From: a bacterium
GTDB lineage: Bacteria > CLD3 > SB21
Direction of reading: 5' to 3'
DNA length: 64,000 bases
Assembly: GCA_013360215.1 (NCBI GenBank)
Contig: JABWCP010000007.1
Coordinates: forward strand, 62,001 to 126,000
The position numbers were made by a program, and so were the translations under genes. The notes below the pieces were generated by a model, which ran no database searches, was not told the DNA's origin, and was given only the letters and a program-made list of their open reading frames with translations. Below are positions 1 through 64,000 of the stretch, piece by piece; the first letter of the stretch is position 1, and the number at the start of each line of letters is the position of its first letter.

Positions 1-129
1 TTATTTGAAGATGGTATGGGTTTACGTTTAAAAACCGCATTAGAAAATCTGGATGTTAACAGTCTCACGCCGCTGGATGCGCTCAATCATCTGAACAAGC
101 TCAAAGCCATTCTTACTGAACAACCTTAG
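1..129 (+). CDS. mutS: DNA mismatch repair protein MutS, C-terminal end (partial)
   Basis: The window opens inside a reading frame whose last 42 residues are visible, ending with TAG at 127-129. The stretch NSLTPLDALNHLNKLK is the characteristic C-terminal tail of MutS, the ATPase that recognises mismatched bases and recruits MutL. The rest of the gene lies left of the window. Its stop overlaps by 4 bases the stop of the convergent recG, so there is no room for a separate terminator. Identification rests on this short tail only. Confidence 0.8.
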   Translation, partial: LFEDGMGLRLKTALENLDVNSLTPLDALNHLNKLKAILTEQP

Positions 130-2240
130 CCGATCTGACTCAAATCCATCCGATCACGGTACGCCTCCAAAAATTTTTTCCGAACGGTTTTATGGGTAGC
201 GCTACGCAGTTGCGGATCAAGATTTACTATCGTAAAGGCGGCCTCTTTGGCAAGCGCCATCAATTCGCGATCTTCCACAATATTGGCTAAACGCAGTTCC
301 GGCATGCCGGATTGTTTGGTTCCAAAAAATTCACCCGGTCCTCGCAGTCGCAAATCTTCTTCCGCTATTTTAAATCCATCCGTCGTTTCTTCCATGATAC
401 GCAGTCGTTGTTCGGTTTCTTCCATCAGGTGATGTTTGCCGACCATCAGTATGCAGTACGATTGATCGGCGCCGCGACCTACACGTCCGCGCAACTGGTG
501 CATTTGGGTAAGCCCAAAGCGTTCGGCATGTTCGATGACCATGATCGTCGCGTTGGGGACGTTGACACCGACTTCGATCACCGTGGTGCTCACGAGTATG
601 TCCATAGCTTTCTTTTTGAAGTCGGCCATGACAGCTTGCTTTTCAGCGCTGCTCATTTTGCCGTGCAGCAATCCCAATTTCAGGTCGGGAAATTCGTCGG
701 TTTGCAAGTGTTCAAAATTTTCGGTGGCCGCCTTCAAATCTAATTTTTCTGATTCTTCGATGAGCGGATAGACAATATAACATTGCCGCCCGTTGCGGAT
801 TTCCTGGCGTATGAATTCGTAAATTTTCTTTCGCGCATCTTCGCGACGAATCGCCGTTTTGATGGGTTTACGTCCGGTGGGCAGTTCGCCGATCACGGAA
901 ATGTCCAGATCGCCGTACATCGCCATGGCCAAGGTGCGGGGAATCGGTGTGGCCGTCATGACCAGTACATCGGGGATAATGCCTTTATCCAGAGCTTTGG
1001 CACGAATTTCTGCTCGTTGCATGACACCGAATCGGTGCTGTTCGTCAATTACGACCAACCCTAATTTGGCAAACTCCACATGTTCCTGAAAAATCGCATG
1101 CGTACCGACAACGATATCAACCTGGCGTGTTCGGATGTCTTCGATGATTTTATTGCGCTCTGATTTTTTCTGCCCGCCTTTGATCAGCACCGCCTGGATA
1201 CCCATACCCCATAGATAATCCTGAATGACATAGTAGTGTTGCTCGGCGAGAATTTCCGTCGGCGCCATAAAAGCGGCCTGGTAACCGCTTTCGACGGCCG
1301 ATACGATGGCCAATAACGCTACGACGGTCTTACCGCTGCCGACGTCACCTTGGATCAATCGGTGCATCGGTTTGTCGGAGCGCATATCGGCATAAATTTC
1401 CTTGAGTACTTTGCGCTGTTCGTCGGTGAGTTTAAATGGTAATTTTTCGGCGAGCATTTTGGCTTTATCACCGGAATTAATAAATGGAATGCCGATTTGT
1501 GCATGGATGATCTGGCTTTTGCGGAAAGCCATCATGAGTTGAAGGTAAAATAATTCCTCAAATTTTATACGACGGACAGCGTCGGCAAGATCCTCGTGCG
1601 TGGAAGGATAATGAATATGGCGTAATGTTTTATCCAGCGGGGCAAGGGATAAATTATGAAGAAGTGATGCCGGTAACGTGTCTTCGACAAGGGATGCACA
1701 GTCCAGTACGGTAAAAATCAATCGCCGAAAACCGCGGCTGTCAAAACCCATACGCTTGAGCGATTCGGATGAAGGGTACTGCGGGATAATCGAGCCCGTA
1801 TGCATGAAGTTAACATTTTCATCGGCGTCCAGGCGATCAATTTCCGGATGTGCGATTTGTATTTCCCGATTGTAATAATCAATCTTGCCGTACACCGCTA
1901 ATGTTTCGCCGACTTCAAATGCTTTTTCGAAATACTGTGCTCCACGAAACCATACCAAGCTGATGGAGCCGGTCGGATCACTAAGAATGAGCCTAAAACG
2001 CGAACCTTTACCGCGGTGATTGCGAATCAGGGCAAAATTTTCCACTTGTCCGATGATGGTCACTTCCTCGTGAATACGTGCCTGACGTATACTGGTGATT
2101 TTGCTGCGGTCCAGATACCTGCGCGGATAATAATGGAGTAAATCCCACACGGTATGTAGGCCGATACCGGACAATGCTTCCGCACGTTTGGGGCCGACGC
2201 CTTTAAGAAATTTTATTTCAGTATGGAGATTTACCTGCAT
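126..2240 (-). CDS. recG: ATP-dependent DNA helicase RecG
   Basis: Complete 704-residue RecG, normal for the family. RecG is a monomeric superfamily 2 translocase that regresses stalled replication forks and branch-migrates Holliday junctions. Visible features: the N-terminal wedge/OB region beginning with a helix-hairpin-helix-like segment (KGVGPKRAEAL, about residue 15), Walker A GDVGSGKT near residue 298, the DExH-type box DEQHRFG near 398, and motif VI RGRVGRG near 583. The C-terminus shows the FFGTKQSGMPEL segment typical of RecG. The ATG at 2240 begins directly with the conserved N-terminus. It is convergent with mutS, overlapping by 4 bases, and divergent from the response regulator at 2335. 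Confidence 0.96.
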   Translation of the reverse strand: MQVNLHTEIKFLKGVGPKRAEALSGIGLHTVWDLLHYYPRRYLDRSKITSIRQARIHEEVTIIGQVENFALIRNHRGKGSRFRLILSDPTGSISLVWFRGAQYFEKAFEVGETLAVYGKIDYYNREIQIAHPEIDRLDADENVNFMHTGSIIPQYPSSESLKRMGFDSRGFRRLIFTVLDCASLVEDTLPASLLHNLSLAPLDKTLRHIHYPSTHEDLADAVRRIKFEELFYLQLMMAFRKSQIIHAQIGIPFINSGDKAKMLAEKLPFKLTDEQRKVLKEIYADMRSDKPMHRLIQGDVGSGKTVVALLAIVSAVESGYQAAFMAPTEILAEQHYYVIQDYLWGMGIQAVLIKGGQKKSERNKIIEDIRTRQVDIVVGTHAIFQEHVEFAKLGLVVIDEQHRFGVMQRAEIRAKALDKGIIPDVLVMTATPIPRTLAMAMYGDLDISVIGELPTGRKPIKTAIRREDARKKIYEFIRQEIRNGRQCYIVYPLIEESEKLDLKAATENFEHLQTDEFPDLKLGLLHGKMSSAEKQAVMADFKKKAMDILVSTTVIEVGVNVPNATIMVIEHAERFGLTQMHQLRGRVGRGADQSYCILMVGKHHLMEETEQRLRIMEETTDGFKIAEEDLRLRGPGEFFGTKQSGMPELRLANIVEDRELMALAKEAAFTIVNLDPQLRSATHKTVRKKFLEAYRDRMDLSQIG

Positions 2241-2334
2241 GCCTATAACGGTATTACGATCGTATTTTTTCGAGGAAACACATTGCTTACGAGGCCGCTG
2301 CTTCGTATTTTAACCCGTAAATTGAAAGAAAATC

Positions 2335-2739
2335 ATGATGATGTCAACCGAAGTCTCCGAAATCAAAAAACAGCACACGGTTTTGATCGTTGACGATGAA
2401 GACGAAGTGCGCGATATGTTACGGCGCATATTAAAGTTGTCATCGTACCGGGTGCTCGAAGCACAGAATGCGCAGGAAGCTATGGAAGTAGCTGTCCGTG
2501 AAAAACCGGATGTCATCACGATGGATATTATGATGCCCGATAAGGACGGCATCACGCTTTGCGAAGAAATCAAAGCCAATCCGCAAACCAAACATATACC
2601 GGTTGTCATGGTGACGGTCGTCGGCCAGCGTCAGCGCGCAATGACTGCAGGCGCCGATTATTTCATGAATAAGTTTTTCACCATTGATGAACTGGTATCG
2701 GTGATTGATAAACTTATCGCTGATAAACAAACCGCTTAA
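2335..2739 (+). CDS. Single-domain response regulator (CheY-like)
   Basis: 134-residue stand-alone receiver domain with no output domain. Phosphorylation signature: acidic pair D20/D21 (VDDED), phospho-acceptor D64 (TMDIMMPDKDG), switch Thr at 94 and the invariant Lys at 113. The usual K-P after the Lys is K-F here (NKFF). Such proteins take phosphate from a histidine kinase and act by protein-protein contact. Three consecutive ATG codons (2335, 2338, 2341) leave the exact start open. No kinase is adjacent, so its partner is unknown. Its stop is 6 bases from that of the convergent Rsm22-like gene. Confidence 0.9.
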   Translation: MMMSTEVSEIKKQHTVLIVDDEDEVRDMLRRILKLSSYRVLEAQNAQEAMEVAVREKPDVITMDIMMPDKDGITLCEEIKANPQTKHIPVVMVTVVGQRQRAMTAGADYFMNKFFTIDELVSVIDKLIADKQTA

Positions 2740-2745
2740 AACATG

Positions 2746-3885
2746 CTACCCCACAATATGAACTTTTGTGTTTTTTCCGATACCGATATAGTTTGATTTT
2801 TCCTCTGTCTCTGCCAGTTGCACCACGTCATAACGTTCAATTTTCCTAAATGCCGAATTGTCGTCGGATTTATCGCGTTTGTTCATACTGTACGCACAAC
2901 GTCCGCGGTCATTGCAACCGAAAACCCGTATTCTTCCTTTTTCTTCAAACCGTTCGCTGACAACCCGTACAGTAGAGAGAAAATCACGATTTCCGATCGT
3001 TACATCGCTCAGATGGATATCGCGTTTGCCCATGACGATATACGTGAACTTGAGCGACTGGCGAATATGGCCCGTCATGCCATCCAGTACACGAATAAAT
3101 TCAGGCCGTTGCCACGGTACATCATGGTGACACCAGTCGGTTTTCTCCGTAAGCGCGGGGCAAGGGTTGCTTGTAAAACAAGGGCTGTATAAAAACCAGC
3201 CTTCCTTTAGCATGCGATCACGAAATGTCAGAAGCCGCCGTGATAAATCCATCAGCGCCGGTTCGATCCAAATCACCAAACCATCCTGAGCCAACGCCGC
3301 ATCAAGCCAAGGAAGAATATGCGATTCGGCATCGGGTTCCAACTCATTGAGGACATTGCCTGCGGTGATTAAATCAAATTTATTTTCGGACGGTACCGCG
3401 TGATTAAGATTTAAGATTTGTGTACGAAGCGGATAGGGCAGCGCGAGGGCTTTGTAAAACGCGGATAATGTATCCAGTGACGAAGAAGCGTAATCCGATG
3501 CCGTCAGCTCGGCTGTCAGCGTTGTTTCGTTTTTCAGCCAATAGGCCAGTCCCAGTAACATGCTGCCGGTTCCGGATCCTGCATCCAAAACGCGGAGATT
3601 TTTTTTCTGATTAAAAAAATCCGACTTTTGGATTTCTGCAAGCGGGATGTGAATCTTAGGAAAATTGATGCTGCCGTAATAAAGCAGATATGCGTCACGA
3701 AAAACTTTTTGATCGAGATAGATCCGGCGAATAAATTCGGAACGCTTGTTTTTTTTCTTAAGTCCCTCTGAGATATCCGTGATCGCCTCAGCAAAAGGCT
3801 TGAGTGTGCGTGGAATCGGCTCGTCAAGGTGAAGTTGCAAAAAATCACCCAGGCGCTGAATATAATCGTCCGGCAAATAAAGCAT
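2746..3885 (-). CDS. Rsm22-like small-ribosomal-subunit methyltransferase family protein
   Basis: 379 residues from the ATG at 3885. A longer frame runs back into serS but its extra 74 residues look non-coding, and the MLYLPDDYIQRL start is sensible. A SAM-binding motif I (LDAGSGTGS, about residue 101) marks a class I methyltransferase. The cysteines C236-x5-C242-x9-C252 and C324/C330 lie where Rsm22/METTL17 proteins carry conserved cysteines; mitochondrial members are reported to bind an iron-sulfur cluster and assist small-subunit assembly. It starts 73 bases after serS, so the two are probably co-transcribed. Family assignment is fairly secure; catalytic activity and cluster binding are inferences. 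Confidence 0.8.
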   Translation of the reverse strand: MLYLPDDYIQRLGDFLQLHLDEPIPRTLKPFAEAITDISEGLKKKNKRSEFIRRIYLDQKVFRDAYLLYYGSINFPKIHIPLAEIQKSDFFNQKKNLRVLDAGSGTGSMLLGLAYWLKNETTLTAELTASDYASSSLDTLSAFYKALALPYPLRTQILNLNHAVPSENKFDLITAGNVLNELEPDAESHILPWLDAALAQDGLVIWIEPALMDLSRRLLTFRDRMLKEGWFLYSPCFTSNPCPALTEKTDWCHHDVPWQRPEFIRVLDGMTGHIRQSLKFTYIVMGKRDIHLSDVTIGNRDFLSTVRVVSERFEEKGRIRVFGCNDRGRCAYSMNKRDKSDDNSAFRKIERYDVVQLAETEEKSNYIGIGKNTKVHIVG

Positions 3886-3958
3886 TACCCAATTTCCCGT
3901 TCGCAAAGAAATCCGAAATAATATAGAACAGTAAAGTTCGGCGATCCCGTTGCGATCA

Positions 3959-5233
3959 TTATGTCGTAGCGCTGATGATATCCATGCCCATATATTTGCG
4001 CAAGACCTGCGGCACCATGATCGTGCCTTCATCCGTCTGATAATTTTCCATAATGGCGGCGACGATACGCGGCAAGGCCAAGCCCGATCCGTTGAGCGTA
4101 TGCACAAACTCCGGTTTTCCCGTTTGGTTGTCTTTGTATCGTATATTCATGCGCCGTGCCTGAAACGATTCAAAATTGGAACAGGAGGAAACTTCCAACC
4201 AGCGTTTTTGCCCTGCGGCCCAAACTTCTAAATCGTATTTTTTAGTTTGCGTAAAACCCATATCTCCGCGACACATCAGCAGTGTGCGGTAAGGCAACTG
4301 CAATGCTTGCAATAAACGTTCGGCATCCATTCGCAGTGATTCGAGTTCATCGTACGAGGTATCAGGGTGAACGAATTTTACGAGTTCTATTTTGTCAAAC
4401 TGATGCAAGCGGTTCAGTCCGCGCACATCTTTGCCATACGAACCGGCTTCACGTCGGAAACAAGGGGTATAGGCGGCATATTTGATTGGCAATTGTTCCG
4501 CTTTCAGCGTCATTTCGCGATGGATATTGGTAACCGGCACTTCCGCGGTAGGAATCAGAAAAAATTCATCGCGTGTCACGACATACATCTGATCTTCTTT
4601 ATCGGGTAATTGACCGGTACCGGTTGCCGAATCGGTATTGACGACGATCGGTGGTTGCACTTCGGTATAACCATTATCGGCCGCGGAATCCAGGAAGAAA
4701 TTAATCAATGCCCGTTGCAGTTTGGCACCGGCGCCGCGGTAAACCGGGAAACCTGCACCGGCTATCTTGACGCCCGTTGCAAAATCAATCAAGTTATGTT
4801 TTTCGGCCAATTCCCAATGCGGTTTGAGTTCGAAATCCGCCGTCGGCAGCGTGCCCCAAGTAAAGATTGTTTGATTGTCTTCCGGTGAACTGCCTTGCGG
4901 CGCGGAAGGGTGAGGTACATTAGGAATGGTCAGCAATACATCGCGCAGATTTTTTTCGATCACTTTGAGCTGTTCATCCAGAGCTTTGATTTCTTCGCCG
5001 ACAGATTTGGTTTCGGCGATGACGGCATCGGCATTTTGTCCGGCTTTTTTGAGTTTGGCCACTTCTTCGGAAGCTTTATTGCGTCGGGCTTTCAGATCCT
5101 CGACTTTACGAATAACAACTTTGCGTTCGTCATCCCAACGAATGACGGCATCCACGTCGGCTTCAAACTTTTTTTCTTTGGCCGCGGTTTTTACAAGCTC
5201 CGTATGGTCACGGATAAATTTCAAGTCTAGCAT
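3959..5233 (-). CDS. serS: Seryl-tRNA synthetase
   Basis: 424-residue class IIa synthetase that charges tRNA-Ser (and tRNA-Sec where present) with serine. The N-terminal third is the long antiparallel coiled-coil arm (charged Lys/Glu-rich helices, about residues 30-100) that grips the long variable arm of tRNA-Ser. The catalytic core has motif 2 (FRREAGSYGKD) and motif 3 near the end (GSGLALPRIVAAIMENYQ). The C-terminus GTIMVPQVLRKYMG is typical. The start MLDLKFIRD matches the family exactly. A substrate tRNA-Ser gene happens to lie at 9252-9338. Confidence 0.97.
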   Translation of the reverse strand: MLDLKFIRDHTELVKTAAKEKKFEADVDAVIRWDDERKVVIRKVEDLKARRNKASEEVAKLKKAGQNADAVIAETKSVGEEIKALDEQLKVIEKNLRDVLLTIPNVPHPSAPQGSSPEDNQTIFTWGTLPTADFELKPHWELAEKHNLIDFATGVKIAGAGFPVYRGAGAKLQRALINFFLDSAADNGYTEVQPPIVVNTDSATGTGQLPDKEDQMYVVTRDEFFLIPTAEVPVTNIHREMTLKAEQLPIKYAAYTPCFRREAGSYGKDVRGLNRLHQFDKIELVKFVHPDTSYDELESLRMDAERLLQALQLPYRTLLMCRGDMGFTQTKKYDLEVWAAGQKRWLEVSSCSNFESFQARRMNIRYKDNQTGKPEFVHTLNGSGLALPRIVAAIMENYQTDEGTIMVPQVLRKYMGMDIISATT

Positions 5234-5436
5234 ATTTCCTCAAAACATTTTGCAAGTGTGAACGTACTGTATATTGACTATACGCCAACATATCAAAACT
5301 TGCCGTGTAATTCAAATCGAAATTGGGGATCCCAAGGTATGCATAGCGGTTCAGGGTCTGCAGTTTACTCTTGCACAAAGTGTCTTTGACGAATATCTTT
5401 TTTCTATAACCATCGAAAAATTCAAAAGAGGTTCGC

Positions 5437-7353
5437 ATGTATAAAACGATGTCCGCGTTGATCGTTATGGGTTTGTTTTGGTCGGCCTGCCGCCCGTCGG
5501 CTTTACCCCCGTTGCCCAAAGTATATGATCCGCATTCCAATGCCCGCGCCGACCAGGCGTACGTAACACATATGGCGCTTAACGTACGTGTGGATTTTGA
5601 TAATAAGCAGATTTCAGGCAAAGCTACCTTTGATGTGGTGGTGTCCGATAAAAACACGTTGATGCTGACCTTAGATACGCGCGGCCTGACGATTGATTCT
5701 GTCAAGCTGGATCAGGAATCGTCCATGGCCAATTACGCGTTGGATGCGGATATTCCGAATTCCGATTATGCGAGTGATAGTTCGGCCATACAAATATCGT
5801 CGGCGCAAGCCACGATGGGTCAAGCCCTGCGTATATTCGTAGCACCTACAACTAAAGAAGTGCATGTATATTATCGTACGGGTCATGAAGCCGACGCTTT
5901 GCAATGGTTGGCACCCGCGCAAACGGAAGGTCAAAAGAAGCCTTTTTTATTTACACAATCGCAACCGAATCTAGCAAGGACGTGGTTTCCCTGTCAAGAT
6001 AGTCCCGGCATACGCATGACGTACGAAGCGCGCGTACAAGTACCGCCCGGTTTGATGGCCGTGATGAGCGCCGAAGGCGATACCATTTTGCATGCCGACG
6101 GTATCTATCAATTTCGAATGGCACACGCCATACCGTCGTATTTGGTGGCGTTGGCGGTCGGTGATTTTGGTTTTCGATCCTTGGGACCTCGTAGCGGCGT
6201 GTATGCGGAACACACGATGCTAGCGCGTGCGGCTGCAGAATTTACCGATGTCGAAGCGATGATCGCCGCGGCCGAAAAACTGTATGGGCCTTATCTGTGG
6301 GGACGTTACGATCTGATCGTACTTCCGCCGAGTTTCCCGTACGGCGGTATGGAAAATCCGATGATGACTTTTGCTACGCCGACGATCATTGCAGGTGATC
6401 GTTCGCTGGTTTCTCTGGTTGCGCACGAATTGGCACACTCATGGTCCGGTAATCTTGTCACCAATGCGACATGGGGTGATATATGGATCAACGAAGGTTT
6501 TACTACATATTTTGAGCGACGCATTGACGAAGCCGTATTTGGCCGTTCATTTTCCGAAATGGAAGCGCATCTGGGGCATCAGGATATGCAAGCGGCATTA
6601 AAAGAATTGGGTACGGAAAGCCCATTGACCAAACTGCGATTGGATCTGAATGATCTGGATCCGGATGCCGGTCATTCCGGAATTATTTATGATAAAGGGT
6701 ATCACTTTTTGCGTTTTATGGAGGAGCAGATCGGTCGTGATAGATGGGATGCTTTTCTCAGGAAGTACTTCGCCACATTTGCTTTTCAATCCATGACTTC
6801 GGAACGCCTGATGAATTATATGCGCACGGAGCTCATTCGCGGCGATCGTGCGTTGGAAGAAAAACTCCAACTCGATCAGTGGATATTGGGTACAGGTTTG
6901 CCGTCGGTTTGCCCGGTGCCGCAATCGGATGCTTTTACTAAAGTCGAAGAAGAAGTAAAAAAATGGAAGTCGGGTGTACCCGCAAAACAACTACTGACTT
7001 CATCGTGGCAGACCCAACAGTGGATGCACTTTTTAAGGTTGTTGCCGGAGAATATGAAAACAGCGCAACTCACAAGTTTGGATGAAGCTTTTAACTTTAC
7101 GCGTTCGGGTAATGCAGAAATACAATTTGAATGGTTCCAACATGTGATAACGCATAAATATACACCCGCTTACGCGCGTCTGGAACACTATCTTACGCAT
7201 ATCGGGCGGCGCAAATTAGTATTTCCATTGTACCGTAAGATGGCATCCGATCCGGAAATGCGCATCATGGCCAAGCGTATTTACGCTGTGGCGCGGCGGG
7301 GTTATCACCCGGTGACGTATGGTTCTATTGATGAAATTTTGTTAAAAAAATAG
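5437..7353 (+). CDS. M1 family zinc aminopeptidase, leukotriene-A4-hydrolase type (lipoprotein)
   Basis: 638-residue metallopeptidase removing N-terminal amino acids from peptides. The N-terminus has a short hydrophobic stretch and lipobox FWSAC, so it is probably a membrane-anchored lipoprotein. The substrate N-terminus-binding motif GGMEN is at about residue 302. The zinc site is HELAH at about 329 with the third ligand Glu in NEGFTT at about 352. The segment around FATPTIIAGD and SGNLVTN matches the leukotriene A4 hydrolase/aminopeptidase B subgroup. The C-terminal helical domain is present. An AGAGG-like ribosome binding site (AAAAGAGG) precedes the ATG. It is convergent with DUF58. A second, different M1 peptidase is at 35457. 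Confidence 0.92.
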   Translation: MYKTMSALIVMGLFWSACRPSALPPLPKVYDPHSNARADQAYVTHMALNVRVDFDNKQISGKATFDVVVSDKNTLMLTLDTRGLTIDSVKLDQESSMANYALDADIPNSDYASDSSAIQISSAQATMGQALRIFVAPTTKEVHVYYRTGHEADALQWLAPAQTEGQKKPFLFTQSQPNLARTWFPCQDSPGIRMTYEARVQVPPGLMAVMSAEGDTILHADGIYQFRMAHAIPSYLVALAVGDFGFRSLGPRSGVYAEHTMLARAAAEFTDVEAMIAAAEKLYGPYLWGRYDLIVLPPSFPYGGMENPMMTFATPTIIAGDRSLVSLVAHELAHSWSGNLVTNATWGDIWINEGFTTYFERRIDEAVFGRSFSEMEAHLGHQDMQAALKELGTESPLTKLRLDLNDLDPDAGHSGIIYDKGYHFLRFMEEQIGRDRWDAFLRKYFATFAFQSMTSERLMNYMRTELIRGDRALEEKLQLDQWILGTGLPSVCPVPQSDAFTKVEEEVKKWKSGVPAKQLLTSSWQTQQWMHFLRLLPENMKTAQLTSLDEAFNFTRSGNAEIQFEWFQHVITHKYTPAYARLEHYLTHIGRRKLVFPLYRKMASDPEMRIMAKRIYAVARRGYHPVTYGSIDEILLKK

Positions 7354-7364
7354 AGAAAAAATTT

Positions 7365-8678
7365 TCACAAACGCCCGCGGGCTTTGATGTCAAGATAGAG
7401 GTTGATCACGGCGGAATGGAAATGATCCGGCATGGCATCAATTACGAGTGCGCCGCGTGAGCGCGCAAAGGCGATGGCTTCATCGCGTTCGCGCAAAAGT
7501 TCAGCCGTTACGCCTTTTTCAAAAGCCGAGTCACTTTGCGTTACCGGTCGCTGGAGTACCTCCGTCAGCGCTTTGTCTTTCATCAAAATGAATACGGGCA
7601 GATGTTTAGGGTACAGTGTAGCCATACTGCCGAGCAGAATTTGAGACGAATAGCGATCCACGATTTCCGTAAAAACTAAGATTAGAGCGCGGTGTCTTTG
7701 GCGTCGCTGCAGCCATTGGAAGGCTGTCGTATAATCCGATTCGGTTCGTTCCAGTTGAGCGGTATATAGACTTTCGGCTATAAGGGCTCGTTGGGATGCG
7801 TTTTTTTTAGGTAAAAGAAAAGAATGAACGGCAGAACCGAATAACATCAGTCCGACCGCGTCACCGTGAGCGATACATACTTGGGTCATGCGTGCCGCGG
7901 CGTTGACGGCGTGATCGAGTTTACTGAGACCAAACGCCTCGCTGCCCATGAGTCGCCCGGTGTCTATCAAGAGCATGATGTGTTGTGCGCGTTCCATCTG
8001 GAATTGATTGGCCATCCATTTCCCGCTGCGCGCGGAGGCCGACCAGTTAATTTTGCGGTACTCATCATCGGGGGTATATTCCCTCAAGCTTTCAAATTCT
8101 GTTCCTGCTCCGTAACGCCGGACTGAACGTTGGGAGGTCAAAACGTTTCGTTTGCTTACCGAGAGCAACGCCGGCTGAGTATGCATACGAAAATCGGGGT
8201 ATACTTGAACAGTCTGCTCCGATGCAAACGCATAACGTTTGCGTACAAGATCGAAAAAGGCACCTTTTACTTCGATCGTAGTAGTATGAAATAAAAAAAC
8301 ACCGCGATGCATCGGATAAACGTCATACGTCAATCGGATAGCTCGTTGTGGTGGCAACGTATCTTGAAAATTTACTTCACGCATTTGCCATATGTCCGGC
8401 GGTTCATCGTGTATTCGGATAAACCAAGACCGCGTGGATCGGCTTTGAATTTCCAGTACAACGGTATTTCGAACGCCCACGGCCATTTTTTTCGGATAAG
8501 ACCTGTGCACAGAAAATGATGATCGTACCGGGAATGAACGCAATTCGATGAGCAATCCGGTAACAAGTAATAGCAGCAGCATCCATCCGGCGAATATTAA
8601 TGCCGGCATATAGGTGCCCAGGATAAAAGCCAAAGCCGCACCTACTAAAATGATGGAAGTTCTTTCCGTAAAAATCAT
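7365..8678 (-). CDS. DUF58 domain-containing membrane protein (vWA-like)
   Basis: 437 residues. Two hydrophobic helices at the N-terminus (about residues 8-45) anchor it; the rest is soluble. The hallmark DUF58 block GTEFESLREYTPDDEYRKI followed by NWSASAR is present, then a von Willebrand A-like segment beginning LLIDTGRLM. The usual metal-binding DxSxS of a vWA domain is DTGRL here, so metal binding is doubtful. DUF58 proteins usually sit beside a MoxR-type AAA+ ATPase and further vWA proteins; none of those is adjacent, which makes this copy an orphan. Function not established. Confidence 0.88.
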   Translation of the reverse strand: MIFTERTSIILVGAALAFILGTYMPALIFAGWMLLLLLVTGLLIELRSFPVRSSFSVHRSYPKKMAVGVRNTVVLEIQSRSTRSWFIRIHDEPPDIWQMREVNFQDTLPPQRAIRLTYDVYPMHRGVFLFHTTTIEVKGAFFDLVRKRYAFASEQTVQVYPDFRMHTQPALLSVSKRNVLTSQRSVRRYGAGTEFESLREYTPDDEYRKINWSASARSGKWMANQFQMERAQHIMLLIDTGRLMGSEAFGLSKLDHAVNAAARMTQVCIAHGDAVGLMLFGSAVHSFLLPKKNASQRALIAESLYTAQLERTESDYTTAFQWLQRRQRHRALILVFTEIVDRYSSQILLGSMATLYPKHLPVFILMKDKALTEVLQRPVTQSDSAFEKGVTAELLRERDEAIAFARSRGALVIDAMPDHFHSAVINLYLDIKARGRL

Positions 8679-8788
8679 AGCCTAAGTTCCACGAGATAAA
8701 GGCGAAAATCAAATAAAAAATCATTGCTCCGACAAAGACATGCCATTAGATTGCGTAACCGTCTTATCATTGTAGAAAGGAAAATCGT

Positions 8789-9193
8789 ATGACACGTAAG
8801 TTATCCCGTGCACAGTTTCTTAAACTTTTCTCCGGTGTTTTTTTGTTTTTTGGTATGAGCCAATGGATGTTGTCCTGCGCGTCTGAAAAAAATTCTGATG
8901 ATGACGATGGCGACAATGGTGGCGGGGGTACGGATCCGAAGCCGGATTGTATCAATGCAGGCACAAATATTTCGATAAGCGGAAATCACGGGCATACGTT
9001 ATCCGTATCTAAAGCGGATGTGGCAGCCGGCACGGAGAAAACATACAACATCACAGGTTCATCGGCACATAGCCATTCCGTGACGATAACGGCAGAACAT
9101 TTTGCGCAGCTTGCAGCGAATACTTCGATTGTTATTACCAGTACGCCGAGCGGCCATAGCCATCAGGTAACGGTAAGTTGTGCTTTGACTTGA
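8789..9193 (+). CDS. Histidine-rich secreted lipoprotein of unknown function
   Basis: 134 residues with an export signal and lipobox (MLSC, Cys30). The n-region SRAQFLK resembles a Tat motif but lacks the second Arg, so Tat export is uncertain. After the lipid anchor comes an Asp/Gly-rich linker (about residues 37-50), then a small beta-rich domain with three His-containing strands: NHGHTLSV, SAHSHSVTI and SGHSHQVTV. The pattern suggests metal binding, which is an inference. AGAAAGGA precedes the ATG, and a strong terminator follows 27 bases after the stop, so the gene is probably monocistronic. Confidence 0.75.
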   Translation: MTRKLSRAQFLKLFSGVFLFFGMSQWMLSCASEKNSDDDDGDNGGGGTDPKPDCINAGTNISISGNHGHTLSVSKADVAAGTEKTYNITGSSAHSHSVTITAEHFAQLAANTSIVITSTPSGHSHQVTVSCALT

Positions 9194-9220
9194 GAAAACA
9201 AATTAGATATAAAAGATAAA

Positions 9221-9247
9221 ACCCGGTTTTTTAGCCGGGTTTTTTTG
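9221..9247 (+). terminator. Rho-independent terminator of the His-rich lipoprotein gene
   Basis: Inverted repeat ACCCGG / CCGGGT with a T-rich loop, followed by seven T. It lies just past the lipoprotein stop and ahead of the oppositely oriented tRNA-Ser gene. Confidence 0.85.
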
Positions 9248-9251
9248 TGGG

Positions 9252-9338
9252 CGGAGAGGGTGAGATTCGAACTCACGAAACCCTTGCGGGTTTACCGGTT
9301 TTCGAGACCGGCTCCTTCAACCACTCGGACACCTCTCC
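9252..9338 (-). tRNA. tRNA-Ser (anticodon CGA, decoding UCG)
   Basis: Read on the minus strand the gene starts GGAGAGG and ends CCTCTCC plus discriminator G, giving a perfect 7-bp acceptor stem. The anticodon stem CCGGT/ACCGG encloses the loop CTCGAAA, so positions 34-36 are CGA. A variable arm typical of serine tRNAs (AACCCGCAAGGGTT) and the T-loop GTTCGAATC are present. The 3' CCA is not encoded (CCC follows the discriminator) and must be added after transcription. Length 87 nt fits a class II tRNA. Confidence 0.95.
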
Positions 9339-9494
9339 AAAGAAAAACTTCATTTTTTAAAAGCGGGTAACGATACAGAATCATGTTCTGAAAATCAAAT
9401 ATTTTTTAGATAAATTTGAATTTCCGAGATGCAAAATAGAGTGTTTATTACTAAGGTATCGATGTATTTACTTTCATAATGAGCAAAGTATGTA

Positions 9495-9511
9495 TGACGA
9501 AATTTCCGTCA
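9495..9511. promoter_or_regulatory. 17-bp palindrome upstream of the YihY/kinase operon
   Basis: TGACG-AAATTTC-CGTCA lies about 60 bases before the YihY start, in otherwise AT-rich DNA (9339-9569) where I see no gene. A related dyad (GACGG-AAAAA-CCGTC) is at 19472-19486. Either could be an operator; the link between them is speculative. Confidence 0.25.
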
Positions 9512-9569
9512 AAACTTGCATACGTAAATAAATGTTTTTACTTTGTTTTAAATCAAAATTAGTGATTCC

Positions 9570-10547
9570 ATGAAAAAGACGACGATAGCGATAGTCAAAA
9601 AATTTCGCCGCTTTATTGTTTGGTGGATCGAATTTTTGGGTTGGTTATACAAAACGCCCGTGATGTATTATTTACAGCAACTGCAGCAACGTATTTTTGA
9701 TCGCCATAAACTTACAACCAATGCAGCGGCCATTTCTTTTTTCTTTTTATTATCCATTATCCCTTTGCTTTTTATTGTGCTTTCGATTATCGCGTCGTTT
9801 GTGCAATCGCCCGAAGAAGCGCAAGCCTATATTTCGGAAACCTTGACGAACCGGGTTCCCGACACGGCGCGTGATTTTGTGTTACAATTGATTCAGAAAA
9901 GCAATCTTACCGAATCCGTCACATCGATACTTGAGAATAAAGGCTGGATCAGCCTTGTCAGTATTGGTTCGCTACTTTGGACAAGCAGTGGTGCGTTTGC
10001 CGCGATCGAAGATGCAATGTCTACGATATTCGGTGTACGGGGCCGAAACTACTTTGTCAGTCGTTTAGTCGAAATGGGTATGGTCGTTCTCATCGGCTGC
10101 CTCTTTCTGCTTTCGAGCCTGATCAGCGGGATTATTCACTGGCTACAGGAAAATCATATCACTTTTTTTCAAATTGATTTTTCAAACCTACCGTACGTTT
10201 GGGATATTATTACAAACGCTTTGCCGTATGTGCTCATCGTGCTGACGTTTTATGTCACGTATAAAATTTTACCCAAAACAGAAATCTATGATCGTGCGGC
10301 GATGCTCGGTGCGCTGGTAGCGAGCGTGCTGCTGGAATTGACGCTTTATGGTTTTAGTTATTATGTGCAGAATTTTGCAAAATATAATGTGTTTTACGGA
10401 TCCGTTGCCGGTGTGGTGATTTCTGTTTTTACGATTTATTTGGCTTCCATTATTTTACTTGTCGGTGCGGAAATAACCGAAATTGCCAATACGCGTTTGG
10501 AGAACGAGCGCGAATTGGCGCAGACCATAAGAGAGTTTGAGTCATGA
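9570..10547 (+). CDS. YihY/BrkB family integral membrane protein
   Basis: 325 residues, polytopic, with about six hydrophobic helices. The N-terminal block TNAAAISFFFLLSIIPLLF is the family signature of YihY/BrkB proteins, once misnamed ribonuclease BN. A mid-protein segment (LLWTSSGAFAAIEDAMSTIF) and the C-terminal SVAGVVISVFTIYLASIILLVGAE are also diagnostic. The molecular function is not established. The gene overlaps the following kinase gene by 4 bases (ATGA), implying translational coupling and a possible membrane partner role for the kinase. Confidence 0.9.
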   Translation: MKKTTIAIVKKFRRFIVWWIEFLGWLYKTPVMYYLQQLQQRIFDRHKLTTNAAAISFFFLLSIIPLLFIVLSIIASFVQSPEEAQAYISETLTNRVPDTARDFVLQLIQKSNLTESVTSILENKGWISLVSIGSLLWTSSGAFAAIEDAMSTIFGVRGRNYFVSRLVEMGMVVLIGCLFLLSSLISGIIHWLQENHITFFQIDFSNLPYVWDIITNALPYVLIVLTFYVTYKILPKTEIYDRAAMLGALVASVLLELTLYGFSYYVQNFAKYNVFYGSVAGVVISVFTIYLASIILLVGAEITEIANTRLENERELAQTIREFES

Positions 10548-13500
10548 CTTCATCCTCCCTACCCGTACTTCATCCGCGTTACGATCTGACCGAAAAAATC
10601 GGTGAAGGCGGGATGGGTGTCGTCTATAGGGCGTGGGATAAAATCGATCGCTCGACATTGGTTATCAAACACGCGCCGGCGGCAACGATTAATGATACCT
10701 TGCATAATGCCTATCTGCGTGAATTTGAATGGATGTTTCGTGCACATCATCCCGGCATGATGAAGGCGTTGGCGTGGGAGAAATCCGAAGACGGAGGTTT
10801 CTTCTTTACGATGCAGCAGGCGGCCGGGACCGATCTATATCAAAAATTAAAAGATCGCAGATTTTGGACCCAAAAAAGATTCGATAGTTTTATCAGGCAA
10901 ATCGTTTCCGTTTTGTCCTATGTGCATGCGCACGGCATGGTGCACGGTGACATCAAGCCAGAGAACATCCTGATCGAATCGGCCGGCGACGATTGCAAGG
11001 TTACATTGATAGACTTTGGATTCATTCACCCCTGGTCCAATCCTCCCGTTTCACGTGATCATCAAGGTACGTTGGCTTATACGGCGCCGGAGATTCTCAA
11101 AAAGGAATCGTACGATCAACGCAGCGATGCGTATGCTCTGGGCGTGGTGTTGTATGAATTGGCCACAGGCATCAACCCATTTGCGGATGAAAACGTTGTT
11201 AATATCGTCGTGCATCATCTGCAAAAAAACATTACGCGCGTTGATTCGGATTTTGAATGGTGGTCGCAAGATTACGAAAAAATCATCGTTTCTCTCTTGG
11301 CTAAAGACCCGCGCCAACGGTATCCTCGTTTGGAAGATGCATTTAAGAAATTGATGGATCAAAATGTAGTATTGCCTCCGTTGTTGTGCCACCGTTTTGC
11401 CGAACCGCGGTCGGTATGGCCGGATCTTTCAGCGCAGCTTCAAACGGATCATCGTGCGCCCGTTGTTCTTCGTGCCGGTGAGGGGATGGGCGCGACCACC
11501 ATGCTGCGCGAACTCTATGTACGAGCGATACTTTCAGGATCTTCTGCACAGTATATACGCCTGGATCAAGCAGCCTCACTGTGGGAGGTACTTTCCGGTT
11601 TTGTTCCTCCATCGGTTTTGGAAATCCTGAGCGACACGGATCGTGCAATCGAAGAAATTTTGAAAACGATAGCGCCTAATGAAATTTATATTTTGGATCA
11701 AGTGCGTTTGGATGTACCCGGTGTGATGGATTTTCTATCGCGATTCACGTACACACTTTCCATGAAGTCGGGTTCTGTGATTCTATCAACGACCGAACTT
11801 CAAACTGAAATTTCTTTTCCTGCAAAAACATTCGTATTGAAAAACTTAGAATCCCAAGATGTAAAACATTTCTTGAGCACGTGGCTTTTTGACGAAGACG
11901 TTGATGAAAAGACTGTTTCGCGCATGACGACGTGGACAAACGGACATCCCGGCTTGTTATACGAAGCTACACGCGATCAGGTGGAAAAAAGACAACTGGT
12001 TTTTGAAGAACGTAGCTGGCGGTTGACGCCCACAGCTGAATGGAAACCATCTTCCGATTGGTCGGAAAAATGGGAAGCCAAAATCAAAATGTTAACCGAC
12101 GACGAAATTCGTCTTATCCGATGGATGGCTGTCGCAGACAATGAAATTCCGGTTTTAGCTTTGACCGCACTTATGGAAAGCATAGATGCCGACCAAAATA
12201 TACCGCGATTGGAATTATTAGGTTGGATTCGTCGTAAAGAGAATTCTGTTAAAATTGCTGCTCCGGGCCTTCGTACTTTTCTGATTCAAAAAGAGACCGA
12301 AGCGGAGCGCCGCGCTATGCATGATAAGCTTTTGTCATGGTACGAAAAAAATGCGGCGGATGCAGTACCGCAGTTGGCCTACCACGCATTTGAAGGGAAT
12401 AATCCGGAGAAGTCGGTTTCTTATAAACTGCAATGGGCCGAACGTGAGGCGTCGCGTTGGAATTATGCGGAAGCTTTGCGTCAATACGAAAATATTTTGC
12501 CATTGATCGCCGATGTGGAAAAACAAACTGAAATACTGTTTGCGATGGAGTTACTGGCGGATCAGTTGTCTGATCGTAAATTGCAAAACACGTTATTGTT
12601 ACAAATAGAAAAGCAAACCCACTCAGCTCATCCGCGTTTTGTGTCGTTTATCATACGTCGCGCATTGTATTTGGAGCGAATAGGTCAACCGGACGAAGGC
12701 GTGTTGTTTTGTCAAAAACATTTGGAATCTGACGTCATACAGACCAAAAAAGACAGAGCAAGAATCCGCCGGCAAATCGGAAAATATAAATATCAGAAAA
12801 CATTATTTACAGAGGCGCGTTCGGATTTTGAAGAAGCGGCACACATGGCCGGTGAAACGGATGATATAACACTGCAGATGGAATGTCAGAATAGCCTTGG
12901 TACGGTATATGGTTCGCTCGGCGAATATGCACTTGCAGAGAAAGCGTTTCGTGAAGTATTGCGTCTGGCGCGTAAAACGGAAGCGATGGCTTCGGAAGTA
13001 TCGGCTTTATTTAATCTGGGTCAAATAGCGTTTCGGTGCGGTGCGTTGCTGCAAGCTTTGACATGGTACGATGAAGCGGCTAACCTTTTATCACTCCATC
13101 CGAATAACAGTCAGCTGCTCCGTCTATATCTTTATCGTGCCTCTGCCCGAATACGTTTGCGGCAATTTGAAATGGCTTTTGAAGAATTACAAAGCGCTAC
13201 GGCAAAAGCGATGACTTTAAATGATCGCATCGCTTTGCAACGTATCCTGCAGTCTAAAGGTGTTATTTATCGGAATGTAGGTTTGTACGAAATCGCTCAA
13301 AGCGAATTACTTCAGGCGATTGAGGTAGGCCAAAACACGAACCCGCTTAACACGCATATTGTCAAACTTGAATACAGTCATGTACTATTTGAGCTTGGAA
13401 ATCGTGCGGAAGCACATCGTTATTGCAAAGAGGCGATTTTGTTTTTTGAGGAAAAGAAGGAAGATGTGTGGTTATGTTATGCGCAAAGTGTAAACCTGAT

Positions 13501-15415
13501 TCTCCATGAATACGATTATTCCGGCGACGAAACATGGTTGCAACTGGATGCATTATCTTCCAAAATTCAGGATCATTCCGTCCGATTATTTGCCCAGCAT
13601 GTTATTGCACAAAGCTTGGTTAAGAAAGGCAATTACGACGAAGCGCTCATTCGCCTTCAAAAAATCGTTGCAGAGATCGAGGGTCAGCATCAATACGACT
13701 ATTCCGAATCGCCAATTCATTGGCTGCATTATCGAATTCTCAGAGCGTTGCACAAACCCCGGTATGAATTGGCTAAGGCTATGGACAACGCGTATCGGAC
13801 GATGCAGGCAGACTTGGACAGGCTGCATAATCCCGCATGGCGCACGGCATATGAGAATATATCGCTGCATTCGACCATCCGAGCCGCGTACGAAGATTTC
13901 TTCAAAGAAGAACGGGAAACGGATATTCGGTCATTTCAGCAGCTGTACGAAATCACGCGCGATATCAACAGTATCCTGGATCCGGAGAAACTCTTTGAAA
14001 AAATCATGGACGGCGCATTGCTCAACGCCCGTGCGGATCGCGGATTGATTTTATTGCGTAACGAAGAAACCGGCGGGTTTGACGTACGTGTCGCCCGCAA
14101 TGTGGATTCGGATTCGATGGCCGATCTGACGACGATCAGTCAAAGTATCGTGGACGAAGTATATGCCTCCGGCGCATCCATGGTCACGTCGGATGCGAAT
14201 TCCGATATGCGGTTCAAAGAACGAAAAAGTATTGTAGCTTATCAGATTCGCTCCATTTTATGCGTACCGCTCAAGTTGCGCGACCATATTATCGGTGCGG
14301 TGTATGTGGATAAACGTTTTGACACGCATTACTTCAATTCCGCCGACCTTAAGTTTATGGAGGCGTTTGCTCATTTAGCGGCGATCGCGATCGCCAACGC
14401 GCAGGATTATGAAAAGGTGCAGTCCGAAAACGATTCGCTGGTACACGAAAACCTGGATTTGCGCAAAGCGGTCGAAGAACGATTTACGCGATTTAATATT
14501 ATCGGAAAAAGTAAAGCGGTGGATCAGATATACCGCATGATCGAGCATGCAGCTAAAACGGATGCACCGGTACTGATCACGGGCGAAAGCGGTACGGGCA
14601 AAGAATTGGTTGCCCGGGCCGTTCATCATCAAAGTCTGCGTCGTCGTAATAAGTTTGTGGCCGTAGATTGCGGTGCTGTGACGGAATCGCTTTTGGAGAG
14701 CGAGCTTTTTGGTTATAAAAAAGGCGCGTTTACCGGCGCGTTTACCGACAAAAAAGGATTGTTTGAAGAAGCCGACGGCGGGACTATTTTTCTTGATGAA
14801 ATTACTAATACAACCTTGTCGTTTCAAAGCCGGTTACTGCGCGTTTTACAGGAGCAGGAAATTCGCCGCGTGGGTGATACGATCCCTCGTAAAATAGACG
14901 TACGCGTCGTTGCTGCCACAAACAAAGATGTACGTCAACTGATCACGGACGGTCAATTTCGGGAGGATTTGTTTTTCCGAATTTCTGTCATTCCGGTATT
15001 TTTGGCACCCCTGCGTGAGCGTCGCGAAGACATTCCGCTTCTGATTAAGTATTTTGTCGAGAAATACACGCAGCCGGGGCGTATGATGGAAGGTCTTTTC
15101 GGTGATGCACTACAGATTTTGACGGATCATGATTGGCCGGGCAATATTCGCGAATTGGAAAATACCGTACAGCGGTTGATGATTTTTTCGGGTAAATCTA
15201 AACTTGGTCCATCGGATGTTCGAAAAGCAATGCAACCCTCAGCCGCGCCGTTGAAGTCATTGGAAGATTTTGAAAAAAATTTATTCGAATCCGAACGAAA
15301 ATATTTCGAACGGGTTTTGGAACACGTCGGCGGCAACAAATCCAAAGCCGCCGAATGGCTTGGTATCAAACGAACGACACTCAATGATCGGTTGAAAAAA
15401 TTAGGCATTTCATAA
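10544..15415 (+). CDS. Giant fusion: Ser/Thr protein kinase - NTPase-like - TPR - GAF - sigma-54 activator (AAA+) - Fis HTH
   Basis: 1623 residues. Domain order: (1) Hanks-type kinase, residues about 8-275, with glycine loop GEGGMGVVY, Lys in VIKHA, catalytic loop HGDIKPEN (non-RD), DFG and APE, so it looks active; (2) a STAND/ORC-like NTPase region from about 300 whose P-loop GEGMGATT lacks the usual Lys; (3) TPR-like helical repeats, about 620-1120; (4) a GAF domain, about 1130-1290; (5) a sigma-54-interacting AAA+ domain, about 1315-1545, with Walker A GESGTGKE and the loop GAFTGA near 1394 needed to contact sigma-54; (6) a Fis-type helix-turn-helix ending at the C-terminus. It should sense signals through TPR/GAF, phosphorylate, and activate sigma-54 promoters. 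It is coupled to YihY (4-base overlap) and followed after 13 bases by an AAA+ ATPase. Confidence 0.92.
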   Translation: MTSSSLPVLHPRYDLTEKIGEGGMGVVYRAWDKIDRSTLVIKHAPAATINDTLHNAYLREFEWMFRAHHPGMMKALAWEKSEDGGFFFTMQQAAGTDLYQKLKDRRFWTQKRFDSFIRQIVSVLSYVHAHGMVHGDIKPENILIESAGDDCKVTLIDFGFIHPWSNPPVSRDHQGTLAYTAPEILKKESYDQRSDAYALGVVLYELATGINPFADENVVNIVVHHLQKNITRVDSDFEWWSQDYEKIIVSLLAKDPRQRYPRLEDAFKKLMDQNVVLPPLLCHRFAEPRSVWPDLSAQLQTDHRAPVVLRAGEGMGATTMLRELYVRAILSGSSAQYIRLDQAASLWEVLSGFVPPSVLEILSDTDRAIEEILKTIAPNEIYILDQVRLDVPGVMDFLSRFTYTLSMKSGSVILSTTELQTEISFPAKTFVLKNLESQDVKHFLSTWLFDEDVDEKTVSRMTTWTNGHPGLLYEATRDQVEKRQLVFEERSWRLTPTAEWKPSSDWSEKWEAKIKMLTDDEIRLIRWMAVADNEIPVLALTALMESIDADQNIPRLELLGWIRRKENSVKIAAPGLRTFLIQKETEAERRAMHDKLLSWYEKNAADAVPQLAYHAFEGNNPEKSVSYKLQWAEREASRWNYAEALRQYENILPLIADVEKQTEILFAMELLADQLSDRKLQNTLLLQIEKQTHSAHPRFVSFIIRRALYLERIGQPDEGVLFCQKHLESDVIQTKKDRARIRRQIGKYKYQKTLFTEARSDFEEAAHMAGETDDITLQMECQNSLGTVYGSLGEYALAEKAFREVLRLARKTEAMASEVSALFNLGQIAFRCGALLQALTWYDEAANLLSLHPNNSQLLRLYLYRASARIRLRQFEMAFEELQSATAKAMTLNDRIALQRILQSKGVIYRNVGLYEIAQSELLQAIEVGQNTNPLNTHIVKLEYSHVLFELGNRAEAHRYCKEAILFFEEKKEDVWLCYAQSVNLILHEYDYSGDETWLQLDALSSKIQDHSVRLFAQHVIAQSLVKKGNYDEALIRLQKIVAEIEGQHQYDYSESPIHWLHYRILRALHKPRYELAKAMDNAYRTMQADLDRLHNPAWRTAYENISLHSTIRAAYEDFFKEERETDIRSFQQLYEITRDINSILDPEKLFEKIMDGALLNARADRGLILLRNEETGGFDVRVARNVDSDSMADLTTISQSIVDEVYASGASMVTSDANSDMRFKERKSIVAYQIRSILCVPLKLRDHIIGAVYVDKRFDTHYFNSADLKFMEAFAHLAAIAIANAQDYEKVQSENDSLVHENLDLRKAVEERFTRFNIIGKSKAVDQIYRMIEHAAKTDAPVLITGESGTGKELVARAVHHQSLRRRNKFVAVDCGAVTESLLESELFGYKKGAFTGAFTDKKGLFEEADGGTIFLDEITNTTLSFQSRLLRVLQEQEIRRVGDTIPRKIDVRVVAATNKDVRQLITDGQFREDLFFRISVIPVFLAPLRERREDIPLLIKYFVEKYTQPGRMMEGLFGDALQILTDHDWPGNIRELENTVQRLMIFSGKSKLGPSDVRKAMQPSAAPLKSLEDFEKNLFESERKYFERVLEHVGGNKSKAAEWLGIKRTTLNDRLKKLGIS

Positions 15416-15428
15416 AACAAGAGGATAC

Positions 15429-17153
15429 ATGAATTCAACCAGCTGGCCGGTATGGGCGCAAGATATGGCCCGAAAAATCCAATCGAAAACGACATCGCAA
15501 TTTATTTTGTACAATAATGTGCGGGATCTGATGGCTTTAGAAAATCCAAAATTTCCGGGTCAAATGGATTACGTCGCTGTCGGTGATTTTTTAGCCGGGT
15601 CGGTGTTTAAAGAACGCAACACGGTTTTGTTTTACGATATTTCAAAAGGCGTGTACTTTCTTGACAGTTCGATGCAGGCCGAATTTTTTAAAACCATGCA
15701 GATCACGCAGCAGGATCTGATGAAACTGCCGAGTTACGCGCTCAAGGCCATTGAAATATATATCCGCCTCAGTGTGGAAAAAAAACGTTCGGTAGCCGTG
15801 ATCATTGATCACGCGGAAACGGTGATCCCTGCGACACTGACATCGGCCATGTCACTCGAAGATCGAAAATGTTTAGTGATGTTACGCAAATGGGCTAACG
15901 ATCCCAGTTACATCAAAAATAATATTTCGATCGTATTGATTACCGATACGCTCAACGATCTCAATAATCGCCTTGTACGCAATACGTCCACGGATAAAGT
16001 AGAAGTGGCATACCCCGACGAATCCGAGCGTATTCATTATATCCGTTATTTTATTGATGAAGAGATACGCGAGAAAGCGCCGAGGCTTTTTGCCGACTAT
16101 GCGTCCGTTACACCGGAGCAAATCGCGCATACGATGGCCGGTCTTAACCGTCGGCAACTCAAAATTTTATTGGCTTACGCACGGGAAAATAACAAACGTA
16201 TTGATTTTGCCTATCTCGTGGCGATGAAAAAGGAAATCATCGAAGAAGAATGTTTCGGCATGCTCGAGATCATCGAGCCGCGCCATGATCTGAACGCGGT
16301 CGTAGGTTATGACGCGATCAAAAGCAAACTTCGCAACCTGGCTGCCGCCATCAAAATGGGTAAATTTGATGCCGTACCGATGGGTTATCTGGTAAGTGGT
16401 CCGGTGGGCACGGGAAAAACATTTATCGTGTTATCCTTTGTCGGTGAGATCGGCATTCCATGTGTCAAATTTCTCAATTTTCGAGAGCAGTGGCAGGGGG
16501 TGACGGAAGCGAATCTGGAAAAAATACTCAATCTGCTTCGGGCTATGTGGCCGATCGGTGTGATCATTGATGAAGCGGATGCGTTTCTCGGAGACCGGGA
16601 TCAGCAGGGCGACAGCGGTACGAGCAATCGGATTTTTGCGCAACTAGCCAGCTTTATGGGGGATACGTCATACCGCGGCAAAGTCATTTGGTTTTTGATC
16701 ACATGTCGCCCGGATCTATTACCGATTGACATGAAGCGGCAAGGTCGTGCGGAAGAACATATCAGCGTGTTTTATCCGGAAACATCAGAGGAAAAAGAAT
16801 TATTGTTCCGTTCGATGACCCGGCGGCTGAATGCAAAAATCGATGAAAGCATACATTTGAAAGATGTGTTTGATATCCATCAGACGGTATCCGGTGCCGA
16901 TATGGAGGCACTGGTGACACGTGCCAAACTTCAGCAAGCCATAGTCGGTGCCGATACGGTTACGGTAGAAATGCTGCGTTCGATTTTTCAGGATTTTATT
17001 CCCACGAACGATCCGGAAAGTGTTGAATTGCAAAACCTGGCCGCCGTGATTGAGTGCACCAGCAAAAGCTTGCTGCCGCAGAAATATGCAACCATGGATC
17101 GCAGCGAAATCCGCAGAAAATTTGACGAACTGCTCAAACGGTACAATCAATAA
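15429..17153 (+). CDS. Ycf46-like AAA+ ATPase with degenerate N-terminal ATPase half
   Basis: 574 residues. The C-terminal half is a classical AAA+ module: Walker A GPVGTGKT near residue 321, Walker B VIIDEADAF near 378, and an arginine-finger-like KRQGR near 435. The N-terminal half (about 10-250) has an AAA-like layout (YNNVRDLM; strand AVIIDHAETV) but no P-loop, as in Ycf46-type proteins. The AAGAGGA ribosome site sits just before the ATG, 13 bases after the kinase fusion, so they are surely co-transcribed. It may remodel a partner of that regulator; this role is inferred from position only. It is convergent with the peroxidase at 17185. Confidence 0.85.
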   Translation: MNSTSWPVWAQDMARKIQSKTTSQFILYNNVRDLMALENPKFPGQMDYVAVGDFLAGSVFKERNTVLFYDISKGVYFLDSSMQAEFFKTMQITQQDLMKLPSYALKAIEIYIRLSVEKKRSVAVIIDHAETVIPATLTSAMSLEDRKCLVMLRKWANDPSYIKNNISIVLITDTLNDLNNRLVRNTSTDKVEVAYPDESERIHYIRYFIDEEIREKAPRLFADYASVTPEQIAHTMAGLNRRQLKILLAYARENNKRIDFAYLVAMKKEIIEEECFGMLEIIEPRHDLNAVVGYDAIKSKLRNLAAAIKMGKFDAVPMGYLVSGPVGTGKTFIVLSFVGEIGIPCVKFLNFREQWQGVTEANLEKILNLLRAMWPIGVIIDEADAFLGDRDQQGDSGTSNRIFAQLASFMGDTSYRGKVIWFLITCRPDLLPIDMKRQGRAEEHISVFYPETSEEKELLFRSMTRRLNAKIDESIHLKDVFDIHQTVSGADMEALVTRAKLQQAIVGADTVTVEMLRSIFQDFIPTNDPESVELQNLAAVIECTSKSLLPQKYATMDRSEIRRKFDELLKRYNQ

Positions 17154-17184
17154 ATTTTCATTTTCCGATCTTATGTAAAAAACA

Positions 17185-18411
17185 TTACGGCTGCGTTCCA
17201 AAGGGATCGCTCCAACGGGCATCGGTATATACCTGTGTGCCGGATAATGTTTTCAGAAAAGCGATGACGGCGTTGACTTCAGCGGAGGTCAGGTTGAGTT
17301 TCTGGCCAAATCCGTTGGGTTTTAATCGAGGATCAAGGAGTGTATTATTGGCGCCAACTGTGATCGTTCCATAATGCCCGATAGCCGCTTGCAGCGTCGT
17401 GATCACACCGGTGTGCATCATCGGTGTATGGGGTTCGCCGTCCGGCCCGGTCAGATCACGCAGTGAGGGTGCACGGGTATTGGTCACATCAAACCCGTCG
17501 GCATTGAGCTTCCCGATAATGGCGTTGTTTCCACTGTTGGGATCAATGTCAAATTCCGGTGCTCTATGACACCCCGCACAACCGAGCCCGCCGCTCGTGC
17601 GCTCTCCGGAGGCATTAAAAACAGGCGGTGTGATAAAAAGTGTTTTGCCCTGATTTTCCTGCGTTGTAAAATTGGGAAAATTATCCAGATCGGAAGCCAC
17701 CTGCGCGCGTCCTGCATCGTAACGCGTATCAAAAGATTGGATGCTGCGAATAAATTGCCCCATACATTCCTGCAAACATGCTTCCGTTATAGTTTCGTCG
17801 CCATAGGCCATATCAAACAATTCACGATAATAATCTATCGCCGATAATTTAATTAATAATGAATCAAAGCCTGGTCGATCGCTTTCACCGCTGAAACCCA
17901 TTTCTGCATGATCTTTGATCGGCCGTGTTGTTTGATCCTCAAGGCTGACCGCTCGTTCATCCCAAAAAAAACGGGTTTCGGATGCGAAACGTGAATTGAC
18001 CAAACGCATGGAATGCCGGCCTGTCAGTCCGCCCTGAACACCGCGACTGGCGAGTGCCGTATCACCGAAAGCGAGCGACTGATGATGGCAGCCGGCGCAG
18101 GAAATCGAATTATCAAAACTGAGATTTTTATCGTAAAAAAGCACCCTGCCCACGGTTGCCTTTTCATTGGTAATTGTGTTGAGGCCGGTGTTGTCTTTGG
18201 TAATATAGGTAGGAATCGCTTGGTCTTCATAATTGGCCAGATTCTTTACATCAATTTGCTGACCGAATTTCGCCGCAATGGCCGGGTAAGATTTGGATAA
18301 TGTCGTTTCATCAGAATTACCGCATTGGCAAAAACTAAATGACAAAAGTCCCCAGCTGATCCATTGTATTCCGCGAGCGATTTGTTTTTTCATATTAATC
18401 TTTTTTATCAT
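17185..18411 (-). CDS. Dihaem cytochrome c peroxidase family protein (MauG/CcpA type), lipoprotein
   Basis: 408 residues from the ATG at 18411, chosen because GAAGG lies 7 bases upstream; an upstream ATG at 18429 lacks this. The signal peptide ends in a lipobox-like FSFC. Two c-type haem motifs CAGCH are visible, one in the N-terminal domain (ISCAGCHHQ) and one in the second (LGCAGCHRAP), the layout of bacterial dihaem peroxidases that reduce H2O2 in the periplasm. Other family marks: GQFIRSI and the TRAPSLRDLT segment before a distal His/Met region (PMMHTGVITTL). It is convergent with the AAA+ gene. The true substrate may not be peroxide. Confidence 0.9.
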   Translation of the reverse strand: MIKKINMKKQIARGIQWISWGLLSFSFCQCGNSDETTLSKSYPAIAAKFGQQIDVKNLANYEDQAIPTYITKDNTGLNTITNEKATVGRVLFYDKNLSFDNSISCAGCHHQSLAFGDTALASRGVQGGLTGRHSMRLVNSRFASETRFFWDERAVSLEDQTTRPIKDHAEMGFSGESDRPGFDSLLIKLSAIDYYRELFDMAYGDETITEACLQECMGQFIRSIQSFDTRYDAGRAQVASDLDNFPNFTTQENQGKTLFITPPVFNASGERTSGGLGCAGCHRAPEFDIDPNSGNNAIIGKLNADGFDVTNTRAPSLRDLTGPDGEPHTPMMHTGVITTLQAAIGHYGTITVGANNTLLDPRLKPNGFGQKLNLTSAEVNAVIAFLKTLSGTQVYTDARWSDPFGTQP

Positions 18412-18458
18412 GGCATGGCCTTCAAACAAGCGATGCGCATAATTTTTTTTATATGGTT

Positions 18459-19379
18459 TTATTCTTCGACGAAGTATGGAATTAAGATCATAAACGAATC
18501 GTAAGGTTTATTGATGTTAATACTGAGCGAAGACGGTGTCATAAAGTCAATTACAAGCTGGTTAAAACCGACTTTATGTGTTGGTTTTAGAGTTATAGTT
18601 CGTTCGTAACGACCGCCTAAGAACGCATTCATATTAAAACGCGCACGTTCACGTGTTTTATTTTGACCGTTAAGCACCGAACCCATCGGACGATCCAGTA
18701 AATTGGATTTATTGAATGCGCGCACGGTAACGCTGATCGAGTCGCCGCGTTTGACGCTAAACGGGCGACGTGTGTAGAATATAAAATCAGTGGCATTGCC
18801 GATCACGATGGTGTCATTGGCCGTTCTAATAATAAGCGAATCCATTTCTAATTTTGAGTTCTCTGAATAACCGAAGGCGCCGGAAATGCTGGTGTGAACC
18901 CATTTGTTATCGCGTTTGGCAAAAGTAATAACACGGTTCAGAGAATGTTCGAGGGGTTTACTGACCTGCACCTCATTGGAATCCCGGATATTCAGATAAC
19001 CTTTCAACGTATGGGTAACCGCTACAGCGACGGTGGTGTCAAAATCTTCAGGGAAAAATTGGAATGTACGTTCGATACTTTCGATCTTACGCCCGAAACG
19101 CGGAAGCAAAGCAGCCAAAATACTTTCCGAAGCAGCATTCTTTTGTGGTGCTGATATTTCCGATGAATCGTTGACTACATCTACACCGTAGGCCAATTGT
19201 TCGTCCTCTTTGATGATTTGTTTGATTTCATCCTGGACGGTATCTGTAAAATCGTCTCCACTAATGCTGCATCCGCCTAAAAACAACAGCAAAAGCAGTA
19301 TCAGTACGGATAATCCAGAGATTTGCAGAATCTCACTGCGTAAATTTAAATTGGTAGTAGAATAATCTTCTTGTTTCAT
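18459..19379 (-). CDS. Lipoprotein of unknown function
   Basis: 306 residues starting at the ATG at 19379, which has a strong GGAGGTG site upstream. A cytoplasmic n-region of about 20 residues is followed by a Leu-rich helix and lipobox LGGC. The mature part has an acidic segment (DEIKQIIKEDEQ) and then beta-rich sequence without a family I recognise; the middle (VAVTHTLKGYLNIRD) and the C-terminal half look like two beta-sandwich domains. It precedes the peroxidase in the same direction with a 47-base gap, so the two may form an operon. Confidence 0.7.
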   Translation of the reverse strand: MKQEDYSTTNLNLRSEILQISGLSVLILLLLLFLGGCSISGDDFTDTVQDEIKQIIKEDEQLAYGVDVVNDSSEISAPQKNAASESILAALLPRFGRKIESIERTFQFFPEDFDTTVAVAVTHTLKGYLNIRDSNEVQVSKPLEHSLNRVITFAKRDNKWVHTSISGAFGYSENSKLEMDSLIIRTANDTIVIGNATDFIFYTRRPFSVKRGDSISVTVRAFNKSNLLDRPMGSVLNGQNKTRERARFNMNAFLGGRYERTITLKPTHKVGFNQLVIDFMTPSSLSININKPYDSFMILIPYFVEE

Positions 19380-19719
19380 AAGAACACCTCCGGCCTGAAT
19401 ATATATCAAAATGCATGCCGTATTTAATTATATGTTTTACATTGTTTTAATTATCGAATCGCTGAGTTTTTGACGGAAAAACCGTCTATTGAGTTTAACT
19501 TAAAACGCAAGCATATGCAATTGCTACGTGATAAAGCAGATTGTTTATGTGTTTTTCCAAATTTTTCATGAAAAGCATGTCTTTGAAAGTATTTACAATA
19601 TCAATTGACAGTAGCCTTGAAAATGATATATTTACACGCTGTAATGGGTATAGTTCGGTTAAGTAACATTGAATTAAAAAAAAATAAGTTTATAAAATTA
19701 AGTTTACAAAAATAGAAGT
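19380..19719. other. Intergenic region between divergent lipoprotein and sppA genes
   Basis: 340 AT-rich bases without a credible gene. It holds the ribosome site of the minus-strand lipoprotein, a dyad GACGG-AAAAA-CCGTC at 19472-19486, and the sppA promoter candidate listed separately. Confidence 0.6.
19605..19632 (+). promoter_or_regulatory. Candidate housekeeping promoter of the sppA operon
   Basis: TTGACA at 19605-19610 and TATATT at 19627-19632 are separated by 16 bases. The leader to the sppA ATG would be about 80 bases and is very A-rich. The -35 is a perfect consensus hexamer; the -10 matches 4 of 6. Confidence 0.5.
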
Positions 19720-20607
19720 ATGAAAAATCGTTCGACATGGATTTTGCTTTTGGGTTTTTTGTCGTGTTTTGTCGGGCTGATCATTTACGTCGTATATCGT
19801 GTAGCGGAGCCGGATGTAAATTTCGGTCGGCGCGTCGCATTGATCGAACTCGAAGGTACGATCGTTGATTCGCGTGATATAGTGCGCCAGTTCAAAAAAT
19901 ACCGTGATGATAGCTCCGTCGAAGCGATTGTATTTCGCATCGAGAGCCCCGGCGGCGGTATCACGCCTTCACAGGAAATTTTTGACATCGTCAAAAAAAC
20001 AAAAGCGGCCGGAAAAAAAATCATCGTTTCGATGGGTAGCGTAGCGGCGTCCGGCGGATATTATGTCGCATGCCCTGCGGATACGATTGTCGCCAATCCC
20101 GGCACGATCACGGGAAGTATCGGCGTGATCATTCAGTTTCCCAATGTGGATAAACTTTTGGATAAAATCGGTGTGGATTTTACGACGATCAAAAGCGGTA
20201 CGTTCAAAGATATTTTGAGTCCGTATCGCCCTATGAATCCGTCGGAATCCGAGTGGATGCAATCGTTTGTGATGAATGCGTACGGACAATTTGTACGTGC
20301 GGTCGCGGATGAACGCGGCTTAGATACGGCGTATGTACAACAATATGCGGACGGACGTGTGTATACGGGTGAGCAGGCGTTGCAAATCAAGCTGATTGAT
20401 GTGATCGGTTCGTACGACGATGCGATCCGTCTGGCGGCGGACATGGCAGGCATCGAAGGTACACCGAACCTCGTCAAAGAGAAAAAACACAAGCCTTCGT
20501 TTTTTGATCTGTTGTTTGAAGAAGATGCAGAGAGTAAAATCGAATCGGCGCTGAGTATTCCGGGTTTCAAAAGTTACCCGGTGGTGAGTTATAAATACGG
20601 CATCTGA
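19720..20607 (+). CDS. sppA: Signal peptide peptidase SppA (short form)
   Basis: 295-residue S49 family protease with one N-terminal transmembrane helix (residues 7-27). It degrades cleaved signal peptides in the membrane. The catalytic dyad is visible: Ser111 in GSVAASGGYY and Lys158 in TTIKSGTFKD. The FRIESPGGG block that forms the substrate wall is intact. The length fits the single-domain SppA of Gram-positives and FCB bacteria rather than the double-length E. coli enzyme. It is followed after only 4 bases by an HU-type gene. Confidence 0.93.
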   Translation: MKNRSTWILLLGFLSCFVGLIIYVVYRVAEPDVNFGRRVALIELEGTIVDSRDIVRQFKKYRDDSSVEAIVFRIESPGGGITPSQEIFDIVKKTKAAGKKIIVSMGSVAASGGYYVACPADTIVANPGTITGSIGVIIQFPNVDKLLDKIGVDFTTIKSGTFKDILSPYRPMNPSESEWMQSFVMNAYGQFVRAVADERGLDTAYVQQYADGRVYTGEQALQIKLIDVIGSYDDAIRLAADMAGIEGTPNLVKEKKHKPSFFDLLFEEDAESKIESALSIPGFKSYPVVSYKYGI

Positions 20608-20611
20608 GTAT

Positions 20612-20908
20612 ATGGCAACCAATACGACAAAAGCGGATATCATCCATCGCATCGCGGAGGCCACGGGCATTACGCGATTTGATACCGATGCGGTTATCAA
20701 TGCGTTTATCGCCGTGATCCATGAAGAACTACAGCAAGGCCGTGAAATCGAAATCCGCGGGTTTGGTAGCTTTCGTATTGCACGACGCCCGGCGCGTACA
20801 GCACGCAACCCTAAAACCGGTGCGGCGGTAGATTTACCGGAGCGCCGTGTACCGCAATTTAGGCCATCGAAAGAATTGAAAAAATCGGTCAACGAAATCC
20901 GATCATAA
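20612..20908 (+). CDS. HU/IHF family DNA-binding protein
   Basis: 98 residues. Nucleoid-associated dimer that bends DNA. The family signature runs from IEIRGFGSFRI through ARPARTARNPKTG, including the Arg/Pro-rich arm whose Pro intercalates in the minor groove. The C-terminal helix (PSKELKKSVNEI) is typical. Whether it is HU or an IHF subunit cannot be decided; the GFGSF motif fits both. It lies 4 bases after sppA and 33 bases before the mS38-like gene. Confidence 0.93.
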   Translation: MATNTTKADIIHRIAEATGITRFDTDAVINAFIAVIHEELQQGREIEIRGFGSFRIARRPARTARNPKTGAAVDLPERRVPQFRPSKELKKSVNEIRS

Positions 20909-20941
20909 CATATAACACACAAAAAAAGAAAGGAACTAACC

Positions 20942-21037
20942 ATGCCCTGCGGAAAAAAACGCAAAAGAAGAAAAATGGCTACCCACAAACGTAAAAAACG
21001 TCTTCGTCGCGACCGCCATAAGAAAAAAGGCCGCTAG
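20942..21037 (+). CDS. 31-residue AURKAIP1/COX24 (mS38)-like basic protein
   Basis: A tiny gene: MPCGKKRKRRKMATHKRKKR followed by LRRDRHKKKGR and TAG. More than half of the residues are Lys or Arg. The KRRKMATHKRKKRLRRDRHK pattern matches the COX24/AURKAIP1 domain, found in mitochondrial ribosomal protein mS38 and in very short proteins of FCB bacteria, where it is thought to be ribosomal. An AAAGGA site lies 8 bases before the ATG, and a perfect terminator follows, supporting a real gene at the end of the sppA-HU operon. Confidence 0.85.
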   Translation: MPCGKKRKRRKMATHKRKKRLRRDRHKKKGR

Positions 21038-21079
21038 TTTTTTGATTTTTTAGCTGATCGTTTGTACTATAAGTCCCGT
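21037..21079 (+). repeat. Intergenic repeat, copy A (see 23696-23738)
   Basis: A T-rich block ending in TCGTTTGTACTATAAGTCCCGT is nearly identical to 23696-23738: about 3 mismatches and a 1-base indel over 40 bases. In both places it runs into the first arm of a terminator. The two copies frame the small Cys-rich gene and its TonB receptor. Confidence 0.8.
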
Positions 21080-21100
21080 TGCACTAACGGGACTTTTTTT
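21071..21100 (+). terminator. Rho-independent terminator of the sppA-HU-mS38-like operon
   Basis: Perfect 10-bp stem AAGTCCCGTT / AACGGGACTT with a 5-base loop GCACT, followed by a T run. It ends 10 bases before the next start codon at 21110, so the next gene needs its own promoter or read-through. Confidence 0.9.
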
Positions 21101-21109
21101 GTTACTACG

Positions 21110-21460
21110 ATGAACAATTTTTTTATATCTCGACAAAAACAAGTGCACCGGATCATAAAGGAAATCACGGCACTTTATTTGGTTGTCTTTTTTTTAGCCG
21201 TGAGCGGTCGCCCTTGTTCGGAAGGAGTCGGCAATACCGATAACCGCATGACGATCCGGGTGCAGGATGAAAACCACGAAGAATCCTGCACCGATAGGTG
21301 TTCGCCGATGGACGGTTGTGCGTGCTGTTCGCATTATTGTATTTGTTTTTATATCAAAAAAATGCCGCTTCATTTTTATTTTACGACATACCGGCCGGCT
21401 TCTACGGACGTACCCATTTCCCTATATAACAGCAGAATTTTTCAACCGCCGCGTGGATAA
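21110..21460 (+). CDS. Small Cys-rich membrane/exported protein (DUF6660-like)
   Basis: 116 residues from the ATG at 21110; an upstream extension would run through the terminator and is rejected. One hydrophobic segment (about residues 18-33, ALYLVVFFLAVSG) is followed by PCSEG and a cysteine cluster (C60, C64, C70, C72, C73, C77, C79). This layout resembles DUF6660 proteins, which in Bacteroidota precede TonB-dependent receptors. The cluster could bind copper or another thiophilic metal; that is inference. The next gene, a receptor, starts 35 bases later. Confidence 0.65.
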   Translation: MNNFFISRQKQVHRIIKEITALYLVVFFLAVSGRPCSEGVGNTDNRMTIRVQDENHEESCTDRCSPMDGCACCSHYCICFYIKKMPLHFYFTTYRPASTDVPISLYNSRIFQPPRG

Positions 21461-21495
21461 CGTTTTTAACGTTTATTTACACCAACGGAGATGAT

Positions 21496-23676
21496 ATGAA
21501 AAAATGGATTTTATTATGTATGACAGGGATCGGTCTGTCCGTACCGCAACTGTTAAATGCACAACATGCGCTCACAGTAAAAGTAACCGATTCCGAATCG
21601 GGCGAAGCGGTACCCGGTGCACAAGTGCATATTATGGGTACAACCCAAGGCGGCGTTTCGAATGCGGAAGGCATTGTACGACTTGAAAATATCGCCGAAG
21701 GCATTTACCGGCTGCGCATCACTTCCGCAGGTTATGAGGACGTGATTATGGAGATTCAGTTACCGCGCACGGACGCGAACCCGATCCCCATTGTACTGGA
21801 ACATGCCTCGCATGAAGGCGAAGAAATCACTGTTACGTCCACGCGTTCCAGTCGAACGATCGAAAATACACCGACGCGCGTCGAAGCCATCGCTGCGGAG
21901 GAATTGGACGAAAAGGCCAATATGCGCGTGAGTGATATTCGCATGCAACTCAATGAGAGTACAGGCATTCAGGTTCAGCAAACGTCAGTTACCTCCGGTA
22001 ATGCGGTATTTCGTATCCAGGGTCTTGATGGCCGTTACACACAATTGCTCAAAGACGGTTTCCCGCTGTACGCCGGTTTTTCCGGCGGGCTCAGCATCAC
22101 GCAAATACCGCCGCTTGATCTTCAGCAAATCGAGATCATCAAAGGCAGTGCATCTACGCTATACGGCGGTGGGGCTATTGCAGGGCTGATCAACTTGGTA
22201 AGCAAAACGCCGCAGGAAAAACCTGAGACTTTACTGATGGTCAACGGTACCACGGCCAAGGGTTTTGACGGCAATATCTATCACGCGCGGCGAAATGAAA
22301 AAATAGGGTATAGTGTGTTTTCATCAGCGCATACCCAAAGCCCGTACGATGCCGATGAGGATGGGTTTTCAGATATTCCTAAAATTCATCGCTTTGCGTT
22401 GAATCCCCGGGTTTATTATTATCCGGGTGAACGAAGCACACTGATGCTGGGATTTGACGGCGTTTTGGAAAGAAGGAACGGCGGCGACATGCAGCGCCTC
22501 GAGAACGGAAAAGATTCGATGCACACGTATATCGAAAAAAACCGTTCACGGCGCCTGTCCACACAGATGATGTGGCAACAACCTCTTTTCGGGCGAGCCA
22601 CGATGACATTTAAGAACAGTTTCAGTTTTTTTGATCGTGCGATTGTGCTGCAGGATTATCGTTTTACCGGATACCAACAATCTTCTTTTTCCGAATGGAC
22701 GTTGGGATATACGCATAAAAATAATTCCTGGATCATGGGCATCAACCTGTGGACGGATCGTTTTGATGAACAGAAGCCATCCCTAAAACGTGATTTTCAT
22801 AGCCTGACATCGGGAGTATTTGTCCAACATCAGGCGGAGTGGAGTGAAGATTGGTCATCCGAAGCCGGTCTGCGTTATGATCGCGATAAAGACTACGGTT
22901 CGTTTGTACTACCTCGTTTGTCCGTAATGCGCCGCTGGAATGCTTCGTGGACATCGCGGCTCGGCGGAGGACTTGGTTATAAATCGCCGACGATATTCAA
23001 TGAAACATCGGAAACGCAGTCCTATCGTAACATCCGCGGTATTCAAAAAAATCAACTTAAAGCCGAGACATCGCTTGGCGGAAATTTTGATATCAATTAT
23101 CAAAATGTTTGGGCAAAACGATTCCCTGTGTCGCTCAATACCATGGTGTATTATACGCGGTTGCGGCACGCGCTGACGTATGACAAAGATTCGCTGGCGT
23201 CGGGCGCGTACGATTTGATCAATTCCGACGGGCATATTGATACACGCGGTACGGAGATCAACGGAAAAATCAGTTACGAAGCATGGAAATTATTTGTCGG
23301 TTATACATGGGTGGATATAAAGCGTCATGAAAACGGCGGTACATCGCATATACCGCTATCGGCTAAACACCGGCTTGGGCTTGTACTCGTGTATGAAGAA
23401 GAGGCACGTTGGCGTGCGGGTATCGAATCGTATTATACCGGTCATCAGTACCGCAGTGATGGCCGTTCTACAAATGATTTTTGGATTTTTGGTTTTATGA
23501 TTCAGCGCACCATGGGCCCGTATGCCGTATTTGTCAATTTTGAAAACTTCACGGATACGCGTCAATCCCGCTTTGAAGCGCTGTACACCGGTACGCGAAC
23601 CAATCCGGATTTTAAGGAACTCTATGCGCCGACGGAGGGTTTTGTGGCGAATGCAGGTTTAAAAATACGCTGGTAA
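21496..23676 (+). CDS. TonB-dependent outer-membrane receptor with carboxypeptidase-like N-terminal domain
   Basis: 726 residues. Signal peptide to about residue 22 (ends LLNAQ), a carboxypeptidase-regulatory-like beta-sandwich (about 25-105; SGEAVPGAQVHI, GIYRLRITSAGYED), then the plug domain (TRVEAIAAEEL; IQGLDGRYTQLLKDG; IKGSASTLYGGGAIAGLINLV) and a 22-strand barrel ending in Trp. Such receptors import metal complexes, cobalamin or oligomers using TonB energy. The substrate is not evident; pairing with a Cys-rich small protein hints at a metal. GGAG precedes the ATG. Confidence 0.92.
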   Translation: MKKWILLCMTGIGLSVPQLLNAQHALTVKVTDSESGEAVPGAQVHIMGTTQGGVSNAEGIVRLENIAEGIYRLRITSAGYEDVIMEIQLPRTDANPIPIVLEHASHEGEEITVTSTRSSRTIENTPTRVEAIAAEELDEKANMRVSDIRMQLNESTGIQVQQTSVTSGNAVFRIQGLDGRYTQLLKDGFPLYAGFSGGLSITQIPPLDLQQIEIIKGSASTLYGGGAIAGLINLVSKTPQEKPETLLMVNGTTAKGFDGNIYHARRNEKIGYSVFSSAHTQSPYDADEDGFSDIPKIHRFALNPRVYYYPGERSTLMLGFDGVLERRNGGDMQRLENGKDSMHTYIEKNRSRRLSTQMMWQQPLFGRATMTFKNSFSFFDRAIVLQDYRFTGYQQSSFSEWTLGYTHKNNSWIMGINLWTDRFDEQKPSLKRDFHSLTSGVFVQHQAEWSEDWSSEAGLRYDRDKDYGSFVLPRLSVMRRWNASWTSRLGGGLGYKSPTIFNETSETQSYRNIRGIQKNQLKAETSLGGNFDINYQNVWAKRFPVSLNTMVYYTRLRHALTYDKDSLASGAYDLINSDGHIDTRGTEINGKISYEAWKLFVGYTWVDIKRHENGGTSHIPLSAKHRLGLVLVYEEEARWRAGIESYYTGHQYRSDGRSTNDFWIFGFMIQRTMGPYAVFVNFENFTDTRQSRFEALYTGTRTNPDFKELYAPTEGFVANAGLKIRW

Positions 23677-23695
23677 GCATCACGTACCGGATATG

Positions 23696-23738
23696 GTTTT
23701 TTGATTTTGTAGTTGTTCGTTTGTACTATAATCCCGTC
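23696..23738 (+). repeat. Intergenic repeat, copy B (see 21037-21079)
   Basis: Second copy of the element at 21037. It shares GTTTTTTGATTTT, TAG, TCGTTTGTACTATAA and TCCCGT in the same order and spacing, and again leads into a terminator hairpin, although the second arm and loop of that hairpin differ. Confidence 0.8.
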
Positions 23739-23764
23739 GAATAAAACGGCGGGATATTTTTTTA
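23731..23764 (+). terminator. Terminator of the TonB receptor gene
   Basis: ATCCCGTCG pairs with CGGCGGGAT (one G-T pair) around an AT-rich loop, followed by a T-rich tract. It ends 75 bases before truA. The rest of the 23677-23839 gap is AT-rich and holds no gene. Confidence 0.75.
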
Positions 23765-23839
23765 AATACTTCATAAAACGTCAACGAGTATATTTCATAG
23801 TATACGTCGTTTATTTTTAATCAGTAATACAATCACGGT

Positions 23840-24568
23840 ATGCGCAACATACGTATAGTCGTAGAATACGACGGCACGGATTTTCACGGATGGCAATATC
23901 AATCGCACTGTCGCTCCGTACAAGGTACGCTGCAGGAAGCCGTACATCGCATCACATCCGAAAACATCGTCGTCGAAGGTGCGGGGCGTACCGATACGGG
24001 TGTGCATGCACGCGGACAGGTGGCCAATTTTAAAATAAATCACGCTATCGCTGAAGGAAGAATCGCGTTGGCACTAAACGCCGTCCTGCCGACGGATGTG
24101 CGCGTCATTTCGGCACAGGAAGCGCCGGATACATTTCATGCGCGTTTTTCGGCGCGGGAACGTCGTTATCGTTATCGTATCACACCGATGCCTGCCGCAT
24201 TACAACGTCATTATTGTTGGTTTTATCCCCATGCGATGAATTGGGAGGCCATGCAAGCTGCGTGTGCGGAATTGATCGGTGAAAAAAATTTCAAATCGTT
24301 TTGTTTGTCAGAAACCGTGCTGCCGCATTATCAATGCGATGTCAAGTCGGCGGTATGGCTGATGGAAAATGATGTCCACGTGTTTGAAATACGGGCGAAT
24401 CGTTTTTTGCATAATATGGTACGGGGTATCGTCGGAACCATGATCATGATCGGTCGCGGCCGTCTTAAGCCGGGTGATATCGCAACGATCTTAGCTAAAG
24501 CACATCGCCGCCACGCGGGATTTAATGCGCCGCCGCACGGTTTGTGCTTAGAGGAAGTGATTTACTGA
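23840..24568 (+). CDS. truA: tRNA pseudouridine synthase A
   Basis: 242 residues, normal for TruA, which converts uridines 38-40 of the tRNA anticodon stem to pseudouridine. The catalytic Asp52 sits in the signature GAGRTDTGVHARGQ. Other family blocks: N-terminal VEYDGTDFHGWQ, RRYRYRI, and the C-terminal ANRFLHNMVRGIVGTM. It starts with ATG at 23840; there is no obvious Shine-Dalgarno sequence. Confidence 0.96.
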   Translation: MRNIRIVVEYDGTDFHGWQYQSHCRSVQGTLQEAVHRITSENIVVEGAGRTDTGVHARGQVANFKINHAIAEGRIALALNAVLPTDVRVISAQEAPDTFHARFSARERRYRYRITPMPAALQRHYCWFYPHAMNWEAMQAACAELIGEKNFKSFCLSETVLPHYQCDVKSAVWLMENDVHVFEIRANRFLHNMVRGIVGTMIMIGRGRLKPGDIATILAKAHRRHAGFNAPPHGLCLEEVIY

Positions 24569-24717
24569 CGAGGAAAAATCACATCATTGCCGCCACACAA
24601 AACTACTTCATTTCTATATGACAGCGTGTCCTATTCGCAGGTAAACTTCATAATAATTTCCTTTGCAGCTAAGTGATTTATGCGCGTACATTGAGGGCGA
24701 ACATACTTCGTTGTGCT

Positions 24718-25308
24718 ATGAAAATTCCTAAACTCAGCAGCGACATACCTACATTTGGTAACGCTCTATCCCGTAAAATCGGTTATATGATTTTACGATC
24801 CATGCGTTGGCATATTGAGGGCGAAATACCGAATCTGAAAAAGATGGTAATTATCGGTGCGCCGCATACGACGAATTGGGATTTTGTAATCGGGATGTCG
24901 GCTTTAATGGCGCTCGGTGTTCGCGTGCACTGGATCGGAAAAGATACGATTTTCAAGTGGCCTGTAAAATATGTCTGGCAATGGCTTGGCGGGGAACCGG
25001 TAGACCGATTTCACGCACACGGCGTGGTAGAACAAATCGTTCAAAAATTTAACGCGCACGATCAGTTTATTCTCGGACTGTCGCCCGAAGGTACGCGAAG
25101 AGATATTCCAAAATGGCGCAGCGGTTTTTATCATGTGTCCGTCGGTGCCGGTGTACCCATATTATTAGTCGCATTTGATTTTCCGTCGAAAACACTGCGT
25201 ATCGGCGAATTGTTTTACCCCACGTCAAATCCTGATTCGGATATGCTGCAGTTAACCGGGTACTTTAAGAACTTCCGCGGAAAATTTGTTAAAACGTGGC
25301 AGAATTAA
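24718..25308 (+). CDS. Lysophospholipid / 1-acylglycerol-3-phosphate acyltransferase family protein
   Basis: 196 residues. The acyltransferase HX4D motif is HTTNWD near residue 45, and the phosphate-binding motif EGTR is in LSPEGTRRD near 123. One or two hydrophobic segments suggest peripheral membrane association. It probably transfers a fatty acyl group to a lysolipid; the exact acceptor cannot be read from sequence. I chose the ATG at 24718; the frame stays open to a GTG at 24673 but that extension looks unlike the family. Confidence 0.85.
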   Translation: MKIPKLSSDIPTFGNALSRKIGYMILRSMRWHIEGEIPNLKKMVIIGAPHTTNWDFVIGMSALMALGVRVHWIGKDTIFKWPVKYVWQWLGGEPVDRFHAHGVVEQIVQKFNAHDQFILGLSPEGTRRDIPKWRSGFYHVSVGAGVPILLVAFDFPSKTLRIGELFYPTSNPDSDMLQLTGYFKNFRGKFVKTWQN

Positions 25309-25328
25309 TTTTTTTTGAAACTTTAAAA

Positions 25329-25345
25329 ACTACATAACGTAGTAG
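25329..25345. promoter_or_regulatory. BlaI-type operator candidate in front of the repressor gene
   Basis: ACTACATAACGTAGTAG forms a dyad ACTAC / GTAGT immediately upstream of the BlaI-family start codon, overlapping the AGTAGGA ribosome site. It matches 13 of 17 bases of the site at 26715-26731. BlaI/MecI/CopY repressors bind TACA/TGTA-type dyads, so autoregulation is likely. Confidence 0.6.
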
Positions 25346-25349
25346 GATT

Positions 25350-25769
25350 ATGTCTAAACATACATTTACATTTGATCCGCGCGGTAAAGGTTTACGCAAA
25401 GTGCTTGGCGATCTGGAGTCCGATATCATGGAAGTGGTATGGGAATATAAATCGGTCACCGTGCGTGATGTATGCACACACCTCAACAAAAAGAGGCCTT
25501 TGGCTTATACTACCGTGATGACGGTTATGACGCGGTTGGCAGAAAAAGGCGTATTGCGAAAAATCAAATCCGGCGCCGCGTTTGTTTATCAACCGGCACG
25601 ATCACGGGAATCGTTCACGTTAAGCGCATCGGTTCAAATTTTTAAAAGCCTTTTTGATGATTTTTCAAAACCGGTAATGAGCGAACTGATTGATACGATT
25701 CATCGGGAAAACCCCGAACGATTGGATGAGTTGGCCGCATTGATAGAGAAAAAGAAAAAAAAGAAATGA
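25350..25769 (+). CDS. BlaI/MecI/CopY family transcriptional repressor
   Basis: 139 residues: a winged-helix DNA-binding domain (LESDIMEVVWEYKSVTVRDV; AYTTVMTVMTRLAEKGVL) and a C-terminal dimerisation helix region. Such repressors leave DNA when cleaved by a BlaR1/M56 membrane protease. The downstream gene encodes exactly such a protease and overlaps by 4 bases (ATGA), so the pair forms a sensing module. The Lys-rich tail (EKKKKKK) is unusual but plausible. Confidence 0.93.
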   Translation: MSKHTFTFDPRGKGLRKVLGDLESDIMEVVWEYKSVTVRDVCTHLNKKRPLAYTTVMTVMTRLAEKGVLRKIKSGAAFVYQPARSRESFTLSASVQIFKSLFDDFSKPVMSELIDTIHRENPERLDELAALIEKKKKKK

Positions 25770-26698
25770 ATTACTTCGATATTATTTATACGGAGGTATT
25801 GACTTATCTCGGGTTTTTTGTTGTGAATCCGATTGCTTGCGCGTACGTCGCAATGTTGCAAACGGCACTCTTGATGAGCGCGGGTCTTATTGCGTTGGGT
25901 ATTTATAAGCAAAACCGCACCATAAAAATGTGGAAAAAAAATTCAATACAACCCGATAAACGATGGATGGCCACTGTTGAAAAAATCAATCGCCGTATCG
26001 GGCTCTCTTCGCTACCGGGATTACGTTTTACCCATCAGGCGCTTCCTATTTGTACGGTGGGTTTTTTTAAACCGGTTATTTATATACCGGAACCGATGGT
26101 GCGAAATTTAACAGATTCCGACCTCGCGATGATTGCAGAACATGAACTGTGGCATATAAAAAAACGCCACAATCTGAAAAAATTAATCATGCGTTCATTG
26201 GGGCTCGTGGGTTCGCTTTGGTCGGGTTTTGCAACCGGACTCGCACTGACCTATCGTGTTTTGGATCAACGGTATGAAATCATCGGATTTGTGCTTTCGT
26301 TTATATTAGGTCTAATTTTGATGCGCGCATTCCGTCGTTATGTTATACCGTATTTTGATTTGTGGTGCGAGTATGAATGCGACGATGCTTTGCAGATGTG
26401 TCGTAATCAGCGACAAACTATGGCGGCAATGCTGGTTCGATTGGGAAAAATGAATATTGTTTCCGATCCGATGCGGGACATGATCCGATGTGCAGCGGTT
26501 TCGCATTTGGAGAAGCGCGTTCGACGGTTAATCAGTGAACCCGCATCAAACGCGTTTACGCCTTATATTCGCGGTGTTCTATACTTCGTAGCGATAGTAT
26601 TGATCGTCAACGTGATCAACATCCACCGCGCACATAATTTCCAATGGGTTTCCGGCCACGGCAAACGAATGCATTTGTGCGCGGGGCAATGTAAATAA
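25766..26698 (+). CDS. M56 (BlaR1-like) membrane metallopeptidase without extracellular sensor domain
   Basis: 310 residues with about four membrane helices and a cytoplasmic zinc site HELWH (about residue 130) followed by IKKRHN. It resembles the protease core of BlaR1/MecR1. The penicillin-binding sensor domain is absent; only a short tail follows the last helix, so the inducer is not simply a beta-lactam bound by this chain. It most likely cleaves the co-encoded BlaI-type repressor. Overlap with the repressor gene is 4 bases. Confidence 0.88.
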   Translation: MNYFDIIYTEVLTYLGFFVVNPIACAYVAMLQTALLMSAGLIALGIYKQNRTIKMWKKNSIQPDKRWMATVEKINRRIGLSSLPGLRFTHQALPICTVGFFKPVIYIPEPMVRNLTDSDLAMIAEHELWHIKKRHNLKKLIMRSLGLVGSLWSGFATGLALTYRVLDQRYEIIGFVLSFILGLILMRAFRRYVIPYFDLWCEYECDDALQMCRNQRQTMAAMLVRLGKMNIVSDPMRDMIRCAAVSHLEKRVRRLISEPASNAFTPYIRGVLYFVAIVLIVNVINIHRAHNFQWVSGHGKRMHLCAGQCK

Positions 26699-26713
26699 TT
26701 TTTTACCATACAT

Positions 26714-26730
26714 TACTACACTATGTAGTA
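26714..26730. promoter_or_regulatory. BlaI-type operator candidate in front of the NTF2-like/SMP-30 operon
   Basis: Perfect palindrome TACTACA-CTA-TGTAGTA, 20 bases before the start codon at 26750 and just upstream of its AAGGAG site. It shares the core with 25329-25345, implying that the neighbouring repressor controls this operon too. Confidence 0.65.
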
Positions 26731-26749
26731 GAAAATAAAAAGGAGATTC

Positions 26750-27214
26750 ATGAAAACACTACTCATGATCGCGTTTCTCGTGCCGTGCATCGGGTGTCGG
26801 GTCAATCCTGATTTGGAAGCGGAAAAAACGGAGCTGTTACGCTTACACGAAGCACAACGACGTGCCCATTTTGATCGCAACGTAGATCCGATGACGGAAG
26901 GGCATGTACCGCAACGTATTCAAATCAACGGAGGAGAGTTATCCTACACCACGCCGGAGCAAACGCGTGCCCGGTTTGAGCGTTATTTTGGTCGTGTCGA
27001 ATTTCTTCGTTGGGATGATACGATCGAACCGATCATTGTGATTTCTGATGATGCTACGTTGGCCAATACATTTGTTCAGAAACTCGTTGTGGTGTCTTAT
27101 CAGGATGAGCGCGGCGCCAAACAATTGGATACAACCCGGTTTGCCTGGACAACGACTTACCGAAAAATAAACGATCAATGGCAGATGATCGCTGTGACTT
27201 CCACCCGAAAATAA
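26750..27214 (+). CDS. NTF2-like (SnoaL/DUF4440-type) lipoprotein
   Basis: 154 residues. Signal peptide with lipobox (CIGC, about residue 16). The mature part has the length and ending of an NTF2-like cone fold: N-terminal helix (ELLRLHEAQRRAHF), then strands ending in WQMIAVTSTRK. These domains serve as enzymes or binding modules; no catalytic residues can be assigned. AAGGAG precedes the ATG. It follows the BlaI-type operator and is 10 bases from the next gene. Confidence 0.75.
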   Translation: MKTLLMIAFLVPCIGCRVNPDLEAEKTELLRLHEAQRRAHFDRNVDPMTEGHVPQRIQINGGELSYTTPEQTRARFERYFGRVEFLRWDDTIEPIIVISDDATLANTFVQKLVVVSYQDERGAKQLDTTRFAWTTTYRKINDQWQMIAVTSTRK

Positions 27215-27224
27215 GGAGATGAAA

Positions 27225-28490
27225 ATGGTACGAATCGGATTGTTTTGTTTTTTGTTTCATTCCGCGGTTGCTCAAAATGATATTATGCATTTGTATCGTG
27301 ATGCGATGGCATCAATGATGAAAAAAGATTTCGAACATGCGGAACAGAAACTCCGAACGCTGGACAGTCTTATGCCGGATGACACGGAAATTTATTTCCT
27401 CCGAGCGCAGGTTTTAGCTCACATGGGTGATCATGCTAAAGCAATGGGCCTGTTGAAGGCGAGTCTAATCATGGGCAGCGATATGCTTTTCACAATCGGT
27501 AAAGACAGCGCATTTGCAGGTTTGTGGGCCGACTCCGAGTTTCAAAATTTACTCAAAGAAATTGAACAGCTTAAACGGCCCGTCCATCACAGCCGCGATG
27601 CTTATCTTCTTACAGAGCGGGATTTGATACCCGAGGGCACGGCCTACGATGGACATACCGGGCAACTTTTTATTAGCAGTACCTATAAAAGAAAGATCAA
27701 ACGCATTTATCCGGACGGGCGCAGCGATGATTTTACCAAGGAAGGCCAAGACGGCTTGCTCGGCGTAGTCGGGATGGAGGTGGATTCCGTGCGGCGAATT
27801 TTATGGGTTAATAGCTGTAATAATCCGAATATGCCGATACGGGATAGTAATGCCGATGCACGGGTTCCTGCGCGGGTGCATAAATTTGACCTTACGACAG
27901 GACGTCTGCTGCAGCGGTATGATGCCCCGGCGGGTTCACATTTTTTCAACGATCTTACCGTCACGGCGAAAGGGGATGTTTTTATTACCGATACCGAATC
28001 GGGAGAAATCTGGCAGATCGCCTCTGAACGCCATACGCTAGAAATATTTTTGAAACCGCAGAACGTGCTTTTCCTCAACGGCATTACCAAGTCGCCGGAC
28101 GATCAATGGCTTTATGTTGCCCATGCGGCGGGAATTTTAGTTATAGATATTGCTACACGCCGGTATGAGCCTTTGAAACATCCGCCGTTATTTCCGCTCG
28201 GAAGCATTGACGGGCTGGCTTTTTACAAGCAATCGCTCATCGCGCATCAGTCGGGTGTCGTTGGACGAATCAAACGAATTTATCTGGATAACGATCTGCG
28301 CACGGCCACACACGCAACGGTTTTGGAAGCGCATAATCCGCATTTTGATCAACCGACGACGGGCGAGATCGGCGGTTCGTTTTATTATTACATCGCCAAT
28401 GCGCAATTACGGAGCGGGTTTAGGAATAAAAAAATCAAACCTTATCACGAACTCCGAGACGTTGTAATTCTGAAAATCCCTTTGGAGTAA
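27225..28490 (+). CDS. SMP-30/gluconolactonase-like beta-propeller protein with TPR N-terminus
   Basis: 421 residues from the ATG at 27225, 6 bases after AAGGAG; an ATG at 27219 is too close to that site. A cleavable signal (FCFLFHSAVAQ) is followed by TPR-like helices (about residues 25-105), then a six-bladed propeller (EGTAYDGHTGQLFIS; NDLTVTAKGDVFITDTESG; NGITKSPDDQWLYVAHAAG) like SMP-30/strictosidine synthase enzymes. The fold suggests a periplasmic hydrolase, but the substrate is unknown. It is part of the operon under the BlaI-type operator. Confidence 0.82.
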   Translation: MVRIGLFCFLFHSAVAQNDIMHLYRDAMASMMKKDFEHAEQKLRTLDSLMPDDTEIYFLRAQVLAHMGDHAKAMGLLKASLIMGSDMLFTIGKDSAFAGLWADSEFQNLLKEIEQLKRPVHHSRDAYLLTERDLIPEGTAYDGHTGQLFISSTYKRKIKRIYPDGRSDDFTKEGQDGLLGVVGMEVDSVRRILWVNSCNNPNMPIRDSNADARVPARVHKFDLTTGRLLQRYDAPAGSHFFNDLTVTAKGDVFITDTESGEIWQIASERHTLEIFLKPQNVLFLNGITKSPDDQWLYVAHAAGILVIDIATRRYEPLKHPPLFPLGSIDGLAFYKQSLIAHQSGVVGRIKRIYLDNDLRTATHATVLEAHNPHFDQPTTGEIGGSFYYYIANAQLRSGFRNKKIKPYHELRDVVILKIPLE

Positions 28491-28536
28491 ATCATGCGCA
28501 TACCGTAAAAATCGTCCTTTGAAATTCATGCTACGC

Positions 28537-28568
28537 TGTGTATGTTGGCGAAACTAAACATATACACA
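28537..28568. promoter_or_regulatory. Imperfect dyad just upstream of the MFS-umuD operon
   Basis: TGTGTATGTT and AACATATACACA form an imperfect inverted repeat (arms TGTGTA / TACACA) ending 4 bases before the MFS start codon. As umuD is in this operon, it could be a LexA-type site; the lineage's LexA motif is not known to me, so this is weak. Confidence 0.25.
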
Positions 28569-28572
28569 ACTT

Positions 28573-29814
28573 ATGGCCATTCCGCATCCCTGGCGCGGTA
28601 TACATCTTCTGCCGAAACCGATTTGGGTACTTTTTTGGACGACCTTAGTCAATCGCAGCGGCATGATGGCGTTGCCGTACTTGGTTCTTTATCTTACCAA
28701 AGAATTGCACTATACCGCTGAGGACGCCGCGGCGATGATCGTCGTGTATGGCATCGGGGCGTTTTTAACCGGGCCGGTAGCCGGTAAAATTTCCGATCGC
28801 ATCGGTGCACATCGCATCATGATTTTATCTTTGGTTGCGACGGGCATGGTTTTGGTGACTATTCCGTTGGCGCATGAATTTTGGGCTGTGGCTTGTCTCA
28901 CCGTACTATGGGCCGTCGTAAGCGAAGCTTTCAGACCGGCGAGCCTTGCGGTCGTGACCAATTTGGTTTCCGTTGACCAACGCAAATTAGCTTTTGCCGT
29001 CAATCGTCTTGCGATCAATATCGGCATGAGTATCGGTCCCGCCGTCGGCGGATTTATTGCACTCTATTCGTATCCGATGTTGTTTTATGTGAATGGTATA
29101 TTTTCGGTGTTAGCCAGTCTGGTGATGATGTTTTCCCGTTGGCCGGAAGCGCATTCGGCACACGCTGCGGCCGCGCTTCATCGTGAAGCGGAATCGGACA
29201 TGCATCCGTGGCAGAATCTTTCATTTATGTATTTTTTGATTCCGCTATTTTTGATCATGTTGATCTTTTTTCAGATTGATGCGACGGTGGCGTTGTATCT
29301 TGTTCGCGACATGGCGTATCCGGAATCCCATTTCGGGTTATTATTTTCGGTGAACACGGTACTCATCATTTTTCTCGAAGTCTGGATCAATATACGTATG
29401 AGTCACTGGAAACACCGGCATGCGCTCAGTCTCGGAGCGCTTCTGATCGCGTTGGGTTTCGGATTGATGGCTTTCAGCGGGCATATCGGCTACATTGCTT
29501 TTACTGTGGCTGTGTGGACATTTGGTGAGATGATTCTTTTTCCCGGTTCGGCGGCGTATGTATCGGATATCGCACCGGCATCGCGGCGCGGAGAATATAT
29601 GGGCTACTATCAAATGACGTTTAGTCTCGGATTGATCATCGGGCCGTGGCTGGGTGTGCTGTTGTATGAAGCGACCGACGCGCCTACATTATGGTTGACG
29701 ACATTGGGTGTCGGTATCGTGGCGACCGGTATGCTGCGTTTGGTCAAAGAGCCGCCGACGGTAACGATGAAAGTTTTATCGGAGGCAAAACCGGGCGGTA
29801 CGGATAACCCATGA
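28573..29814 (+). CDS. Major facilitator superfamily transporter
   Basis: 413 residues with about 12 hydrophobic helices. The MFS loop 2-3 motif appears as GKISDRIGAHR, and the N-terminal half has the antiporter-like segment FRPASLAVVTNLV. It resembles the drug/multidrug exporters of the DHA1/MdtH type; the substrate is unknown. The gene overlaps umuD by 4 bases (ATGA), so the transporter and the mutagenesis gene are co-translated. Confidence 0.9.
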   Translation: MAIPHPWRGIHLLPKPIWVLFWTTLVNRSGMMALPYLVLYLTKELHYTAEDAAAMIVVYGIGAFLTGPVAGKISDRIGAHRIMILSLVATGMVLVTIPLAHEFWAVACLTVLWAVVSEAFRPASLAVVTNLVSVDQRKLAFAVNRLAINIGMSIGPAVGGFIALYSYPMLFYVNGIFSVLASLVMMFSRWPEAHSAHAAAALHREAESDMHPWQNLSFMYFLIPLFLIMLIFFQIDATVALYLVRDMAYPESHFGLLFSVNTVLIIFLEVWINIRMSHWKHRHALSLGALLIALGFGLMAFSGHIGYIAFTVAVWTFGEMILFPGSAAYVSDIAPASRRGEYMGYYQMTFSLGLIIGPWLGVLLYEATDAPTLWLTTLGVGIVATGMLRLVKEPPTVTMKVLSEAKPGGTDNP

Positions 29815-30257
29815 AAAAAGAAAAACCATCTTCGGCGTTTGAAATCTTTCCTGCGGACATCATGACCGCGCGTCATACGCCGTTGGCCAACGATACGGTT
29901 TCGGCGGGGTTTCCTTCGCCGGCGGATGATTTTGTAGATAGGATGTTGGATCTCAATGAGCATCTGATCAAAAACAAAGCGGCTACGTTTCTTGTGCGCG
30001 TGCGCGGCACGTCGATGATCAATGCAGGTATTCATGACGGCGACATTCTGATCGTGGATCGTTCGCTGGAAGCGTCCAACGGAAAAATCGTCATCGGCGT
30101 AGTCAATGGGGAGTTCACCGTAAAGCGCATTCAAAAACGCGGCATGGATTTATATCTCATGCCGGAAAACGATCAATTTCAGCCCATCCGCATTAACGAA
30201 GATATGGATTTCAAAATCTGGGGTGTCGTAACGTATATCATTCACAAGTCGCCGTGA
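29811..30257 (+). CDS. umuD: UmuD-like autoproteolytic subunit of DNA polymerase V (S24 peptidase)
   Basis: 148 residues. The self-cleavage site is Ala32-Gly33 in SAGFPSPADD. The catalytic dyad is Ser68 (RGTSM) and Lys105 (FTVKRI). There is no DNA-binding domain, separating it from LexA. RecA-stimulated cleavage would produce UmuD', which joins UmuC for translesion synthesis. It lies in an operon with an MFS gene, while umuC is 3.75 kb downstream past oppositely oriented genes, which is unusual. Confidence 0.93.
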   Translation: MKKEKPSSAFEIFPADIMTARHTPLANDTVSAGFPSPADDFVDRMLDLNEHLIKNKAATFLVRVRGTSMINAGIHDGDILIVDRSLEASNGKIVIGVVNGEFTVKRIQKRGMDLYLMPENDQFQPIRINEDMDFKIWGVVTYIIHKSP

Positions 30258-30331
30258 CCGTGTATGATTGTAAGGCACGCTATTCAAACAAACTCAATTT
30301 ATCGGATTTATTCTTAGTAGCACTGGCAAAA

Positions 30332-30748
30332 TTATAAACTCGGATTCAACGATATTGCGACAGAGATCGAAGCGGCAACAAGAGCGATGAGGCTTAGGGT
30401 AATTAGCAACGTAGCGGTTTCAGATTCGCACAATCCTTCTTTTTGAATAATTTCAATATTTTTGATTTGTGTGCGCTTGAGCCAAATACTATCCACATTA
30501 TTTCCAAGCGCTCTTTTATGACGGGGTGTAAAACGATAACCTGTATCTTCTTTTTGAATTGTACCGGTTACAGTTATAAGCTTATTTGAATCATCTGTAA
30601 AAGTTACTTTCAGCGTTTTTTTTGAGGTGATAGCGGCTTGTATTTGGGCTTCTGATATTTCGGGTGAAGCGGTTGAATCGTATGCTATTGTCGTAGTTAT
30701 ACCGCAACCCAAAACCGCTGTAGTTAAAATTATCAACACGTATCTCAT
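30332..30748 (-). CDS. Small lipoprotein of unknown function
   Basis: 138 residues from the ATG at 30748, which has TTGGAGA upstream; a longer frame from 30814 overlaps the neighbour and is less likely. Lipobox VLGC near residue 14. A short beta-rich domain (LKVTFTDDSNKLITVTGTI) is followed by a C-terminal hydrophobic helix (TLLITLSLIALVAASISVAIS), so the protein may be held at both ends. It is AT-rich compared with umuD and umuC. No family recognised. Confidence 0.65.
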   Translation of the reverse strand: MRYVLIILTTAVLGCGITTTIAYDSTASPEISEAQIQAAITSKKTLKVTFTDDSNKLITVTGTIQKEDTGYRFTPRHKRALGNNVDSIWLKRTQIKNIEIIQKEGLCESETATLLITLSLIALVAASISVAISLNPSL

Positions 30749-30782
30749 GGTAGTCTCCAAGCGATCGTAATGCTTCGCATTT

Positions 30783-31388
30783 TTAGAATCTAAAAACAAA
30801 GTTATCGTACTCATCCATTTCTTTTAGAGGGATTGATGAGCCGTTTTTTAACGTATAATAATCGGAATTTTCATCCATGATAAATTCTATAACCAAAACA
30901 CTATCACCGTTTTTGAAATGCTTATATGGAAATCGCCCAACTTCAAACGGCCAATCGAAGCGCGCGTCACTCGACGTGTCGCACCACGCCGTAACGCATA
31001 TTCGGTTGCTATTCGTAAATGGGCCATTGCTCCTGGGTATCTTCAAACTGAATTTTCGTACTACTGTACTATCATCCAGAATTTCAAGACCTGCATAAGG
31101 CGGATAATCTTGGATAAGAATGTATGGCTCGTACTGTGGCGGCAGTATAATGTCGGAATAAAATACTTTAACAGTATCGGACGTATTATACGCTGAAAGT
31201 TCATTTTCAATACTGCCGGACATAATAGCACAAACCCCAAAAGAGTAGTGCTGCATGGATGCAGGTATGATTACTTTTCCATTAACAATATCATAATCGT
31301 TTTGTTTATCCTTTTTGGCTTCGCAGGAAATCAGAAACGGTAATGCCGTAAATAAGAAACAAGTTGTAGTATCGCACATTTTAAACAT
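30783..31388 (-). CDS. Lipoprotein of unknown function
   Basis: 201 residues. Signal peptide with lipobox LISC near residue 22. The mature region is beta-rich and Tyr/Asp-rich with no motif I recognise. The start at 31388 has AAGGTGGG upstream; an ATG three codons in is possible. It lies in the same direction as, and 34 bases upstream of, the next lipoprotein, so the two likely form an operon. AT-rich like its neighbours between umuD and umuC. Confidence 0.6.
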   Translation of the reverse strand: MFKMCDTTTCFLFTALPFLISCEAKKDKQNDYDIVNGKVIIPASMQHYSFGVCAIMSGSIENELSAYNTSDTVKVFYSDIILPPQYEPYILIQDYPPYAGLEILDDSTVVRKFSLKIPRSNGPFTNSNRICVTAWCDTSSDARFDWPFEVGRFPYKHFKNGDSVLVIEFIMDENSDYYTLKNGSSIPLKEMDEYDNFVFRF

Positions 31389-31490
31389 AAAAATAGCCCA
31401 CCTTATTTTAGAATGAATGACTTGATTTTATGTATCATACATCGACTACTATCCATGTACTCATACCCAAAATAAAGTGGGTATAGGCGT

Positions 31491-33578
31491 TTATTTGATC
31501 AATGTTAGTTTTTTACTTGAAGAAAACCCAGGTGATTCTAATCTGTATATATAAGTCCCCGATGCAAGGCGACTTGCATCAAAAGTAACCTGATAAAAAC
31601 CAGGCTCCTTAGTACCATTTGCTAAAGTTGCTACTTCGCGCCCCATCACATCATATAATTTCATAGTGATATTTGCCTTGAAGGGCACAGAATAAGCTAT
31701 CGTCGTTGATGGATTAAATGGGTTAGGATAATTCTGTCCAAGTTCAAACGATACAGGAATGGCCGTTTCACCTCTAGGGATTGTCTTTTCTATAGGTAAA
31801 CTACAGCCCTGATAATTGATAATCCTTGTTGCGATCACTGATTCCTGTCCGCTTACCACTGAAACCTGAATATTGTATTGACAATAAGAAATTGGAATAG
31901 ATATGCTTTGAGTTGTGTATCCATTTTGCCAAGCGTAGCTATAGTTGCCGTTTCCTCCTGATGCCAATGCAGTATATGTTCCAATGGCTCCTTTTGAAGA
32001 TACAATTGAAGGGCCGTCAATACTCACAACTAAAGGCCCTGGGGGAGCTATAGGATATATTTCGTCGATTATTGGGCGAACTAGTTCGCTTGAAAATTCA
32101 TCGTGATATTTGTTGGTACTTGTTTGATACGTAGCATGAAATTTCGAATTTCCATTTACAATGTCCATAGCACTATTGTAAGGGATAAATGTAGCGTTAG
32201 CATATCTAGTGAGGGTAAAAGTACCAAAGAAAACCTGTCGTCCTTGATAATCGGTAATTGATTTAGGCAAGTAAGATCCAGCTTGTGCGGTTTCATTGGT
32301 CAAATACATATAATCTTCCGTGCCGCAGAGAGCGTCAACACCAAATATACCTGTGTACTTTGCTTTTACCCAAAGTGAGCCCGAGGGTGAAGAATTGGGA
32401 GAGCCATTAGAGAATGATATCCCAACATTTCTAGTCAAATGAGGGTAACCATCTCCGTTTAACGAATTCAATTCAGTATAGAAGGAACTATGCATGGTTC
32501 CGTTTGCATCAAAAACATTGCTTGTTAAAAGTTCTTTGGCTGCATCACAACTAATACCATAATGACCAAATGTACCAGTTGCACTACAGTTAGTCGGTTG
32601 TTTGACAAATATTTGGAAAAAATAATGTAAAACAGCTCCTTGTTGAGGAGAATCGATGGAAAAGAACTTTGATGCTTTTAATGGAGTGTTTGAAGCTTCA
32701 GCCTTGGCAAGCGCATATCTTGCTATAACACCACCCATGCTCATCCCAGAGACAACTATGTTTTTGTTTGAATTGATAGAAGAAATAAATTGAACGGCTG
32801 ATGCTAATACAGCTGCGTTATTTTTTATACTTTGTCCGCCAAATTTGTAATTTAAAATATATACTTTTGCGCCTCTGGCCACTAAGGAATCAACAAGTTG
32901 TTTACCTGCGTATCTTAATCTTTCAGAATTACCTGTATTATAAGCGTCAATTCCTTCAGACAAAAGAACGGGAGTCCCATTAGGACTACCCTCCCATACC
33001 GTAAGTCGGTTTCCGTAATTATCAAAATATAGTTTTTGCGCCACAGGCACCACGAAAACAGTATGGGTTCTAGTATATGAAGAACCATCAACAAACCAAA
33101 ACTTAACGCTTAAAGAATGTTGGCCTGGAGAATTAATAAATGAAGGGACTTTCCAACCTGTTGCGTTTGTACTATTGTTGCTAGTACTCCAAATTGTCGA
33201 CCAACTTCCATTGTCGTATTTAACATCACAACGCTGAAATATTTGATTATTAAACGTGTGAAAATTGATCCATCCATTTCCTTGTTGTAAATAAATATCT
33301 GCGGGTTGGGCTGAAATTAGACTAATATGTACACCCTGTTTACGATTTGATTCTTCATACCAGTTGTATGAGGCACTAGTATTTGGTGTTGAACCAATAT
33401 ATACATAGTGAGCATTAGCATACTGCCAGTCCAAAATAGTCGTTCCCTGTGCATCACTTGACATTTCTGAAGAGTTTTCGGCTCCATAAAATACGTTTGA
33501 AACAGAGTTTGGATCCATAGCGTAAACTATGCTATGTAGATTTAATGAAACCCATATAAAGAAAAGAAATCTTTTCAT
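31491..33578 (-). CDS. Secreted lipase/esterase-like alpha/beta hydrolase with type IX secretion sorting domain
   Basis: 695 residues from the ATG at 33578 (GAGGAA upstream). Signal peptide of about 20 residues, an N-terminal beta domain, an alpha/beta-hydrolase domain with nucleophile elbow GMSMGG near residue 278 (PGAP1/lipase-like VVSGMSMGGVIARYAL), an Ig/PKD-like domain (about 535-600), and a C-terminal Por-type sorting domain with QNYPNPFNPSTTI and ending SSSKKLTLIK. The last domain directs export through the type IX system and anchoring or release at the surface. It is strongly AT-rich with codon use unlike nearby umuC, suggesting recent arrival. Confidence 0.88.
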   Translation of the reverse strand: MKRFLFFIWVSLNLHSIVYAMDPNSVSNVFYGAENSSEMSSDAQGTTILDWQYANAHYVYIGSTPNTSASYNWYEESNRKQGVHISLISAQPADIYLQQGNGWINFHTFNNQIFQRCDVKYDNGSWSTIWSTSNNSTNATGWKVPSFINSPGQHSLSVKFWFVDGSSYTRTHTVFVVPVAQKLYFDNYGNRLTVWEGSPNGTPVLLSEGIDAYNTGNSERLRYAGKQLVDSLVARGAKVYILNYKFGGQSIKNNAAVLASAVQFISSINSNKNIVVSGMSMGGVIARYALAKAEASNTPLKASKFFSIDSPQQGAVLHYFFQIFVKQPTNCSATGTFGHYGISCDAAKELLTSNVFDANGTMHSSFYTELNSLNGDGYPHLTRNVGISFSNGSPNSSPSGSLWVKAKYTGIFGVDALCGTEDYMYLTNETAQAGSYLPKSITDYQGRQVFFGTFTLTRYANATFIPYNSAMDIVNGNSKFHATYQTSTNKYHDEFSSELVRPIIDEIYPIAPPGPLVVSIDGPSIVSSKGAIGTYTALASGGNGNYSYAWQNGYTTQSISIPISYCQYNIQVSVVSGQESVIATRIINYQGCSLPIEKTIPRGETAIPVSFELGQNYPNPFNPSTTIAYSVPFKANITMKLYDVMGREVATLANGTKEPGFYQVTFDASRLASGTYIYRLESPGFSSSKKLTLIK

Positions 33579-33825
33579 AAAATTCCTCATTTTTGGGGAA
33601 CAAAAATTGCAAATGTATAGTTAATAGTATACATTTGAATGGGAAGACAGTATTACATTTTTAATTCAAAACCTCCAGTGCTGAATTAGGTAATATTGAT
33701 CTTCCTTTTTTGTTCCATTGTTTAGAACTACTCTTTAATACAATCTACGAGCTGCCTTAATGTAGTATACCCAATGAATGAACTCACCTCCTTCATGCCA
33801 TAAAAATATAATCATTCCCCTTCCG

Positions 33826-33867
33826 TGGAATTGGAATTGGAATTGGAATTGGAATTGGAATTGGAAT
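33826..33867. repeat. Hexanucleotide tract (TGGAAT)7
   Basis: Seven perfect tandem copies of TGGAAT, followed by TG. The period of six keeps any overlapping frame open. Such tracts change length by slippage; here it lies between two divergent genes, so it could alter promoter spacing. Confidence 0.95.
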
Positions 33868-33980
33868 TGTTTTATAGATATTCCCTTCCCCCGTAAAAAG
33901 ATAGACAGTAAACGAGGACATGTCAAGAATTTTTTTGGCTAATTAGTAGCTTATAACAGCTTTTTTTTGTAAAATCGCTT

Positions 33981-33996
33981 TTATCATAGTTGATAA
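33981..33996. promoter_or_regulatory. Perfect palindrome upstream of umuC
   Basis: TTATCA-TAGT-TGATAA, 6-bp arms, ends 16 bases before the umuC start codon. A repressor here, possibly LexA, would block transcription. No identical site was seen before umuD. Confidence 0.4.
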
Positions 33997-34012
33997 TATC
34001 ATATTGCCATCC

Positions 34013-35287
34013 ATGCTTCGCCACGAATCAATATTCGCCTTAATTGATTGCAATAATTTTTACGTTTCATGCGAACGTGCTTTCCAGCCCAAATTGGAAG
34101 GTAAACCGGTCGTGGTGCTTTCCAATAACGACGGGTGTATCGTGTCGCGATCCAATGAAGCCAAAGCACTCGGTGTGCCGATGGCCGCACCGTATTTTGA
34201 AGTCAAAGGGCTTTTGGATAAACATCATGCGCATGTTTTTTCGTCCAACTACGTGCTTTATGCCGACATGTCGCATCGTGTCATGCAGGTGCTTCAACGT
34301 TTCACGCCCGATGTGGAAGTGTATTCCATAGATGAAGCATTCATAGATCTCAGCGGTTTTACGGAAGATCTTACGACGTACGGCGTCAAGATCAAGGAAA
34401 CCATCTCGCGTTGGACGGGCATTCCCGTATCCGTCGGTATAGCCCGTACCAAAACATTAGCCAAAATCGCAGCGGAAAAAGCCAAAAAATCAAAAAAACT
34501 CAAAGGGGCGTTCAGCCTGGTGGATTCTCCGTATCTGGAAAAAACGCTTGAATTGACCGAAGTCGGTGATGTATGGGGCATAGGCCGCAGTTCGACCGCG
34601 CATCTGCAGTCGCACGGCATTTACAACGCGTTGCAATTTTCGAAAGCCAACCCCGCGTGGATCAAAAAAACAATGTCTATCGTCGGTCTGCGTATCGCGC
34701 AGGAACTGCGTGAGGTATCGTGTTTGCCTTTGGAGCAGGTACGTGAACGCAAAAAAGGCATTACCACATCGCGTTCGTTTAGCCGGGCGGTCACGTCGCT
34801 GGAAGAGATGACCGAAGCTATGGCGACCTACGTGGATCGCTGTGCAGAGAAACTGCGTGAAGAGGGCGCCGCTACGAAAACGCTGGCCGTGTATCTGATG
34901 ACCAATCGTTTTACGGACGATCATTATTATTATCACAAAGTCGTGACGCTGCCTGTACCGTCGGATGACACCGGCGAACTCATCGCGTACGCGACATCTG
35001 CATTGCGCAGCATTTTCAAAGAAGGTCTTCGGTATAAAAAATGCGGCGTGATGTTTACGGAACTTATTCCCAAAGAAACCGTACAAACGGACATGTTTGA
35101 CCGCATATCACGTGAACGCTCCTCCCGACGTATGGAAGTACTGGATGCGATCAATGCGCGAATGGGCAACGGTACGCTGCGCTATGCGAGCGAGGGATGG
35201 AAAAAAGATTGGCACATGAAATGCGAAAACCGTACGCCGGAATATACAACGCAGTGGGATCAACTATTGACGGTCAGCGCGGAATAA
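34013..35287 (+). CDS. umuC: UmuC-like Y-family DNA polymerase (Pol V catalytic subunit)
   Basis: 424 residues from the ATG at 34013; the frame extends to a TTG at 34004, less likely. Y-family palm motifs: [15 protein letters not shown] at the start (metal-binding Asp) and [10 protein letters not shown] near residue 103 (catalytic Asp-Glu). The little finger and C-terminal DUF4113-type segment ([21 protein letters not shown], here split for length: SEGWKK and [10 protein letters not shown]) mark UmuC rather than DinB. It performs error-prone bypass with UmuD'. It stands apart from umuD with its own upstream palindrome. Confidence 0.94.
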
Positions 35288-35456
35288 ATTCATATCTGAA
35301 GCGGCGTTCATATCCATAACGCAAAAATGCTGCGAATAGCATTTGCATATCACATCCGTTGGCGTTAGTTTTTACGGTCGTACGAGAACATCATATCTTT
35401 ATTTTCAAATAAAATAAAACTCAAATACCTAAAGCCAAGTAACAAAGGTCAGACTG

Positions 35457-37877
35457 ATGCGTTATCTTTTTGTATTCTTCACATTTTTATTAAGCATGTC
35501 CGCGGCGTATGGACAATATACCGAATATCCCACGGCACGTTATTATCATGAAAAAGAAATCACACCCCGCGAGCATACGATCAATATCGAACGTATGAAA
35601 CTGGACGTGCAGTTTGATCCGCCCAAAGGTCTGGTCAAAGGCAAAGTCACGCACGTTTTCAAACCGCTGCGTGCATCCTTAGATCAGCTTTATTTTGACG
35701 GAGTCAATCTTCGCGTGACCGACGTGACGATCAACGGCAAAACGGCCCAATTTGTCAATTCCGGGCAAGGCATTACCGTTTTTGCCAAACCGGCCTTGAC
35801 ATGGAACGATGTCCGGGACAGTATCACTTTTACTTACGAAGCCAATCCGCGTAAAGGTATTTATTTCGTCGGATGGAATGACAGTACCAAACGTATGCGG
35901 CGTCAGATCTGGACGCAAGGTGAGGAACGCGACCATCGCCACTGGATACCTATGTATGATGATCCCAACGATAAAGTGATTCACGAGACCTCGATCACGT
36001 TTGATAAAGCGTACCGTGTCATTGCTAACGGTAAACTGCAAAAAGAAAAAGACAACAAAGACGGTACCAAGAGTTGGTCGTATGCCATGAGCCTACCGCA
36101 TGCGCCGTATCTGCTGATGCTGGCGATCGGACAATATGAAGTTAAAAACCTCAAATCCAAAAGCGGCGTTCCGATTCAGTTGTGGTATTATCCCGATCAG
36201 GCCGATCGTATCGAACCGACGTACCGCCATACCGTTACGGCGATGGATTTTCTAGAAAAAGAAATCGGCATCCCTTATCCGTGGGGTGTTTTTGCCAATA
36301 TACCCGTTGCCGACTTCGTGACGGGCGCGATGGAAAATACGACGGCTGTTTTATTCGGTGACTTTTGGTATGTAGACCGCCGTGCTTTTAATGATGATAA
36401 CTATGTGGATACCGATTTTCATGAACAGGCGCATCAGTGGTTTGGCGATATGATCACGATGTATGACTGGAAACATCTCTGGCTGCAGGAAAGTTTTGCG
36501 ACGTACTACGGCAAACTCGGTATGTATCATGTGTACGGCGAAGACATGTATCAGTGGAAACGCCGTGAAGAACAAAATCAGGCAATCAATGCATCGGAAA
36601 ACAATCGTCTTCCGATCACGCATACGCAAGCCGGCACGGCACGCTTTTATCCTAAAGGGTCGGCCGTCATAGATATGATGAATCATGTCTGGGGTCGTGA
36701 TGCCGTACGTCGCGCTGTATATCATTTTTTGAGTCACAACCGTTATAAAAATGTGGAAACCTACGACCTGATGCGTTCGTTTATGGATACGCTGGGCGTC
36801 GCACCGCAGTGGTTTTTTGATCAATGGATTTATCGCGGCGGTGAACCGCATTACAAAATCAGTTATCTTGATCTGCGCCGTACTTCGGGCCGTCAGACGG
36901 AAATCACCGTGCAACAAACGCATAAGACCGATGAGCTGACGGGGCTTTTTAAAATGCCGATTGATTTTGAGGTACACTATGCTGACGGTACCAAAGATAG
37001 CGTGCGTGAATGGATCGAAAACACGGTGACCACCGTGGTGGTTCCCAATACCCATGATAAAGAGATCGCCTTTGTGCTTTTTGATCCGGGCAGTTGGGTC
37101 ACCAAGTCCTATGAATTTGAAAAACATTTTGATGAACTGGCGGCACAGGCACTACAGGCGCCTAATATGATCGATCGTTACGATGCGCTTGTCATGCTGC
37201 GTGCGTACGACCTGCCGTCCAAACGCGAACTCCTGATACGCGTTTACGATAAAGAAACATTTCACGCGCTCAAAGCCGAAGTCGCCGAACAACTGGTCCA
37301 TGATGAAGATGAAGCCGGCAGGGCTATTATTCGTCGCGCGATCACCGATACTTGGCCGGAAGTGCGTAAGGCGGTGATCAATAATGTCGGCCGCATTCCG
37401 CAAACCATGCTGCCCGATTTCGAAAAACTATTGTCGGACAGTTCGTACAACGTCGTACGTGTTGCGCTGGCACGCCTGATCAATCAATATCCGGTCCATG
37501 CCGATCGTTATCTGGATATGACCAAAGATCAATACGGATTATCCAATGAAATCAAAATGGATTGGCTGGAGCAAAAAGTCAATCGCGGTGATAAAGATGC
37601 GTTGATGCAGATCGTGGACTACAGCAGCAACGCATACGAATTTGGTACACGGCGCAATGCGATGAGTGCGCTCAAGCGGCTCAATTATTTAGACGATAAA
37701 GTCATCGGAAATCTTTTGGATGCTGCGCTCAATGCCAATGAATCGCTGAGTAACCGTGCGAAAAATATTTTGGATTATTTTACGGATCAGAGTCCGTATC
37801 GTCGCCGCATCCAAGCCTACTACCGTTCACATACATGGGAAGACTGGCAAAAGGATATTTTACAAGCGTTGTTGTAA
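35457..37877 (+). CDS. Secreted M1 family aminopeptidase with C-terminal HEAT-like repeats
   Basis: 806 residues. A Sec signal peptide ends near residue 21 (SAAYGQ). Substrate-recognition motif GAMEN near 290 and zinc site HEQAH near 321 with the third ligand Glu in LQESFAT near 343 define an active gluzincin. The C-terminal 250 residues form alpha-helical HEAT-like repeats with periodic hydrophobic pairs. It is likely periplasmic or outer-membrane-associated and trims peptides for uptake. It differs from the M1 lipoprotein at 5437 in its motif neighbourhood and domain layout. Confidence 0.92.
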   Translation: MRYLFVFFTFLLSMSAAYGQYTEYPTARYYHEKEITPREHTINIERMKLDVQFDPPKGLVKGKVTHVFKPLRASLDQLYFDGVNLRVTDVTINGKTAQFVNSGQGITVFAKPALTWNDVRDSITFTYEANPRKGIYFVGWNDSTKRMRRQIWTQGEERDHRHWIPMYDDPNDKVIHETSITFDKAYRVIANGKLQKEKDNKDGTKSWSYAMSLPHAPYLLMLAIGQYEVKNLKSKSGVPIQLWYYPDQADRIEPTYRHTVTAMDFLEKEIGIPYPWGVFANIPVADFVTGAMENTTAVLFGDFWYVDRRAFNDDNYVDTDFHEQAHQWFGDMITMYDWKHLWLQESFATYYGKLGMYHVYGEDMYQWKRREEQNQAINASENNRLPITHTQAGTARFYPKGSAVIDMMNHVWGRDAVRRAVYHFLSHNRYKNVETYDLMRSFMDTLGVAPQWFFDQWIYRGGEPHYKISYLDLRRTSGRQTEITVQQTHKTDELTGLFKMPIDFEVHYADGTKDSVREWIENTVTTVVVPNTHDKEIAFVLFDPGSWVTKSYEFEKHFDELAAQALQAPNMIDRYDALVMLRAYDLPSKRELLIRVYDKETFHALKAEVAEQLVHDEDEAGRAIIRRAITDTWPEVRKAVINNVGRIPQTMLPDFEKLLSDSSYNVVRVALARLINQYPVHADRYLDMTKDQYGLSNEIKMDWLEQKVNRGDKDALMQIVDYSSNAYEFGTRRNAMSALKRLNYLDDKVIGNLLDAALNANESLSNRAKNILDYFTDQSPYRRRIQAYYRSHTWEDWQKDILQALL

Positions 37878-37961
37878 ATGTGATCATTGGCTCGGTATGG
37901 TGAATGATGAAATCAGGAATGAGTAAATTTAAAAACGTAAATAAGGAATGAGATTCTTCCT

Positions 37962-39017
37962 ATGACCGATCAACTGAATGCCTGGCTTTTGGCTGCCGGC
38001 GGATTTCAAACCATTTTCTTGTCTGTTCTCTTGATGCGCCGAACGACAGATCGTGCTAAACCGTGGCTTGTTTTACTTATGGCAGCACTGGCAGTCCAGA
38101 TTTTTTCAAAAGCCGCAGCAAAGAGCTGGATGATGCATCATGCGACTAGTTTATACCAATTCTCATATTTGTTACCGTGGTGGGTTCCGATTTTTCTTTA
38201 CGGATATGTACGGGTCGCGATGGGAGAACCTGCTTGGAGGAAATTTGATTCGCTCTTCCTTGTTTTTCCCATTGCCGGATTCTGGCTCTCATGGATGGGT
38301 TTGCGATGGGGCTACGACCTGCTTTCGAGCGTATGGATCGCAGGATCGATTCAGATCGTACATTTGGGTGTCCTGACTTGGAAAATGCTTCAACTTGTCA
38401 GGGAAAAGAACGCCGAACGGTTTGTACGTCGCTTTGTGATTGCTATTGTAGCGGCGGAACTTCTAATAATCTTCGCCCTTCATGCCGCGACATTTTTCTT
38501 TTTGGACTCGCCCGTGATTCGACTGTTCTTTCTGTCGTTGAGTGTCTTTGTTTACTGGGCTACATTTGAAGCGCTTCGACATCGAACTGAGTCCGTACAG
38601 CCGAGTGATAAATATGCTCATTCCGGTCTGTCGGAAGCGGATGTGGGGACATTGTATGGTCGGATCCATTCCTCCATGTTGTCCCATAAACTGTTCTTGG
38701 AGCCTGATCTGACCATCGATCGTTTGGCGTCTGTCGTCAACCTTCCTCGTCACCATATTTCACAGGCTATTAATTCTGTCGAAAAAAGAAATTTTTATGA
38801 ATTTGTTCAACAATTTCGTGTCGCGGAGGCCGTTCGACTCCTGCGGAGCCCTGAACACGATCATCTGACGATTGCCGCGATTGCCTACGAATCCGGATTC
38901 AATTCACTCTCAAGTTTCAACGACGCTTTCAAAAAAATCGTAAAAACCACACCTTCCGCATTCCGCCGGGACAGAAACACGCTTGTAATTACTACCTATA
39001 CCTTCGATGCTGCTTAA
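37962..39017 (+). CDS. Membrane-anchored AraC-family transcriptional regulator
   Basis: 351 residues. About six to seven N-terminal membrane helices (residues 5-195) are followed by a cytoplasmic AraC-type double helix-turn-helix (about 235-345): ALIDRLASVVNLPRH-like region (TIDRLASVVNLPRHHISQAI) and IAAIAYESGFNSLSSFNDAF. Membrane-bound AraC regulators are common in FCB bacteria and are thought to sense lipids or envelope state. It is followed by the hydrolase-TPR and FGE-like genes in the same direction, which are natural target candidates. Confidence 0.88.
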   Translation: MTDQLNAWLLAAGGFQTIFLSVLLMRRTTDRAKPWLVLLMAALAVQIFSKAAAKSWMMHHATSLYQFSYLLPWWVPIFLYGYVRVAMGEPAWRKFDSLFLVFPIAGFWLSWMGLRWGYDLLSSVWIAGSIQIVHLGVLTWKMLQLVREKNAERFVRRFVIAIVAAELLIIFALHAATFFFLDSPVIRLFFLSLSVFVYWATFEALRHRTESVQPSDKYAHSGLSEADVGTLYGRIHSSMLSHKLFLEPDLTIDRLASVVNLPRHHISQAINSVEKRNFYEFVQQFRVAEAVRLLRSPEHDHLTIAAIAYESGFNSLSSFNDAFKKIVKTTPSAFRRDRNTLVITTYTFDAA

Positions 39018-39127
39018 ATCGTACAAATTTTTACCTTGATATTCTCCCGAACTTATCGGGACGGATGAATTATAGCGTTTGATGACGTATCCTTATATTA
39101 GAAACAATGAAGAAAGGATATATGTTC

Positions 39128-40630
39128 ATGAAACGGATTGTGGCAATTTGGATGTTTCTCTATAATGGGTTTGGAGTGTGTCAAGATAAGCCATTTGTTT
39201 TTCGTCCGCCGAACACGACAGGGATTGTTGTCAAGGCGGATATTTTATTTAGTCAGGCGGACGGCAAGGAGCTTTTTTTTGATCTCTATCAGCCGCGGGA
39301 GTCACGGAATAGGCCGATTCTGATCTTCCTCAACATGGTAGGCGGCCCGCAACGAACATGGGGAATCTACAAAGGATGGGGAATAGCCGCGGCCGCGGAC
39401 GGGTTGGCGGCAATCAACTTTGACACCCGTTCCGATCGTGCGGAGGAGGTTTTTGACTCCCTGATCGAATATTTGAGAAAGAACGGACAATCGCTCGGAG
39501 TAGATCCCGATCGGATTGCTGTGTACGCAGCTTCAGCTAATATGAATCGAGGGATGAGACTAATGATGGATTCGGCTCGCACATATCTGAAGGCGGGTTT
39601 GGCTTTTTACGGGAATTCTGAAATTAACTCCTTTCGTATGGATCTGCCTATACTGGTGATTCGATCAGGTTTAGACAATGTTTTGACGAATTCCGCAGTT
39701 GACTTTCTGTTTAAAAAAGCCATTCACGCAAATGCTCCCTGGAGTCTGATCAACTACTCAGGCGGACACCATGGGTTTGAAGTGGAGGATCCGAACGATT
39801 ACTCTGTTTACTTGATTCGAACAGTTCTTCAATTTGCAAAAAATCATTTGGAAAATCCAAAACTTCATGAATCGGGTCTCGGTGAACTTGTAACTCCACT
39901 TGCTAAACTTCTTAGAGCAGCGTCAGATTCTGTGCGAGCTACACCGCAAAAGGGGGCGGCGTGGCAAAAGTTGGCAGTTTATCAAGTTCGTTCCGGTCAA
40001 TACGCGGAGTGTTTGGCGTCGTACCGAGAGGCCATTCGCCTGGGATCCTCAAATTACGGTGATATGGGACTCAAAGCTCTGGAAGCGGCGGCCATGGCGG
40101 GAAACACTGAGGAAGCGATTCTGTGGACGAGTCGCCTTCAGGAAGTGGGCTGGATTGCAAACTGGAATATCCTCGAAATTCCGCAATACTCTTCCCTGCA
40201 AAAGAATTCAGACTACGTGGCTGCCTATGATAAACTTCGGCAAAGATCAAATCGATTTTTATTGCTTCATGTTTTTTCAGAATTCGGTGTCGATTCAGCG
40301 CGGGTCGTCTTGGCCCGAGATATATCGCTTTATCCGAAGATCGCTCCCTATTCGGAATTTTCATTGAACTGGATAGGATACCAGCTTTTGAATCGTCAAA
40401 AAACAAAAGAAGCGCTCGACGTTTTCAACTGGATGCTGCGGGAGTATTCTCCATCTCTTTACGGCATGGATGGTCTTGCCGATACGTATGAGGCAATGCA
40501 GGATCGAAAGAATTCCGAATTATGGACCAAGAAATGTCTGGACGCGCTGAAATCAAGTAACCTTTCGGAATCGGCCATCAATGGTTTTCGCAAGAGTGCG
40601 GAAGATCGCTTACAGAGATTAAAAAAGTGA
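39128..40630 (+). CDS. Exported alpha/beta hydrolase with C-terminal TPR-like repeats
   Basis: 500 residues from the ATG at 39128, 9 bases after AAAGGA; ATGs at 39107 and 39122 are poorly placed. Signal peptide to about residue 19. The hydrolase half (about 30-245) resembles dienelactone hydrolase/esterase D: Ser in YAASANMNRG (the usual GxSxG elbow is altered), Asp in RSGLDN, His in GGHHGFE. The second half (about 265-500) has helical repeats of TPR type. Substrate unknown. It overlaps or abuts the FGE-like gene, so they are co-expressed. Confidence 0.78.
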   Translation: MKRIVAIWMFLYNGFGVCQDKPFVFRPPNTTGIVVKADILFSQADGKELFFDLYQPRESRNRPILIFLNMVGGPQRTWGIYKGWGIAAAADGLAAINFDTRSDRAEEVFDSLIEYLRKNGQSLGVDPDRIAVYAASANMNRGMRLMMDSARTYLKAGLAFYGNSEINSFRMDLPILVIRSGLDNVLTNSAVDFLFKKAIHANAPWSLINYSGGHHGFEVEDPNDYSVYLIRTVLQFAKNHLENPKLHESGLGELVTPLAKLLRAASDSVRATPQKGAAWQKLAVYQVRSGQYAECLASYREAIRLGSSNYGDMGLKALEAAAMAGNTEEAILWTSRLQEVGWIANWNILEIPQYSSLQKNSDYVAAYDKLRQRSNRFLLLHVFSEFGVDSARVVLARDISLYPKIAPYSEFSLNWIGYQLLNRQKTKEALDVFNWMLREYSPSLYGMDGLADTYEAMQDRKNSELWTKKCLDALKSSNLSESAINGFRKSAEDRLQRLKK

Positions 40631-40638
40631 AACGAAAT

Positions 40639-41457
40639 ATGAAAAAAAGTTATAAATATGTTTGCCTGATGCTGTTTGTTGCCTTGCAGTCTTGCGAGAC
40701 TGATCCCAATCGAGTATTGAGCAAGCTCGGAATTCCTACCCCTCGGCTCATTAGGATTCAGGGAGGAAAATATGAAATGGGGTCGGACAGCCTTGCCGAA
40801 GCTTCACCCGTACATCGTGCAGCTGTGAATGAATTCTGGATGGGGGAGACGGAAGTGACGGTTGAGCAATTTCAGGCCTTCGTAGCGGAGACGGGATATA
40901 TCACAGAACCCGAAACCCTTGGCGGCGGTTGGATTCGCGATTCAGCCGGCTTTACGAAGAAATCTGACGCGTCGTGGAAAAATCCTTACTTTGCGCTGGT
41001 CAATGCTCAGCCGGTTGTTTTCGTCACCCGCCGGGATGCGGAGGCCTATTGTATTTGGTTGAGCCGGCGATCCGGATTAGCGATCCATTTGCCCTCGGAG
41101 GTTAAATGGGAATATGCGTGTCGTGGAGGGCAGAGGATAGAGTTTGTCAATGGTTGGACGGCAGAAAATAGCGGGATGCGAATTCATGACGTGGCTCAGA
41201 AAGCGCCCAATCATTTCGGGTTGTATGATATTCAGGGCAATGTTTGGGAATGGACAGCCGATGATTATGCCAATTACACGAAGGAGAGTGTGGCCGATTC
41301 CGCCCGGCGAAATGATGGCTCGCGCGGCGCTGTGATGCGAGGCGGGAGTTATGCGTTTCCGGTATCATTCGCATCCGTTTTTTTCAGGCAGCCTGGCCAC
41401 GGCGCAATTGCACGAGCTCAAGACCTTGGCTTTCGGGTCGTTATTTCTCCTGAGTGA
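40639..41457 (+). CDS. FGE/SUMF1-fold lipoprotein lacking the catalytic cysteines
   Basis: 272 residues from the ATG at 40639; a GTG at 40627 overlapping the previous stop (GTGA) is an alternative. Lipobox LQSC. The formylglycine-generating-enzyme fold is clear: IQGGKYEMGSD, GETEVTVEQF, LPSEVKWEYACRGG, GNVWEWTADDY, GGSYAF, LGFRVV. The region where real FGE carries its two catalytic Cys (after GGS) reads YAFPVSFASVFFR, so sulfatase activation is unlikely. Similar lipoproteins (GldJ/GldK) have structural roles in type IX secretion, but identity with those is not claimed. Confidence 0.82.
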   Translation: MKKSYKYVCLMLFVALQSCETDPNRVLSKLGIPTPRLIRIQGGKYEMGSDSLAEASPVHRAAVNEFWMGETEVTVEQFQAFVAETGYITEPETLGGGWIRDSAGFTKKSDASWKNPYFALVNAQPVVFVTRRDAEAYCIWLSRRSGLAIHLPSEVKWEYACRGGQRIEFVNGWTAENSGMRIHDVAQKAPNHFGLYDIQGNVWEWTADDYANYTKESVADSARRNDGSRGAVMRGGSYAFPVSFASVFFRQPGHGAIARAQDLGFRVVISPE

Positions 41458-41861
41458 ATTTCCAAAAAAAACACTATGAGTTTTATAGCGCGTGATTGTA
41501 TAAAACAGCCCGAATGCGGGTAACATTAGCTCGAAAAGCAATCAACTCGTAGTTAACCTTGATATAGGTATACATAAGAATGTAATTATCGATCATAACA
41601 AACCGATCTGCAGCAACTACGCCGTAGAAGTGTTTACGCTTTCAAATTCTGTGAGATGATGCGCGCGGCGCCGTGGCGCACGTAGCCCACGCAAAGCGCC
41701 AAAGGCGCTGCGGAGGCCGACAGCCCGAAGCCAGCCCGACCCGACACGCCACAGGCGTGACGGGGCACGCCCAAGTGATCGGTCGTCGTATCGGTGTGTT
41801 TTTAGTAGAAATTCTCGTGCTATCGTATTAGATTGCGCCGCATTTGTAAAACAGCGGTGTC
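41458..41861. other. Intergenic region upstream of radA
   Basis: 404 bases with no gene. The left half is AT-rich; the middle (about 41660-41772) is abruptly GC-rich and holds the dispersed hairpin repeat listed below. Confidence 0.6.
41696..41771. repeat. Dispersed GC-rich hairpin repeat, copy 1
   Basis: Starts with hairpin GCGCC-AAA-GGCGC, continues with a GC-rich spacer containing GGAGGCCGA and AGCCCGACCCG, then hairpin CACGCC-ACA-GGCGTG and ends CGGGGCACGCC. About 85-90% identical to 58853-58929, with compensating changes in the second hairpin region. Such elements are typically intergenic and may act as terminators or mobile REP-like repeats. Confidence 0.85.
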
Positions 41862-43280
41862 ATGGCTAAAACCAAATCTTATTTTGTCTGCCAATCGTGC
41901 GGCTACAAGTCCAGCAAATCGCTCGGACGCTGTCCGGAGTGTATGACGTGGAATTCGATGGTCGAAGAACAATCGGCTACGGAATCGTCCTCGGCACGCA
42001 CGCCGGATAATATACTCAAGCAGTTCGGCGCGGTGGACGCTTCGACGTATGCGGATTTTTCGGAAACGCCGCAAACGCTGGATCGCATCGAAGTGCGACC
42101 GGATCACCGCTTAGTTTCCGGTATCACCGAACTGGACCGCGTGCTGGGCGGCGGTATCGTCAAAGGGTCGCTTGTTTTGGTCGGTGGCGAACCGGGTATC
42201 GGCAAGTCCACGTTGCTTTTGCAGATGGCGGCCTATCAACGCGCCAAAACGCTGTACGTCTCCGGCGAAGAATCCGTGCAGCAAATCAAATCGCGTGCCG
42301 AACGCATCCAGGCTCCGCACGGCGGCATGCTGGTCGTCGCGGAAACCAATCTTCATAAAATCCTGCAGCATATTTTGCAAACCAAACCGCAGGTCGTCGT
42401 GATTGACTCCATCCAGACGCTGTACCGCGATGAAATGGAAAGCGCACCGGGCAGTGTCGGGCAAGTGCGCGAATGTACGGCCATCCTGATGCATCTAGCC
42501 AAAACGCACGGCATTTCGATATTCCTCGTCGGCCACGTGACCAAAGACGGTATGATCGCCGGCCCTAAAGTTTTGGAACATATCGTAGATACCGTGTTGC
42601 AGTTTGAAGGCGATACCAATCATCTTTTTCGCATTTTGCGCGCCGTAAAAAATCGTTTTGGTTCAACCAACGAAATCGGAATTTTTGAAATGCGGCAGGA
42701 AGGTTTGGCCGAAGTAGCCAACCCATCGGAATTATTTTTATCGGAACGCTACCTCCATCATTCCGGTTCCGTCGTAACGCCGGTCGTCGAAGGTTCGCGC
42801 GTGCTTTTGGTCGAAGTGCAGGCGCTGGCCAGCGTGACCAACTACGGCATGCCGCAGCGCACGACATCGGGCTTTGATCTACGCCGCCTGCAACTGCTGA
42901 TTGCCGTTCTCGAAAAGCGCGCACGTATACCGCTCGGGCAATACGATGTTTTTTTGAATATCGCGGGCGGATTAAAAACGGATGAACCGGCGATCGACCT
43001 TGCTGTGGCCCTGGCCGTCGCATCAAGCCACCGCGACTTCGTCGTGGATCCGTATACGGCGGTCATCGGTGAAATCGGACTCGGCGGCGAAGTACGCGCC
43101 GTCAGTTTTGCCGAACGACGGGTGCGGGAAGCGCTCAAACTGGGATTTGAAACCGTGATCCTGCCAAAAAGTAATATGAAAGACGTGAGTTTTGTAAGCG
43201 GCGTCAATCTGATCGGCATTCGCCGCATCGAAGAAGTTTTAGACGCGGTCACCGCACATACCGGACGCACGGAGTCCTGA
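41862..43280 (+). CDS. radA: DNA repair protein RadA
   Basis: 472 residues. An N-terminal zinc finger (C10, C13, C24, C27), a RecA-like ATPase with Walker A GGEPGIGKST, the RadA-specific KNRFG motif (KNRFGSTNEIGIF), and a C-terminal Lon-protease-like domain (VFLNIAGGLKTDEPAIDLAV). RadA is a helicase that extends recombination intermediates and processes branched DNA. It is followed after 1 base by a small gene, then yebC, in one apparent operon. Confidence 0.97.
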   Translation: MAKTKSYFVCQSCGYKSSKSLGRCPECMTWNSMVEEQSATESSSARTPDNILKQFGAVDASTYADFSETPQTLDRIEVRPDHRLVSGITELDRVLGGGIVKGSLVLVGGEPGIGKSTLLLQMAAYQRAKTLYVSGEESVQQIKSRAERIQAPHGGMLVVAETNLHKILQHILQTKPQVVVIDSIQTLYRDEMESAPGSVGQVRECTAILMHLAKTHGISIFLVGHVTKDGMIAGPKVLEHIVDTVLQFEGDTNHLFRILRAVKNRFGSTNEIGIFEMRQEGLAEVANPSELFLSERYLHHSGSVVTPVVEGSRVLLVEVQALASVTNYGMPQRTTSGFDLRRLQLLIAVLEKRARIPLGQYDVFLNIAGGLKTDEPAIDLAVALAVASSHRDFVVDPYTAVIGEIGLGGEVRAVSFAERRVREALKLGFETVILPKSNMKDVSFVSGVNLIGIRRIEEVLDAVTAHTGRTES

Positions 43281-43281
43281 G

Positions 43282-43629
43282 ATGTATCTGCGGGATTGGA
43301 TCATCGCTTTGCATGAAAAAAAACGATTTCCGGCGCATCTTTGTTTGGATACCGGATGCACGCTGGTCATCGAAAAAATCAAACCGCTGGTGATCGTGCT
43401 GAATGCGCTGGTGGATAATCTGCGTTCGGTGAGCACACAGGAAATACACATTGATCTGGATGCGCATCAAAAGAAGGATCAACTCGTATTGATCGTACAT
43501 ACTGATCGGGAAACCAAACCGGTTGTGAAGACAATGATCACCGATGCCATGCATGAAATCGGCGCCGAGTTTTATGAAGAATTCATGCCGAAGCAATATT
43601 TGAAGTATCAATTGACATTTTCACGATAA
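43282..43629 (+). CDS. Small protein of unknown function, HATPase-like fragment
   Basis: 115 residues starting 1 base after the radA stop, so certainly in the radA transcript. The order of elements recalls the ATP-binding domain of histidine kinases: an N-box-like helix (LVIVLNALVDNLRS), strands (IHIDLDA; QLVLIVHTD), and a final helix-strand pair (EIGAEFYEEF; YLKYQLTF). The glycine-rich G1/G2 boxes are missing, so ATP binding is doubtful. Family not recognised; the comparison is inference. Confidence 0.7.
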   Translation: MYLRDWIIALHEKKRFPAHLCLDTGCTLVIEKIKPLVIVLNALVDNLRSVSTQEIHIDLDAHQKKDQLVLIVHTDRETKPVVKTMITDAMHEIGAEFYEEFMPKQYLKYQLTFSR

Positions 43630-43645
43630 ATAAAGGACGAAGACC

Positions 43646-44353
43646 ATGGGTCGTATTTTTGAAAAACGTAAATACAAAATGTTTGCCCGTTTTGACCGGA
43701 TGGCAAAAACGTTTACCCGTATCGGTAAAGAAGTGGCCATTGCCGTCAAACAAGGCGGCCCCGATCCCAATACCAATCCCCGTTTGCGCGCCGCTATCGC
43801 CAATGCCAAAGCCGCCAATATGCCCAAAGACCGCGTGGATGCCGCGATCAAACGCGCTTCATCCAAAGATGAGAAAGAATTGCAGGAAATCATCTATGAA
43901 GGATACGGCCCGCACGGTATCGGCATGATCGTCGAATGCGCCACGGATAATCCCACGCGTACGGTGGCTAATATTCGCATGTACTTTACCAAACACGGCG
44001 GCACGCTCGGTTCCTCCGGTTCGGTTGCGTTTCTTTTCGAACGTAAAGGCGTTTTTAAAATCGGTAAAGAAGGCGTGGACTCCGACGAACTGGAACTGGA
44101 AATGATAGACTACGGTGCGGAAGACTTTGCCGTGGATGATGAAGATATCTATATCTATACGTCTTTTGGCGACTTTGTCAAAATGCAAAAAGCGCTCGAA
44201 GAGAAAAAACTCAACGTCAAATCGGCGGAATTGCAGTATATTCCATCCACGCAAACGGATGTCAACGAAAAACAAGAAGAAGACGTCATCAAATTAGTCG
44301 AAGCCATCGAAGAAGATGACGATGTACAAAATGTTTTTCACGCCATGAAATAA
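43646..44353 (+). CDS. YebC/PmpR family regulator / translation factor
   Basis: 235 residues, full-length YebC/TACO1 family. Conserved N-terminus with KRKYKMFARFDRMAKTFTRI, followed by NPRLRAAIANAKAANMPKD and the IIYEGYGPHGIGMIVE block. Members were described as transcription regulators and more recently as factors helping ribosomes through difficult sequences. AAAGGA precedes the ATG. It lies in the radA cluster, 16 bases after the small protein gene. The first residues are slightly divergent from the usual GHSKWA start. Confidence 0.94.
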   Translation: MGRIFEKRKYKMFARFDRMAKTFTRIGKEVAIAVKQGGPDPNTNPRLRAAIANAKAANMPKDRVDAAIKRASSKDEKELQEIIYEGYGPHGIGMIVECATDNPTRTVANIRMYFTKHGGTLGSSGSVAFLFERKGVFKIGKEGVDSDELELEMIDYGAEDFAVDDEDIYIYTSFGDFVKMQKALEEKKLNVKSAELQYIPSTQTDVNEKQEEDVIKLVEAIEEDDDVQNVFHAMK

Positions 44354-44377
44354 TCGCACGGAACGGGTTTTAAAAAA

Positions 44378-44923
44378 ATGGGCGCGATCCTCAAACAAGA
44401 ACCGGTCAAACTGATCTGCGGATTATTTTGGAATCCGGAGGTCAACCCGGAAACGATCTACCGCGTGATCGAAGCGGAGTGGGGTCCTATGGATGCGCGT
44501 TCGCCGGTTTTTGATTTTGATTTTACGGCGTACTATCAAGACGAGATGGGCGCGGTGATCCAAAAACAGTACGTGTCCTTCGAAAAACTGGTGGATATCC
44601 AAGCTATAACAGATTACAAAATTCGCTCCAATGCGCTTGAAGATCAGCACTTTACCCGGGACGGAAAACGTGCGGCCAATATAGATCCCGGCTATATCGC
44701 CGATGCCAAACTCGTCATGGCGACAACTAAAAATCTGCCGCACCGCGTGTATATCGGAAAAAATATTTATTCCGATCTGCAGATGATGTATAAAAAACCG
44801 ACTTTTTTTCCGATCAGTTGGACTTTTGCCGACGTCAAACAACCGGCGTTGATCGAATTTTTTAATCACGTGCGCGAAACGTATATCCGGCAAATCAAAA
44901 CCCTACGCCAAAACGAAGTATGA
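44378..44923 (+). CDS. DUF4416 family protein
   Basis: 181 residues. Matches the DUF4416 pattern: an N-terminal PVKLICGLFWN, the FDFTAYYQDEMG block, and the signature IDPGYIADAKLVMATTKN with HRVYIGKNIYSD. Function of the family is unknown; members often sit near translation or ribosome genes. Its stop overlaps the ABC ATPase start by 4 bases (ATGA). Confidence 0.85.
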   Translation: MGAILKQEPVKLICGLFWNPEVNPETIYRVIEAEWGPMDARSPVFDFDFTAYYQDEMGAVIQKQYVSFEKLVDIQAITDYKIRSNALEDQHFTRDGKRAANIDPGYIADAKLVMATTKNLPHRVYIGKNIYSDLQMMYKKPTFFPISWTFADVKQPALIEFFNHVRETYIRQIKTLRQNEV

Positions 44924-45813
44924 GCCTCGCCCTGCATCATGTCGTCAAATCCTACGCTGACACAACGGCGGTCAAAGGATTGTCTTTCGAAGTGGAGCGC
45001 GGTGAAATATTTGGCCTGATCGGGCCCAATGGCGCGGGTAAAACCACGACCATGCGTATGATCATCGGCATGATCAAACCCGACGAAGGCCGGATCACAT
45101 GGCTCGGCGAACCTTTGCAGGCGTCGTTTAATGATCGCATCGGATATATGCCGGAAGAGCGCGGGCTCTATCGCCGCAGCCGCGTGCTGGATACGATCGT
45201 TTTTTTTGCCAAACTCAAAGGTCTGTCTAAAAAAACAGCGTTGGCCGAAGCGCATCGCTGGCTTGAAAAAACGGAACTCTCCGCGTATGCCACGCATCGT
45301 CTCGAGGCACTCTCCAAAGGCATGCAACAAAAAATACAGTTTATCTGTACCGTGCTTCACAAACCGGAACTTGTGATCTTAGATGAACCGTTTTCCGGAC
45401 TCGATCCCGTCAATCAAAATCTCATGCGTGCATGGATACGCGAACTGGCGGATGCCGGTATGACCGTGATTTTTTCAGCGCACCAGATGACGCATGTCGA
45501 AAAACTCTGTCGTCGTATCTGTATGATGCATCACGGCGTACCTGTACTTCATGACACGATCGCAGCGATACGACGTCAGCACGATGACGGACGCATACGC
45601 CTGACCGGTTCCGCAGAAGCCCTGCGCGAAGTGCTGAACACGATGGCATGGTCATCCCTGCACATTTCGGATCAGATATTGGACGGCATTCCGCCGGCCC
45701 CCATGTCATTTAATCAGATATTACAACGTATTGCAACACTCGACGGCATCGAAGGTATCGAACGCGTTCATCCTACGTTGGAAGATATTTTTTTGAAAGT
45801 GACGAAGAACTAG
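44920..45813 (+). CDS. ABC transporter ATP-binding protein (NatA/CcmA type)
   Basis: 297 residues. Walker A GPNGAGKTTT, signature LSKGMQQKIQ, Walker B LVILDEPFSGLDP and the H-loop (FSAHQMTHVE). A C-terminal DUF4162-like extension (about residues 215-297) is typical of ATPases paired with ABC-2 permeases for Na+ or drug export. The expected permease does not follow: the next 250 bases are AT-rich with only a doubtful 60-codon frame at 45818-46000. Translation is coupled to DUF4416. Confidence 0.92.
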   Translation: MSLALHHVVKSYADTTAVKGLSFEVERGEIFGLIGPNGAGKTTTMRMIIGMIKPDEGRITWLGEPLQASFNDRIGYMPEERGLYRRSRVLDTIVFFAKLKGLSKKTALAEAHRWLEKTELSAYATHRLEALSKGMQQKIQFICTVLHKPELVILDEPFSGLDPVNQNLMRAWIRELADAGMTVIFSAHQMTHVEKLCRRICMMHHGVPVLHDTIAAIRRQHDDGRIRLTGSAEALREVLNTMAWSSLHISDQILDGIPPAPMSFNQILQRIATLDGIEGIERVHPTLEDIFLKVTKN

Positions 45814-46062
45814 AGCGATGGGAGGCTACATCGGAAGGCATCTGCCTTTGATTTACAGAATTTCATTGTTTGACATAAAAAATTTGCTGCGTAGCCGGGT
45901 TAATAATTACACGAATGAGCAGATTGATAACCAAGATAAAAATATAAACTTTCCCTTGGGTACACACACTCTCTTAGCAGCTAGATTCCTCTCGCTATGA
46001 AAAAAGTATGTATAGTGATCACAGTCTCAAGTTATTTGATTTCTCCCAAACCCTTTACTGTG

Positions 46063-46473
46063 TTATAATGTCGGCTTTCGGTAAATCGTGAGCGCGTGTG
46101 TCACGCCGCCGTCGCATGCACCCATGTGAACATGACCGGCTAACGTGTCAGGGTGAGTGAGCGTCATGTCAATATCCGGTGAACAATAGGAACCATGCGC
46201 ATGCCCGGTAAACTGATCACCGTCCATCGTACCTTCGATCGTACCGCTGTCGCCGCCGCCGTCACTAAACTGATCAATCACTCGAAAATAGCCCGATACG
46301 TTTTCAGCATCTTGTTCAAGCTTCATCTCAATGTATGAATCGCCTTCGCCGGTAAATACGGTTCCCTCCCATTCACCGGCAATACTTTCGTATGAACTGT
46401 CGTCCGAGCAGGATTTGAGCATTCCTAATCCCAGAGCTACGATGATGGTTATCTTCATTGATCTGAGCAGCAT
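46063..46473 (-). CDS. Small acidic lipoprotein of unknown function
   Basis: 136 residues from the ATG at 46473, preceded by GTGAGG; a longer frame from 46506 is less likely. Lipobox LKSC near residue 22. The mature domain is beta-rich and Gly/Asp-rich: AGEWEGTVF, then ENVSGYFRVID, SGTIEGTMDGDQFTGHAHG. This resembles small beta-barrel lipoproteins that report 'extent of change' from a baseline, but no named family fits with certainty. It stands alone between unrelated genes. Confidence 0.7.
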   Translation of the reverse strand: MLLRSMKITIIVALGLGMLKSCSDDSSYESIAGEWEGTVFTGEGDSYIEMKLEQDAENVSGYFRVIDQFSDGGGDSGTIEGTMDGDQFTGHAHGSYCSPDIDMTLTHPDTLAGHVHMGACDGGVTHALTIYRKPTL

Positions 46474-46676
46474 AAAAGCCTCACAACGTGATTTGAGCCG
46501 TAGCATGATTGCTAGTGCTGGCCTGATTAAAATACGAAATCGGCGCTATTTGCGGCATGAGCAGTGTCACTATAGATTTGCTACACGAGGGACTGAAGAA
46601 GATGGATATAAAATAAGCGACACGTACAAAATGTGCTTTATGTCATGTTGTGGAGGGGCTTGTGTGTGACGGTAGT

Positions 46677-46706
46677 AAAAAAACTCCCCTTCTTACGAAG
46701 GGGAGT
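46677..46706 (-). terminator. Terminator of the oxidoreductase/CoA-transferase operon
   Basis: On the minus strand ACTCCCCTTC-GTAA-GAAGGGGAGT is a perfect 10-bp stem followed by a T run. It lies 22 bases after the stop of the last gene (46729). Confidence 0.92.
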
Positions 46707-46728
46707 CGTCCTACCATTAACCGGCGTA

Positions 46729-48177
46729 TTACACCACGGGTTCACCGGGCTTGGCTATTTCGCCGTGGAATGCCCGGATTCCCCAATCAAAAGCTTCTTC
46801 GTTGAGCGGGATCATGGCGCATTTGTCTTTGAGCGCCTGACGAATGGCGGTAAGGAATGTATCTTTGGGAAACATCTGAGTCGCCGCCTGGAGTGCGCCG
46901 AGCGCGACGATATTTTTGACCATCGCCCGGCCAAGATCCATACCGATCTGAGTAAAAGGAATGCCATACATACGTACACCGTGATTAAAGTTAGGTGGAT
47001 TGGGGATCACGGAGCTGTCGTATAAAATAATACCATTGGCAGCAACCTGCGGACCAAATTTGAGAAGGCTTGGCGCATTAAATGCGATGAGGACATTGGG
47101 ATGCGGTGAAGCAGGGGAAAGCACTTCCTCTTCCGCGATGTGTACATCCGCGTAGGACGTGCCGCCGCGCGACTCGGGTCCGTAGCTTGGAATATGAGTT
47201 GCATCAAAACCTTCATTGATACCGGCGCGGGTGATCAGCATAGCTGCCGTTTGTGCGCCGTCACCGCCGGACCCTGCGAGCTTCAGCGCGATATCGTGCG
47301 GTGCGATGTGGTGCGGGAACGCCGTACAAAAACGTTTTTCCTTTTGCGATGAAGCGTTGATCTTTTCCATCATCTTGGCTGCATCAAAATTCGGTTCCTC
47401 CAGCATAAACCACGGTTCGCGCGGCACGTCTTTTTTTACGCCCAGCGGAAATACAGCCGTCATTTCTTTTTCTACCCAGGCTTCCGCTTCCGAAGGTGTC
47501 ATCTTGAGATGCGTGGGGCATTCCGATAAAATCTCGACGAACGCAAATCCGCGGCCTTCGACCTGAAGCTGCAAAGCTTTTTTGATGGCTTTTTTGGCAT
47601 GCACGCGCTGTTTGCTGTCGTACAAAGCGACACGTTCGATATAGACAGGCCCGTCCATCTGCGCGAGGATTTCTGACATGCGCAGCGGCATACCCATCAT
47701 CGTATCGCGGCCGTGCGGTGAGGTGGATGTTTTTTGTCCCATCAGCGTGGTGGGCGCCATTTGGCCGCCGGTCATACCGTAGATTGCATTATTCACAAAA
47801 ATCACGGTGATGGGAATGCCCAGTTGCGCGGCCTGCATGATTTCTGCCAAGCCTATGGATGCAAGATCGCCGTCACCCTGATAACTGATGACGATCGAAT
47901 TGGGATTGGCCATCTTATGAGCGATCGCTACCGACGGAGCGCGTCCGTGTGCGGCTTGGGTATTACCTACATCCAGATAATAATACATAAATACGCTGCA
48001 TCCGACGGGTGAAATCGCGATGGTACGATCCTGTATACCCAGTTCGTCTATCGTCTCGGCTAAAAACTTATGTGCCAAGCCGTGGCCACATCCCGGGCAG
48101 TAGTGGGTCGAATGACCTTTGAGTCCTTCACCGTGGGCGTGCCGCTCAAAATTTTCATAAAATACGCTCGTTTTCAT
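46729..48177 (-). CDS. 2-oxoacid:ferredoxin oxidoreductase, fused beta and gamma subunits
   Basis: 482 residues. The N-terminal half is the TPP-binding beta subunit: THYCPGCGHG, then SYQGDGDLASIG...NNAIYGMTGGQ (the GDG-NN cofactor motif). The C-terminal third is the gamma subunit: KLAGSGGDGAQTAAMLI and PSYGPESRGGTSYADV. Together with the upstream delta-alpha chain it oxidises a 2-oxoacid with CoA to acyl-CoA, CO2 and reduced ferredoxin. The branched-chain (Vor) and 2-oxoglutarate (Kor) types look closest; the substrate cannot be fixed. It overlaps the alpha gene by 4 bases. Confidence 0.92.
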   Translation of the reverse strand: MKTSVFYENFERHAHGEGLKGHSTHYCPGCGHGLAHKFLAETIDELGIQDRTIAISPVGCSVFMYYYLDVGNTQAAHGRAPSVAIAHKMANPNSIVISYQGDGDLASIGLAEIMQAAQLGIPITVIFVNNAIYGMTGGQMAPTTLMGQKTSTSPHGRDTMMGMPLRMSEILAQMDGPVYIERVALYDSKQRVHAKKAIKKALQLQVEGRGFAFVEILSECPTHLKMTPSEAEAWVEKEMTAVFPLGVKKDVPREPWFMLEEPNFDAAKMMEKINASSQKEKRFCTAFPHHIAPHDIALKLAGSGGDGAQTAAMLITRAGINEGFDATHIPSYGPESRGGTSYADVHIAEEEVLSPASPHPNVLIAFNAPSLLKFGPQVAANGIILYDSSVIPNPPNFNHGVRMYGIPFTQIGMDLGRAMVKNIVALGALQAATQMFPKDTFLTAIRQALKDKCAMIPLNEEAFDWGIRAFHGEIAKPGEPVV

Positions 48178-49562
48178 GCGATCACCTCTTCCATCGATAA
48201 AACTTTTTCAACGATTTCGTGCGTTTGCGGAAGTACGCCGCCAAAATGACGGACATGTTCTACCCGCGGCATCGGCAGTTCGGCTTTGCTCATCGCTAAA
48301 CGCAATTCGTCCTCCAGTTGTCCGTTGCCGGCTTCGACGCAGATGATCTGTTTGACGTGATACAAGAGCGGCTTGAGCCGATCTATCGGGAAAGGCCACA
48401 ATGTGATCGGCCTGAAGAGTCCGACGCGCATACCCTGACGGCGCAATTCCTGTACAGCGCCTTTGGCCATGCGTGCGGGTGTATTGGCGGCTACGATGAG
48501 TACATCCGCATCTTCGCACCGGAAAAGATCGGCCTGCTGTTCATGATGCGTCATCTGCGCATACTTTTGATTGATCATCAGATTATGTTTTTCGAGATCC
48601 TGTTCGCTGAGTTGAATGGACGAAATCAGATTGCCGCGGTGCGCTTCGTCGCCCCATACGGCCCATGCCGGCAACCCGGGTTTGATCATGTGATCCGGCA
48701 ATTCCACTTTACCGGTCATCTGGCCCATATAGCCGTCACCGACGACGATCACGGGATTGCGGTATTTGAAGGCAAGCTGAAACGCCTGCATCGTAAGATC
48801 CATCATCTCCTGCGGAGAAGACGGTGCCAGTACGATCGCATGCGTATTACCGTGACCGAGTCCGCGGCACACGAGTTTGATGTCTGCTTGTTCCGGGCCG
48901 ATATTGCCCAGTCCCGGGCCACCGCGCATGACATTGACAAACACAGCGGGTAATTCTGCGCCGATCATGTAAGAAATACCTTCGAGCATGAGGCTAAATC
49001 CGGGTGACGAAGTAAACGTCATACACGGTAAACCGGCCGATGCACAGCCGTACAGATAGTTGACCGCCGCCACTTCGCTCACGGCCTGCACAAAAACGCC
49101 GTTGAGTTCGGGCAATAATTTCGCCATGAGTTCCGAACCTTCGGTAGACGGCGTGATAGGATAACCGTAAAAATGACGGCATCCTGCGAGCAGCGCGCCG
49201 ATCGCGGAAGCGTACGTACCTTTGATGACAAGCGGTTCGCTCGGTGGCAATGCGATCAGGCGTGCCGCGATATCTTCGGCAGGTTGCGAGGAAGTGGGGC
49301 GCGGACCGTTGAGCGAAAACGGATCCACCATTTCGACAAAAGGTTCGTTTTCCAGCGGTCGTAACCCAAAAGGTTCGGGACAGGCGCTGATACAGAGCCC
49401 GCAGCCGGAGCATTCTTCGAGATGCAATTCGATCGGTATCATCCCGCTGACGGGATGCACTTCGTGCCCGGGTGTGATGCAGCCTTTGGCGCAGGCTTCG
49501 ACGCAACGTTCGCAGCCTTTACAAAATTCGGGCATTACAAATGGTTTAGGTCTGGCTTTCAT
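48174..49562 (-). CDS. 2-oxoacid:ferredoxin oxidoreductase, fused ferredoxin-like delta and alpha subunits
   Basis: 462 residues from the ATG at 49562 with AAGGA upstream; an 18-residue upstream extension is rejected. The first 70 residues hold two 4Fe-4S motifs, CKGCERCVEAC and CSGCGLCISAC, equal to the delta subunit. The alpha subunit follows with the substrate motif YGYPITPSTE and the block GGPGLGNIGPEQADI. It forms the core heterodimer with the next gene. The CoA-transferase gene ends 10 bases upstream, so all three are one operon. Confidence 0.92.
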   Translation of the reverse strand: MKARPKPFVMPEFCKGCERCVEACAKGCITPGHEVHPVSGMIPIELHLEECSGCGLCISACPEPFGLRPLENEPFVEMVDPFSLNGPRPTSSQPAEDIAARLIALPPSEPLVIKGTYASAIGALLAGCRHFYGYPITPSTEGSELMAKLLPELNGVFVQAVSEVAAVNYLYGCASAGLPCMTFTSSPGFSLMLEGISYMIGAELPAVFVNVMRGGPGLGNIGPEQADIKLVCRGLGHGNTHAIVLAPSSPQEMMDLTMQAFQLAFKYRNPVIVVGDGYMGQMTGKVELPDHMIKPGLPAWAVWGDEAHRGNLISSIQLSEQDLEKHNLMINQKYAQMTHHEQQADLFRCEDADVLIVAANTPARMAKGAVQELRRQGMRVGLFRPITLWPFPIDRLKPLLYHVKQIICVEAGNGQLEDELRLAMSKAELPMPRVEHVRHFGGVLPQTHEIVEKVLSMEEVIA

Positions 49563-49572
49563 CGCCGTGTCC

Positions 49573-50877
49573 TTACTTAGAATTATATTTGAATCGTTCG
49601 TGCGCCGCGCGCGCAAGTTCTTCCCGGAAATCCGGGTGCGCGATGGCGATCAGCGCGTCGGCACGTTCGCGTAGATTTTTGCCATGAAGATAAGCTATAC
49701 CAAATTCCGTAACGATATAGTGTACATCGGCCCGCGTCGTGACTACACCTGCCCCCGATTTAAGAGCCGGTGCGATGCGGGATGTTTTCCCGCCTTGTGC
49801 CGTAGCCGGCAGCGCGATGATCGGTTTGCCGCCTTTGGCGTAAGCGGCGCCGCGAATAAAATCCACCTGACCGCCGAATCCGGAGAAAATTTTAGTGCCG
49901 ATGGAGTCAGCACAAATCTGTCCGGTGATATCCACTTCGATGGCGGAATTAACCGCGACCATATTTTCATTACGCGAAATGATGAACGGATCGTTGGTAT
50001 AATCCGAAGGACGAAATTCGAACATCGGATTATTATCGATATAATTGTAGAGGTGTTTGGAACCGAGTGCGAACGTACCGATCACTTTTCCGGGATGCAG
50101 TGTTTTTTTGGAACCCGTAACGATACCGGATTCGATAGCTTGTATCACACCGTCGGAAACCATCTCCGTATGAATACCCAAATCACGTTTGTCGGCGAGC
50201 GATGCCAATACGGCATCCGGAATACCGCCGATACCAAGCTGGAGCGTAGCACCGTTGTCTACAAGTTGAGCCACGTATTGACCGATGCGTTTTTCCGTGT
50301 CGGTGATTTGCGGGCGCGGTAACTCCGGCAAATCTTCATGCACTTCGACAAGTTTGTGAATTTTGGAAACGTGCACAAAACAATCGCCGAGCGTGCGCGG
50401 CATGTTTTCATTGACCTGAGCAAGTACGATTTTAGCGGCACGTATCGCGGCCATCGTAGCCAGCGTTTCCACCCCGAGACTCATGTAACCGTGATCATCC
50501 GGCATGGAGGTCTGAATGATAGCTACGTCGAGTTTCTTTTCGCCCGAAGCAAAAAGTTTGGGAATTTCGTAGAGGAAAACGGGGATATAGTCGGCGCGTC
50601 CGTCATTGACGGCATCACGATCGGCCGGGCCTACAAATAATGAATTATGACGAAAATGCCCGGCCATTTCCGGTTTGGAAAGCGGGTCATCGCCGAGTAA
50701 AAGCACGTGGGTTACTTCGACATCGGTAAGTTCGTCTTTACGTTTTGCAAGCGCACTGAGCAGGACATACGATGTGGCGGCATTACCGCTCGTAAATACA
50801 CGATCGCCGGGTTTGATGGCCAATACGGCCTCTTCCGCAGTTACCGTTTTGCGTTTATAATCTTCACGCCATCCCAT
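49573..50877 (-). CDS. Acetyl-CoA hydrolase/transferase family CoA-transferase
   Basis: 434 residues, two similar Rossmann-like domains. Family blocks: QLGIGGIPDAVLASL, LGIHTEMVSDGV, NSAIEVDITGQICADS (carries the conserved Glu region), FSGFGGQVDFIRGA and the C-terminal YIVTEFGIAYLHGK. Such enzymes swap CoA between acyl-CoA and acetate or 4-hydroxybutyrate. In an operon with a 2-oxoacid oxidoreductase it can release the acid from the acyl-CoA formed while keeping the CoA bond energy, e.g. for ATP synthesis. The start MGWREDYKRK is typical. Confidence 0.92.
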   Translation of the reverse strand: MGWREDYKRKTVTAEEAVLAIKPGDRVFTSGNAATSYVLLSALAKRKDELTDVEVTHVLLLGDDPLSKPEMAGHFRHNSLFVGPADRDAVNDGRADYIPVFLYEIPKLFASGEKKLDVAIIQTSMPDDHGYMSLGVETLATMAAIRAAKIVLAQVNENMPRTLGDCFVHVSKIHKLVEVHEDLPELPRPQITDTEKRIGQYVAQLVDNGATLQLGIGGIPDAVLASLADKRDLGIHTEMVSDGVIQAIESGIVTGSKKTLHPGKVIGTFALGSKHLYNYIDNNPMFEFRPSDYTNDPFIISRNENMVAVNSAIEVDITGQICADSIGTKIFSGFGGQVDFIRGAAYAKGGKPIIALPATAQGGKTSRIAPALKSGAGVVTTRADVHYIVTEFGIAYLHGKNLRERADALIAIAHPDFREELARAAHERFKYNSK

Positions 50878-51071
50878 ATAGGTGTAAACTCCATAAAATC
50901 ATTGTCAAATAGCAGGACTGATATAAGGTACAGTATTTGTTTACGGTGCGTTAGGATGGGAATCAAATGATCGGGTGATATTTATCAGGTGCGGAAATGA
51001 GAAATGCTAAAAAGTAGGAACTTAGTTGAAAATAGGAGCGAAATACACCATCGGAAGTATAAAAAAGTCGC

Positions 51072-52481
51072 TTATGACGATGCTGCGGGCAATAAAATCG
51101 AAATTGTAGTTCCGTGGCCTTGTTTGCTCTCCAGCTCGATTTTTCCGTCATGCAGTTCGACGATCATGCGTACGATGGCAAGCCCAAGCCCGGTCCCGCC
51201 GCTTTCCCGTGCACGGTCTTTATTGACGCGATAGAACCGTTCAAAAATTTTCGGTACATCTTCAGAGGGAATGCCCATGCCGTGATCCTGTACGGTGATT
51301 TTTGCATATGAATTCGTTGAAAGCGTAACACCCCGGGTTTCGATTTCGATCACGGAATCCGGTGGCGAATATTTGGAGGCATTGGTGATAATATTGAGAA
51401 ATAACTGGCTCAGCAGATTTTTATCACCTTGGACATACAAGGGCGGGCATGGGCTCAATTTTATCGTCTGATGCCGCAAAGAAGCGATGGCTTCCCAGTC
51501 TTTAGAAAATTCACTGATGATGTCACCGACAAACCAGCGTTGTTTTTCGGTTACGATCTGACGTGCATCACCGCGCGCCAGCAGTAACAAACCGTCCACG
51601 ATCTGAATGACGGATAACACTTCTTCCAAAAGATCAGACAGTACTTCGACGTAGGCTTCGGGTGTTCGTTCACGGGAGAGCGCCACTTCGATATTACCGC
51701 GCAAAATAGTCAGCGGTGTTCGCAATTCGTGAGAGACATTGGACGAAAATTCGTTGATCTGATTAAAAGAGCGATGAAGACGATCCAATAGTTGATTGAG
51801 CGTCGTAACGAGGTTTTGTATTTCTTCGTCGGGGCTTTCCAGGGTGATGCGTTGATCCAGATGTTCCAAATTGATGGTATCAGCCACACGGATGATTTCG
51901 ATCATCGGCTTAGTGATCCGCCGTACAAAAAAATACGCTACGATGGTGCCCAATAAAATGACCACCGCCATTGAAAAAATCATGGTGTTTTCGAAAACGT
52001 CAATATAGCGGTCGGCAATTCTGAAATTATGCGCGGCTAAAACATACGCGGCCGGGCGTCCTTTGCGGTGGATCGGATAAATCACACATACGTATTTTTC
52101 ATTTTCGACATCCAGTAAGACCGCATTCGCTTCCGGCGTGGGTTTGAATGGGTAATACGATTGAAACTCCACATCGGCTAGGTTTCGCGTTTTGCGTACC
52201 GTTTTAAATTGATTATCCGTGATAATGATATAGCGTGCGTACGGCGAGATTTTGATGTGTTCGAGTTCTTTCCATTCATCGGAATCTTCTACAGTGATCG
52301 AATCATCGGTAAAAGAAACAAACTCAGAGAACCGTTGTGATTCGGAAATAAGATCGGTTTCGATTTTTCCGGTGATAGCCGTACGATAGGCGATATAAAA
52401 AACCGTCGAAGTCGTAGCCACCAGAAAAGCACCGAAAGCAATAAAGCCGAGTATGAATTTCCATCGAAGCGATACGCGCAT
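51072..52481 (-). CDS. Membrane sensor histidine kinase
   Basis: 469 residues. Two membrane helices (about residues 8-32 and 165-190) enclose a periplasmic sensor of about 130 residues; a HAMP linker follows, then HisKA with the phospho-His in SHELRTP, and HATPase_c with N box (NIITNASKYSP), G1 (DHGMGIP), F (FERFYR) and G2 (GGTGLGLAI). It phosphorylates the response regulator encoded directly upstream, with zero bases between that stop and this ATG. Ligand unknown. Confidence 0.95.
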   Translation of the reverse strand: MRVSLRWKFILGFIAFGAFLVATTSTVFYIAYRTAITGKIETDLISESQRFSEFVSFTDDSITVEDSDEWKELEHIKISPYARYIIITDNQFKTVRKTRNLADVEFQSYYPFKPTPEANAVLLDVENEKYVCVIYPIHRKGRPAAYVLAAHNFRIADRYIDVFENTMIFSMAVVILLGTIVAYFFVRRITKPMIEIIRVADTINLEHLDQRITLESPDEEIQNLVTTLNQLLDRLHRSFNQINEFSSNVSHELRTPLTILRGNIEVALSRERTPEAYVEVLSDLLEEVLSVIQIVDGLLLLARGDARQIVTEKQRWFVGDIISEFSKDWEAIASLRHQTIKLSPCPPLYVQGDKNLLSQLFLNIITNASKYSPPDSVIEIETRGVTLSTNSYAKITVQDHGMGIPSEDVPKIFERFYRVNKDRARESGGTGLGLAIVRMIVELHDGKIELESKQGHGTTISILLPAASS

Positions 52482-53153
52482 CTAATCCGGCTCCTTGAGC
52501 ATATATCCGGCACCGCGAATGGTGTGAATCAAAGGCTTACGGGTTCCCGTATCAATTTTTTTGCGAAGATAGTTGATATAGACGTCCACGATATTGGTTC
52601 CCCGGTCAAAGTGGATATCCCATACGTGCTCGGTCAGTGAAGTGCGGGTCACAAGGCGATTTTTGTTACGCAGTAGATACTCAAGTATCGAAAATTCACG
52701 ATTGGATAATTCGATCCATTGTCCGCCGCGGGTAACGCGCCGTTCGGAAAGATTCATTTCCAGATCATCCACGGTAAAAAGATCCAGCGTACGCGATCCA
52801 CGGCGCATGAGCGCGCGTGTGCGTGCAAGAAGTTCGTTGAACGCAAACGGTTTGGTCAGGTAGTCATCGGCGCCGGCATCCAGTCCGGTGACACGATCGT
52901 TGACGGTTTCACGTGCTGTAAGCAGGAGTATGGGCAACGTGTAACCATTGGCGCGTAAGTCGCGGCAAACGGAAACGCCGTCTTTATTAGGTAACATCCA
53001 ATCCACGATCAGCAAATCGTAATTTTCGACTTCGGCCTGTGTCTGACCGGAGCGGCCGTCATATACGATATCCACGGCATTTCCGGCCTCGCTCAATCCG
53101 CGCTGAATGAAGGATGCCACTTTGCGGTCATCTTCGATCAATAAAATGCGCAT
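52482..53153 (-). CDS. OmpR/PhoB-family response regulator
   Basis: 223 residues from the ATG at 53153 (AAAGGT upstream); a longer frame from 53210 is discarded. Receiver with acidic pair (EDD), phospho-acceptor D51 (VDWMLPNKDG), Thr79 and Lys101 (LTKPF), then a winged-helix DNA-binding domain (SNREFSILEYLLRNKNRLV; VDVYINYLRKKID). It is divergent from the membrane protein/porin/cyclase operon, and repeated TTAATGC motifs in the gap between them are good candidate sites. Confidence 0.95.
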   Translation of the reverse strand: MRILLIEDDRKVASFIQRGLSEAGNAVDIVYDGRSGQTQAEVENYDLLIVDWMLPNKDGVSVCRDLRANGYTLPILLLTARETVNDRVTGLDAGADDYLTKPFAFNELLARTRALMRRGSRTLDLFTVDDLEMNLSERRVTRGGQWIELSNREFSILEYLLRNKNRLVTRTSLTEHVWDIHFDRGTNIVDVYINYLRKKIDTGTRKPLIHTIRGAGYMLKEPD

Positions 53154-53196
53154 AACAATACCTTTTCGATTGGAAAAATTTACATCTAAAACAGAC

Positions 53197-53384
53197 GTAA
53201 TGCAACGCATTGTGAATTAAAAAACATTAATGCGCATGCAAGGATGATATGCTTTGCGCCGCCTCCCCCTCGTAAAGTAGAACGTGTTGAAACGAAAAAA
53301 GGATTATACCGTCGTCCAATAGATTAAAAAACTTAGGGCTCATTCTTAAAACTATTTAATGCTTCATTAATCTGGTTTTAATGC
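53197..53384. promoter_or_regulatory. Cluster of TTAATGC motifs between response regulator and porin operon
   Basis: (T)TTAATGC occurs at 53227-53233, 53355-53362 and 53377-53384; a variant GTAATGC is at 53197-53203. The last two start exactly 22 bases apart, i.e. two helical turns on the same face, as expected for OmpR-type dimers. No gene is seen in 53154-53429. Confidence 0.4.
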
Positions 53385-53429
53385 GAGGTATGTACATTGG
53401 GATCAATCTTATCAAAGGAGAAGCGGCTT

Positions 53430-53909
53430 ATGAATCCGGCGCATATGCATCTTTTATTAAACCACATTCCGGTATTGGCTTTAGCGGCGGCGACAATCTT
53501 ATTGATCGCAGCGCGATGGCGATCGCAAATAGAATGGACACGATTGAGTATGTACTTTTTTGTAATCGCGGGTGCGGTATCCGTGCCGGTTTTTATGACC
53601 GGTGAGCCGGCGGAAAAAATCATTGAAAACATCGGCGGTATATCCATGATGCATTTGGAGTCTCACGAAGATTCAGCGGTAGCGAGTTTGATCGGGGCTT
53701 GTATTTTGGGGGTACTGGCCGTGATAGGGCTTTTTTTTATTGAACGGGTACACGCCCATCGCTTGATATGGGCGACCTTTTTGATCGTTGCATTGACGGC
53801 CAACGGTTTGATGGCATGGACAGCCAGTCTCGGTGGCAAAATTCATCATACGGAAATTCATAACGGCTACGCTCCGTCGCAAACACAAAAAAAGTATGAT
53901 GATGATTAA
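53430..53909 (+). CDS. Four-helix membrane protein with NHxP motif, function unknown
   Basis: 159 residues from the ATG at 53430, with AAAGGAG 9 bases upstream. Four hydrophobic helices (about 8-30, 38-60, 85-108, 115-135). The start MNPAHMHLLLNHIPVLALA has several His residues at the membrane edge, and more His lie in HLESHED, VHAHR and KIHHTEIHNGY. His ligands at both membrane faces suggest metal or haem binding; that is inference and the family was not recognised. It leads an operon with a porin and a cyclase (26 and 15 base gaps). Confidence 0.72.
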   Translation: MNPAHMHLLLNHIPVLALAAATILLIAARWRSQIEWTRLSMYFFVIAGAVSVPVFMTGEPAEKIIENIGGISMMHLESHEDSAVASLIGACILGVLAVIGLFFIERVHAHRLIWATFLIVALTANGLMAWTASLGGKIHHTEIHNGYAPSQTQKKYDDD

Positions 53910-53934
53910 AATATTTTTTCAGGAGAACTAAATT

Positions 53935-54906
53935 ATGAAACGATGGATTGTTTACTTACTGCTCTGTGCTGGCTTTTATTTTTGGCCTGTGTACGGGCAA
54001 GAGAATAATGAAAAAGACGATGCCCGTCCTTCGGTTTCCGGTTACGCCCAGATCATATATTCTCAATACCTCAAAAATCAGGAACATGATCGCCAGAGCG
54101 GGTTTGATATAAATCGTGTGCGTTTTGCTTTTGAAGGAAGCGTCCTTCCTGATCGTGTACATTATGCCGTGGAGTTTGATCCGCAAGGGTCGCCGATCCT
54201 AGACGACACGTATCTTGATTTCATGATCTCTAAAAATTCAAAAGTCCGGCTAGGTCGGTATAAAATTCCTTTCGGCGCTGAGAACCCGACCGGTGAAGAC
54301 GAACTACATTTCATCGAAAAAAGTAAAGTGGTCGAATCTGTCTTTTCCGCACGCGAAGTAGGTATTGGTACATATTATGAGCAGAATTGGATTGTCGGTG
54401 ATGTCGGATATTTTCAAAAATCGGAAGACGAGCATATCGAACGCGACGTCATCGGGCGAATCGGTTTTAAACCATTCGGAAAATATATTGAAACCGGCGG
54501 TTCGGGGTATTACGAAAAAATTCATACCGATTCGACCAATTTTGCCATTCATCGCATCGGCGCCGATCTGACGTGTGAAGTCGGACCGATCAAAATACAG
54601 GGCGAATACATACGCTCCAAAGGTACGATGGAAGACAAACACCTTTCCGGATACGGGTATTATGGATACGGGCAATACACCCACCATATCGGTGATACCC
54701 AAATTTCGTGGGGCGTGCGGTATGAATTTTATCAACCGGATAAAAACAACAAATCCGATCAGGAAAGAAAGTATGTCGTAGGTTCTACGATCGCATTCCA
54801 TCCGAGAATGCGGGCACAGGTCAATTTCCAACATATCCGTGAGAATATTGAAACCAATAATCAGGGACAAAATAAACTGATTGTCCAATACCAATTTAGT
54901 TTCTGA
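53935..54906 (+). CDS. Outer-membrane porin, phosphate-selective (OprO/OprP) type
   Basis: 323 residues. Signal peptide ending VYGQ near residue 22, then alternating amphipathic beta strands through to a terminal Phe (VQYQFSF), the hallmark of outer-membrane barrels. The start of the mature barrel (SGYAQIIYSQYL, FDINRVRFAFEGSVLPDRVHY) and KVRLGRYKIPFGAEN match the OprO/P family. Anion substrate specificity cannot be told; the set of conserved Lys/Arg for phosphate was not traced. AGGAG precedes the ATG. Confidence 0.85.
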   Translation: MKRWIVYLLLCAGFYFWPVYGQENNEKDDARPSVSGYAQIIYSQYLKNQEHDRQSGFDINRVRFAFEGSVLPDRVHYAVEFDPQGSPILDDTYLDFMISKNSKVRLGRYKIPFGAENPTGEDELHFIEKSKVVESVFSAREVGIGTYYEQNWIVGDVGYFQKSEDEHIERDVIGRIGFKPFGKYIETGGSGYYEKIHTDSTNFAIHRIGADLTCEVGPIKIQGEYIRSKGTMEDKHLSGYGYYGYGQYTHHIGDTQISWGVRYEFYQPDKNNKSDQERKYVVGSTIAFHPRMRAQVNFQHIRENIETNNQGQNKLIVQYQFSF

Positions 54907-54920
54907 TCAGAGGGCATTGC

Positions 54921-56012
54921 ATGTTTAAAAAGTACGGCGTACTCACAGCGGCTTGTATTTTCGGTATAGGCACGTTCTCAGTTTATCTTTTCGGAGAATG
55001 GCATGAAATACAAGATGAAGGTCTGCGTTGGTTTTTAGAATTGCCGCACATGACCTTATCTTTTTTTCTGATCATCATGCTTCCTTTAGCGGTCCATCAG
55101 ATGGCTATTCTGATTGAGCGTAAGAATGAGACGCGGATGTTGTGGACACGATTTATGGTGGTCGTCGTGCTGCCGTATATCGTCGTGGCGACCTATCTGG
55201 CCGCCGAATGGGATGAGATCGAGGAGGAGTGGTTGCCGTGGTTGATCAAACCGTCTCATTTTCTGATTGTACTGATCAATGGGATTATGATTCCGGGCAT
55301 TCTGTGGCTGATCATCAATAAATTCATACAGCTTTGGGATGAACGCGAGCGTTTCTTAAAACGCATTGTCGAGTTAGAAAATGAGTTGCGTTCATTTGTA
55401 CATCCCGAGGTGTACAAGCGTATTTATGAAAAAACTTCGCTGGAAGCTACCGGCGCATTTAAAATTATCATGGCGGACATGCAGGGATTCACAAAGTTTT
55501 GTGAAGCTCATTCGGCTGCAGAGGTTGCCAATCTGGCTAATGAATTCTGTAACTTGATGGACGAACGTATTCGGCAAGTCGGAGGAATCACATTATCCTA
55601 TGCCGGTGATTTGGTGTTTGCGCTTTTTGATGAACACATTGCAAGTGACGATATCGTAGGGGTGGCTAAAAAAATGCAGGAAACGTTTCGCGCGTTTGCA
55701 CAAGCCAAATTTCCGGATTGGGATACGAACCTCAATATCGGCATTCATTATAGCCGGGATATCGTACTAGGAACAATAGGCGGCGGAAGTGCACAGAAAC
55801 ATTTTACGGCCAATGGATTTGGCATCTGCGAAGTGTCGCGTATGTGTTCAGAAGCCGATCATGGGCAGATTCTCGTTTCGGAAGCATTTGCAGAAACCGT
55901 CACGAGTGACCCAATACGATCACGTCTCATAGGAATTGCATGGAGTAAACAGCCCAAAAATATTACAGTGCCTCCGGTTATGTTTGAATACCGTTTAGTT
56001 GAAATGAAATAA
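54921..56012 (+). CDS. Membrane class III adenylate/guanylate cyclase
   Basis: 363 residues. Four N-terminal membrane helices with acidic loops (GEWHEIQDEG, AEWDEIEEEW, an internal duplication-like pattern), a coiled-coil linker (about 140-165), and a class III cyclase domain (about 175-350). The metal-binding Asp residues are in IIMADMQGFTKF and SYAGDLVFALF, both intact, so activity is expected. It is the last gene of the porin operon and converges on a cyclic-nucleotide-binding protein gene, the natural receiver of its product. Confidence 0.9.
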   Translation: MFKKYGVLTAACIFGIGTFSVYLFGEWHEIQDEGLRWFLELPHMTLSFFLIIMLPLAVHQMAILIERKNETRMLWTRFMVVVVLPYIVVATYLAAEWDEIEEEWLPWLIKPSHFLIVLINGIMIPGILWLIINKFIQLWDERERFLKRIVELENELRSFVHPEVYKRIYEKTSLEATGAFKIIMADMQGFTKFCEAHSAAEVANLANEFCNLMDERIRQVGGITLSYAGDLVFALFDEHIASDDIVGVAKKMQETFRAFAQAKFPDWDTNLNIGIHYSRDIVLGTIGGGSAQKHFTANGFGICEVSRMCSEADHGQILVSEAFAETVTSDPIRSRLIGIAWSKQPKNITVPPVMFEYRLVEMK

Positions 56013-56054
56013 CTTAAACGGTAAAGGTGGGACTTAAAATTTTTTAATACCTGA

Positions 56055-56561
56055 TTACGCCGATACCGGAGACTCCTGCATAATGCGCTCGATATCCTGG
56101 CACACGCGTGTGATGAGGTCGCCGATTTTTTCGCGAACATTGGGTGTGAGCTCTTCGCCAAATTCAAAATTGGCGCCCTCTATGCCGTAAATAATGACTT
56201 CCGGAACGGGATGGTGTAATGCTTTGGCCAATTCGATAGCCTCGGAAATACTATAGGCATGCGAAGAGTAATTGAAAAAATTACCGGGTATAATATCGGC
56301 ATTAGCCCGAAGCCTGTAGATGGTCCCCGGTATGTTATCCGAACACACTGTATCTATGATGATAACCCATCGTGCATCGGACCATACATCTTGCAGCGAC
56401 GAGCCGTCGCCGTTATGTTCGATGACGCACACATCCGGTAAACACATGTCCGCTATGGCGCGCGCCACTTCGATACCGGCGCGATCATCCCGCCGGTATT
56501 CATTGCCGATGCCGATCACGACGACCGATGCCGGCGTTGTGATAACATTATATTCTTTCAT
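56055..56561 (-). CDS. [NiFe] hydrogenase maturation protease (HycI/HyaD family)
   Basis: 168 residues from the ATG at 56561 (AAAGGAA upstream). Family signature VVIGIGNEYRRDDRAGIEVA with the nickel-sensing acidic residue, then IEHNGDGSSLQDV and SSHAYSISEAIELAKAL (conserved His). It clips the C-terminus of the hydrogenase large subunit after nickel insertion. No hydrogenase subunit gene is in the window. It follows the cyclic-nucleotide-binding protein by 40 bases; these two normally flank the structural genes of group 3-type hydrogenase operons. Confidence 0.9.
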   Translation of the reverse strand: MKEYNVITTPASVVVIGIGNEYRRDDRAGIEVARAIADMCLPDVCVIEHNGDGSSLQDVWSDARWVIIIDTVCSDNIPGTIYRLRANADIIPGNFFNYSSHAYSISEAIELAKALHHPVPEVIIYGIEGANFEFGEELTPNVREKIGDLITRVCQDIERIMQESPVSA

Positions 56562-56601
56562 AAGCCGTTCCTTTAATGGTGAATAAAACGAACGGTGCAT
56601 T

Positions 56602-57060
56602 TTATACGTGTTCGATCATGTCCAAAATCTGGAGCCGTGTGGATTCCAGGCGCTGGGTCACGATATGCGAAAACCGTTTGAGCAATTGGTATCCGAGTTC
56701 ATGATCGGATTCGCATTTGTTGCGCAGGCATCGTCCATCCAGTGCTATAGCTAATGTCAAATCCAAAGCCCGCGCATCAAATTGCCAATGGTACGGCGGG
56801 ATGAGCCATGACCATCCGAGGATATCGCCTTCGGTCAACGTATGTATGCCGATGTGACCGCGACCGGGCGATCCGATTTCTAATGCAATCTTGCCTTGGC
56901 GGATCAGATAAAATTCGTTAGCCTCCTGCCCTTCGCGAAAAATAATTTGTCCCGTATCAAACCGCACATTGGATGCACAACCGATGATCAATTCAACGTG
57001 CTCGGCTGACATATCAATCAGTAACGGGTGCTGCATCAGAAAAAACTTCAAATCTTTCAT
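56602..57060 (-). CDS. Cyclic-nucleotide-binding domain protein
   Basis: 152 residues from the ATG at 57060; the 15-residue longer frame is unlikely. A single cNMP-binding beta-roll: FDTGQIIFREGQEANEFYLIRQGKIAL, then GDILGWSWLIPPYHWQFDARAL, where the phosphate-binding cassette would sit (it lacks the usual R-S-A triplet, so ligand binding may be altered). A C-terminal helix follows; no DNA-binding domain. Such stand-alone proteins precede hydrogenase genes in group 3b operons. Its leader DNA is strongly structured (57087-57202). Confidence 0.85.
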   Translation of the reverse strand: MKDLKFFLMQHPLLIDMSAEHVELIIGCASNVRFDTGQIIFREGQEANEFYLIRQGKIALEIGSPGRGHIGIHTLTEGDILGWSWLIPPYHWQFDARALDLTLAIALDGRCLRNKCESDHELGYQLLKRFSHIVTQRLESTRLQILDMIEHV

Positions 57061-57086
57061 AGTGGTTTTCCGTCTTAAAAATAAGC

Positions 57087-57202
57087 GCCGGCATAACAGA
57101 CACACCCGGACATCAAACGATACAGCCGTAAGCTGTATGTAAACGAATCGTACACGTACTCGGGTCCTGGATATCGGGGGAAGGCGGGAACGTTATGCCG
57201 GC
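57087..57202 (-). promoter_or_regulatory. Structured leader-like element upstream of the cNMP-binding gene
   Basis: An 11-bp perfect inverted repeat, GCCGGCATAAC at 57087-57097 and GTTATGCCGGC at 57192-57202, closes about 95 bases that contain ACCCG/CGGGT and the perfect hairpin ATACAGC-CGTAA-GCTGTAT (57120-57138). The element ends 27 bases before the ATG and, on the minus strand, is followed by a T-rich run. The nested stems look like RNA rather than a protein-binding site. Identity unknown. Beyond it to 57376 I see only a small hairpin (GGACT-CCTAT-AGTCC, 57220-57234). Confidence 0.5.
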
Positions 57203-57376
57203 AAAAGTTTTCATACACCGGACTCCTATAGTCCTGTAACTTAAGATAAGGCTAATGACTCGACTGCGCGACGACGTAGGTCATCACGATGTGTGATATG
57301 CGTCAGCGGTTTAAGTTAAATGGCCCTAAGTTGTTGAGATTTATAGAAGTTCAAAGTATGAGGGGGGAGGGGATGC

Positions 57377-57727
57377 TCAAGGCTGAATTTTTATACGTTC
57401 TTTTTTAGGGAGTTTTTTGACGACTTCGTCGTAGGAATGATCAATCATTAGAAAAATTTCTTTATCCGGCACGGATCCGTCCAAATACACGCTATTCCAC
57501 AATTTTTTATTCATGTGGTATCCCGGTTGAACGCCTTCGTAACGCTCGCGCCATTCGATGGCTTTTTCAGGATCGGCTTTGAGATTGATAAATTCGGCAA
57601 TATGGGTATTGATGAGAGCGAAAATTTTTCCACTGACCCGGAATACCAATGTTTCGTGATCAAACGGAAAATCCTCATCGGTTGATTTTTTCTTAAGACA
57701 ATATGTGCGGATCGTTTCGAGATTCAT
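57377..57727 (-). CDS. MmcQ/YjbR family protein
   Basis: 116 residues, the usual length. Family marks: N-terminal ETIRTYCLKKKSTDEDFPF, then LVFRVSGKIFALIN, YHMNKKLWNSVYLDG and the C-terminal helix DHSYDEVVKKLPKKER. The fold resembles the double-wing DNA-binding (CyaY-like) domains; the true role is unclear. Its start lies only 36 bases downstream of an intrinsic terminator that ends a structured leader, so it may be controlled by attenuation. Confidence 0.9.
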   Translation of the reverse strand: MNLETIRTYCLKKKSTDEDFPFDHETLVFRVSGKIFALINTHIAEFINLKADPEKAIEWRERYEGVQPGYHMNKKLWNSVYLDGSVPDKEIFLMIDHSYDEVVKKLPKKERIKIQP

Positions 57728-57762
57728 GATGCGTGAGTAATTTTAGTTTGAATTCACTTCGT

Positions 57763-57791
57763 AAAAAACAGAACCCCGCTTTTCAGCGGGG
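57763..57791 (-). terminator. Intrinsic terminator closing the structured leader
   Basis: Minus-strand stem AGCCCCGCT region: CCCCGCT pairs with AGCGGGG across a 4-base loop, then TTCTGTTTTTT. It lies between the leader and the MmcQ/YjbR start codon. Confidence 0.8.
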
Positions 57792-57946
57792 CTCAACGAT
57801 TTCCGGGAACCCCCGTAGCACGTCGCTAGCGGGCATCACCGGAGGTTCCCATTAAGTTATGCTTAATACGGATCACCTCCTATCCCCAGGGTTGAAACTT
57901 CTCGCCTGAAATCGCCCTGAACAATTTCACGCGAAGCGTTAATTAC
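57763..57946 (-). ncRNA. Candidate structured RNA or attenuator leader upstream of MmcQ/YjbR gene
   Basis: On the minus strand a strong promoter (57953-57981) precedes about 180 bases rich in stems: ATTAAG-TTATG-CTTAAT (57851-57867), GGAGGT/ACCTCC enclosing it (57841-57846, 57875-57880), and GGGAACC/GGTTCCC (57805-57811, 57844-57850) enclosing a CCCG/CGGG hairpin. The second and third stems compete for the same bases, so the RNA could switch. It ends with terminator CCCCGCT-AGCGGGG plus T run. It may be a free ncRNA (e.g. 6S-like) or a riboswitch; I could not match a known class. Confidence 0.5.
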
Positions 57947-57952
57947 GTATTA

Positions 57953-57981
57953 AACTTACAAGCTATCCTTTCCATTGTCAA
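57953..57981 (-). promoter_or_regulatory. Promoter of the structured leader
   Basis: Minus-strand TTGACA at 57981-57976, 17-base spacer, TAAGTT at 57958-57953. The -35 is perfect, the -10 matches 4 of 6. Between this promoter and the repeat array at 58055 nothing else is seen. Confidence 0.5.
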
Positions 57982-58054
57982 TACTCATTTTTGCAGATGA
58001 CGCTCCTGTTGAAGTATTGTTCTGAAAACATCAGTACATACGGCTTGCAAAAAA

Positions 58055-58757
58055 ACAAGTTCTCGCTAAGACGCTAAGTTTTTAATTACAATCGAAACAT
58101 TTTTTATCTTTGCGGCTCTGCGAGAGGTTATTATTGATGGTAGCTTCAGTAGGTGCACGACACCTCGGTACGTCGCTTCGCTCCTACTCGGTGTCAGATA
58201 GCATGCGCCGAGTTGAGGGTTCTGTAAAGACAGAAAACATATTCTCGCTAAGACGCTAAGTTTTTAATTACAATCGAAACATTTTTTATCTTTGCGACTC
58301 TGCGAGAGAATTTTATTGATGCTATCTTCAGTAGGCGCACGACACTTCGGTACGTCGCTTCGCTCCTACTCGGTGTCAGATAGCATGCGTCTAGTTGAGG
58401 GTGCTATATATATAATAATATAGACAGAAAACATGTTCTCGCTAAGACGCTAAGCCTCGAAGTGCAATCGAAGCGTTTTTTATCTTTGCGACTCTGCGAG
58501 AGGTTATGATTGATGGTAGCTTCAGTAGGCGTACGGCACCTCGATACGTCGCTTCGCTCCTACTCGGTGTCAGATAGCATGCGCCGAGTTGAGGGTTCTG
58601 TAAAGACAGAAAACAAGTTCTCGCCAAGGTGCTAAGTTTTAAATTACGATCGAAACATTTTTTATCTTTGCGACTCCGCGAGAGGTTATTATTGATGGTA
58701 GCTTCAGTAGGCGCACGACACTTCGATACGTCGTTTTGTTCCTACTTGGTGTCAGAT
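58055..58757. repeat. Four-unit tandem array of about 182-bp intergenic repeats
   Basis: Units begin at 58055, 58237, 58431 and 58613 (lengths 182, 194, 182 and a shorter last unit of about 145). Each starts with TTCTCGCTAAGACGCTAAG, an imperfect inverted partner of CTTTGCGACTCTGCGAGAG about 30 bases on, then carries a GACACC / GGTGTC hairpin around GTACGTCGCTTCGCTCC. Unit 2 has an extra TA-rich insert; unit 4 is more diverged. The array resembles interspersed repeats of environmental bacteria. No gene is credible here. From 58758 to 58852 nothing further is seen except a GCTCGCG/CGCGAGC hairpin. Confidence 0.9.
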
Positions 58758-58852
58758 GGTTGTTGATGAAGAAATGATGGGAGAAGCGGTGTCCCGCGTG
58801 AGGGATGTGGAGGGTGAGCTCGCGTACAGGCGCGAGCGAAGACCCCGTAAAC

Positions 58853-58929
58853 GCGCCAAAGGCGCGTGCGGAGGCCGATAGCCCGGAGCAAGCCCGACCC
58901 GTCACGCCGCGCGCGTGACGGGGCACGCC
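58853..58929. repeat. Dispersed GC-rich hairpin repeat, copy 2
   Basis: Same element as 41696-41771: GCGCC-AAA-GGCGC, then GGAGGCCGATAGCCCGG, AGCCCGACCCG, and TCACGCC...GCGTGA hairpin, ending CGGGGCACGCC. It lies 25 bases past the stop of the CBS-domain gene and may serve as its 3' end structure. Confidence 0.85.
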
Positions 58930-58953
58930 TAAAAAATGAATATCTATAATTTA

Positions 58954-59892
58954 TTATGCGCCGGCTTCGTCGCGTAAACCGAAACGCATCGGATGCGGCG
59001 GAAGATTGATGATTTCATCCGGATAAAACGATACGATATAATCAATCACGCCGCGTACGGACGTAAACGCAACCGGTTCGCCGTTTTCATTGACGATCGG
59101 GATATGGCGTACATCGTGCAGTGCAAGGATACGAATCGCCGCGCTAATAGGGTCGTGCATTTGCAGACACTGCGGTGCGACACGCATATAGTCATCCACT
59201 TTAGCGGTATCAAAATCCGGCGTCTCGTGTGCGATCTTGTACAATAAAAAACGCTCCGTCACGGTACCGATCAATTTTTTGTCACGCACAACCATGACGC
59301 AGCCGATATTGCGATCGGCCATCTGCCGCACCGCATCTTTGAGCAGGCCGCCGGACTCCACACACAAAGCCGCGGGCGGATCCAGGACACCGATCGGACG
59401 ATCAAAATCTTCGGGATCAATGCCTTGCTTTTCACGGGCTCGTTTTTTTTCGGATGAACGCGGTTTTTTTTCTTCGGTATCAAGCCGGACATGCATTTTG
59501 GCTAAAATGTGATCCAAGATGTCTTCGAACGTGAGAATGCCGCTCGGATCTCCGACCTGGCTGAGTACGGTGATATTGCGAAATCCGCCGAACGTCATTT
59601 CATTGAGCGCGTACTCCGCCGAATCGTCGGCATACAAACAATGCGTATCAGTGCTCATCAGGCGCGTAACCGGCGTATGTGAAAACTCCATATGCATCGC
59701 GATCAGATTGCGAAGAATGGTCCGCTCGGACAGCGTTCCTATCAATGCGCCTTTGTCACGCACCAAAATACATCCGCTTTTGGTTTGCTCCATCATCGCG
59801 ACCACATCGGCCACGGTCGCATCTTTTTCTACATAGAGCGGTTTGCGGGGATTGAGTGAATCCACACGGGCTTTGGTAATTCCTGCATTCAT
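58954..59892 (-). CDS. Protein with four CBS domains
   Basis: 312 residues forming two CBS pairs (about 10-130 and 155-300), separated by a Lys/Arg-rich linker (EEKKPRSSEKKRAREKQ). CBS pairs bind adenine nucleotides and act as energy sensors. Repeated motifs: DATVADVVAMMEQTKSGCILV / GLLKDAVRQMADRNIGCVMV (each listed in part), each followed by GTLSERTIL or GTVTERFLL. No catalytic domain. It follows apbE and the Rnf genes in the same direction with an 80-base gap and may tune the pump or another partner; that role is inferred. Confidence 0.9.
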   Translation of the reverse strand: MNAGITKARVDSLNPRKPLYVEKDATVADVVAMMEQTKSGCILVRDKGALIGTLSERTILRNLIAMHMEFSHTPVTRLMSTDTHCLYADDSAEYALNEMTFGGFRNITVLSQVGDPSGILTFEDILDHILAKMHVRLDTEEKKPRSSEKKRAREKQGIDPEDFDRPIGVLDPPAALCVESGGLLKDAVRQMADRNIGCVMVVRDKKLIGTVTERFLLYKIAHETPDFDTAKVDDYMRVAPQCLQMHDPISAAIRILALHDVRHIPIVNENGEPVAFTSVRGVIDYIVSFYPDEIINLPPHPMRFGLRDEAGA

Positions 59893-59972
59893 GGTAACCT
59901 CGCCGTTAAAATGTCCGTTGAACGGACCGTTGATCTATCGCTTTTCCAGTTCTCGCATCCATTCTTTTTCGA

Positions 59973-60947
59973 TCATGCGCCCCACGTCATGCATTGAAAT
60001 CGGTCGGTATGATCGGCGAGAATTTTCTTTTTATTTTCATCCGTGCTAAAAAACAAACCCGTAGCCAGCGCATCCGTGTCGCGTCCATTGGTCCCGACGA
60101 TAGTCAGGCTTTGGAACTGTGCCCGTTTGGGTTCGGCTAGTTTGGGATCGATCAAATGATGGTACACGCGTCCGCCGGAACGGAAATACTGTTCATACGT
60201 ACCCGACGTCGCGATCGCCTGATCATGCAGTGTCACGATAGTCGCCATCACATCGGCACGTTCGGGATCGCGCACACCGACACGCCAGCCTTCGCCGTCG
60301 GCTCGCTGGCCCAGTGCGACGATATCTCCTCCCAGATTGATCAGCGCCTGCGTGATCCCTTCTTTTTTCAAAACTTCGGCGGCACGATCAGCGGCATACC
60401 CTTTGGCGATACCGCCAAGATCAAGCCGTACGTCGGGTGATAAAATTTTTACCGACGCCTCGGAGCCACTCGTCACATGAATAAAACGATGCAGGGACAG
60501 TCCGGCGAACCGCTGCCATACGTCTTGCGCGGGCGGCTCCGTGCGATGCTTCACATCCCAGGTATCGCTCACTTTTCCCAGCCCGGGCTCAAATCCGCCG
60601 TCGGTCACTTTGGACCAATGCAGCGCCCGTTCGATCAGATCGGCCGTTTCCGGTGCAACGCGAATTTCCGCGCCCGTCACCGCCGCATTGATACGTCCGA
60701 CATCGCTGGCCGGCGAAAAATATGTCAATAGACTTTCAAGTCTCTGTAATTCCTCAAACGCCGCTTCCATGGCGCGATCGGCCCAGCGCGCATCGTCCGA
60801 CACGACATGGATTTCGCCGATCGTTCCCATCAGAGGGCGCGTCATCGTGTACACACGGCGTCTTGATAAAAGCAATGGTCCCAGGCCGGCTCCGGCACAT
60901 ACCAGCAGCATGGCGCCGCTTGTTTTGAGAAATTGTCTTCGGTGCAT
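59973..60947 (-). CDS. apbE: FAD:protein FMN transferase ApbE
   Basis: 324 residues from the ATG at 60947 (CGGAG upstream); a 47-residue longer frame is rejected. The N-terminus MHRRQFLK is a twin-arginine (Tat) signal with a hydrophobic stretch, so it acts in the periplasm. Family blocks: MGTIGEIHV, the FEPGLGKVSDTW block, LDLGGIAKGYAADRA, INLGGDIVALG and ATSGTYEQYF. It covalently attaches FMN to Thr in RnfG and RnfD, which are encoded just upstream in the same operon. Confidence 0.93.
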   Translation of the reverse strand: MHRRQFLKTSGAMLLVCAGAGLGPLLLSRRRVYTMTRPLMGTIGEIHVVSDDARWADRAMEAAFEELQRLESLLTYFSPASDVGRINAAVTGAEIRVAPETADLIERALHWSKVTDGGFEPGLGKVSDTWDVKHRTEPPAQDVWQRFAGLSLHRFIHVTSGSEASVKILSPDVRLDLGGIAKGYAADRAAEVLKKEGITQALINLGGDIVALGQRADGEGWRVGVRDPERADVMATIVTLHDQAIATSGTYEQYFRSGGRVYHHLIDPKLAEPKRAQFQSLTIVGTNGRDTDALATGLFFSTDENKKKILADHTDRFQCMTWGA

Positions 60948-60963
60948 AAAAAAAACTCCGTTC

Positions 60964-61194
60964 TTATTTCGTCGGTGCAGCCGATCCGGCCCACGGCATT
61001 TTTTTGCGAAAGGCTTCCCGCGCTTCGCAATGACCGCCGCCGCAGCTTCCGTCTTCATCGCAGTGGCCGCACGACGGCTTATGGTCAAAAAGATTTTTAG
61101 TTTTCATACGGCGTGCGATCATCTGAACGATAATCCAGAACGCGCACAAAAATGCCGATGCAAAAACGGGCAAGATGTATTTGGCTAATTCCAT
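60964..61194 (-). CDS. Small Cys-rich membrane peptide of the Rnf operon (NqrM-like)
   Basis: 76 residues from the ATG at 61194. One membrane helix (about residues 5-27) and a Cys cluster on the other side: C42, C45, C51, C56 in SCGHCDEDGSCGGGHC. It stands between rnfA and apbE, with 4 and 16 base gaps. NqrM/DUF539 proteins, needed for iron insertion in Na+-NQR, have the same one-helix-plus-cysteines plan and also sit beside apbE. Homology is plausible but not proven; a similar role in loading the Rnf iron site is inferred. Confidence 0.7.
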   Translation of the reverse strand: MELAKYILPVFASAFLCAFWIIVQMIARRMKTKNLFDHKPSCGHCDEDGSCGGGHCEAREAFRKKMPWAGSAAPTK

Positions 61195-61198
61195 AATT

Positions 61199-61777
61199 TT
61201 AATTTGAGCTGAATAATCCGGCGAATCCCATAAACGCCATGGATAAAATACCGGCAATAATCAAACTGAGCGCCGTACCCTGCAGTGTTTTAGGAATATC
61301 CATAATGCGTGTTTCTTCACGAATACCGGCCATAATCACCAGAGCGAGCGTCATGCCGCCGCCACCGCCGAGCGCATAAAACAACGCTTGCACCAATCCG
61401 TATTCTTTGGACGTCTGGAATAACGCAATGCCGAGAATCGCACAATTGGTCGTGATCAGCGGAAGATAAATGCCGAGCGCACGAAAAAGTTCCGGGCTTA
61501 GTTTTTTGATAACCATTTCCAAAAACTGCACGGTGCTGGCAATCACCACGATAAAACTGATGAGCCGCAAATACGGCGCATACACAAGTACATAGGTATT
61601 AAGAGCCCATGCGCAAATCGCCGTAATGAGCATTACAAAAATATTGGCCAAACCCATACGGAATGCCGTCTCAATTTTATTAGACACGCCGAGAAACGGG
61701 CAAATGCCGAGAAAATTGGCCAAAGTAAAATTATTGATCAGCAGCGCCGAAATAAATATCCAGAGGTATTCGCCCAT
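61199..61777 (-). CDS. rnfA: Rnf electron transport complex subunit A
   Basis: 192 residues, six membrane helices. Typical sequence: NNFTLANFLGICPFLGVSNK with the conserved Cys that, with RnfE, binds the intramembrane iron centre, and a second Cys in LITTNCAILGIALFQ. With RnfE it forms the antiporter-like core for ion movement across the inner membrane. The order rnfD-G-E-A and the RnfD sequence show an Rnf rather than Nqr complex. 6 bases separate it from rnfE. Confidence 0.93.
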   Translation of the reverse strand: MGEYLWIFISALLINNFTLANFLGICPFLGVSNKIETAFRMGLANIFVMLITAICAWALNTYVLVYAPYLRLISFIVVIASTVQFLEMVIKKLSPELFRALGIYLPLITTNCAILGIALFQTSKEYGLVQALFYALGGGGGMTLALVIMAGIREETRIMDIPKTLQGTALSLIIAGILSMAFMGFAGLFSSN

Positions 61778-61783
61778 ATACGC

Positions 61784-62410
61784 CTACACTTTCGCCGTTT
61801 GACGGCCAAACTTGATCCAATTGATCACAACCAACAGCGAGCCGAGCAATAAAAACCCGCCCGGCGGTAATATCATAATAACCCACGGTTCGAACGCGTC
61901 ACCGAAAAGTGATACGCCAAAAAGCGAACCATTGCCTAAAACCTCACGGATGCATGAAAGCGTCATCAATGCGCCGAGAAAGCCGAGTCCCATACCGAGT
62001 GCATCCATTACGGCAAGCCACGGCGGATTTTTGTATGAAAAAGCTTCCTGCCGCCCGAGTATGATGCAGTTAACCACAATCAAGGCGATGAACGCGCCAA
62101 GTTCTTTATGAATTTTAGGGAAAAAAGCTTCGAGCGATTGATCAACTGCCGTCACAAATGTGGCGATGATCACAATAAAAGTCGTGATGCGTACTTGTTT
62201 AGGTATCCAATGACGCAACATGGACACCAAAAGGCATGAGCCTACAAGAACAAATGTAGTGGCCAGTCCCATAGCCAGTCCGTTGATCGCCGAATTGGTA
62301 ACGGCGAGGGTAGGGCACATGCCCAGTACGGCAACAAATGTCGGATTTTCTTTCCACAGGCCTTTGATCAATTCGTGTGTTGCGCGTCCGCTTTTTTCAA
62401 TCGCGTTCAT
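61784..62410 (-). CDS. rnfE: Rnf electron transport complex subunit E
   Basis: 208 residues, six membrane helices, inverted-topology partner of RnfA. Conserved Cys residues in LGMCPTLAVTNSA and LIVVNCIILGRQEAF provide the other iron ligands. The start MNAIEKSGRATHELIKGLWKENP is typical of RnfE. It overlaps rnfG by 4 bases and precedes rnfA. Confidence 0.94.
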   Translation of the reverse strand: MNAIEKSGRATHELIKGLWKENPTFVAVLGMCPTLAVTNSAINGLAMGLATTFVLVGSCLLVSMLRHWIPKQVRITTFIVIIATFVTAVDQSLEAFFPKIHKELGAFIALIVVNCIILGRQEAFSYKNPPWLAVMDALGMGLGFLGALMTLSCIREVLGNGSLFGVSLFGDAFEPWVIMILPPGGFLLLGSLLVVINWIKFGRQTAKV

Positions 62411-63096
62411 GGTTGTTTCGGATTATAAGTAAGATTGTTCTGCTGCATGTAATCATCAATGGCGGTTTGCCATCGTGTCATGGCCTTTTGTAAAGCACGA
62501 ATAACAGCTTTCGACGATATGGTCGCGCCGGTGATCGTTTCGACCTGATTGGGTTTGGTTTTTTTTCCGGTCTTTGCGGCCTCGATCTCCGGTTCGACCG
62601 ACAGCGCTTTAAAATTGGCGACGAAGTTTTTGTCTTTGATGATTTTATCGCCGAGCCCGGGCGTTTCTTTATTTTCGAGCACTTCAAATCCGACGATGAT
62701 TTTTCCGTCGGCCTGATACCCGTAAATGATTTTGATCACATCCGCAAAACCGGGTTCCGATGCAGGGATCGCAAAACCGACGACCGATTTTTTTTCATCG
62801 TACCCGAGAAATATACGATCGCCCTTTTTGGCTTCTTCGCCCTGCGCTTTTTCAAGACGGTCGTTTTTTAAAACCAATACTTCATAACTGCGGCAACCCG
62901 GTACGACGCGATAGATGGCTTCCTGCAGCGCTTCTTCCTTATTCTGCTCGATGATCGGCAGCGTCGAAAAATAAGCGACCACTAAAATCAGTCCTGAAAA
63001 AAATCCGGCCACGGCCAGCGTCAGGATCAAAATCAATGAGCTGGGTTCGGCTTCTTGCGGCGCTACGGGTGTTGCGGGTATATGTTGATGTTCCAT
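62407..63096 (-). CDS. rnfG: Rnf electron transport complex subunit G (FMN-binding)
   Basis: 229 residues. One N-terminal membrane helix (about 20-45) and a periplasmic FMN-binding domain. The flavinylation motif ITGATISSKAV carries the Thr to which ApbE links FMN. Family blocks: GFAIPASEPGFADVIKI-type strand and ETPGLGDKI. It passes electrons between RnfD and the membrane iron centre. It overlaps rnfE by 4 bases; 3 bases separate it from rnfD. Confidence 0.93.
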   Translation of the reverse strand: MEHQHIPATPVAPQEAEPSSLILILTLAVAGFFSGLILVVAYFSTLPIIEQNKEEALQEAIYRVVPGCRSYEVLVLKNDRLEKAQGEEAKKGDRIFLGYDEKKSVVGFAIPASEPGFADVIKIIYGYQADGKIIVGFEVLENKETPGLGDKIIKDKNFVANFKALSVEPEIEAAKTGKKTKPNQVETITGATISSKAVIRALQKAMTRWQTAIDDYMQQNNLTYNPKQP

Positions 63097-63099
63097 AAT

Positions 63100-64000
63100 T
63101 TATTTCGTTCCGTAAACGCGATGGCGCGTAACGCGGTTGATCAACGGCGTTACGGCATTCATCAGCAATATGGCATACATCACGCCCTCCGGTAAACCGC
63201 CGAAGATGCGGATGAGAACTACTAAAATTCCGATTCCGCTTCCGAAAATCCACATGCCGCGCACTGTCATAGGCGACGTCACAGGGTCGGTGGCCATAAA
63301 GACGGCGCCCAGCATCAAACCGCCGGAGAAAAGCATGTGCATCGGTGAAGGATATAAAACCGGGTTGACGATATATAATATACCCGACAGTACGACGGTA
63401 GCAGTCATGATAGAAACCGGGATGTGCCAATTGAAAATTTTTCGATAGGCCAGATATACGCCGGCTAAAAGTATAATCACGCCGCAGGTTTCGCCAAGCG
63501 ACCCGGAGGTATGGCCCAGCATAAGCTGTGATAATTCGGTGGCTTCGTGCTGAAACTTCATACTCGAAAGGGGTGTGGCGCTGGAGATTGCATCTAACGG
63601 TTCGCCGTGAAAAAAAGGCCATGCCAGATTAGTACCCCGCGCGGAAAAATATCGTCCGTCCGGCACCGACCACGTCGTGATCGCCGTGGGAAATGCGGCT
63701 TGCAGAAAAGCACGGCCTACCAATGCAGGATTAAAAATATTTTGTCCGAGCCCGCCCCATATATACTTACCGATCATGATCGCGATCAGTCCGCCGAGAA
63801 ATGCCATCCACATCGGAAAGCCCGGCGGTAAGGTCAATGCCAGCAAAAGTCCGGTCAATAAAGCACTGCCGTCGAAGAGCGATTGGTGACGCGGATTCGA
63901 TCCGGACAAAAGCCATTCGGCAAACATGCATCCGCTCACGGCGGCAACCGACAGTAAAATCACACTCAGTCCGAAAAAATAATACGCGGCTGCCGCGACC
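63100..64000 (-). CDS. rnfD: Rnf electron transport complex subunit D (5' end beyond window)
   Basis: About 299 residues visible; the frame stays open past the right edge, so the first part is missing and a GTG at 63963 is not the true start. Polytopic, with GQNIFNPALVGRAFLQAAFP, the flavinylation region AISSATPLSS (Thr for covalent FMN), FMATDPVTSPMT and the Rnf-specific ending GLPEGVMYAILLMNAVTPLI. The last block separates RnfD from NqrB. rnfC and rnfB are expected just outside the window. Confidence 0.92.
   Translation of the reverse strand, partial: VAAAAYYFFGLSVILLSVAAVSGCMFAEWLLSGSNPRHQSLFDGSALLTGLLLALTLPPGFPMWMAFLGGLIAIMIGKYIWGGLGQNIFNPALVGRAFLQAAFPTAITTWSVPDGRYFSARGTNLAWPFFHGEPLDAISSATPLSSMKFQHEATELSQLMLGHTSGSLGETCGVIILLAGVYLAYRKIFNWHIPVSIMTATVVLSGILYIVNPVLYPSPMHMLFSGGLMLGAVFMATDPVTSPMTVRGMWIFGSGIGILVVLIRIFGGLPEGVMYAILLMNAVTPLINRVTRHRVYGTK

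Follow-up and report, generated by a model that had tools for sequence, protein, structure and literature searches.

The window, that is, the whole stretch of 64,000 nucleotides analyzed here, probably holds a self-contained regulon with its own protease relay, in which a BlaI-family repressor and an M56-type membrane protease control, through two operators, themselves and an operon for an NTF2-like lipoprotein and a six-bladed propeller; the signal is left unnamed. Sequence comparison gives good support to the operator pair as a conserved regulatory unit, beyond the coincidence of two sites. The coordinates of the features are listed in Table 1.

Table 1. Features of the blaI region and of the loci compared with it
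Feature	Position	Strand	Remarks
O1, predicted operator before blaI	25328..25344	+	AACTACATAACGTAGTA; kept in G002 and G004
blaI, 139-aa BlaI/MecI/CopY-family repressor	25350..25769	+	Pfam Penicillinase_R E 5.4e-27
M56-type membrane zinc protease, 310 aa, without penicillin-binding domain	25766..26698	+	M56 E 2.6e-7
Conserved C-terminal tail codons of M56, residues ~290-310, candidate sensor	26633..26695	+	FQWVSGHGKRMHLCAGQCK
O2, predicted operator before the target operon	26714..26730	+	TACTACACTATGTAGTA; kept in G002 and G004
NTF2-like (DUF4440-like) putative lipoprotein, target	26750..27214	+	Model pLDDT 85; PDB matches to NTF2-like folds
Signal peptide, TPR, and six-bladed SMP-30/lactonase-type propeller, target	27219..28490	+	Fold search; calcium ligands
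MFS transporter, syntenic neighbour	28573..29814	+	Lacks a separate operator in the window; regulon membership uncertain
LexA/UmuD-like S24 peptidase	29811-30257
Lipase-like secreted protein	31491-33590	-	Type IX-like sorting signal (by eye)
Cys-rich 132-aa ORF	21062-21460		CSPMDGCACCSHYCIC
TonB-dependent receptor	21496-23676
MFS genes compared with the window gene	L031 2602-3774; L032 7825-9000; L180 1642-2808
Propeller paralogues with two ligands lost	L056 5361-6650; L057 3991-5280; L058 3225-4517; L061 2966-4243
G198 M56 with DUF3887	L112 685-2022		P0001
G463 M56 with DUF3887	L176 5163-6560

Matching sites were present where the sequence-only reading had placed them, before the BlaI-family start and before the NTF2-like/SMP-30 operon. 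O1 ended 5 bp before the blaI ATG (25350), and O2 ended 19 bp before the lipoprotein ATG (26750), with AAGGAG in between. The spacing was identical in both sites, ACTACA-n4-GTAGTAG, i.e. CTAC-n5-GTAG, and the n4/n5 difference once proposed between them therefore falls away. O2, which had been described as a perfect 17-bp palindrome, consists of two perfect 7-bp arms, but the description does not extend to the 3-bp centre that they flank. The earlier reading had also called for a genome-wide motif search, and would have counted an abundance of randomly placed identical sites against the regulon. Across all 3.72 Mb of the genome, CTAC-N4-6-GTAGTAG was found at O1 and O2 only, with no such scatter of identical sites; the first-order (Markov) expectation for TACTAC-N5-GTAGTA was 0.018 per 3.72 Mb. 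Allowing at most one mismatch to TACTAC-n5-GTAGTA, seven sites were detected genome-wide, including O1 and O2, and the remaining five all lay within coding genes and were rejected as further operators. No operators were found at the paralogues of the propeller and the lipoprotein, and the promoter and terminator scans gave no signal above shuffles. When blaI-linked sites were compared, a T-rich box was observed 5ʹ of most operators, which is what one would see if every operator overlies a putative promoter of its own.

The genome of 3.72 Mb contained one BlaI gene. Its product passed the Penicillinase_R cut-off (94.9 bits, compared to 22.6), with 2g9w, 1sd4, and 1okr as PDB relatives. The best curated model was CopY_TcrY, at 58.5 bits far under the cut-off of 121.95 bits, and no CxC motif was present in the translation. 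Inspection by eye gave no match to the Phe that follows the cleavage site of S. aureus BlaI. Each of the eight loci compared had kept an inverted repeat at its blaI gene, as judged from sequence.

Comparison within the family established the sites, the gene order, and their conservation. In two genomes of another genus (G002 and G004), the order blaI, M56, lipoprotein, propeller was kept, with identities to the window of 53–59% for the repressor, the lipoprotein, and the propeller and of about 32% for the M56 protein. Both operators stood at the equivalent two places, with much of the surrounding intergenic sequence changed, and ACTAC-n5-GTAGTA matched at these two places only across both genomes. 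No BlaI was found in the six other relatives searched, and these six genomes had one ACTAC-n5-GTAGTA site in total, five of them being without any; the lone site, in G005, was inside a gene and was rejected as an operator. In the BlaI-free G003 and G006, the lipoprotein was still encoded beside a propeller, without the operator and without any M56. As BlaI-free genomes keep the lipoprotein–propeller pair but not the site, the operator comes and goes with the repressor. The pattern of sites kept in two family genomes and absent beside the pair in BlaI-free genomes supports the earlier proposal that this operon is the target. A local regulon of one repressor and two dedicated operators, also proposed earlier, is likewise supported by the single BlaI, by sites found nowhere else, and by this comparison, binding itself being predicted.

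The closest BlaI outside the family was that of G198, from another phylum. Among 82 genomes of this phylum, four contained BlaI genes of this kind, five genes in all. Every one of the five loci carried TACTAC-n5-GTAGTA ahead of blaI and a similar site between M56 and the next gene, sharing the layout O1–blaI–M56–O2–target. In G413, a third operator copy preceded a redoxin gene. G198 carried one further exact site, distant from blaI and 5ʹ of an unrelated MFS transporter, which suggests that targets in trans exist. The central gap was 5 in all 17 blaI-linked sites, and the base before GTAGTA was C in 8/8 O1 sites and T in 9/9 O2 or O3 sites, counts in which the events are not independent; O1 read ...CGTAGTA and O2 ...TGTAGTA without exception. 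At more distant BlaI genes, N5 sites with a TTCTAC/GTAGAA half-site were found in G178 and G380 and none in most, and G341 had an N4 site. TTCTAC-n5-GTAGAA was present at both places in G178.

These data bear on whether O1 and O2 are short inverted repeats paired by chance, or sites of another regulator. The motif is short, and CTACN5GTAG, observed twice in the window, had a mean of 0.19 in window shuffles, 2 of 100 of which yielded two cores. Such an origin is nevertheless very improbable, as both places were conserved in three genomes and the exact motif, searched in 24 genomes, was present in all four that have this BlaI and missing from all 20 that do not.

The M56 protein scored 0.4 bits below the Pfam cut-off. 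Comparison established that the residues of its HExxH...ExxxD motif (H126, E127, H130, E202, and D206) were invariant across eight aligned sequences, and its hydrophobic segments fit the BlaR1 layout (PMC9834060), which would place the C-terminus outside. The kept motif and this layout argue for the M56 protease identity that had been read from the sequence. The same reading had held the sensor domain to be missing. There was indeed no penicillin-binding domain in the protein, with about 20 residues after the last helix, but a conserved Cys/His tail takes its place. In three genomes, the last 20 residues, past the final helix, were conserved above the protein average, and a W, GHGKR, HLC, and the final C were identical (motif GHGKRxHLCxxxC). 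Cys25, where the first helix begins, was invariant in eight sequences. One M56 protein of G413 ended in HSLHICTDLCDHY and had H-[LI]-C-x3-C in common with the window tail. Cys residues also occurred in the short tails of many other short BlaI-adjacent M56 proteins, numbering as many as five in G178 and G341, and the long M56 proteins inspected mostly had no Cys in the corresponding stretch. The full-length M56 protein with the tail was found in 3 of 386 relatives, all three being genomes of one family, and was rejected as a widespread form; in a scan of named genomes for it, the matches were limited to the G004 record and to long M56 proteins of distant kinship. The conserved 20-aa tail, in its predicted extracytoplasmic position, occupies the place of the BlaR1 penicillin-binding domain and is the likely sensor.

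In the M56 proteins of G198 and G463, a DUF3887 (NTF2-type) domain sits where the window protein has its tail, over the cut-off in G463 and under it in G198. This placement, and the NTF2-like protein encoded beside M56 in the window, would suit a different role for the lipoprotein, as a sensor partner that binds a periplasmic small molecule and acts on the M56 tail, forming a feedback arm within the operon; we take DUF3887 and the NTF2-like lipoprotein families to belong to one clan. However, orthology of the two NTF2-like proteins is without support, and G003 and G006 keep the lipoprotein in genomes that have no M56 at all. We consider a sensing lipoprotein unlikely.

For the target operon, the lipoprotein had an NTF2-like fold, and the DUF4440 cut-off was passed by a paralogue only. 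Its profile gave no match to PDB sequences, and a fold search was therefore used. The propeller did not pass the Pfam SGL cut-off (22.7 bits, compared to 26.3), and its assignment is supported by the fold search; the D. radiodurans SOD-fused lactonase was closest to it and Drp35 was related. E139, N244, N287, and D331 aligned with D. radiodurans E200, N290, N339, and D381, establishing that the four calcium ligands described for the D. radiodurans enzyme (PMC12362111) are kept. All four were present in the BlaI-linked propellers and in one paralogue. In the propeller copies of BlaI-free genomes and in paralogues elsewhere in the window genome, two calcium ligands were lost (N to G and N to Q). 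With the ligands kept in BlaI-linked copies and lost in BlaI-free ones, the BlaI-linked propeller is, judging from its residues, the copy likely to be active.

The MFS gene lay 3ʹ of the propeller gene in the window, and its homologue (51% identical) lay 5ʹ of blaI in G002 and G004, immediately so in G004. The operator-bearing MFS transporter of G198 was rejected as its counterpart, not being specifically related to it. The S24 peptidase gene directly followed the MFS gene. The lipase-like protein bore, by eye, a C-terminal sorting signal SFELGQNYPNPFNPSTTIAYSVP... of the type IX secretion kind, indicating a Bacteroidota-like lineage.

The neighbours of related loci offer a lead to the signal. 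Immediately after O2 or elsewhere in the cluster, G463 encoded MerB and a CopZ-type domain, G413 AhpC/TSA redoxins and MerB, and G407 a redoxin. More distant short-M56 loci adjoined CusB and outer-membrane efflux proteins (G178), cupredoxin, HMBD, and CusB (G341), HMBD and an efflux protein (G380), CusB and RND efflux (G355), or an efflux protein (G125). In unrelated lineages, BlaI–M56 pairs headed or flanked Cus-type heavy-metal efflux clusters (L148, L151, L163, and L113). The survey was non-blind and is not an enrichment test; no metal gene was seen near several other related short-M56 loci, the window targets are not known metal-resistance genes, and the literature searched contained no relevant reports of BlaI–M56 with metals or MerB. 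Given the mercury-lyase, redoxin, and Cus-type efflux genes beside related loci, a beta-lactam is a less plausible guess than a thiophilic metal or thiol stress, and these neighbours, together with CopY_TcrY as the best model (far below its cut-off and without CxC), favour such a signal. A signal other than beta-lactams, as suggested earlier, is to that extent favoured but not demonstrated, and we put metal or thiol stress forward tentatively, a little short of an even chance. Directly 5ʹ of the TonB-dependent receptor gene, the 132-aa ORF, which contains a dense stretch of Cys and for which no Pfam or NCBIfam name was found, could be a metal-handling partner of that receptor.

Drp35 is a drug-responsive lactonase of S. 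aureus, and the system might instead be a cell-wall-stress switch, in which a beta-lactam or cell-wall signal arrives via a partner of M56 and the propeller acts as Drp35 does. Membership of the BlaI and M56 families, the match of the propeller fold to Drp35, and the way other BlaI regulons have been interpreted (PMC8457756) are consistent with it. It is improbable in view of an M56 protein without a penicillin-binding domain, targets that include neither a beta-lactamase nor a transpeptidase, the MerB, redoxin, and efflux genes adjoining the closest relatives, and the CopY_TcrY model.

In the mechanism that we propose for metal or thiol stress, BlaI dimers would bind O1, causing autorepression of blaI–M56, and O2, repressing the lipoprotein–propeller operon. 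The signal would come from outside the cytoplasm, most likely as a thiophilic metal ion or other thiol-modifying stress, and would bind or oxidise the M56 Cys/His tail (candidate residues H298, H303, C305, and C309, perhaps with Cys25). The cytoplasmic zinc-protease domain would then be activated and cleave BlaI, whereupon the operon products, an NTF2-like lipoprotein and a calcium lactonase-type propeller, would be made in the envelope. From BlaR1 we infer BlaI binding, BlaI cleavage, and the M56 topology; as to the nature of the signal and the propeller substrate, we are speculating. With greater reserve still, we suggest a BlaI–M56 subclass, in at least two phyla, that may sense thiophilic metals or thiol stress via a short Cys/His tail (with Cys25) replacing the penicillin sensor, act by repressor proteolysis on graded operators (C-centre at blaI, T-centre at targets), and here drive an envelope lactonase. 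To our knowledge, BlaR1-type signalling is known almost exclusively from beta-lactam resistance. If the proposal is true, the protease relay of the BlaR1 type would be a general device, offering a one-protein route for the extracytoplasmic sensing of metals or thiol stress. The two-site system would allow the O1/O2 difference to be measured directly.

As in BlaI–BlaR1 and MecI–MecR1 (Staphylococcus, Bacillus licheniformis), a BlaI-family repressor adjoins an M56 protease gene, inverted repeats (predicted operators in the window) lie at the repressor gene and the target, and the protease has the HExxH cytoplasmic layout. In contrast, the window M56 protein has 310 aa rather than about 585–602, with a Cys/His tail instead of the penicillin-binding sensor; its genes form a co-directional array, not a divergon; CTAC-n5-GTAG is one base wider than TACA-n2-TGTA; and the targets are an NTF2-like lipoprotein and an SMP-30-like propeller, with no beta-lactamase or low-affinity transpeptidase as in the bla/mec resistance regulon. 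CopY and TcrY share the repressor superfamily and a metal link, but CopY senses metal directly (PMC7253601), and the window repressor scores below the cut-off, has no CxC metal motif, and has a protease gene beside it. Clostridium thermocellum BlaI_0696 and BlaI_1845 have tiny autoregulated regulons, and the inverted repeats of BlaI_0696 are separated by five nucleotides (PMC8457756). The window system resembles them in its tiny regulon, with predicted autoregulation, and in the five-nucleotide gap of BlaI_0696, whereas theirs have a GTCTAT half-site, paired sites per promoter, and targets read as an antibiotic response. The propeller shares six blades and the Glu-Asn-Asn-Asp calcium site with SMP-30/gluconolactonase, Drp35, and the D. 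radiodurans SOD-fused lactonase, but differs in its N-terminal TPR and signal peptide, at about 19% identity. Taken by its sequence features, the window unit appears to be a variant of BlaI–BlaR1 signalling that has not been described before.

Follow-up and report, generated by a model that had tools for sequence, protein, structure and literature searches.

A family of free-standing, pseudoknotted small RNAs with an extended Shine-Dalgarno sequence and a short open reading frame, apparently undescribed, in distant bacterial groups

The stretch of DNA analysed here (64,000 nucleotides, hereafter the window) carries on its minus strand, at positions 57763–57981, one representative of a family of free-standing small RNAs with a pseudoknot. 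The family occurs in several distant bacterial groups and appears not to have been described before. A DNA pattern scan followed by covariance models yielded 21 distinct members of one anatomy, i.e. the window element and 20 others. The member lineages are Calditrichota and Gammaproteobacteria, plus two family-level lineages (G239, and family f7 with G013, G202 and G341). Shared among them are a pseudoknot, an extended Shine-Dalgarno sequence, a start slot, an open reading frame (ORF) of 12–15 codons, a hairpin with the stop codon in its loop, and a terminator. We read the element as a stand-alone small RNA of ~180 nt with its own promoter and terminator, that is, as a structure-gated mini-mRNA which is probably translated, and assign this reading a probability of roughly 0.6. 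No description of the family was found in Rfam 15 or in the titles and abstract openings of the open-licence PMC literature.

The bistable structured RNA proposed in the original prediction is real, with its stems, two mutually exclusive pairings and terminator all present in the window. Its 186-nt fold reaches –78.4 kcal/mol, as compared to a mean of –57.4 (sd 4.35) for shuffled sequences (z = –4.83), and none of 200 shuffles folded as low. On the minus strand, GGAGGT (57880–57875) forms a stem with ACCTCC (57846–57841) and GGGAACC (57850–57844) one with GGTTCCC (57811–57805); the bases of the middle segment are common to both stems, which thus exclude each other. The element is closed, ahead of the following gene, by an intrinsic terminator consisting of a 10-bp hairpin and a T-rich tail (57794–57764, minus strand). 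A terminator is likewise found in 21 of 21 members, 78–141 bases downstream of the start of segment A (see below). The promoter, which had been called strong, is so only in its –35 element. The likely promoter (57953–57981, minus strand) combines a perfect –35 TTGACA (57981–57976) and a 17-nt spacer with a poor –10 TAAGTT (57958–57953). No promoter was called at this site by a promoter scan, and in a second scan its score was matched or beaten by 23% of shuffles and is hence not above them. Better promoters lie at the matching place in several relatives, as illustrated by TTGACA-17-TATAAT in L058.

The original prediction had not picked up three features: a pseudoknot, a short ORF, and a segment complementary to the 3′ end of 16S rRNA. 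The pseudoknot is built from four minus-strand segments which follow each other in 5′ to 3′ direction as the 5′ strand of P0 (57926–57934), the 5′ strand of P1 (CAGGG, 57915–57919), the 3′ strand of P0 (57902–57910) and the 3′ strand of P1 (CCCTG, 57887–57891). As the 3′ strand of P0, the first helix, sits inside the P1 loop, the arrangement corresponds to an H-type pseudoknot. Nine of nine P0 pairs show two-sided changes, in the 14-sequence as well as in the 21-sequence alignment, and P1 is nearly invariant, the exception being one CGGGG/CCCCG replacement in L058. For the structure without P1, 91.5% of the cells are paired across 21 sequences, as compared to 39.9–57.1% in six slid versions, and the covariation score amounts to 0.493 versus 0.216 in shuffles (0 of 500); both figures derive from an alignment fitted to the covariance model, which favours the structure. 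The same covariation picture was obtained with a MAFFT alignment of 14 sequences that was not fitted to the model. The pseudoknot and the covariation in P0 together identify a conserved, structured, aptamer-like domain.

A few bases past the 3′ strand of P1 follows the extended Shine-Dalgarno sequence, which in the window reads AGGAGGUGAUCC and is complementary to the 16S 3′ end. Segment A (AGGAGGTGATCC, 57870–57881, minus strand), the extended Shine-Dalgarno sequence, is without mismatch complementary to the 16S 3′ end that the window genome carries, GGATCACCTCCT, the 3′ tail of its 16S rRNA reading GGATCACCTCCTTTCT. GGAGGTG occurs in all 21 members.

Downstream of segment A, the window holds a short ORF (57826–57867, minus strand) with an ATT start slot, 13 codons and a TAG stop, encoding the peptide IKHNLMGTSGDAR. 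The frame is conserved: the ORF is in frame in 20 of 21 members, the exception being L082. The start slot lies 7 nt past GGAGG in 19 of these 20 ORFs and 8 nt past it in the window. It is occupied by ATT or ATC in 14 members, by ATG in five and by TTG in one. An in-frame stop, be it TAG, TAA or TGA, ends all 20 ORFs after 12, 13, 14 or 15 codons, is followed by C in 17 of them, and lies in the apical loop of the downstream hairpin in most members. Further examples of the peptides are ISSRSIMGASGRAR (L055), LSSHSIIWGASGKTC (L065) and MSNRCIIGAPGGTC (L077), and the last residue varies between R, C, E, I, F, L and N, with Cys in several members. Conservative codon changes in the common frame exceed those in column permutations, the observed score being reached by one of 500; this test did not include L082, the extra codon of L065, or any start or stop codon. 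On three subsets alone, 133, 70 and 44 of 500 permutations scored at least as high. The subsets thus do not clearly pass the test by themselves; it takes all members together to give the signal. Moreover, the conservation of G-A-S is partly structural, as the residues of segment B are constrained by pairing. Owing to its shifted frame, L082 does not figure in the ORF table, in the coding test or in the duplex test described below, while the fold comparison, R3 scoring, covariation test and terminator count include it. Compared to L066 from the same genus, L082 (1501–1616) carries one extra base in the G run of the ORF, for which a sequencing error, decay to a pseudogene or a genuine change of frame could account. 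Extended Shine-Dalgarno sequences give access to conserved AUU and AUA starts in Staphylococcus aureus, with infC, cvfC1 and ccpN among the examples described (PMC13009471). By analogy to these starts, we take the ORF of the present family to be probably translated. Like the family, the S. aureus cases pair over a long stretch with the tail of 16S rRNA and have a conserved AUU/AUA start, but as described in that study they are ordinary protein genes, whereas the family is a structured stand-alone RNA of 180 nt.

The mutually exclusive pairings centre on segment B (GGGAACCTCC, 57841–57850, minus strand), which pairs either with segment A, hiding the Shine-Dalgarno sequence, or with segment C (GGTTCCC, 57805–57811, minus strand), which together with P3 gives the hairpin that holds the stop codon in its loop. 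When the first 12 bases of A were held open, a hairpin between B or its flank and the sequence after the stop was predicted in nearly all members; in L033, the hairpin partner of B does not lie within the 88 bases folded. B:C duplexes formed from a member's own segments average –13.1 kcal/mol versus –10.4 kcal/mol with dealt-out partners (0 of 5000 deals, 20 of 21 members), in a test that does not control for the relatedness of the members. The A:B stem is part of the minimum-energy fold in 11 of 21 members and is weak in the gammaproteobacterial-class members L074 and L076–L078. From this we conclude that B:C is the better conserved, general feature, and that the bistable design is limited to the window and part of the family. 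Conserved covariation of both stems had been put forward as support for a switch; the alternative stems do recur in relatives, but A:B weakens in Gammaproteobacteria. Inspection by eye further showed that GGGGTTC (57813–57807), overlapping C, could pair with the terminator arm GAGCCCC in the window only, and no such antiterminator pairing between C and the terminator arm was seen in the relatives inspected. In these, the switching stems and the terminator have no bases in common, so the design of an attenuator is not conserved.

The pattern scan covered a species-level genome collection and used AGGAGGTGATCC, a gap of 10–39, and GGAACCTCC. It returned eight hits, two of which were intergenic and showed the remaining anatomy (metagenome assemblies of Calditrichia and Gammaproteobacteria). 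The hits L028, L030, L031, L032, L034 and L035 were dropped, the surrounding anatomy being absent by eye. Three covariance models were built, from the window sequence alone (R1), from the window and the two pattern-scan members (R2), and from 14 sequences (R3). In nine genomes of the window's phylum, R1 found the window only. R2 identified members in 10 of 40 genomes in the phylum of the Calditrichia assembly, in at least 3 of 386 genomes related to that of the window (the latter included), and, in a smaller search, in 3 of 11 genomes. The remaining R2 rows of the 11-genome search had E ≥ 0.046, and eight that were inspected proved coding-like or 16S antisense; L046 and L047 are antisense of a 16S 3′ end and not members. 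With R3, one of 39 further genomes was identified with confidence (G013), and six rows with E of 0.026–0.098 in that search were without the motif. R3 also found at least 4 of 369 genomes in the class of the gammaproteobacterial assembly, 3 of 24 in the order of one gammaproteobacterial-class member, and at least 5 of 386 genomes related to that of the window. The rates from searches of more than 40 genomes are lower bounds, because few candidates were scored per genome. The 21 members score 29 to 121 bits with R3, 14 of them having been used to train it. Neither R2 nor R3 gave a convincing member in eight further genomes that were searched from the phylum of the window, so the distribution is patchy, be it that copies were lost, were transferred, or are divergent and were missed. 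A BLAST search of the window RNA against its own genome and 60 genomes retrieved itself and short chance matches only. Viral contigs gave no matches to three patterns, and blastn of L075 against plasmids and phages returned none.

The original prediction placed the element as a leader of the MmcQ/YjbR gene, an assignment that the genomic context does not bear out. The yjbR gene (57377–57727, minus strand, Pfam PF04237) is judged to lie outside the element. A yjbR match was found in nine of nine genomes searched, the window's own included, and five genomes of the same family (G001–G005) and one of the same class (G008) have yjbR without the leader, the upstream position being taken by another gene or plain spacer; the copy in G006 is cut by a contig end and the match in G007 is only distantly related. 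Nine downstream genes on the same strand as a member were tested, and they represent eight different families (hydrolase, AMP-binding enzyme, UbiE methyltransferase, TetR regulator, amino-acid permease, response regulator, mechanosensitive channel and EamA transporter) and one gene without match. In other members, the next gene is on the opposite strand. The element thus does not hold a conserved position upstream of a regulated gene and, since yjbR occurs in relatives without the leader and the following genes are unrelated or oppositely oriented, is not a yjbR switch. Its own terminator and the lack of a conserved downstream gene are the marks of a stand-alone small RNA. As a side observation, L060 and L061 have neighbours on both sides in common, including a downstream ORF on the opposite strand which we take to be bacilliredoxin-like.

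The preferred reading as a mini-mRNA can be phrased as a sequence of steps. Transcription of the RNA would start at its own promoter and stop at its own terminator. Following the 5′ pseudoknot, the Shine-Dalgarno sequence would pair with nearly the entire single-stranded 3′ tail of 16S rRNA, and this long pairing would allow the 30S subunit to initiate at a weak codon (mostly AUU or AUC, elsewhere UUG or AUG). The ribosome would then read about 14 codons up to the stop within the hairpin loop. Segment B would act as the gate, the RNA being off when A:B hides the Shine-Dalgarno sequence and open when B:C forms downstream. We infer that the output is the translation of the ORF, either through its peptide or through the ribosome on it. 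Counted against the mini-mRNA are the inefficiency of AUU/AUC starts, the broken frame of L082, and the presence of A:B in only 11 of 21 minimum-energy folds, as well as the coding-test results on the subsets, the partly structural conservation of G-A-S, the eight genomes of the window's phylum in which R2 and R3 gave no convincing member, and the window promoter that does not exceed shuffles. Possible, if rather doubtful, is a non-coding regulator, whose long Shine-Dalgarno sequence would act as a decoy for free 30S subunits, or for the 16S 3′ end, and so sense or buffer ribosome availability, with the short frame as a by-product of structure. A 16S complementarity longer than initiation needs, the predominance of AUU/AUC in the start slot, and the conserved B:C pairing would suit such a decoy. 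It is at odds with changes in ORF length that preserve the frame, with AUG at the start slot in five members, with the interchange of three stop codons at the stop slot, and with the conservative nature of the codon changes. Similarly tentative is the notion that the peptide itself is the product, e.g. a signalling or modified peptide ending on Cys in several members and on Arg in others, and that the RNA structure merely regulates its translation. The peptides MSNRCIIGAPGGTC and MSHRCIIGFSGGAC from the gammaproteobacterial order point in this direction, as the pattern of the peptide is kept there even though A:B becomes weaker. The last residue, however, is not common to all members (R, C, E, I, F, L, N), and no conserved neighbour gene for modification or export accompanies them.

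The initial proposal, a riboswitch or attenuator that controls the downstream gene, is very unlikely to hold. The conserved bistable structured RNA is retained from that proposal, and the pseudoknot adjoining the Shine-Dalgarno sequence, the alternative stems, the window terminator ~37 bases upstream of yjbR, and the potential pairing of GGGGTTC with GAGCCCC seen by eye in the window would fit it. Control of yjbR in cis is not retained, given the yjbR copies in relatives without the leader, the unrelated or convergent downstream genes, and the failure to see such an antiterminator by eye in the relatives inspected. The SAM-II and preQ1 translational riboswitches also combine an H-type pseudoknot with a nearby Shine-Dalgarno sequence that can be hidden, as does the family; unlike in these, its pseudoknot precedes a 14-codon ORF in a transcript of its own, and no gene association hints at a ligand. 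The original prediction had not recognised any known class, and indeed the window element is without a match over the gathering threshold in Rfam 15. When nine of the other 20 member loci were searched against Rfam at permissive E, only sub-threshold matches were obtained at the element, and the low scorers isrJ, rnk_pseudo and anti-hemB stayed far below their gathering scores. Hardly any weight is left for the element being the 6S RNA of the window's lineage, or its tmRNA in reduced form. Size, own promoter and own terminator would agree with 6S RNA, a match to which had been named as refuting the original prediction. The 6S model RF00013 has no match in the window genome (G000) at E ≤ 10; in 14 control genomes, it matched in eight, over the cut-off in four. 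Judged by the Rfam model, 6S RNA is thus excluded. In the mRNA-like domain of tmRNA, a pseudoknot lies directly before a short ORF, which is followed by a stop codon in a hairpin loop, and the family shares all three traits. Still, ARAGORN finds no tmRNA at 21 of 21 member loci; the family differs by initiation via Shine-Dalgarno, by its intrinsic terminator, and by having no detected tRNA-like domain. The presence of a Shine-Dalgarno sequence and the absence of tRNA-like ends also speak against this reading.

The dual-function small RNAs SgrS/SgrT, Spot 42/SpfP and RNAIII likewise are short transcripts with their own terminator and a small ORF. What sets the family apart from them is the recurrence, across distant lineages, of a pseudoknot, a near-maximal Shine-Dalgarno sequence, an ORF of ~14 codons and a stop-bearing hairpin. 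Speculatively, the RNA could engage ribosomes and, inherited widely but patchily, serve on its own to sense initiation capacity or free 30S subunits, where the state of translation, and not a neighbour, is the signal. It is likewise conjectural that such a sensor is built like the message half of tmRNA and loaded by a 10–12-bp pairing with 16S rRNA. Structured RNA families that span Calditrichota, Gammaproteobacteria and other lineages and have no entry in Rfam 15 are already a rarity. Pseudoknot, near-maximal Shine-Dalgarno sequence, weak starts and a tiny conserved ORF are here joined in one free-standing transcript, which makes the family a compact system, provided by nature, in which to ask how cells are regulated by the structure of initiation sites, by the choice of start codon and by very small peptides.

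Some observations were made in the vicinity of the members. In L066, a CRISPR direct-repeat match (2261–2288) lies ~700 bases from the member, the sole such locus among seven scanned. In the window, a widely spaced inverted repeat (GCCGGCATAAC ... GTTATGCCGGC, 57085–57210) with smaller stems inside was recognised by eye, upstream of an ORF with a cyclic-nucleotide-binding domain. Just upstream of the element, 58052–58757 is occupied by a tandem array with a unit of ~182 bp in 3.8 copies, which by eye contains an internal inverted repeat.
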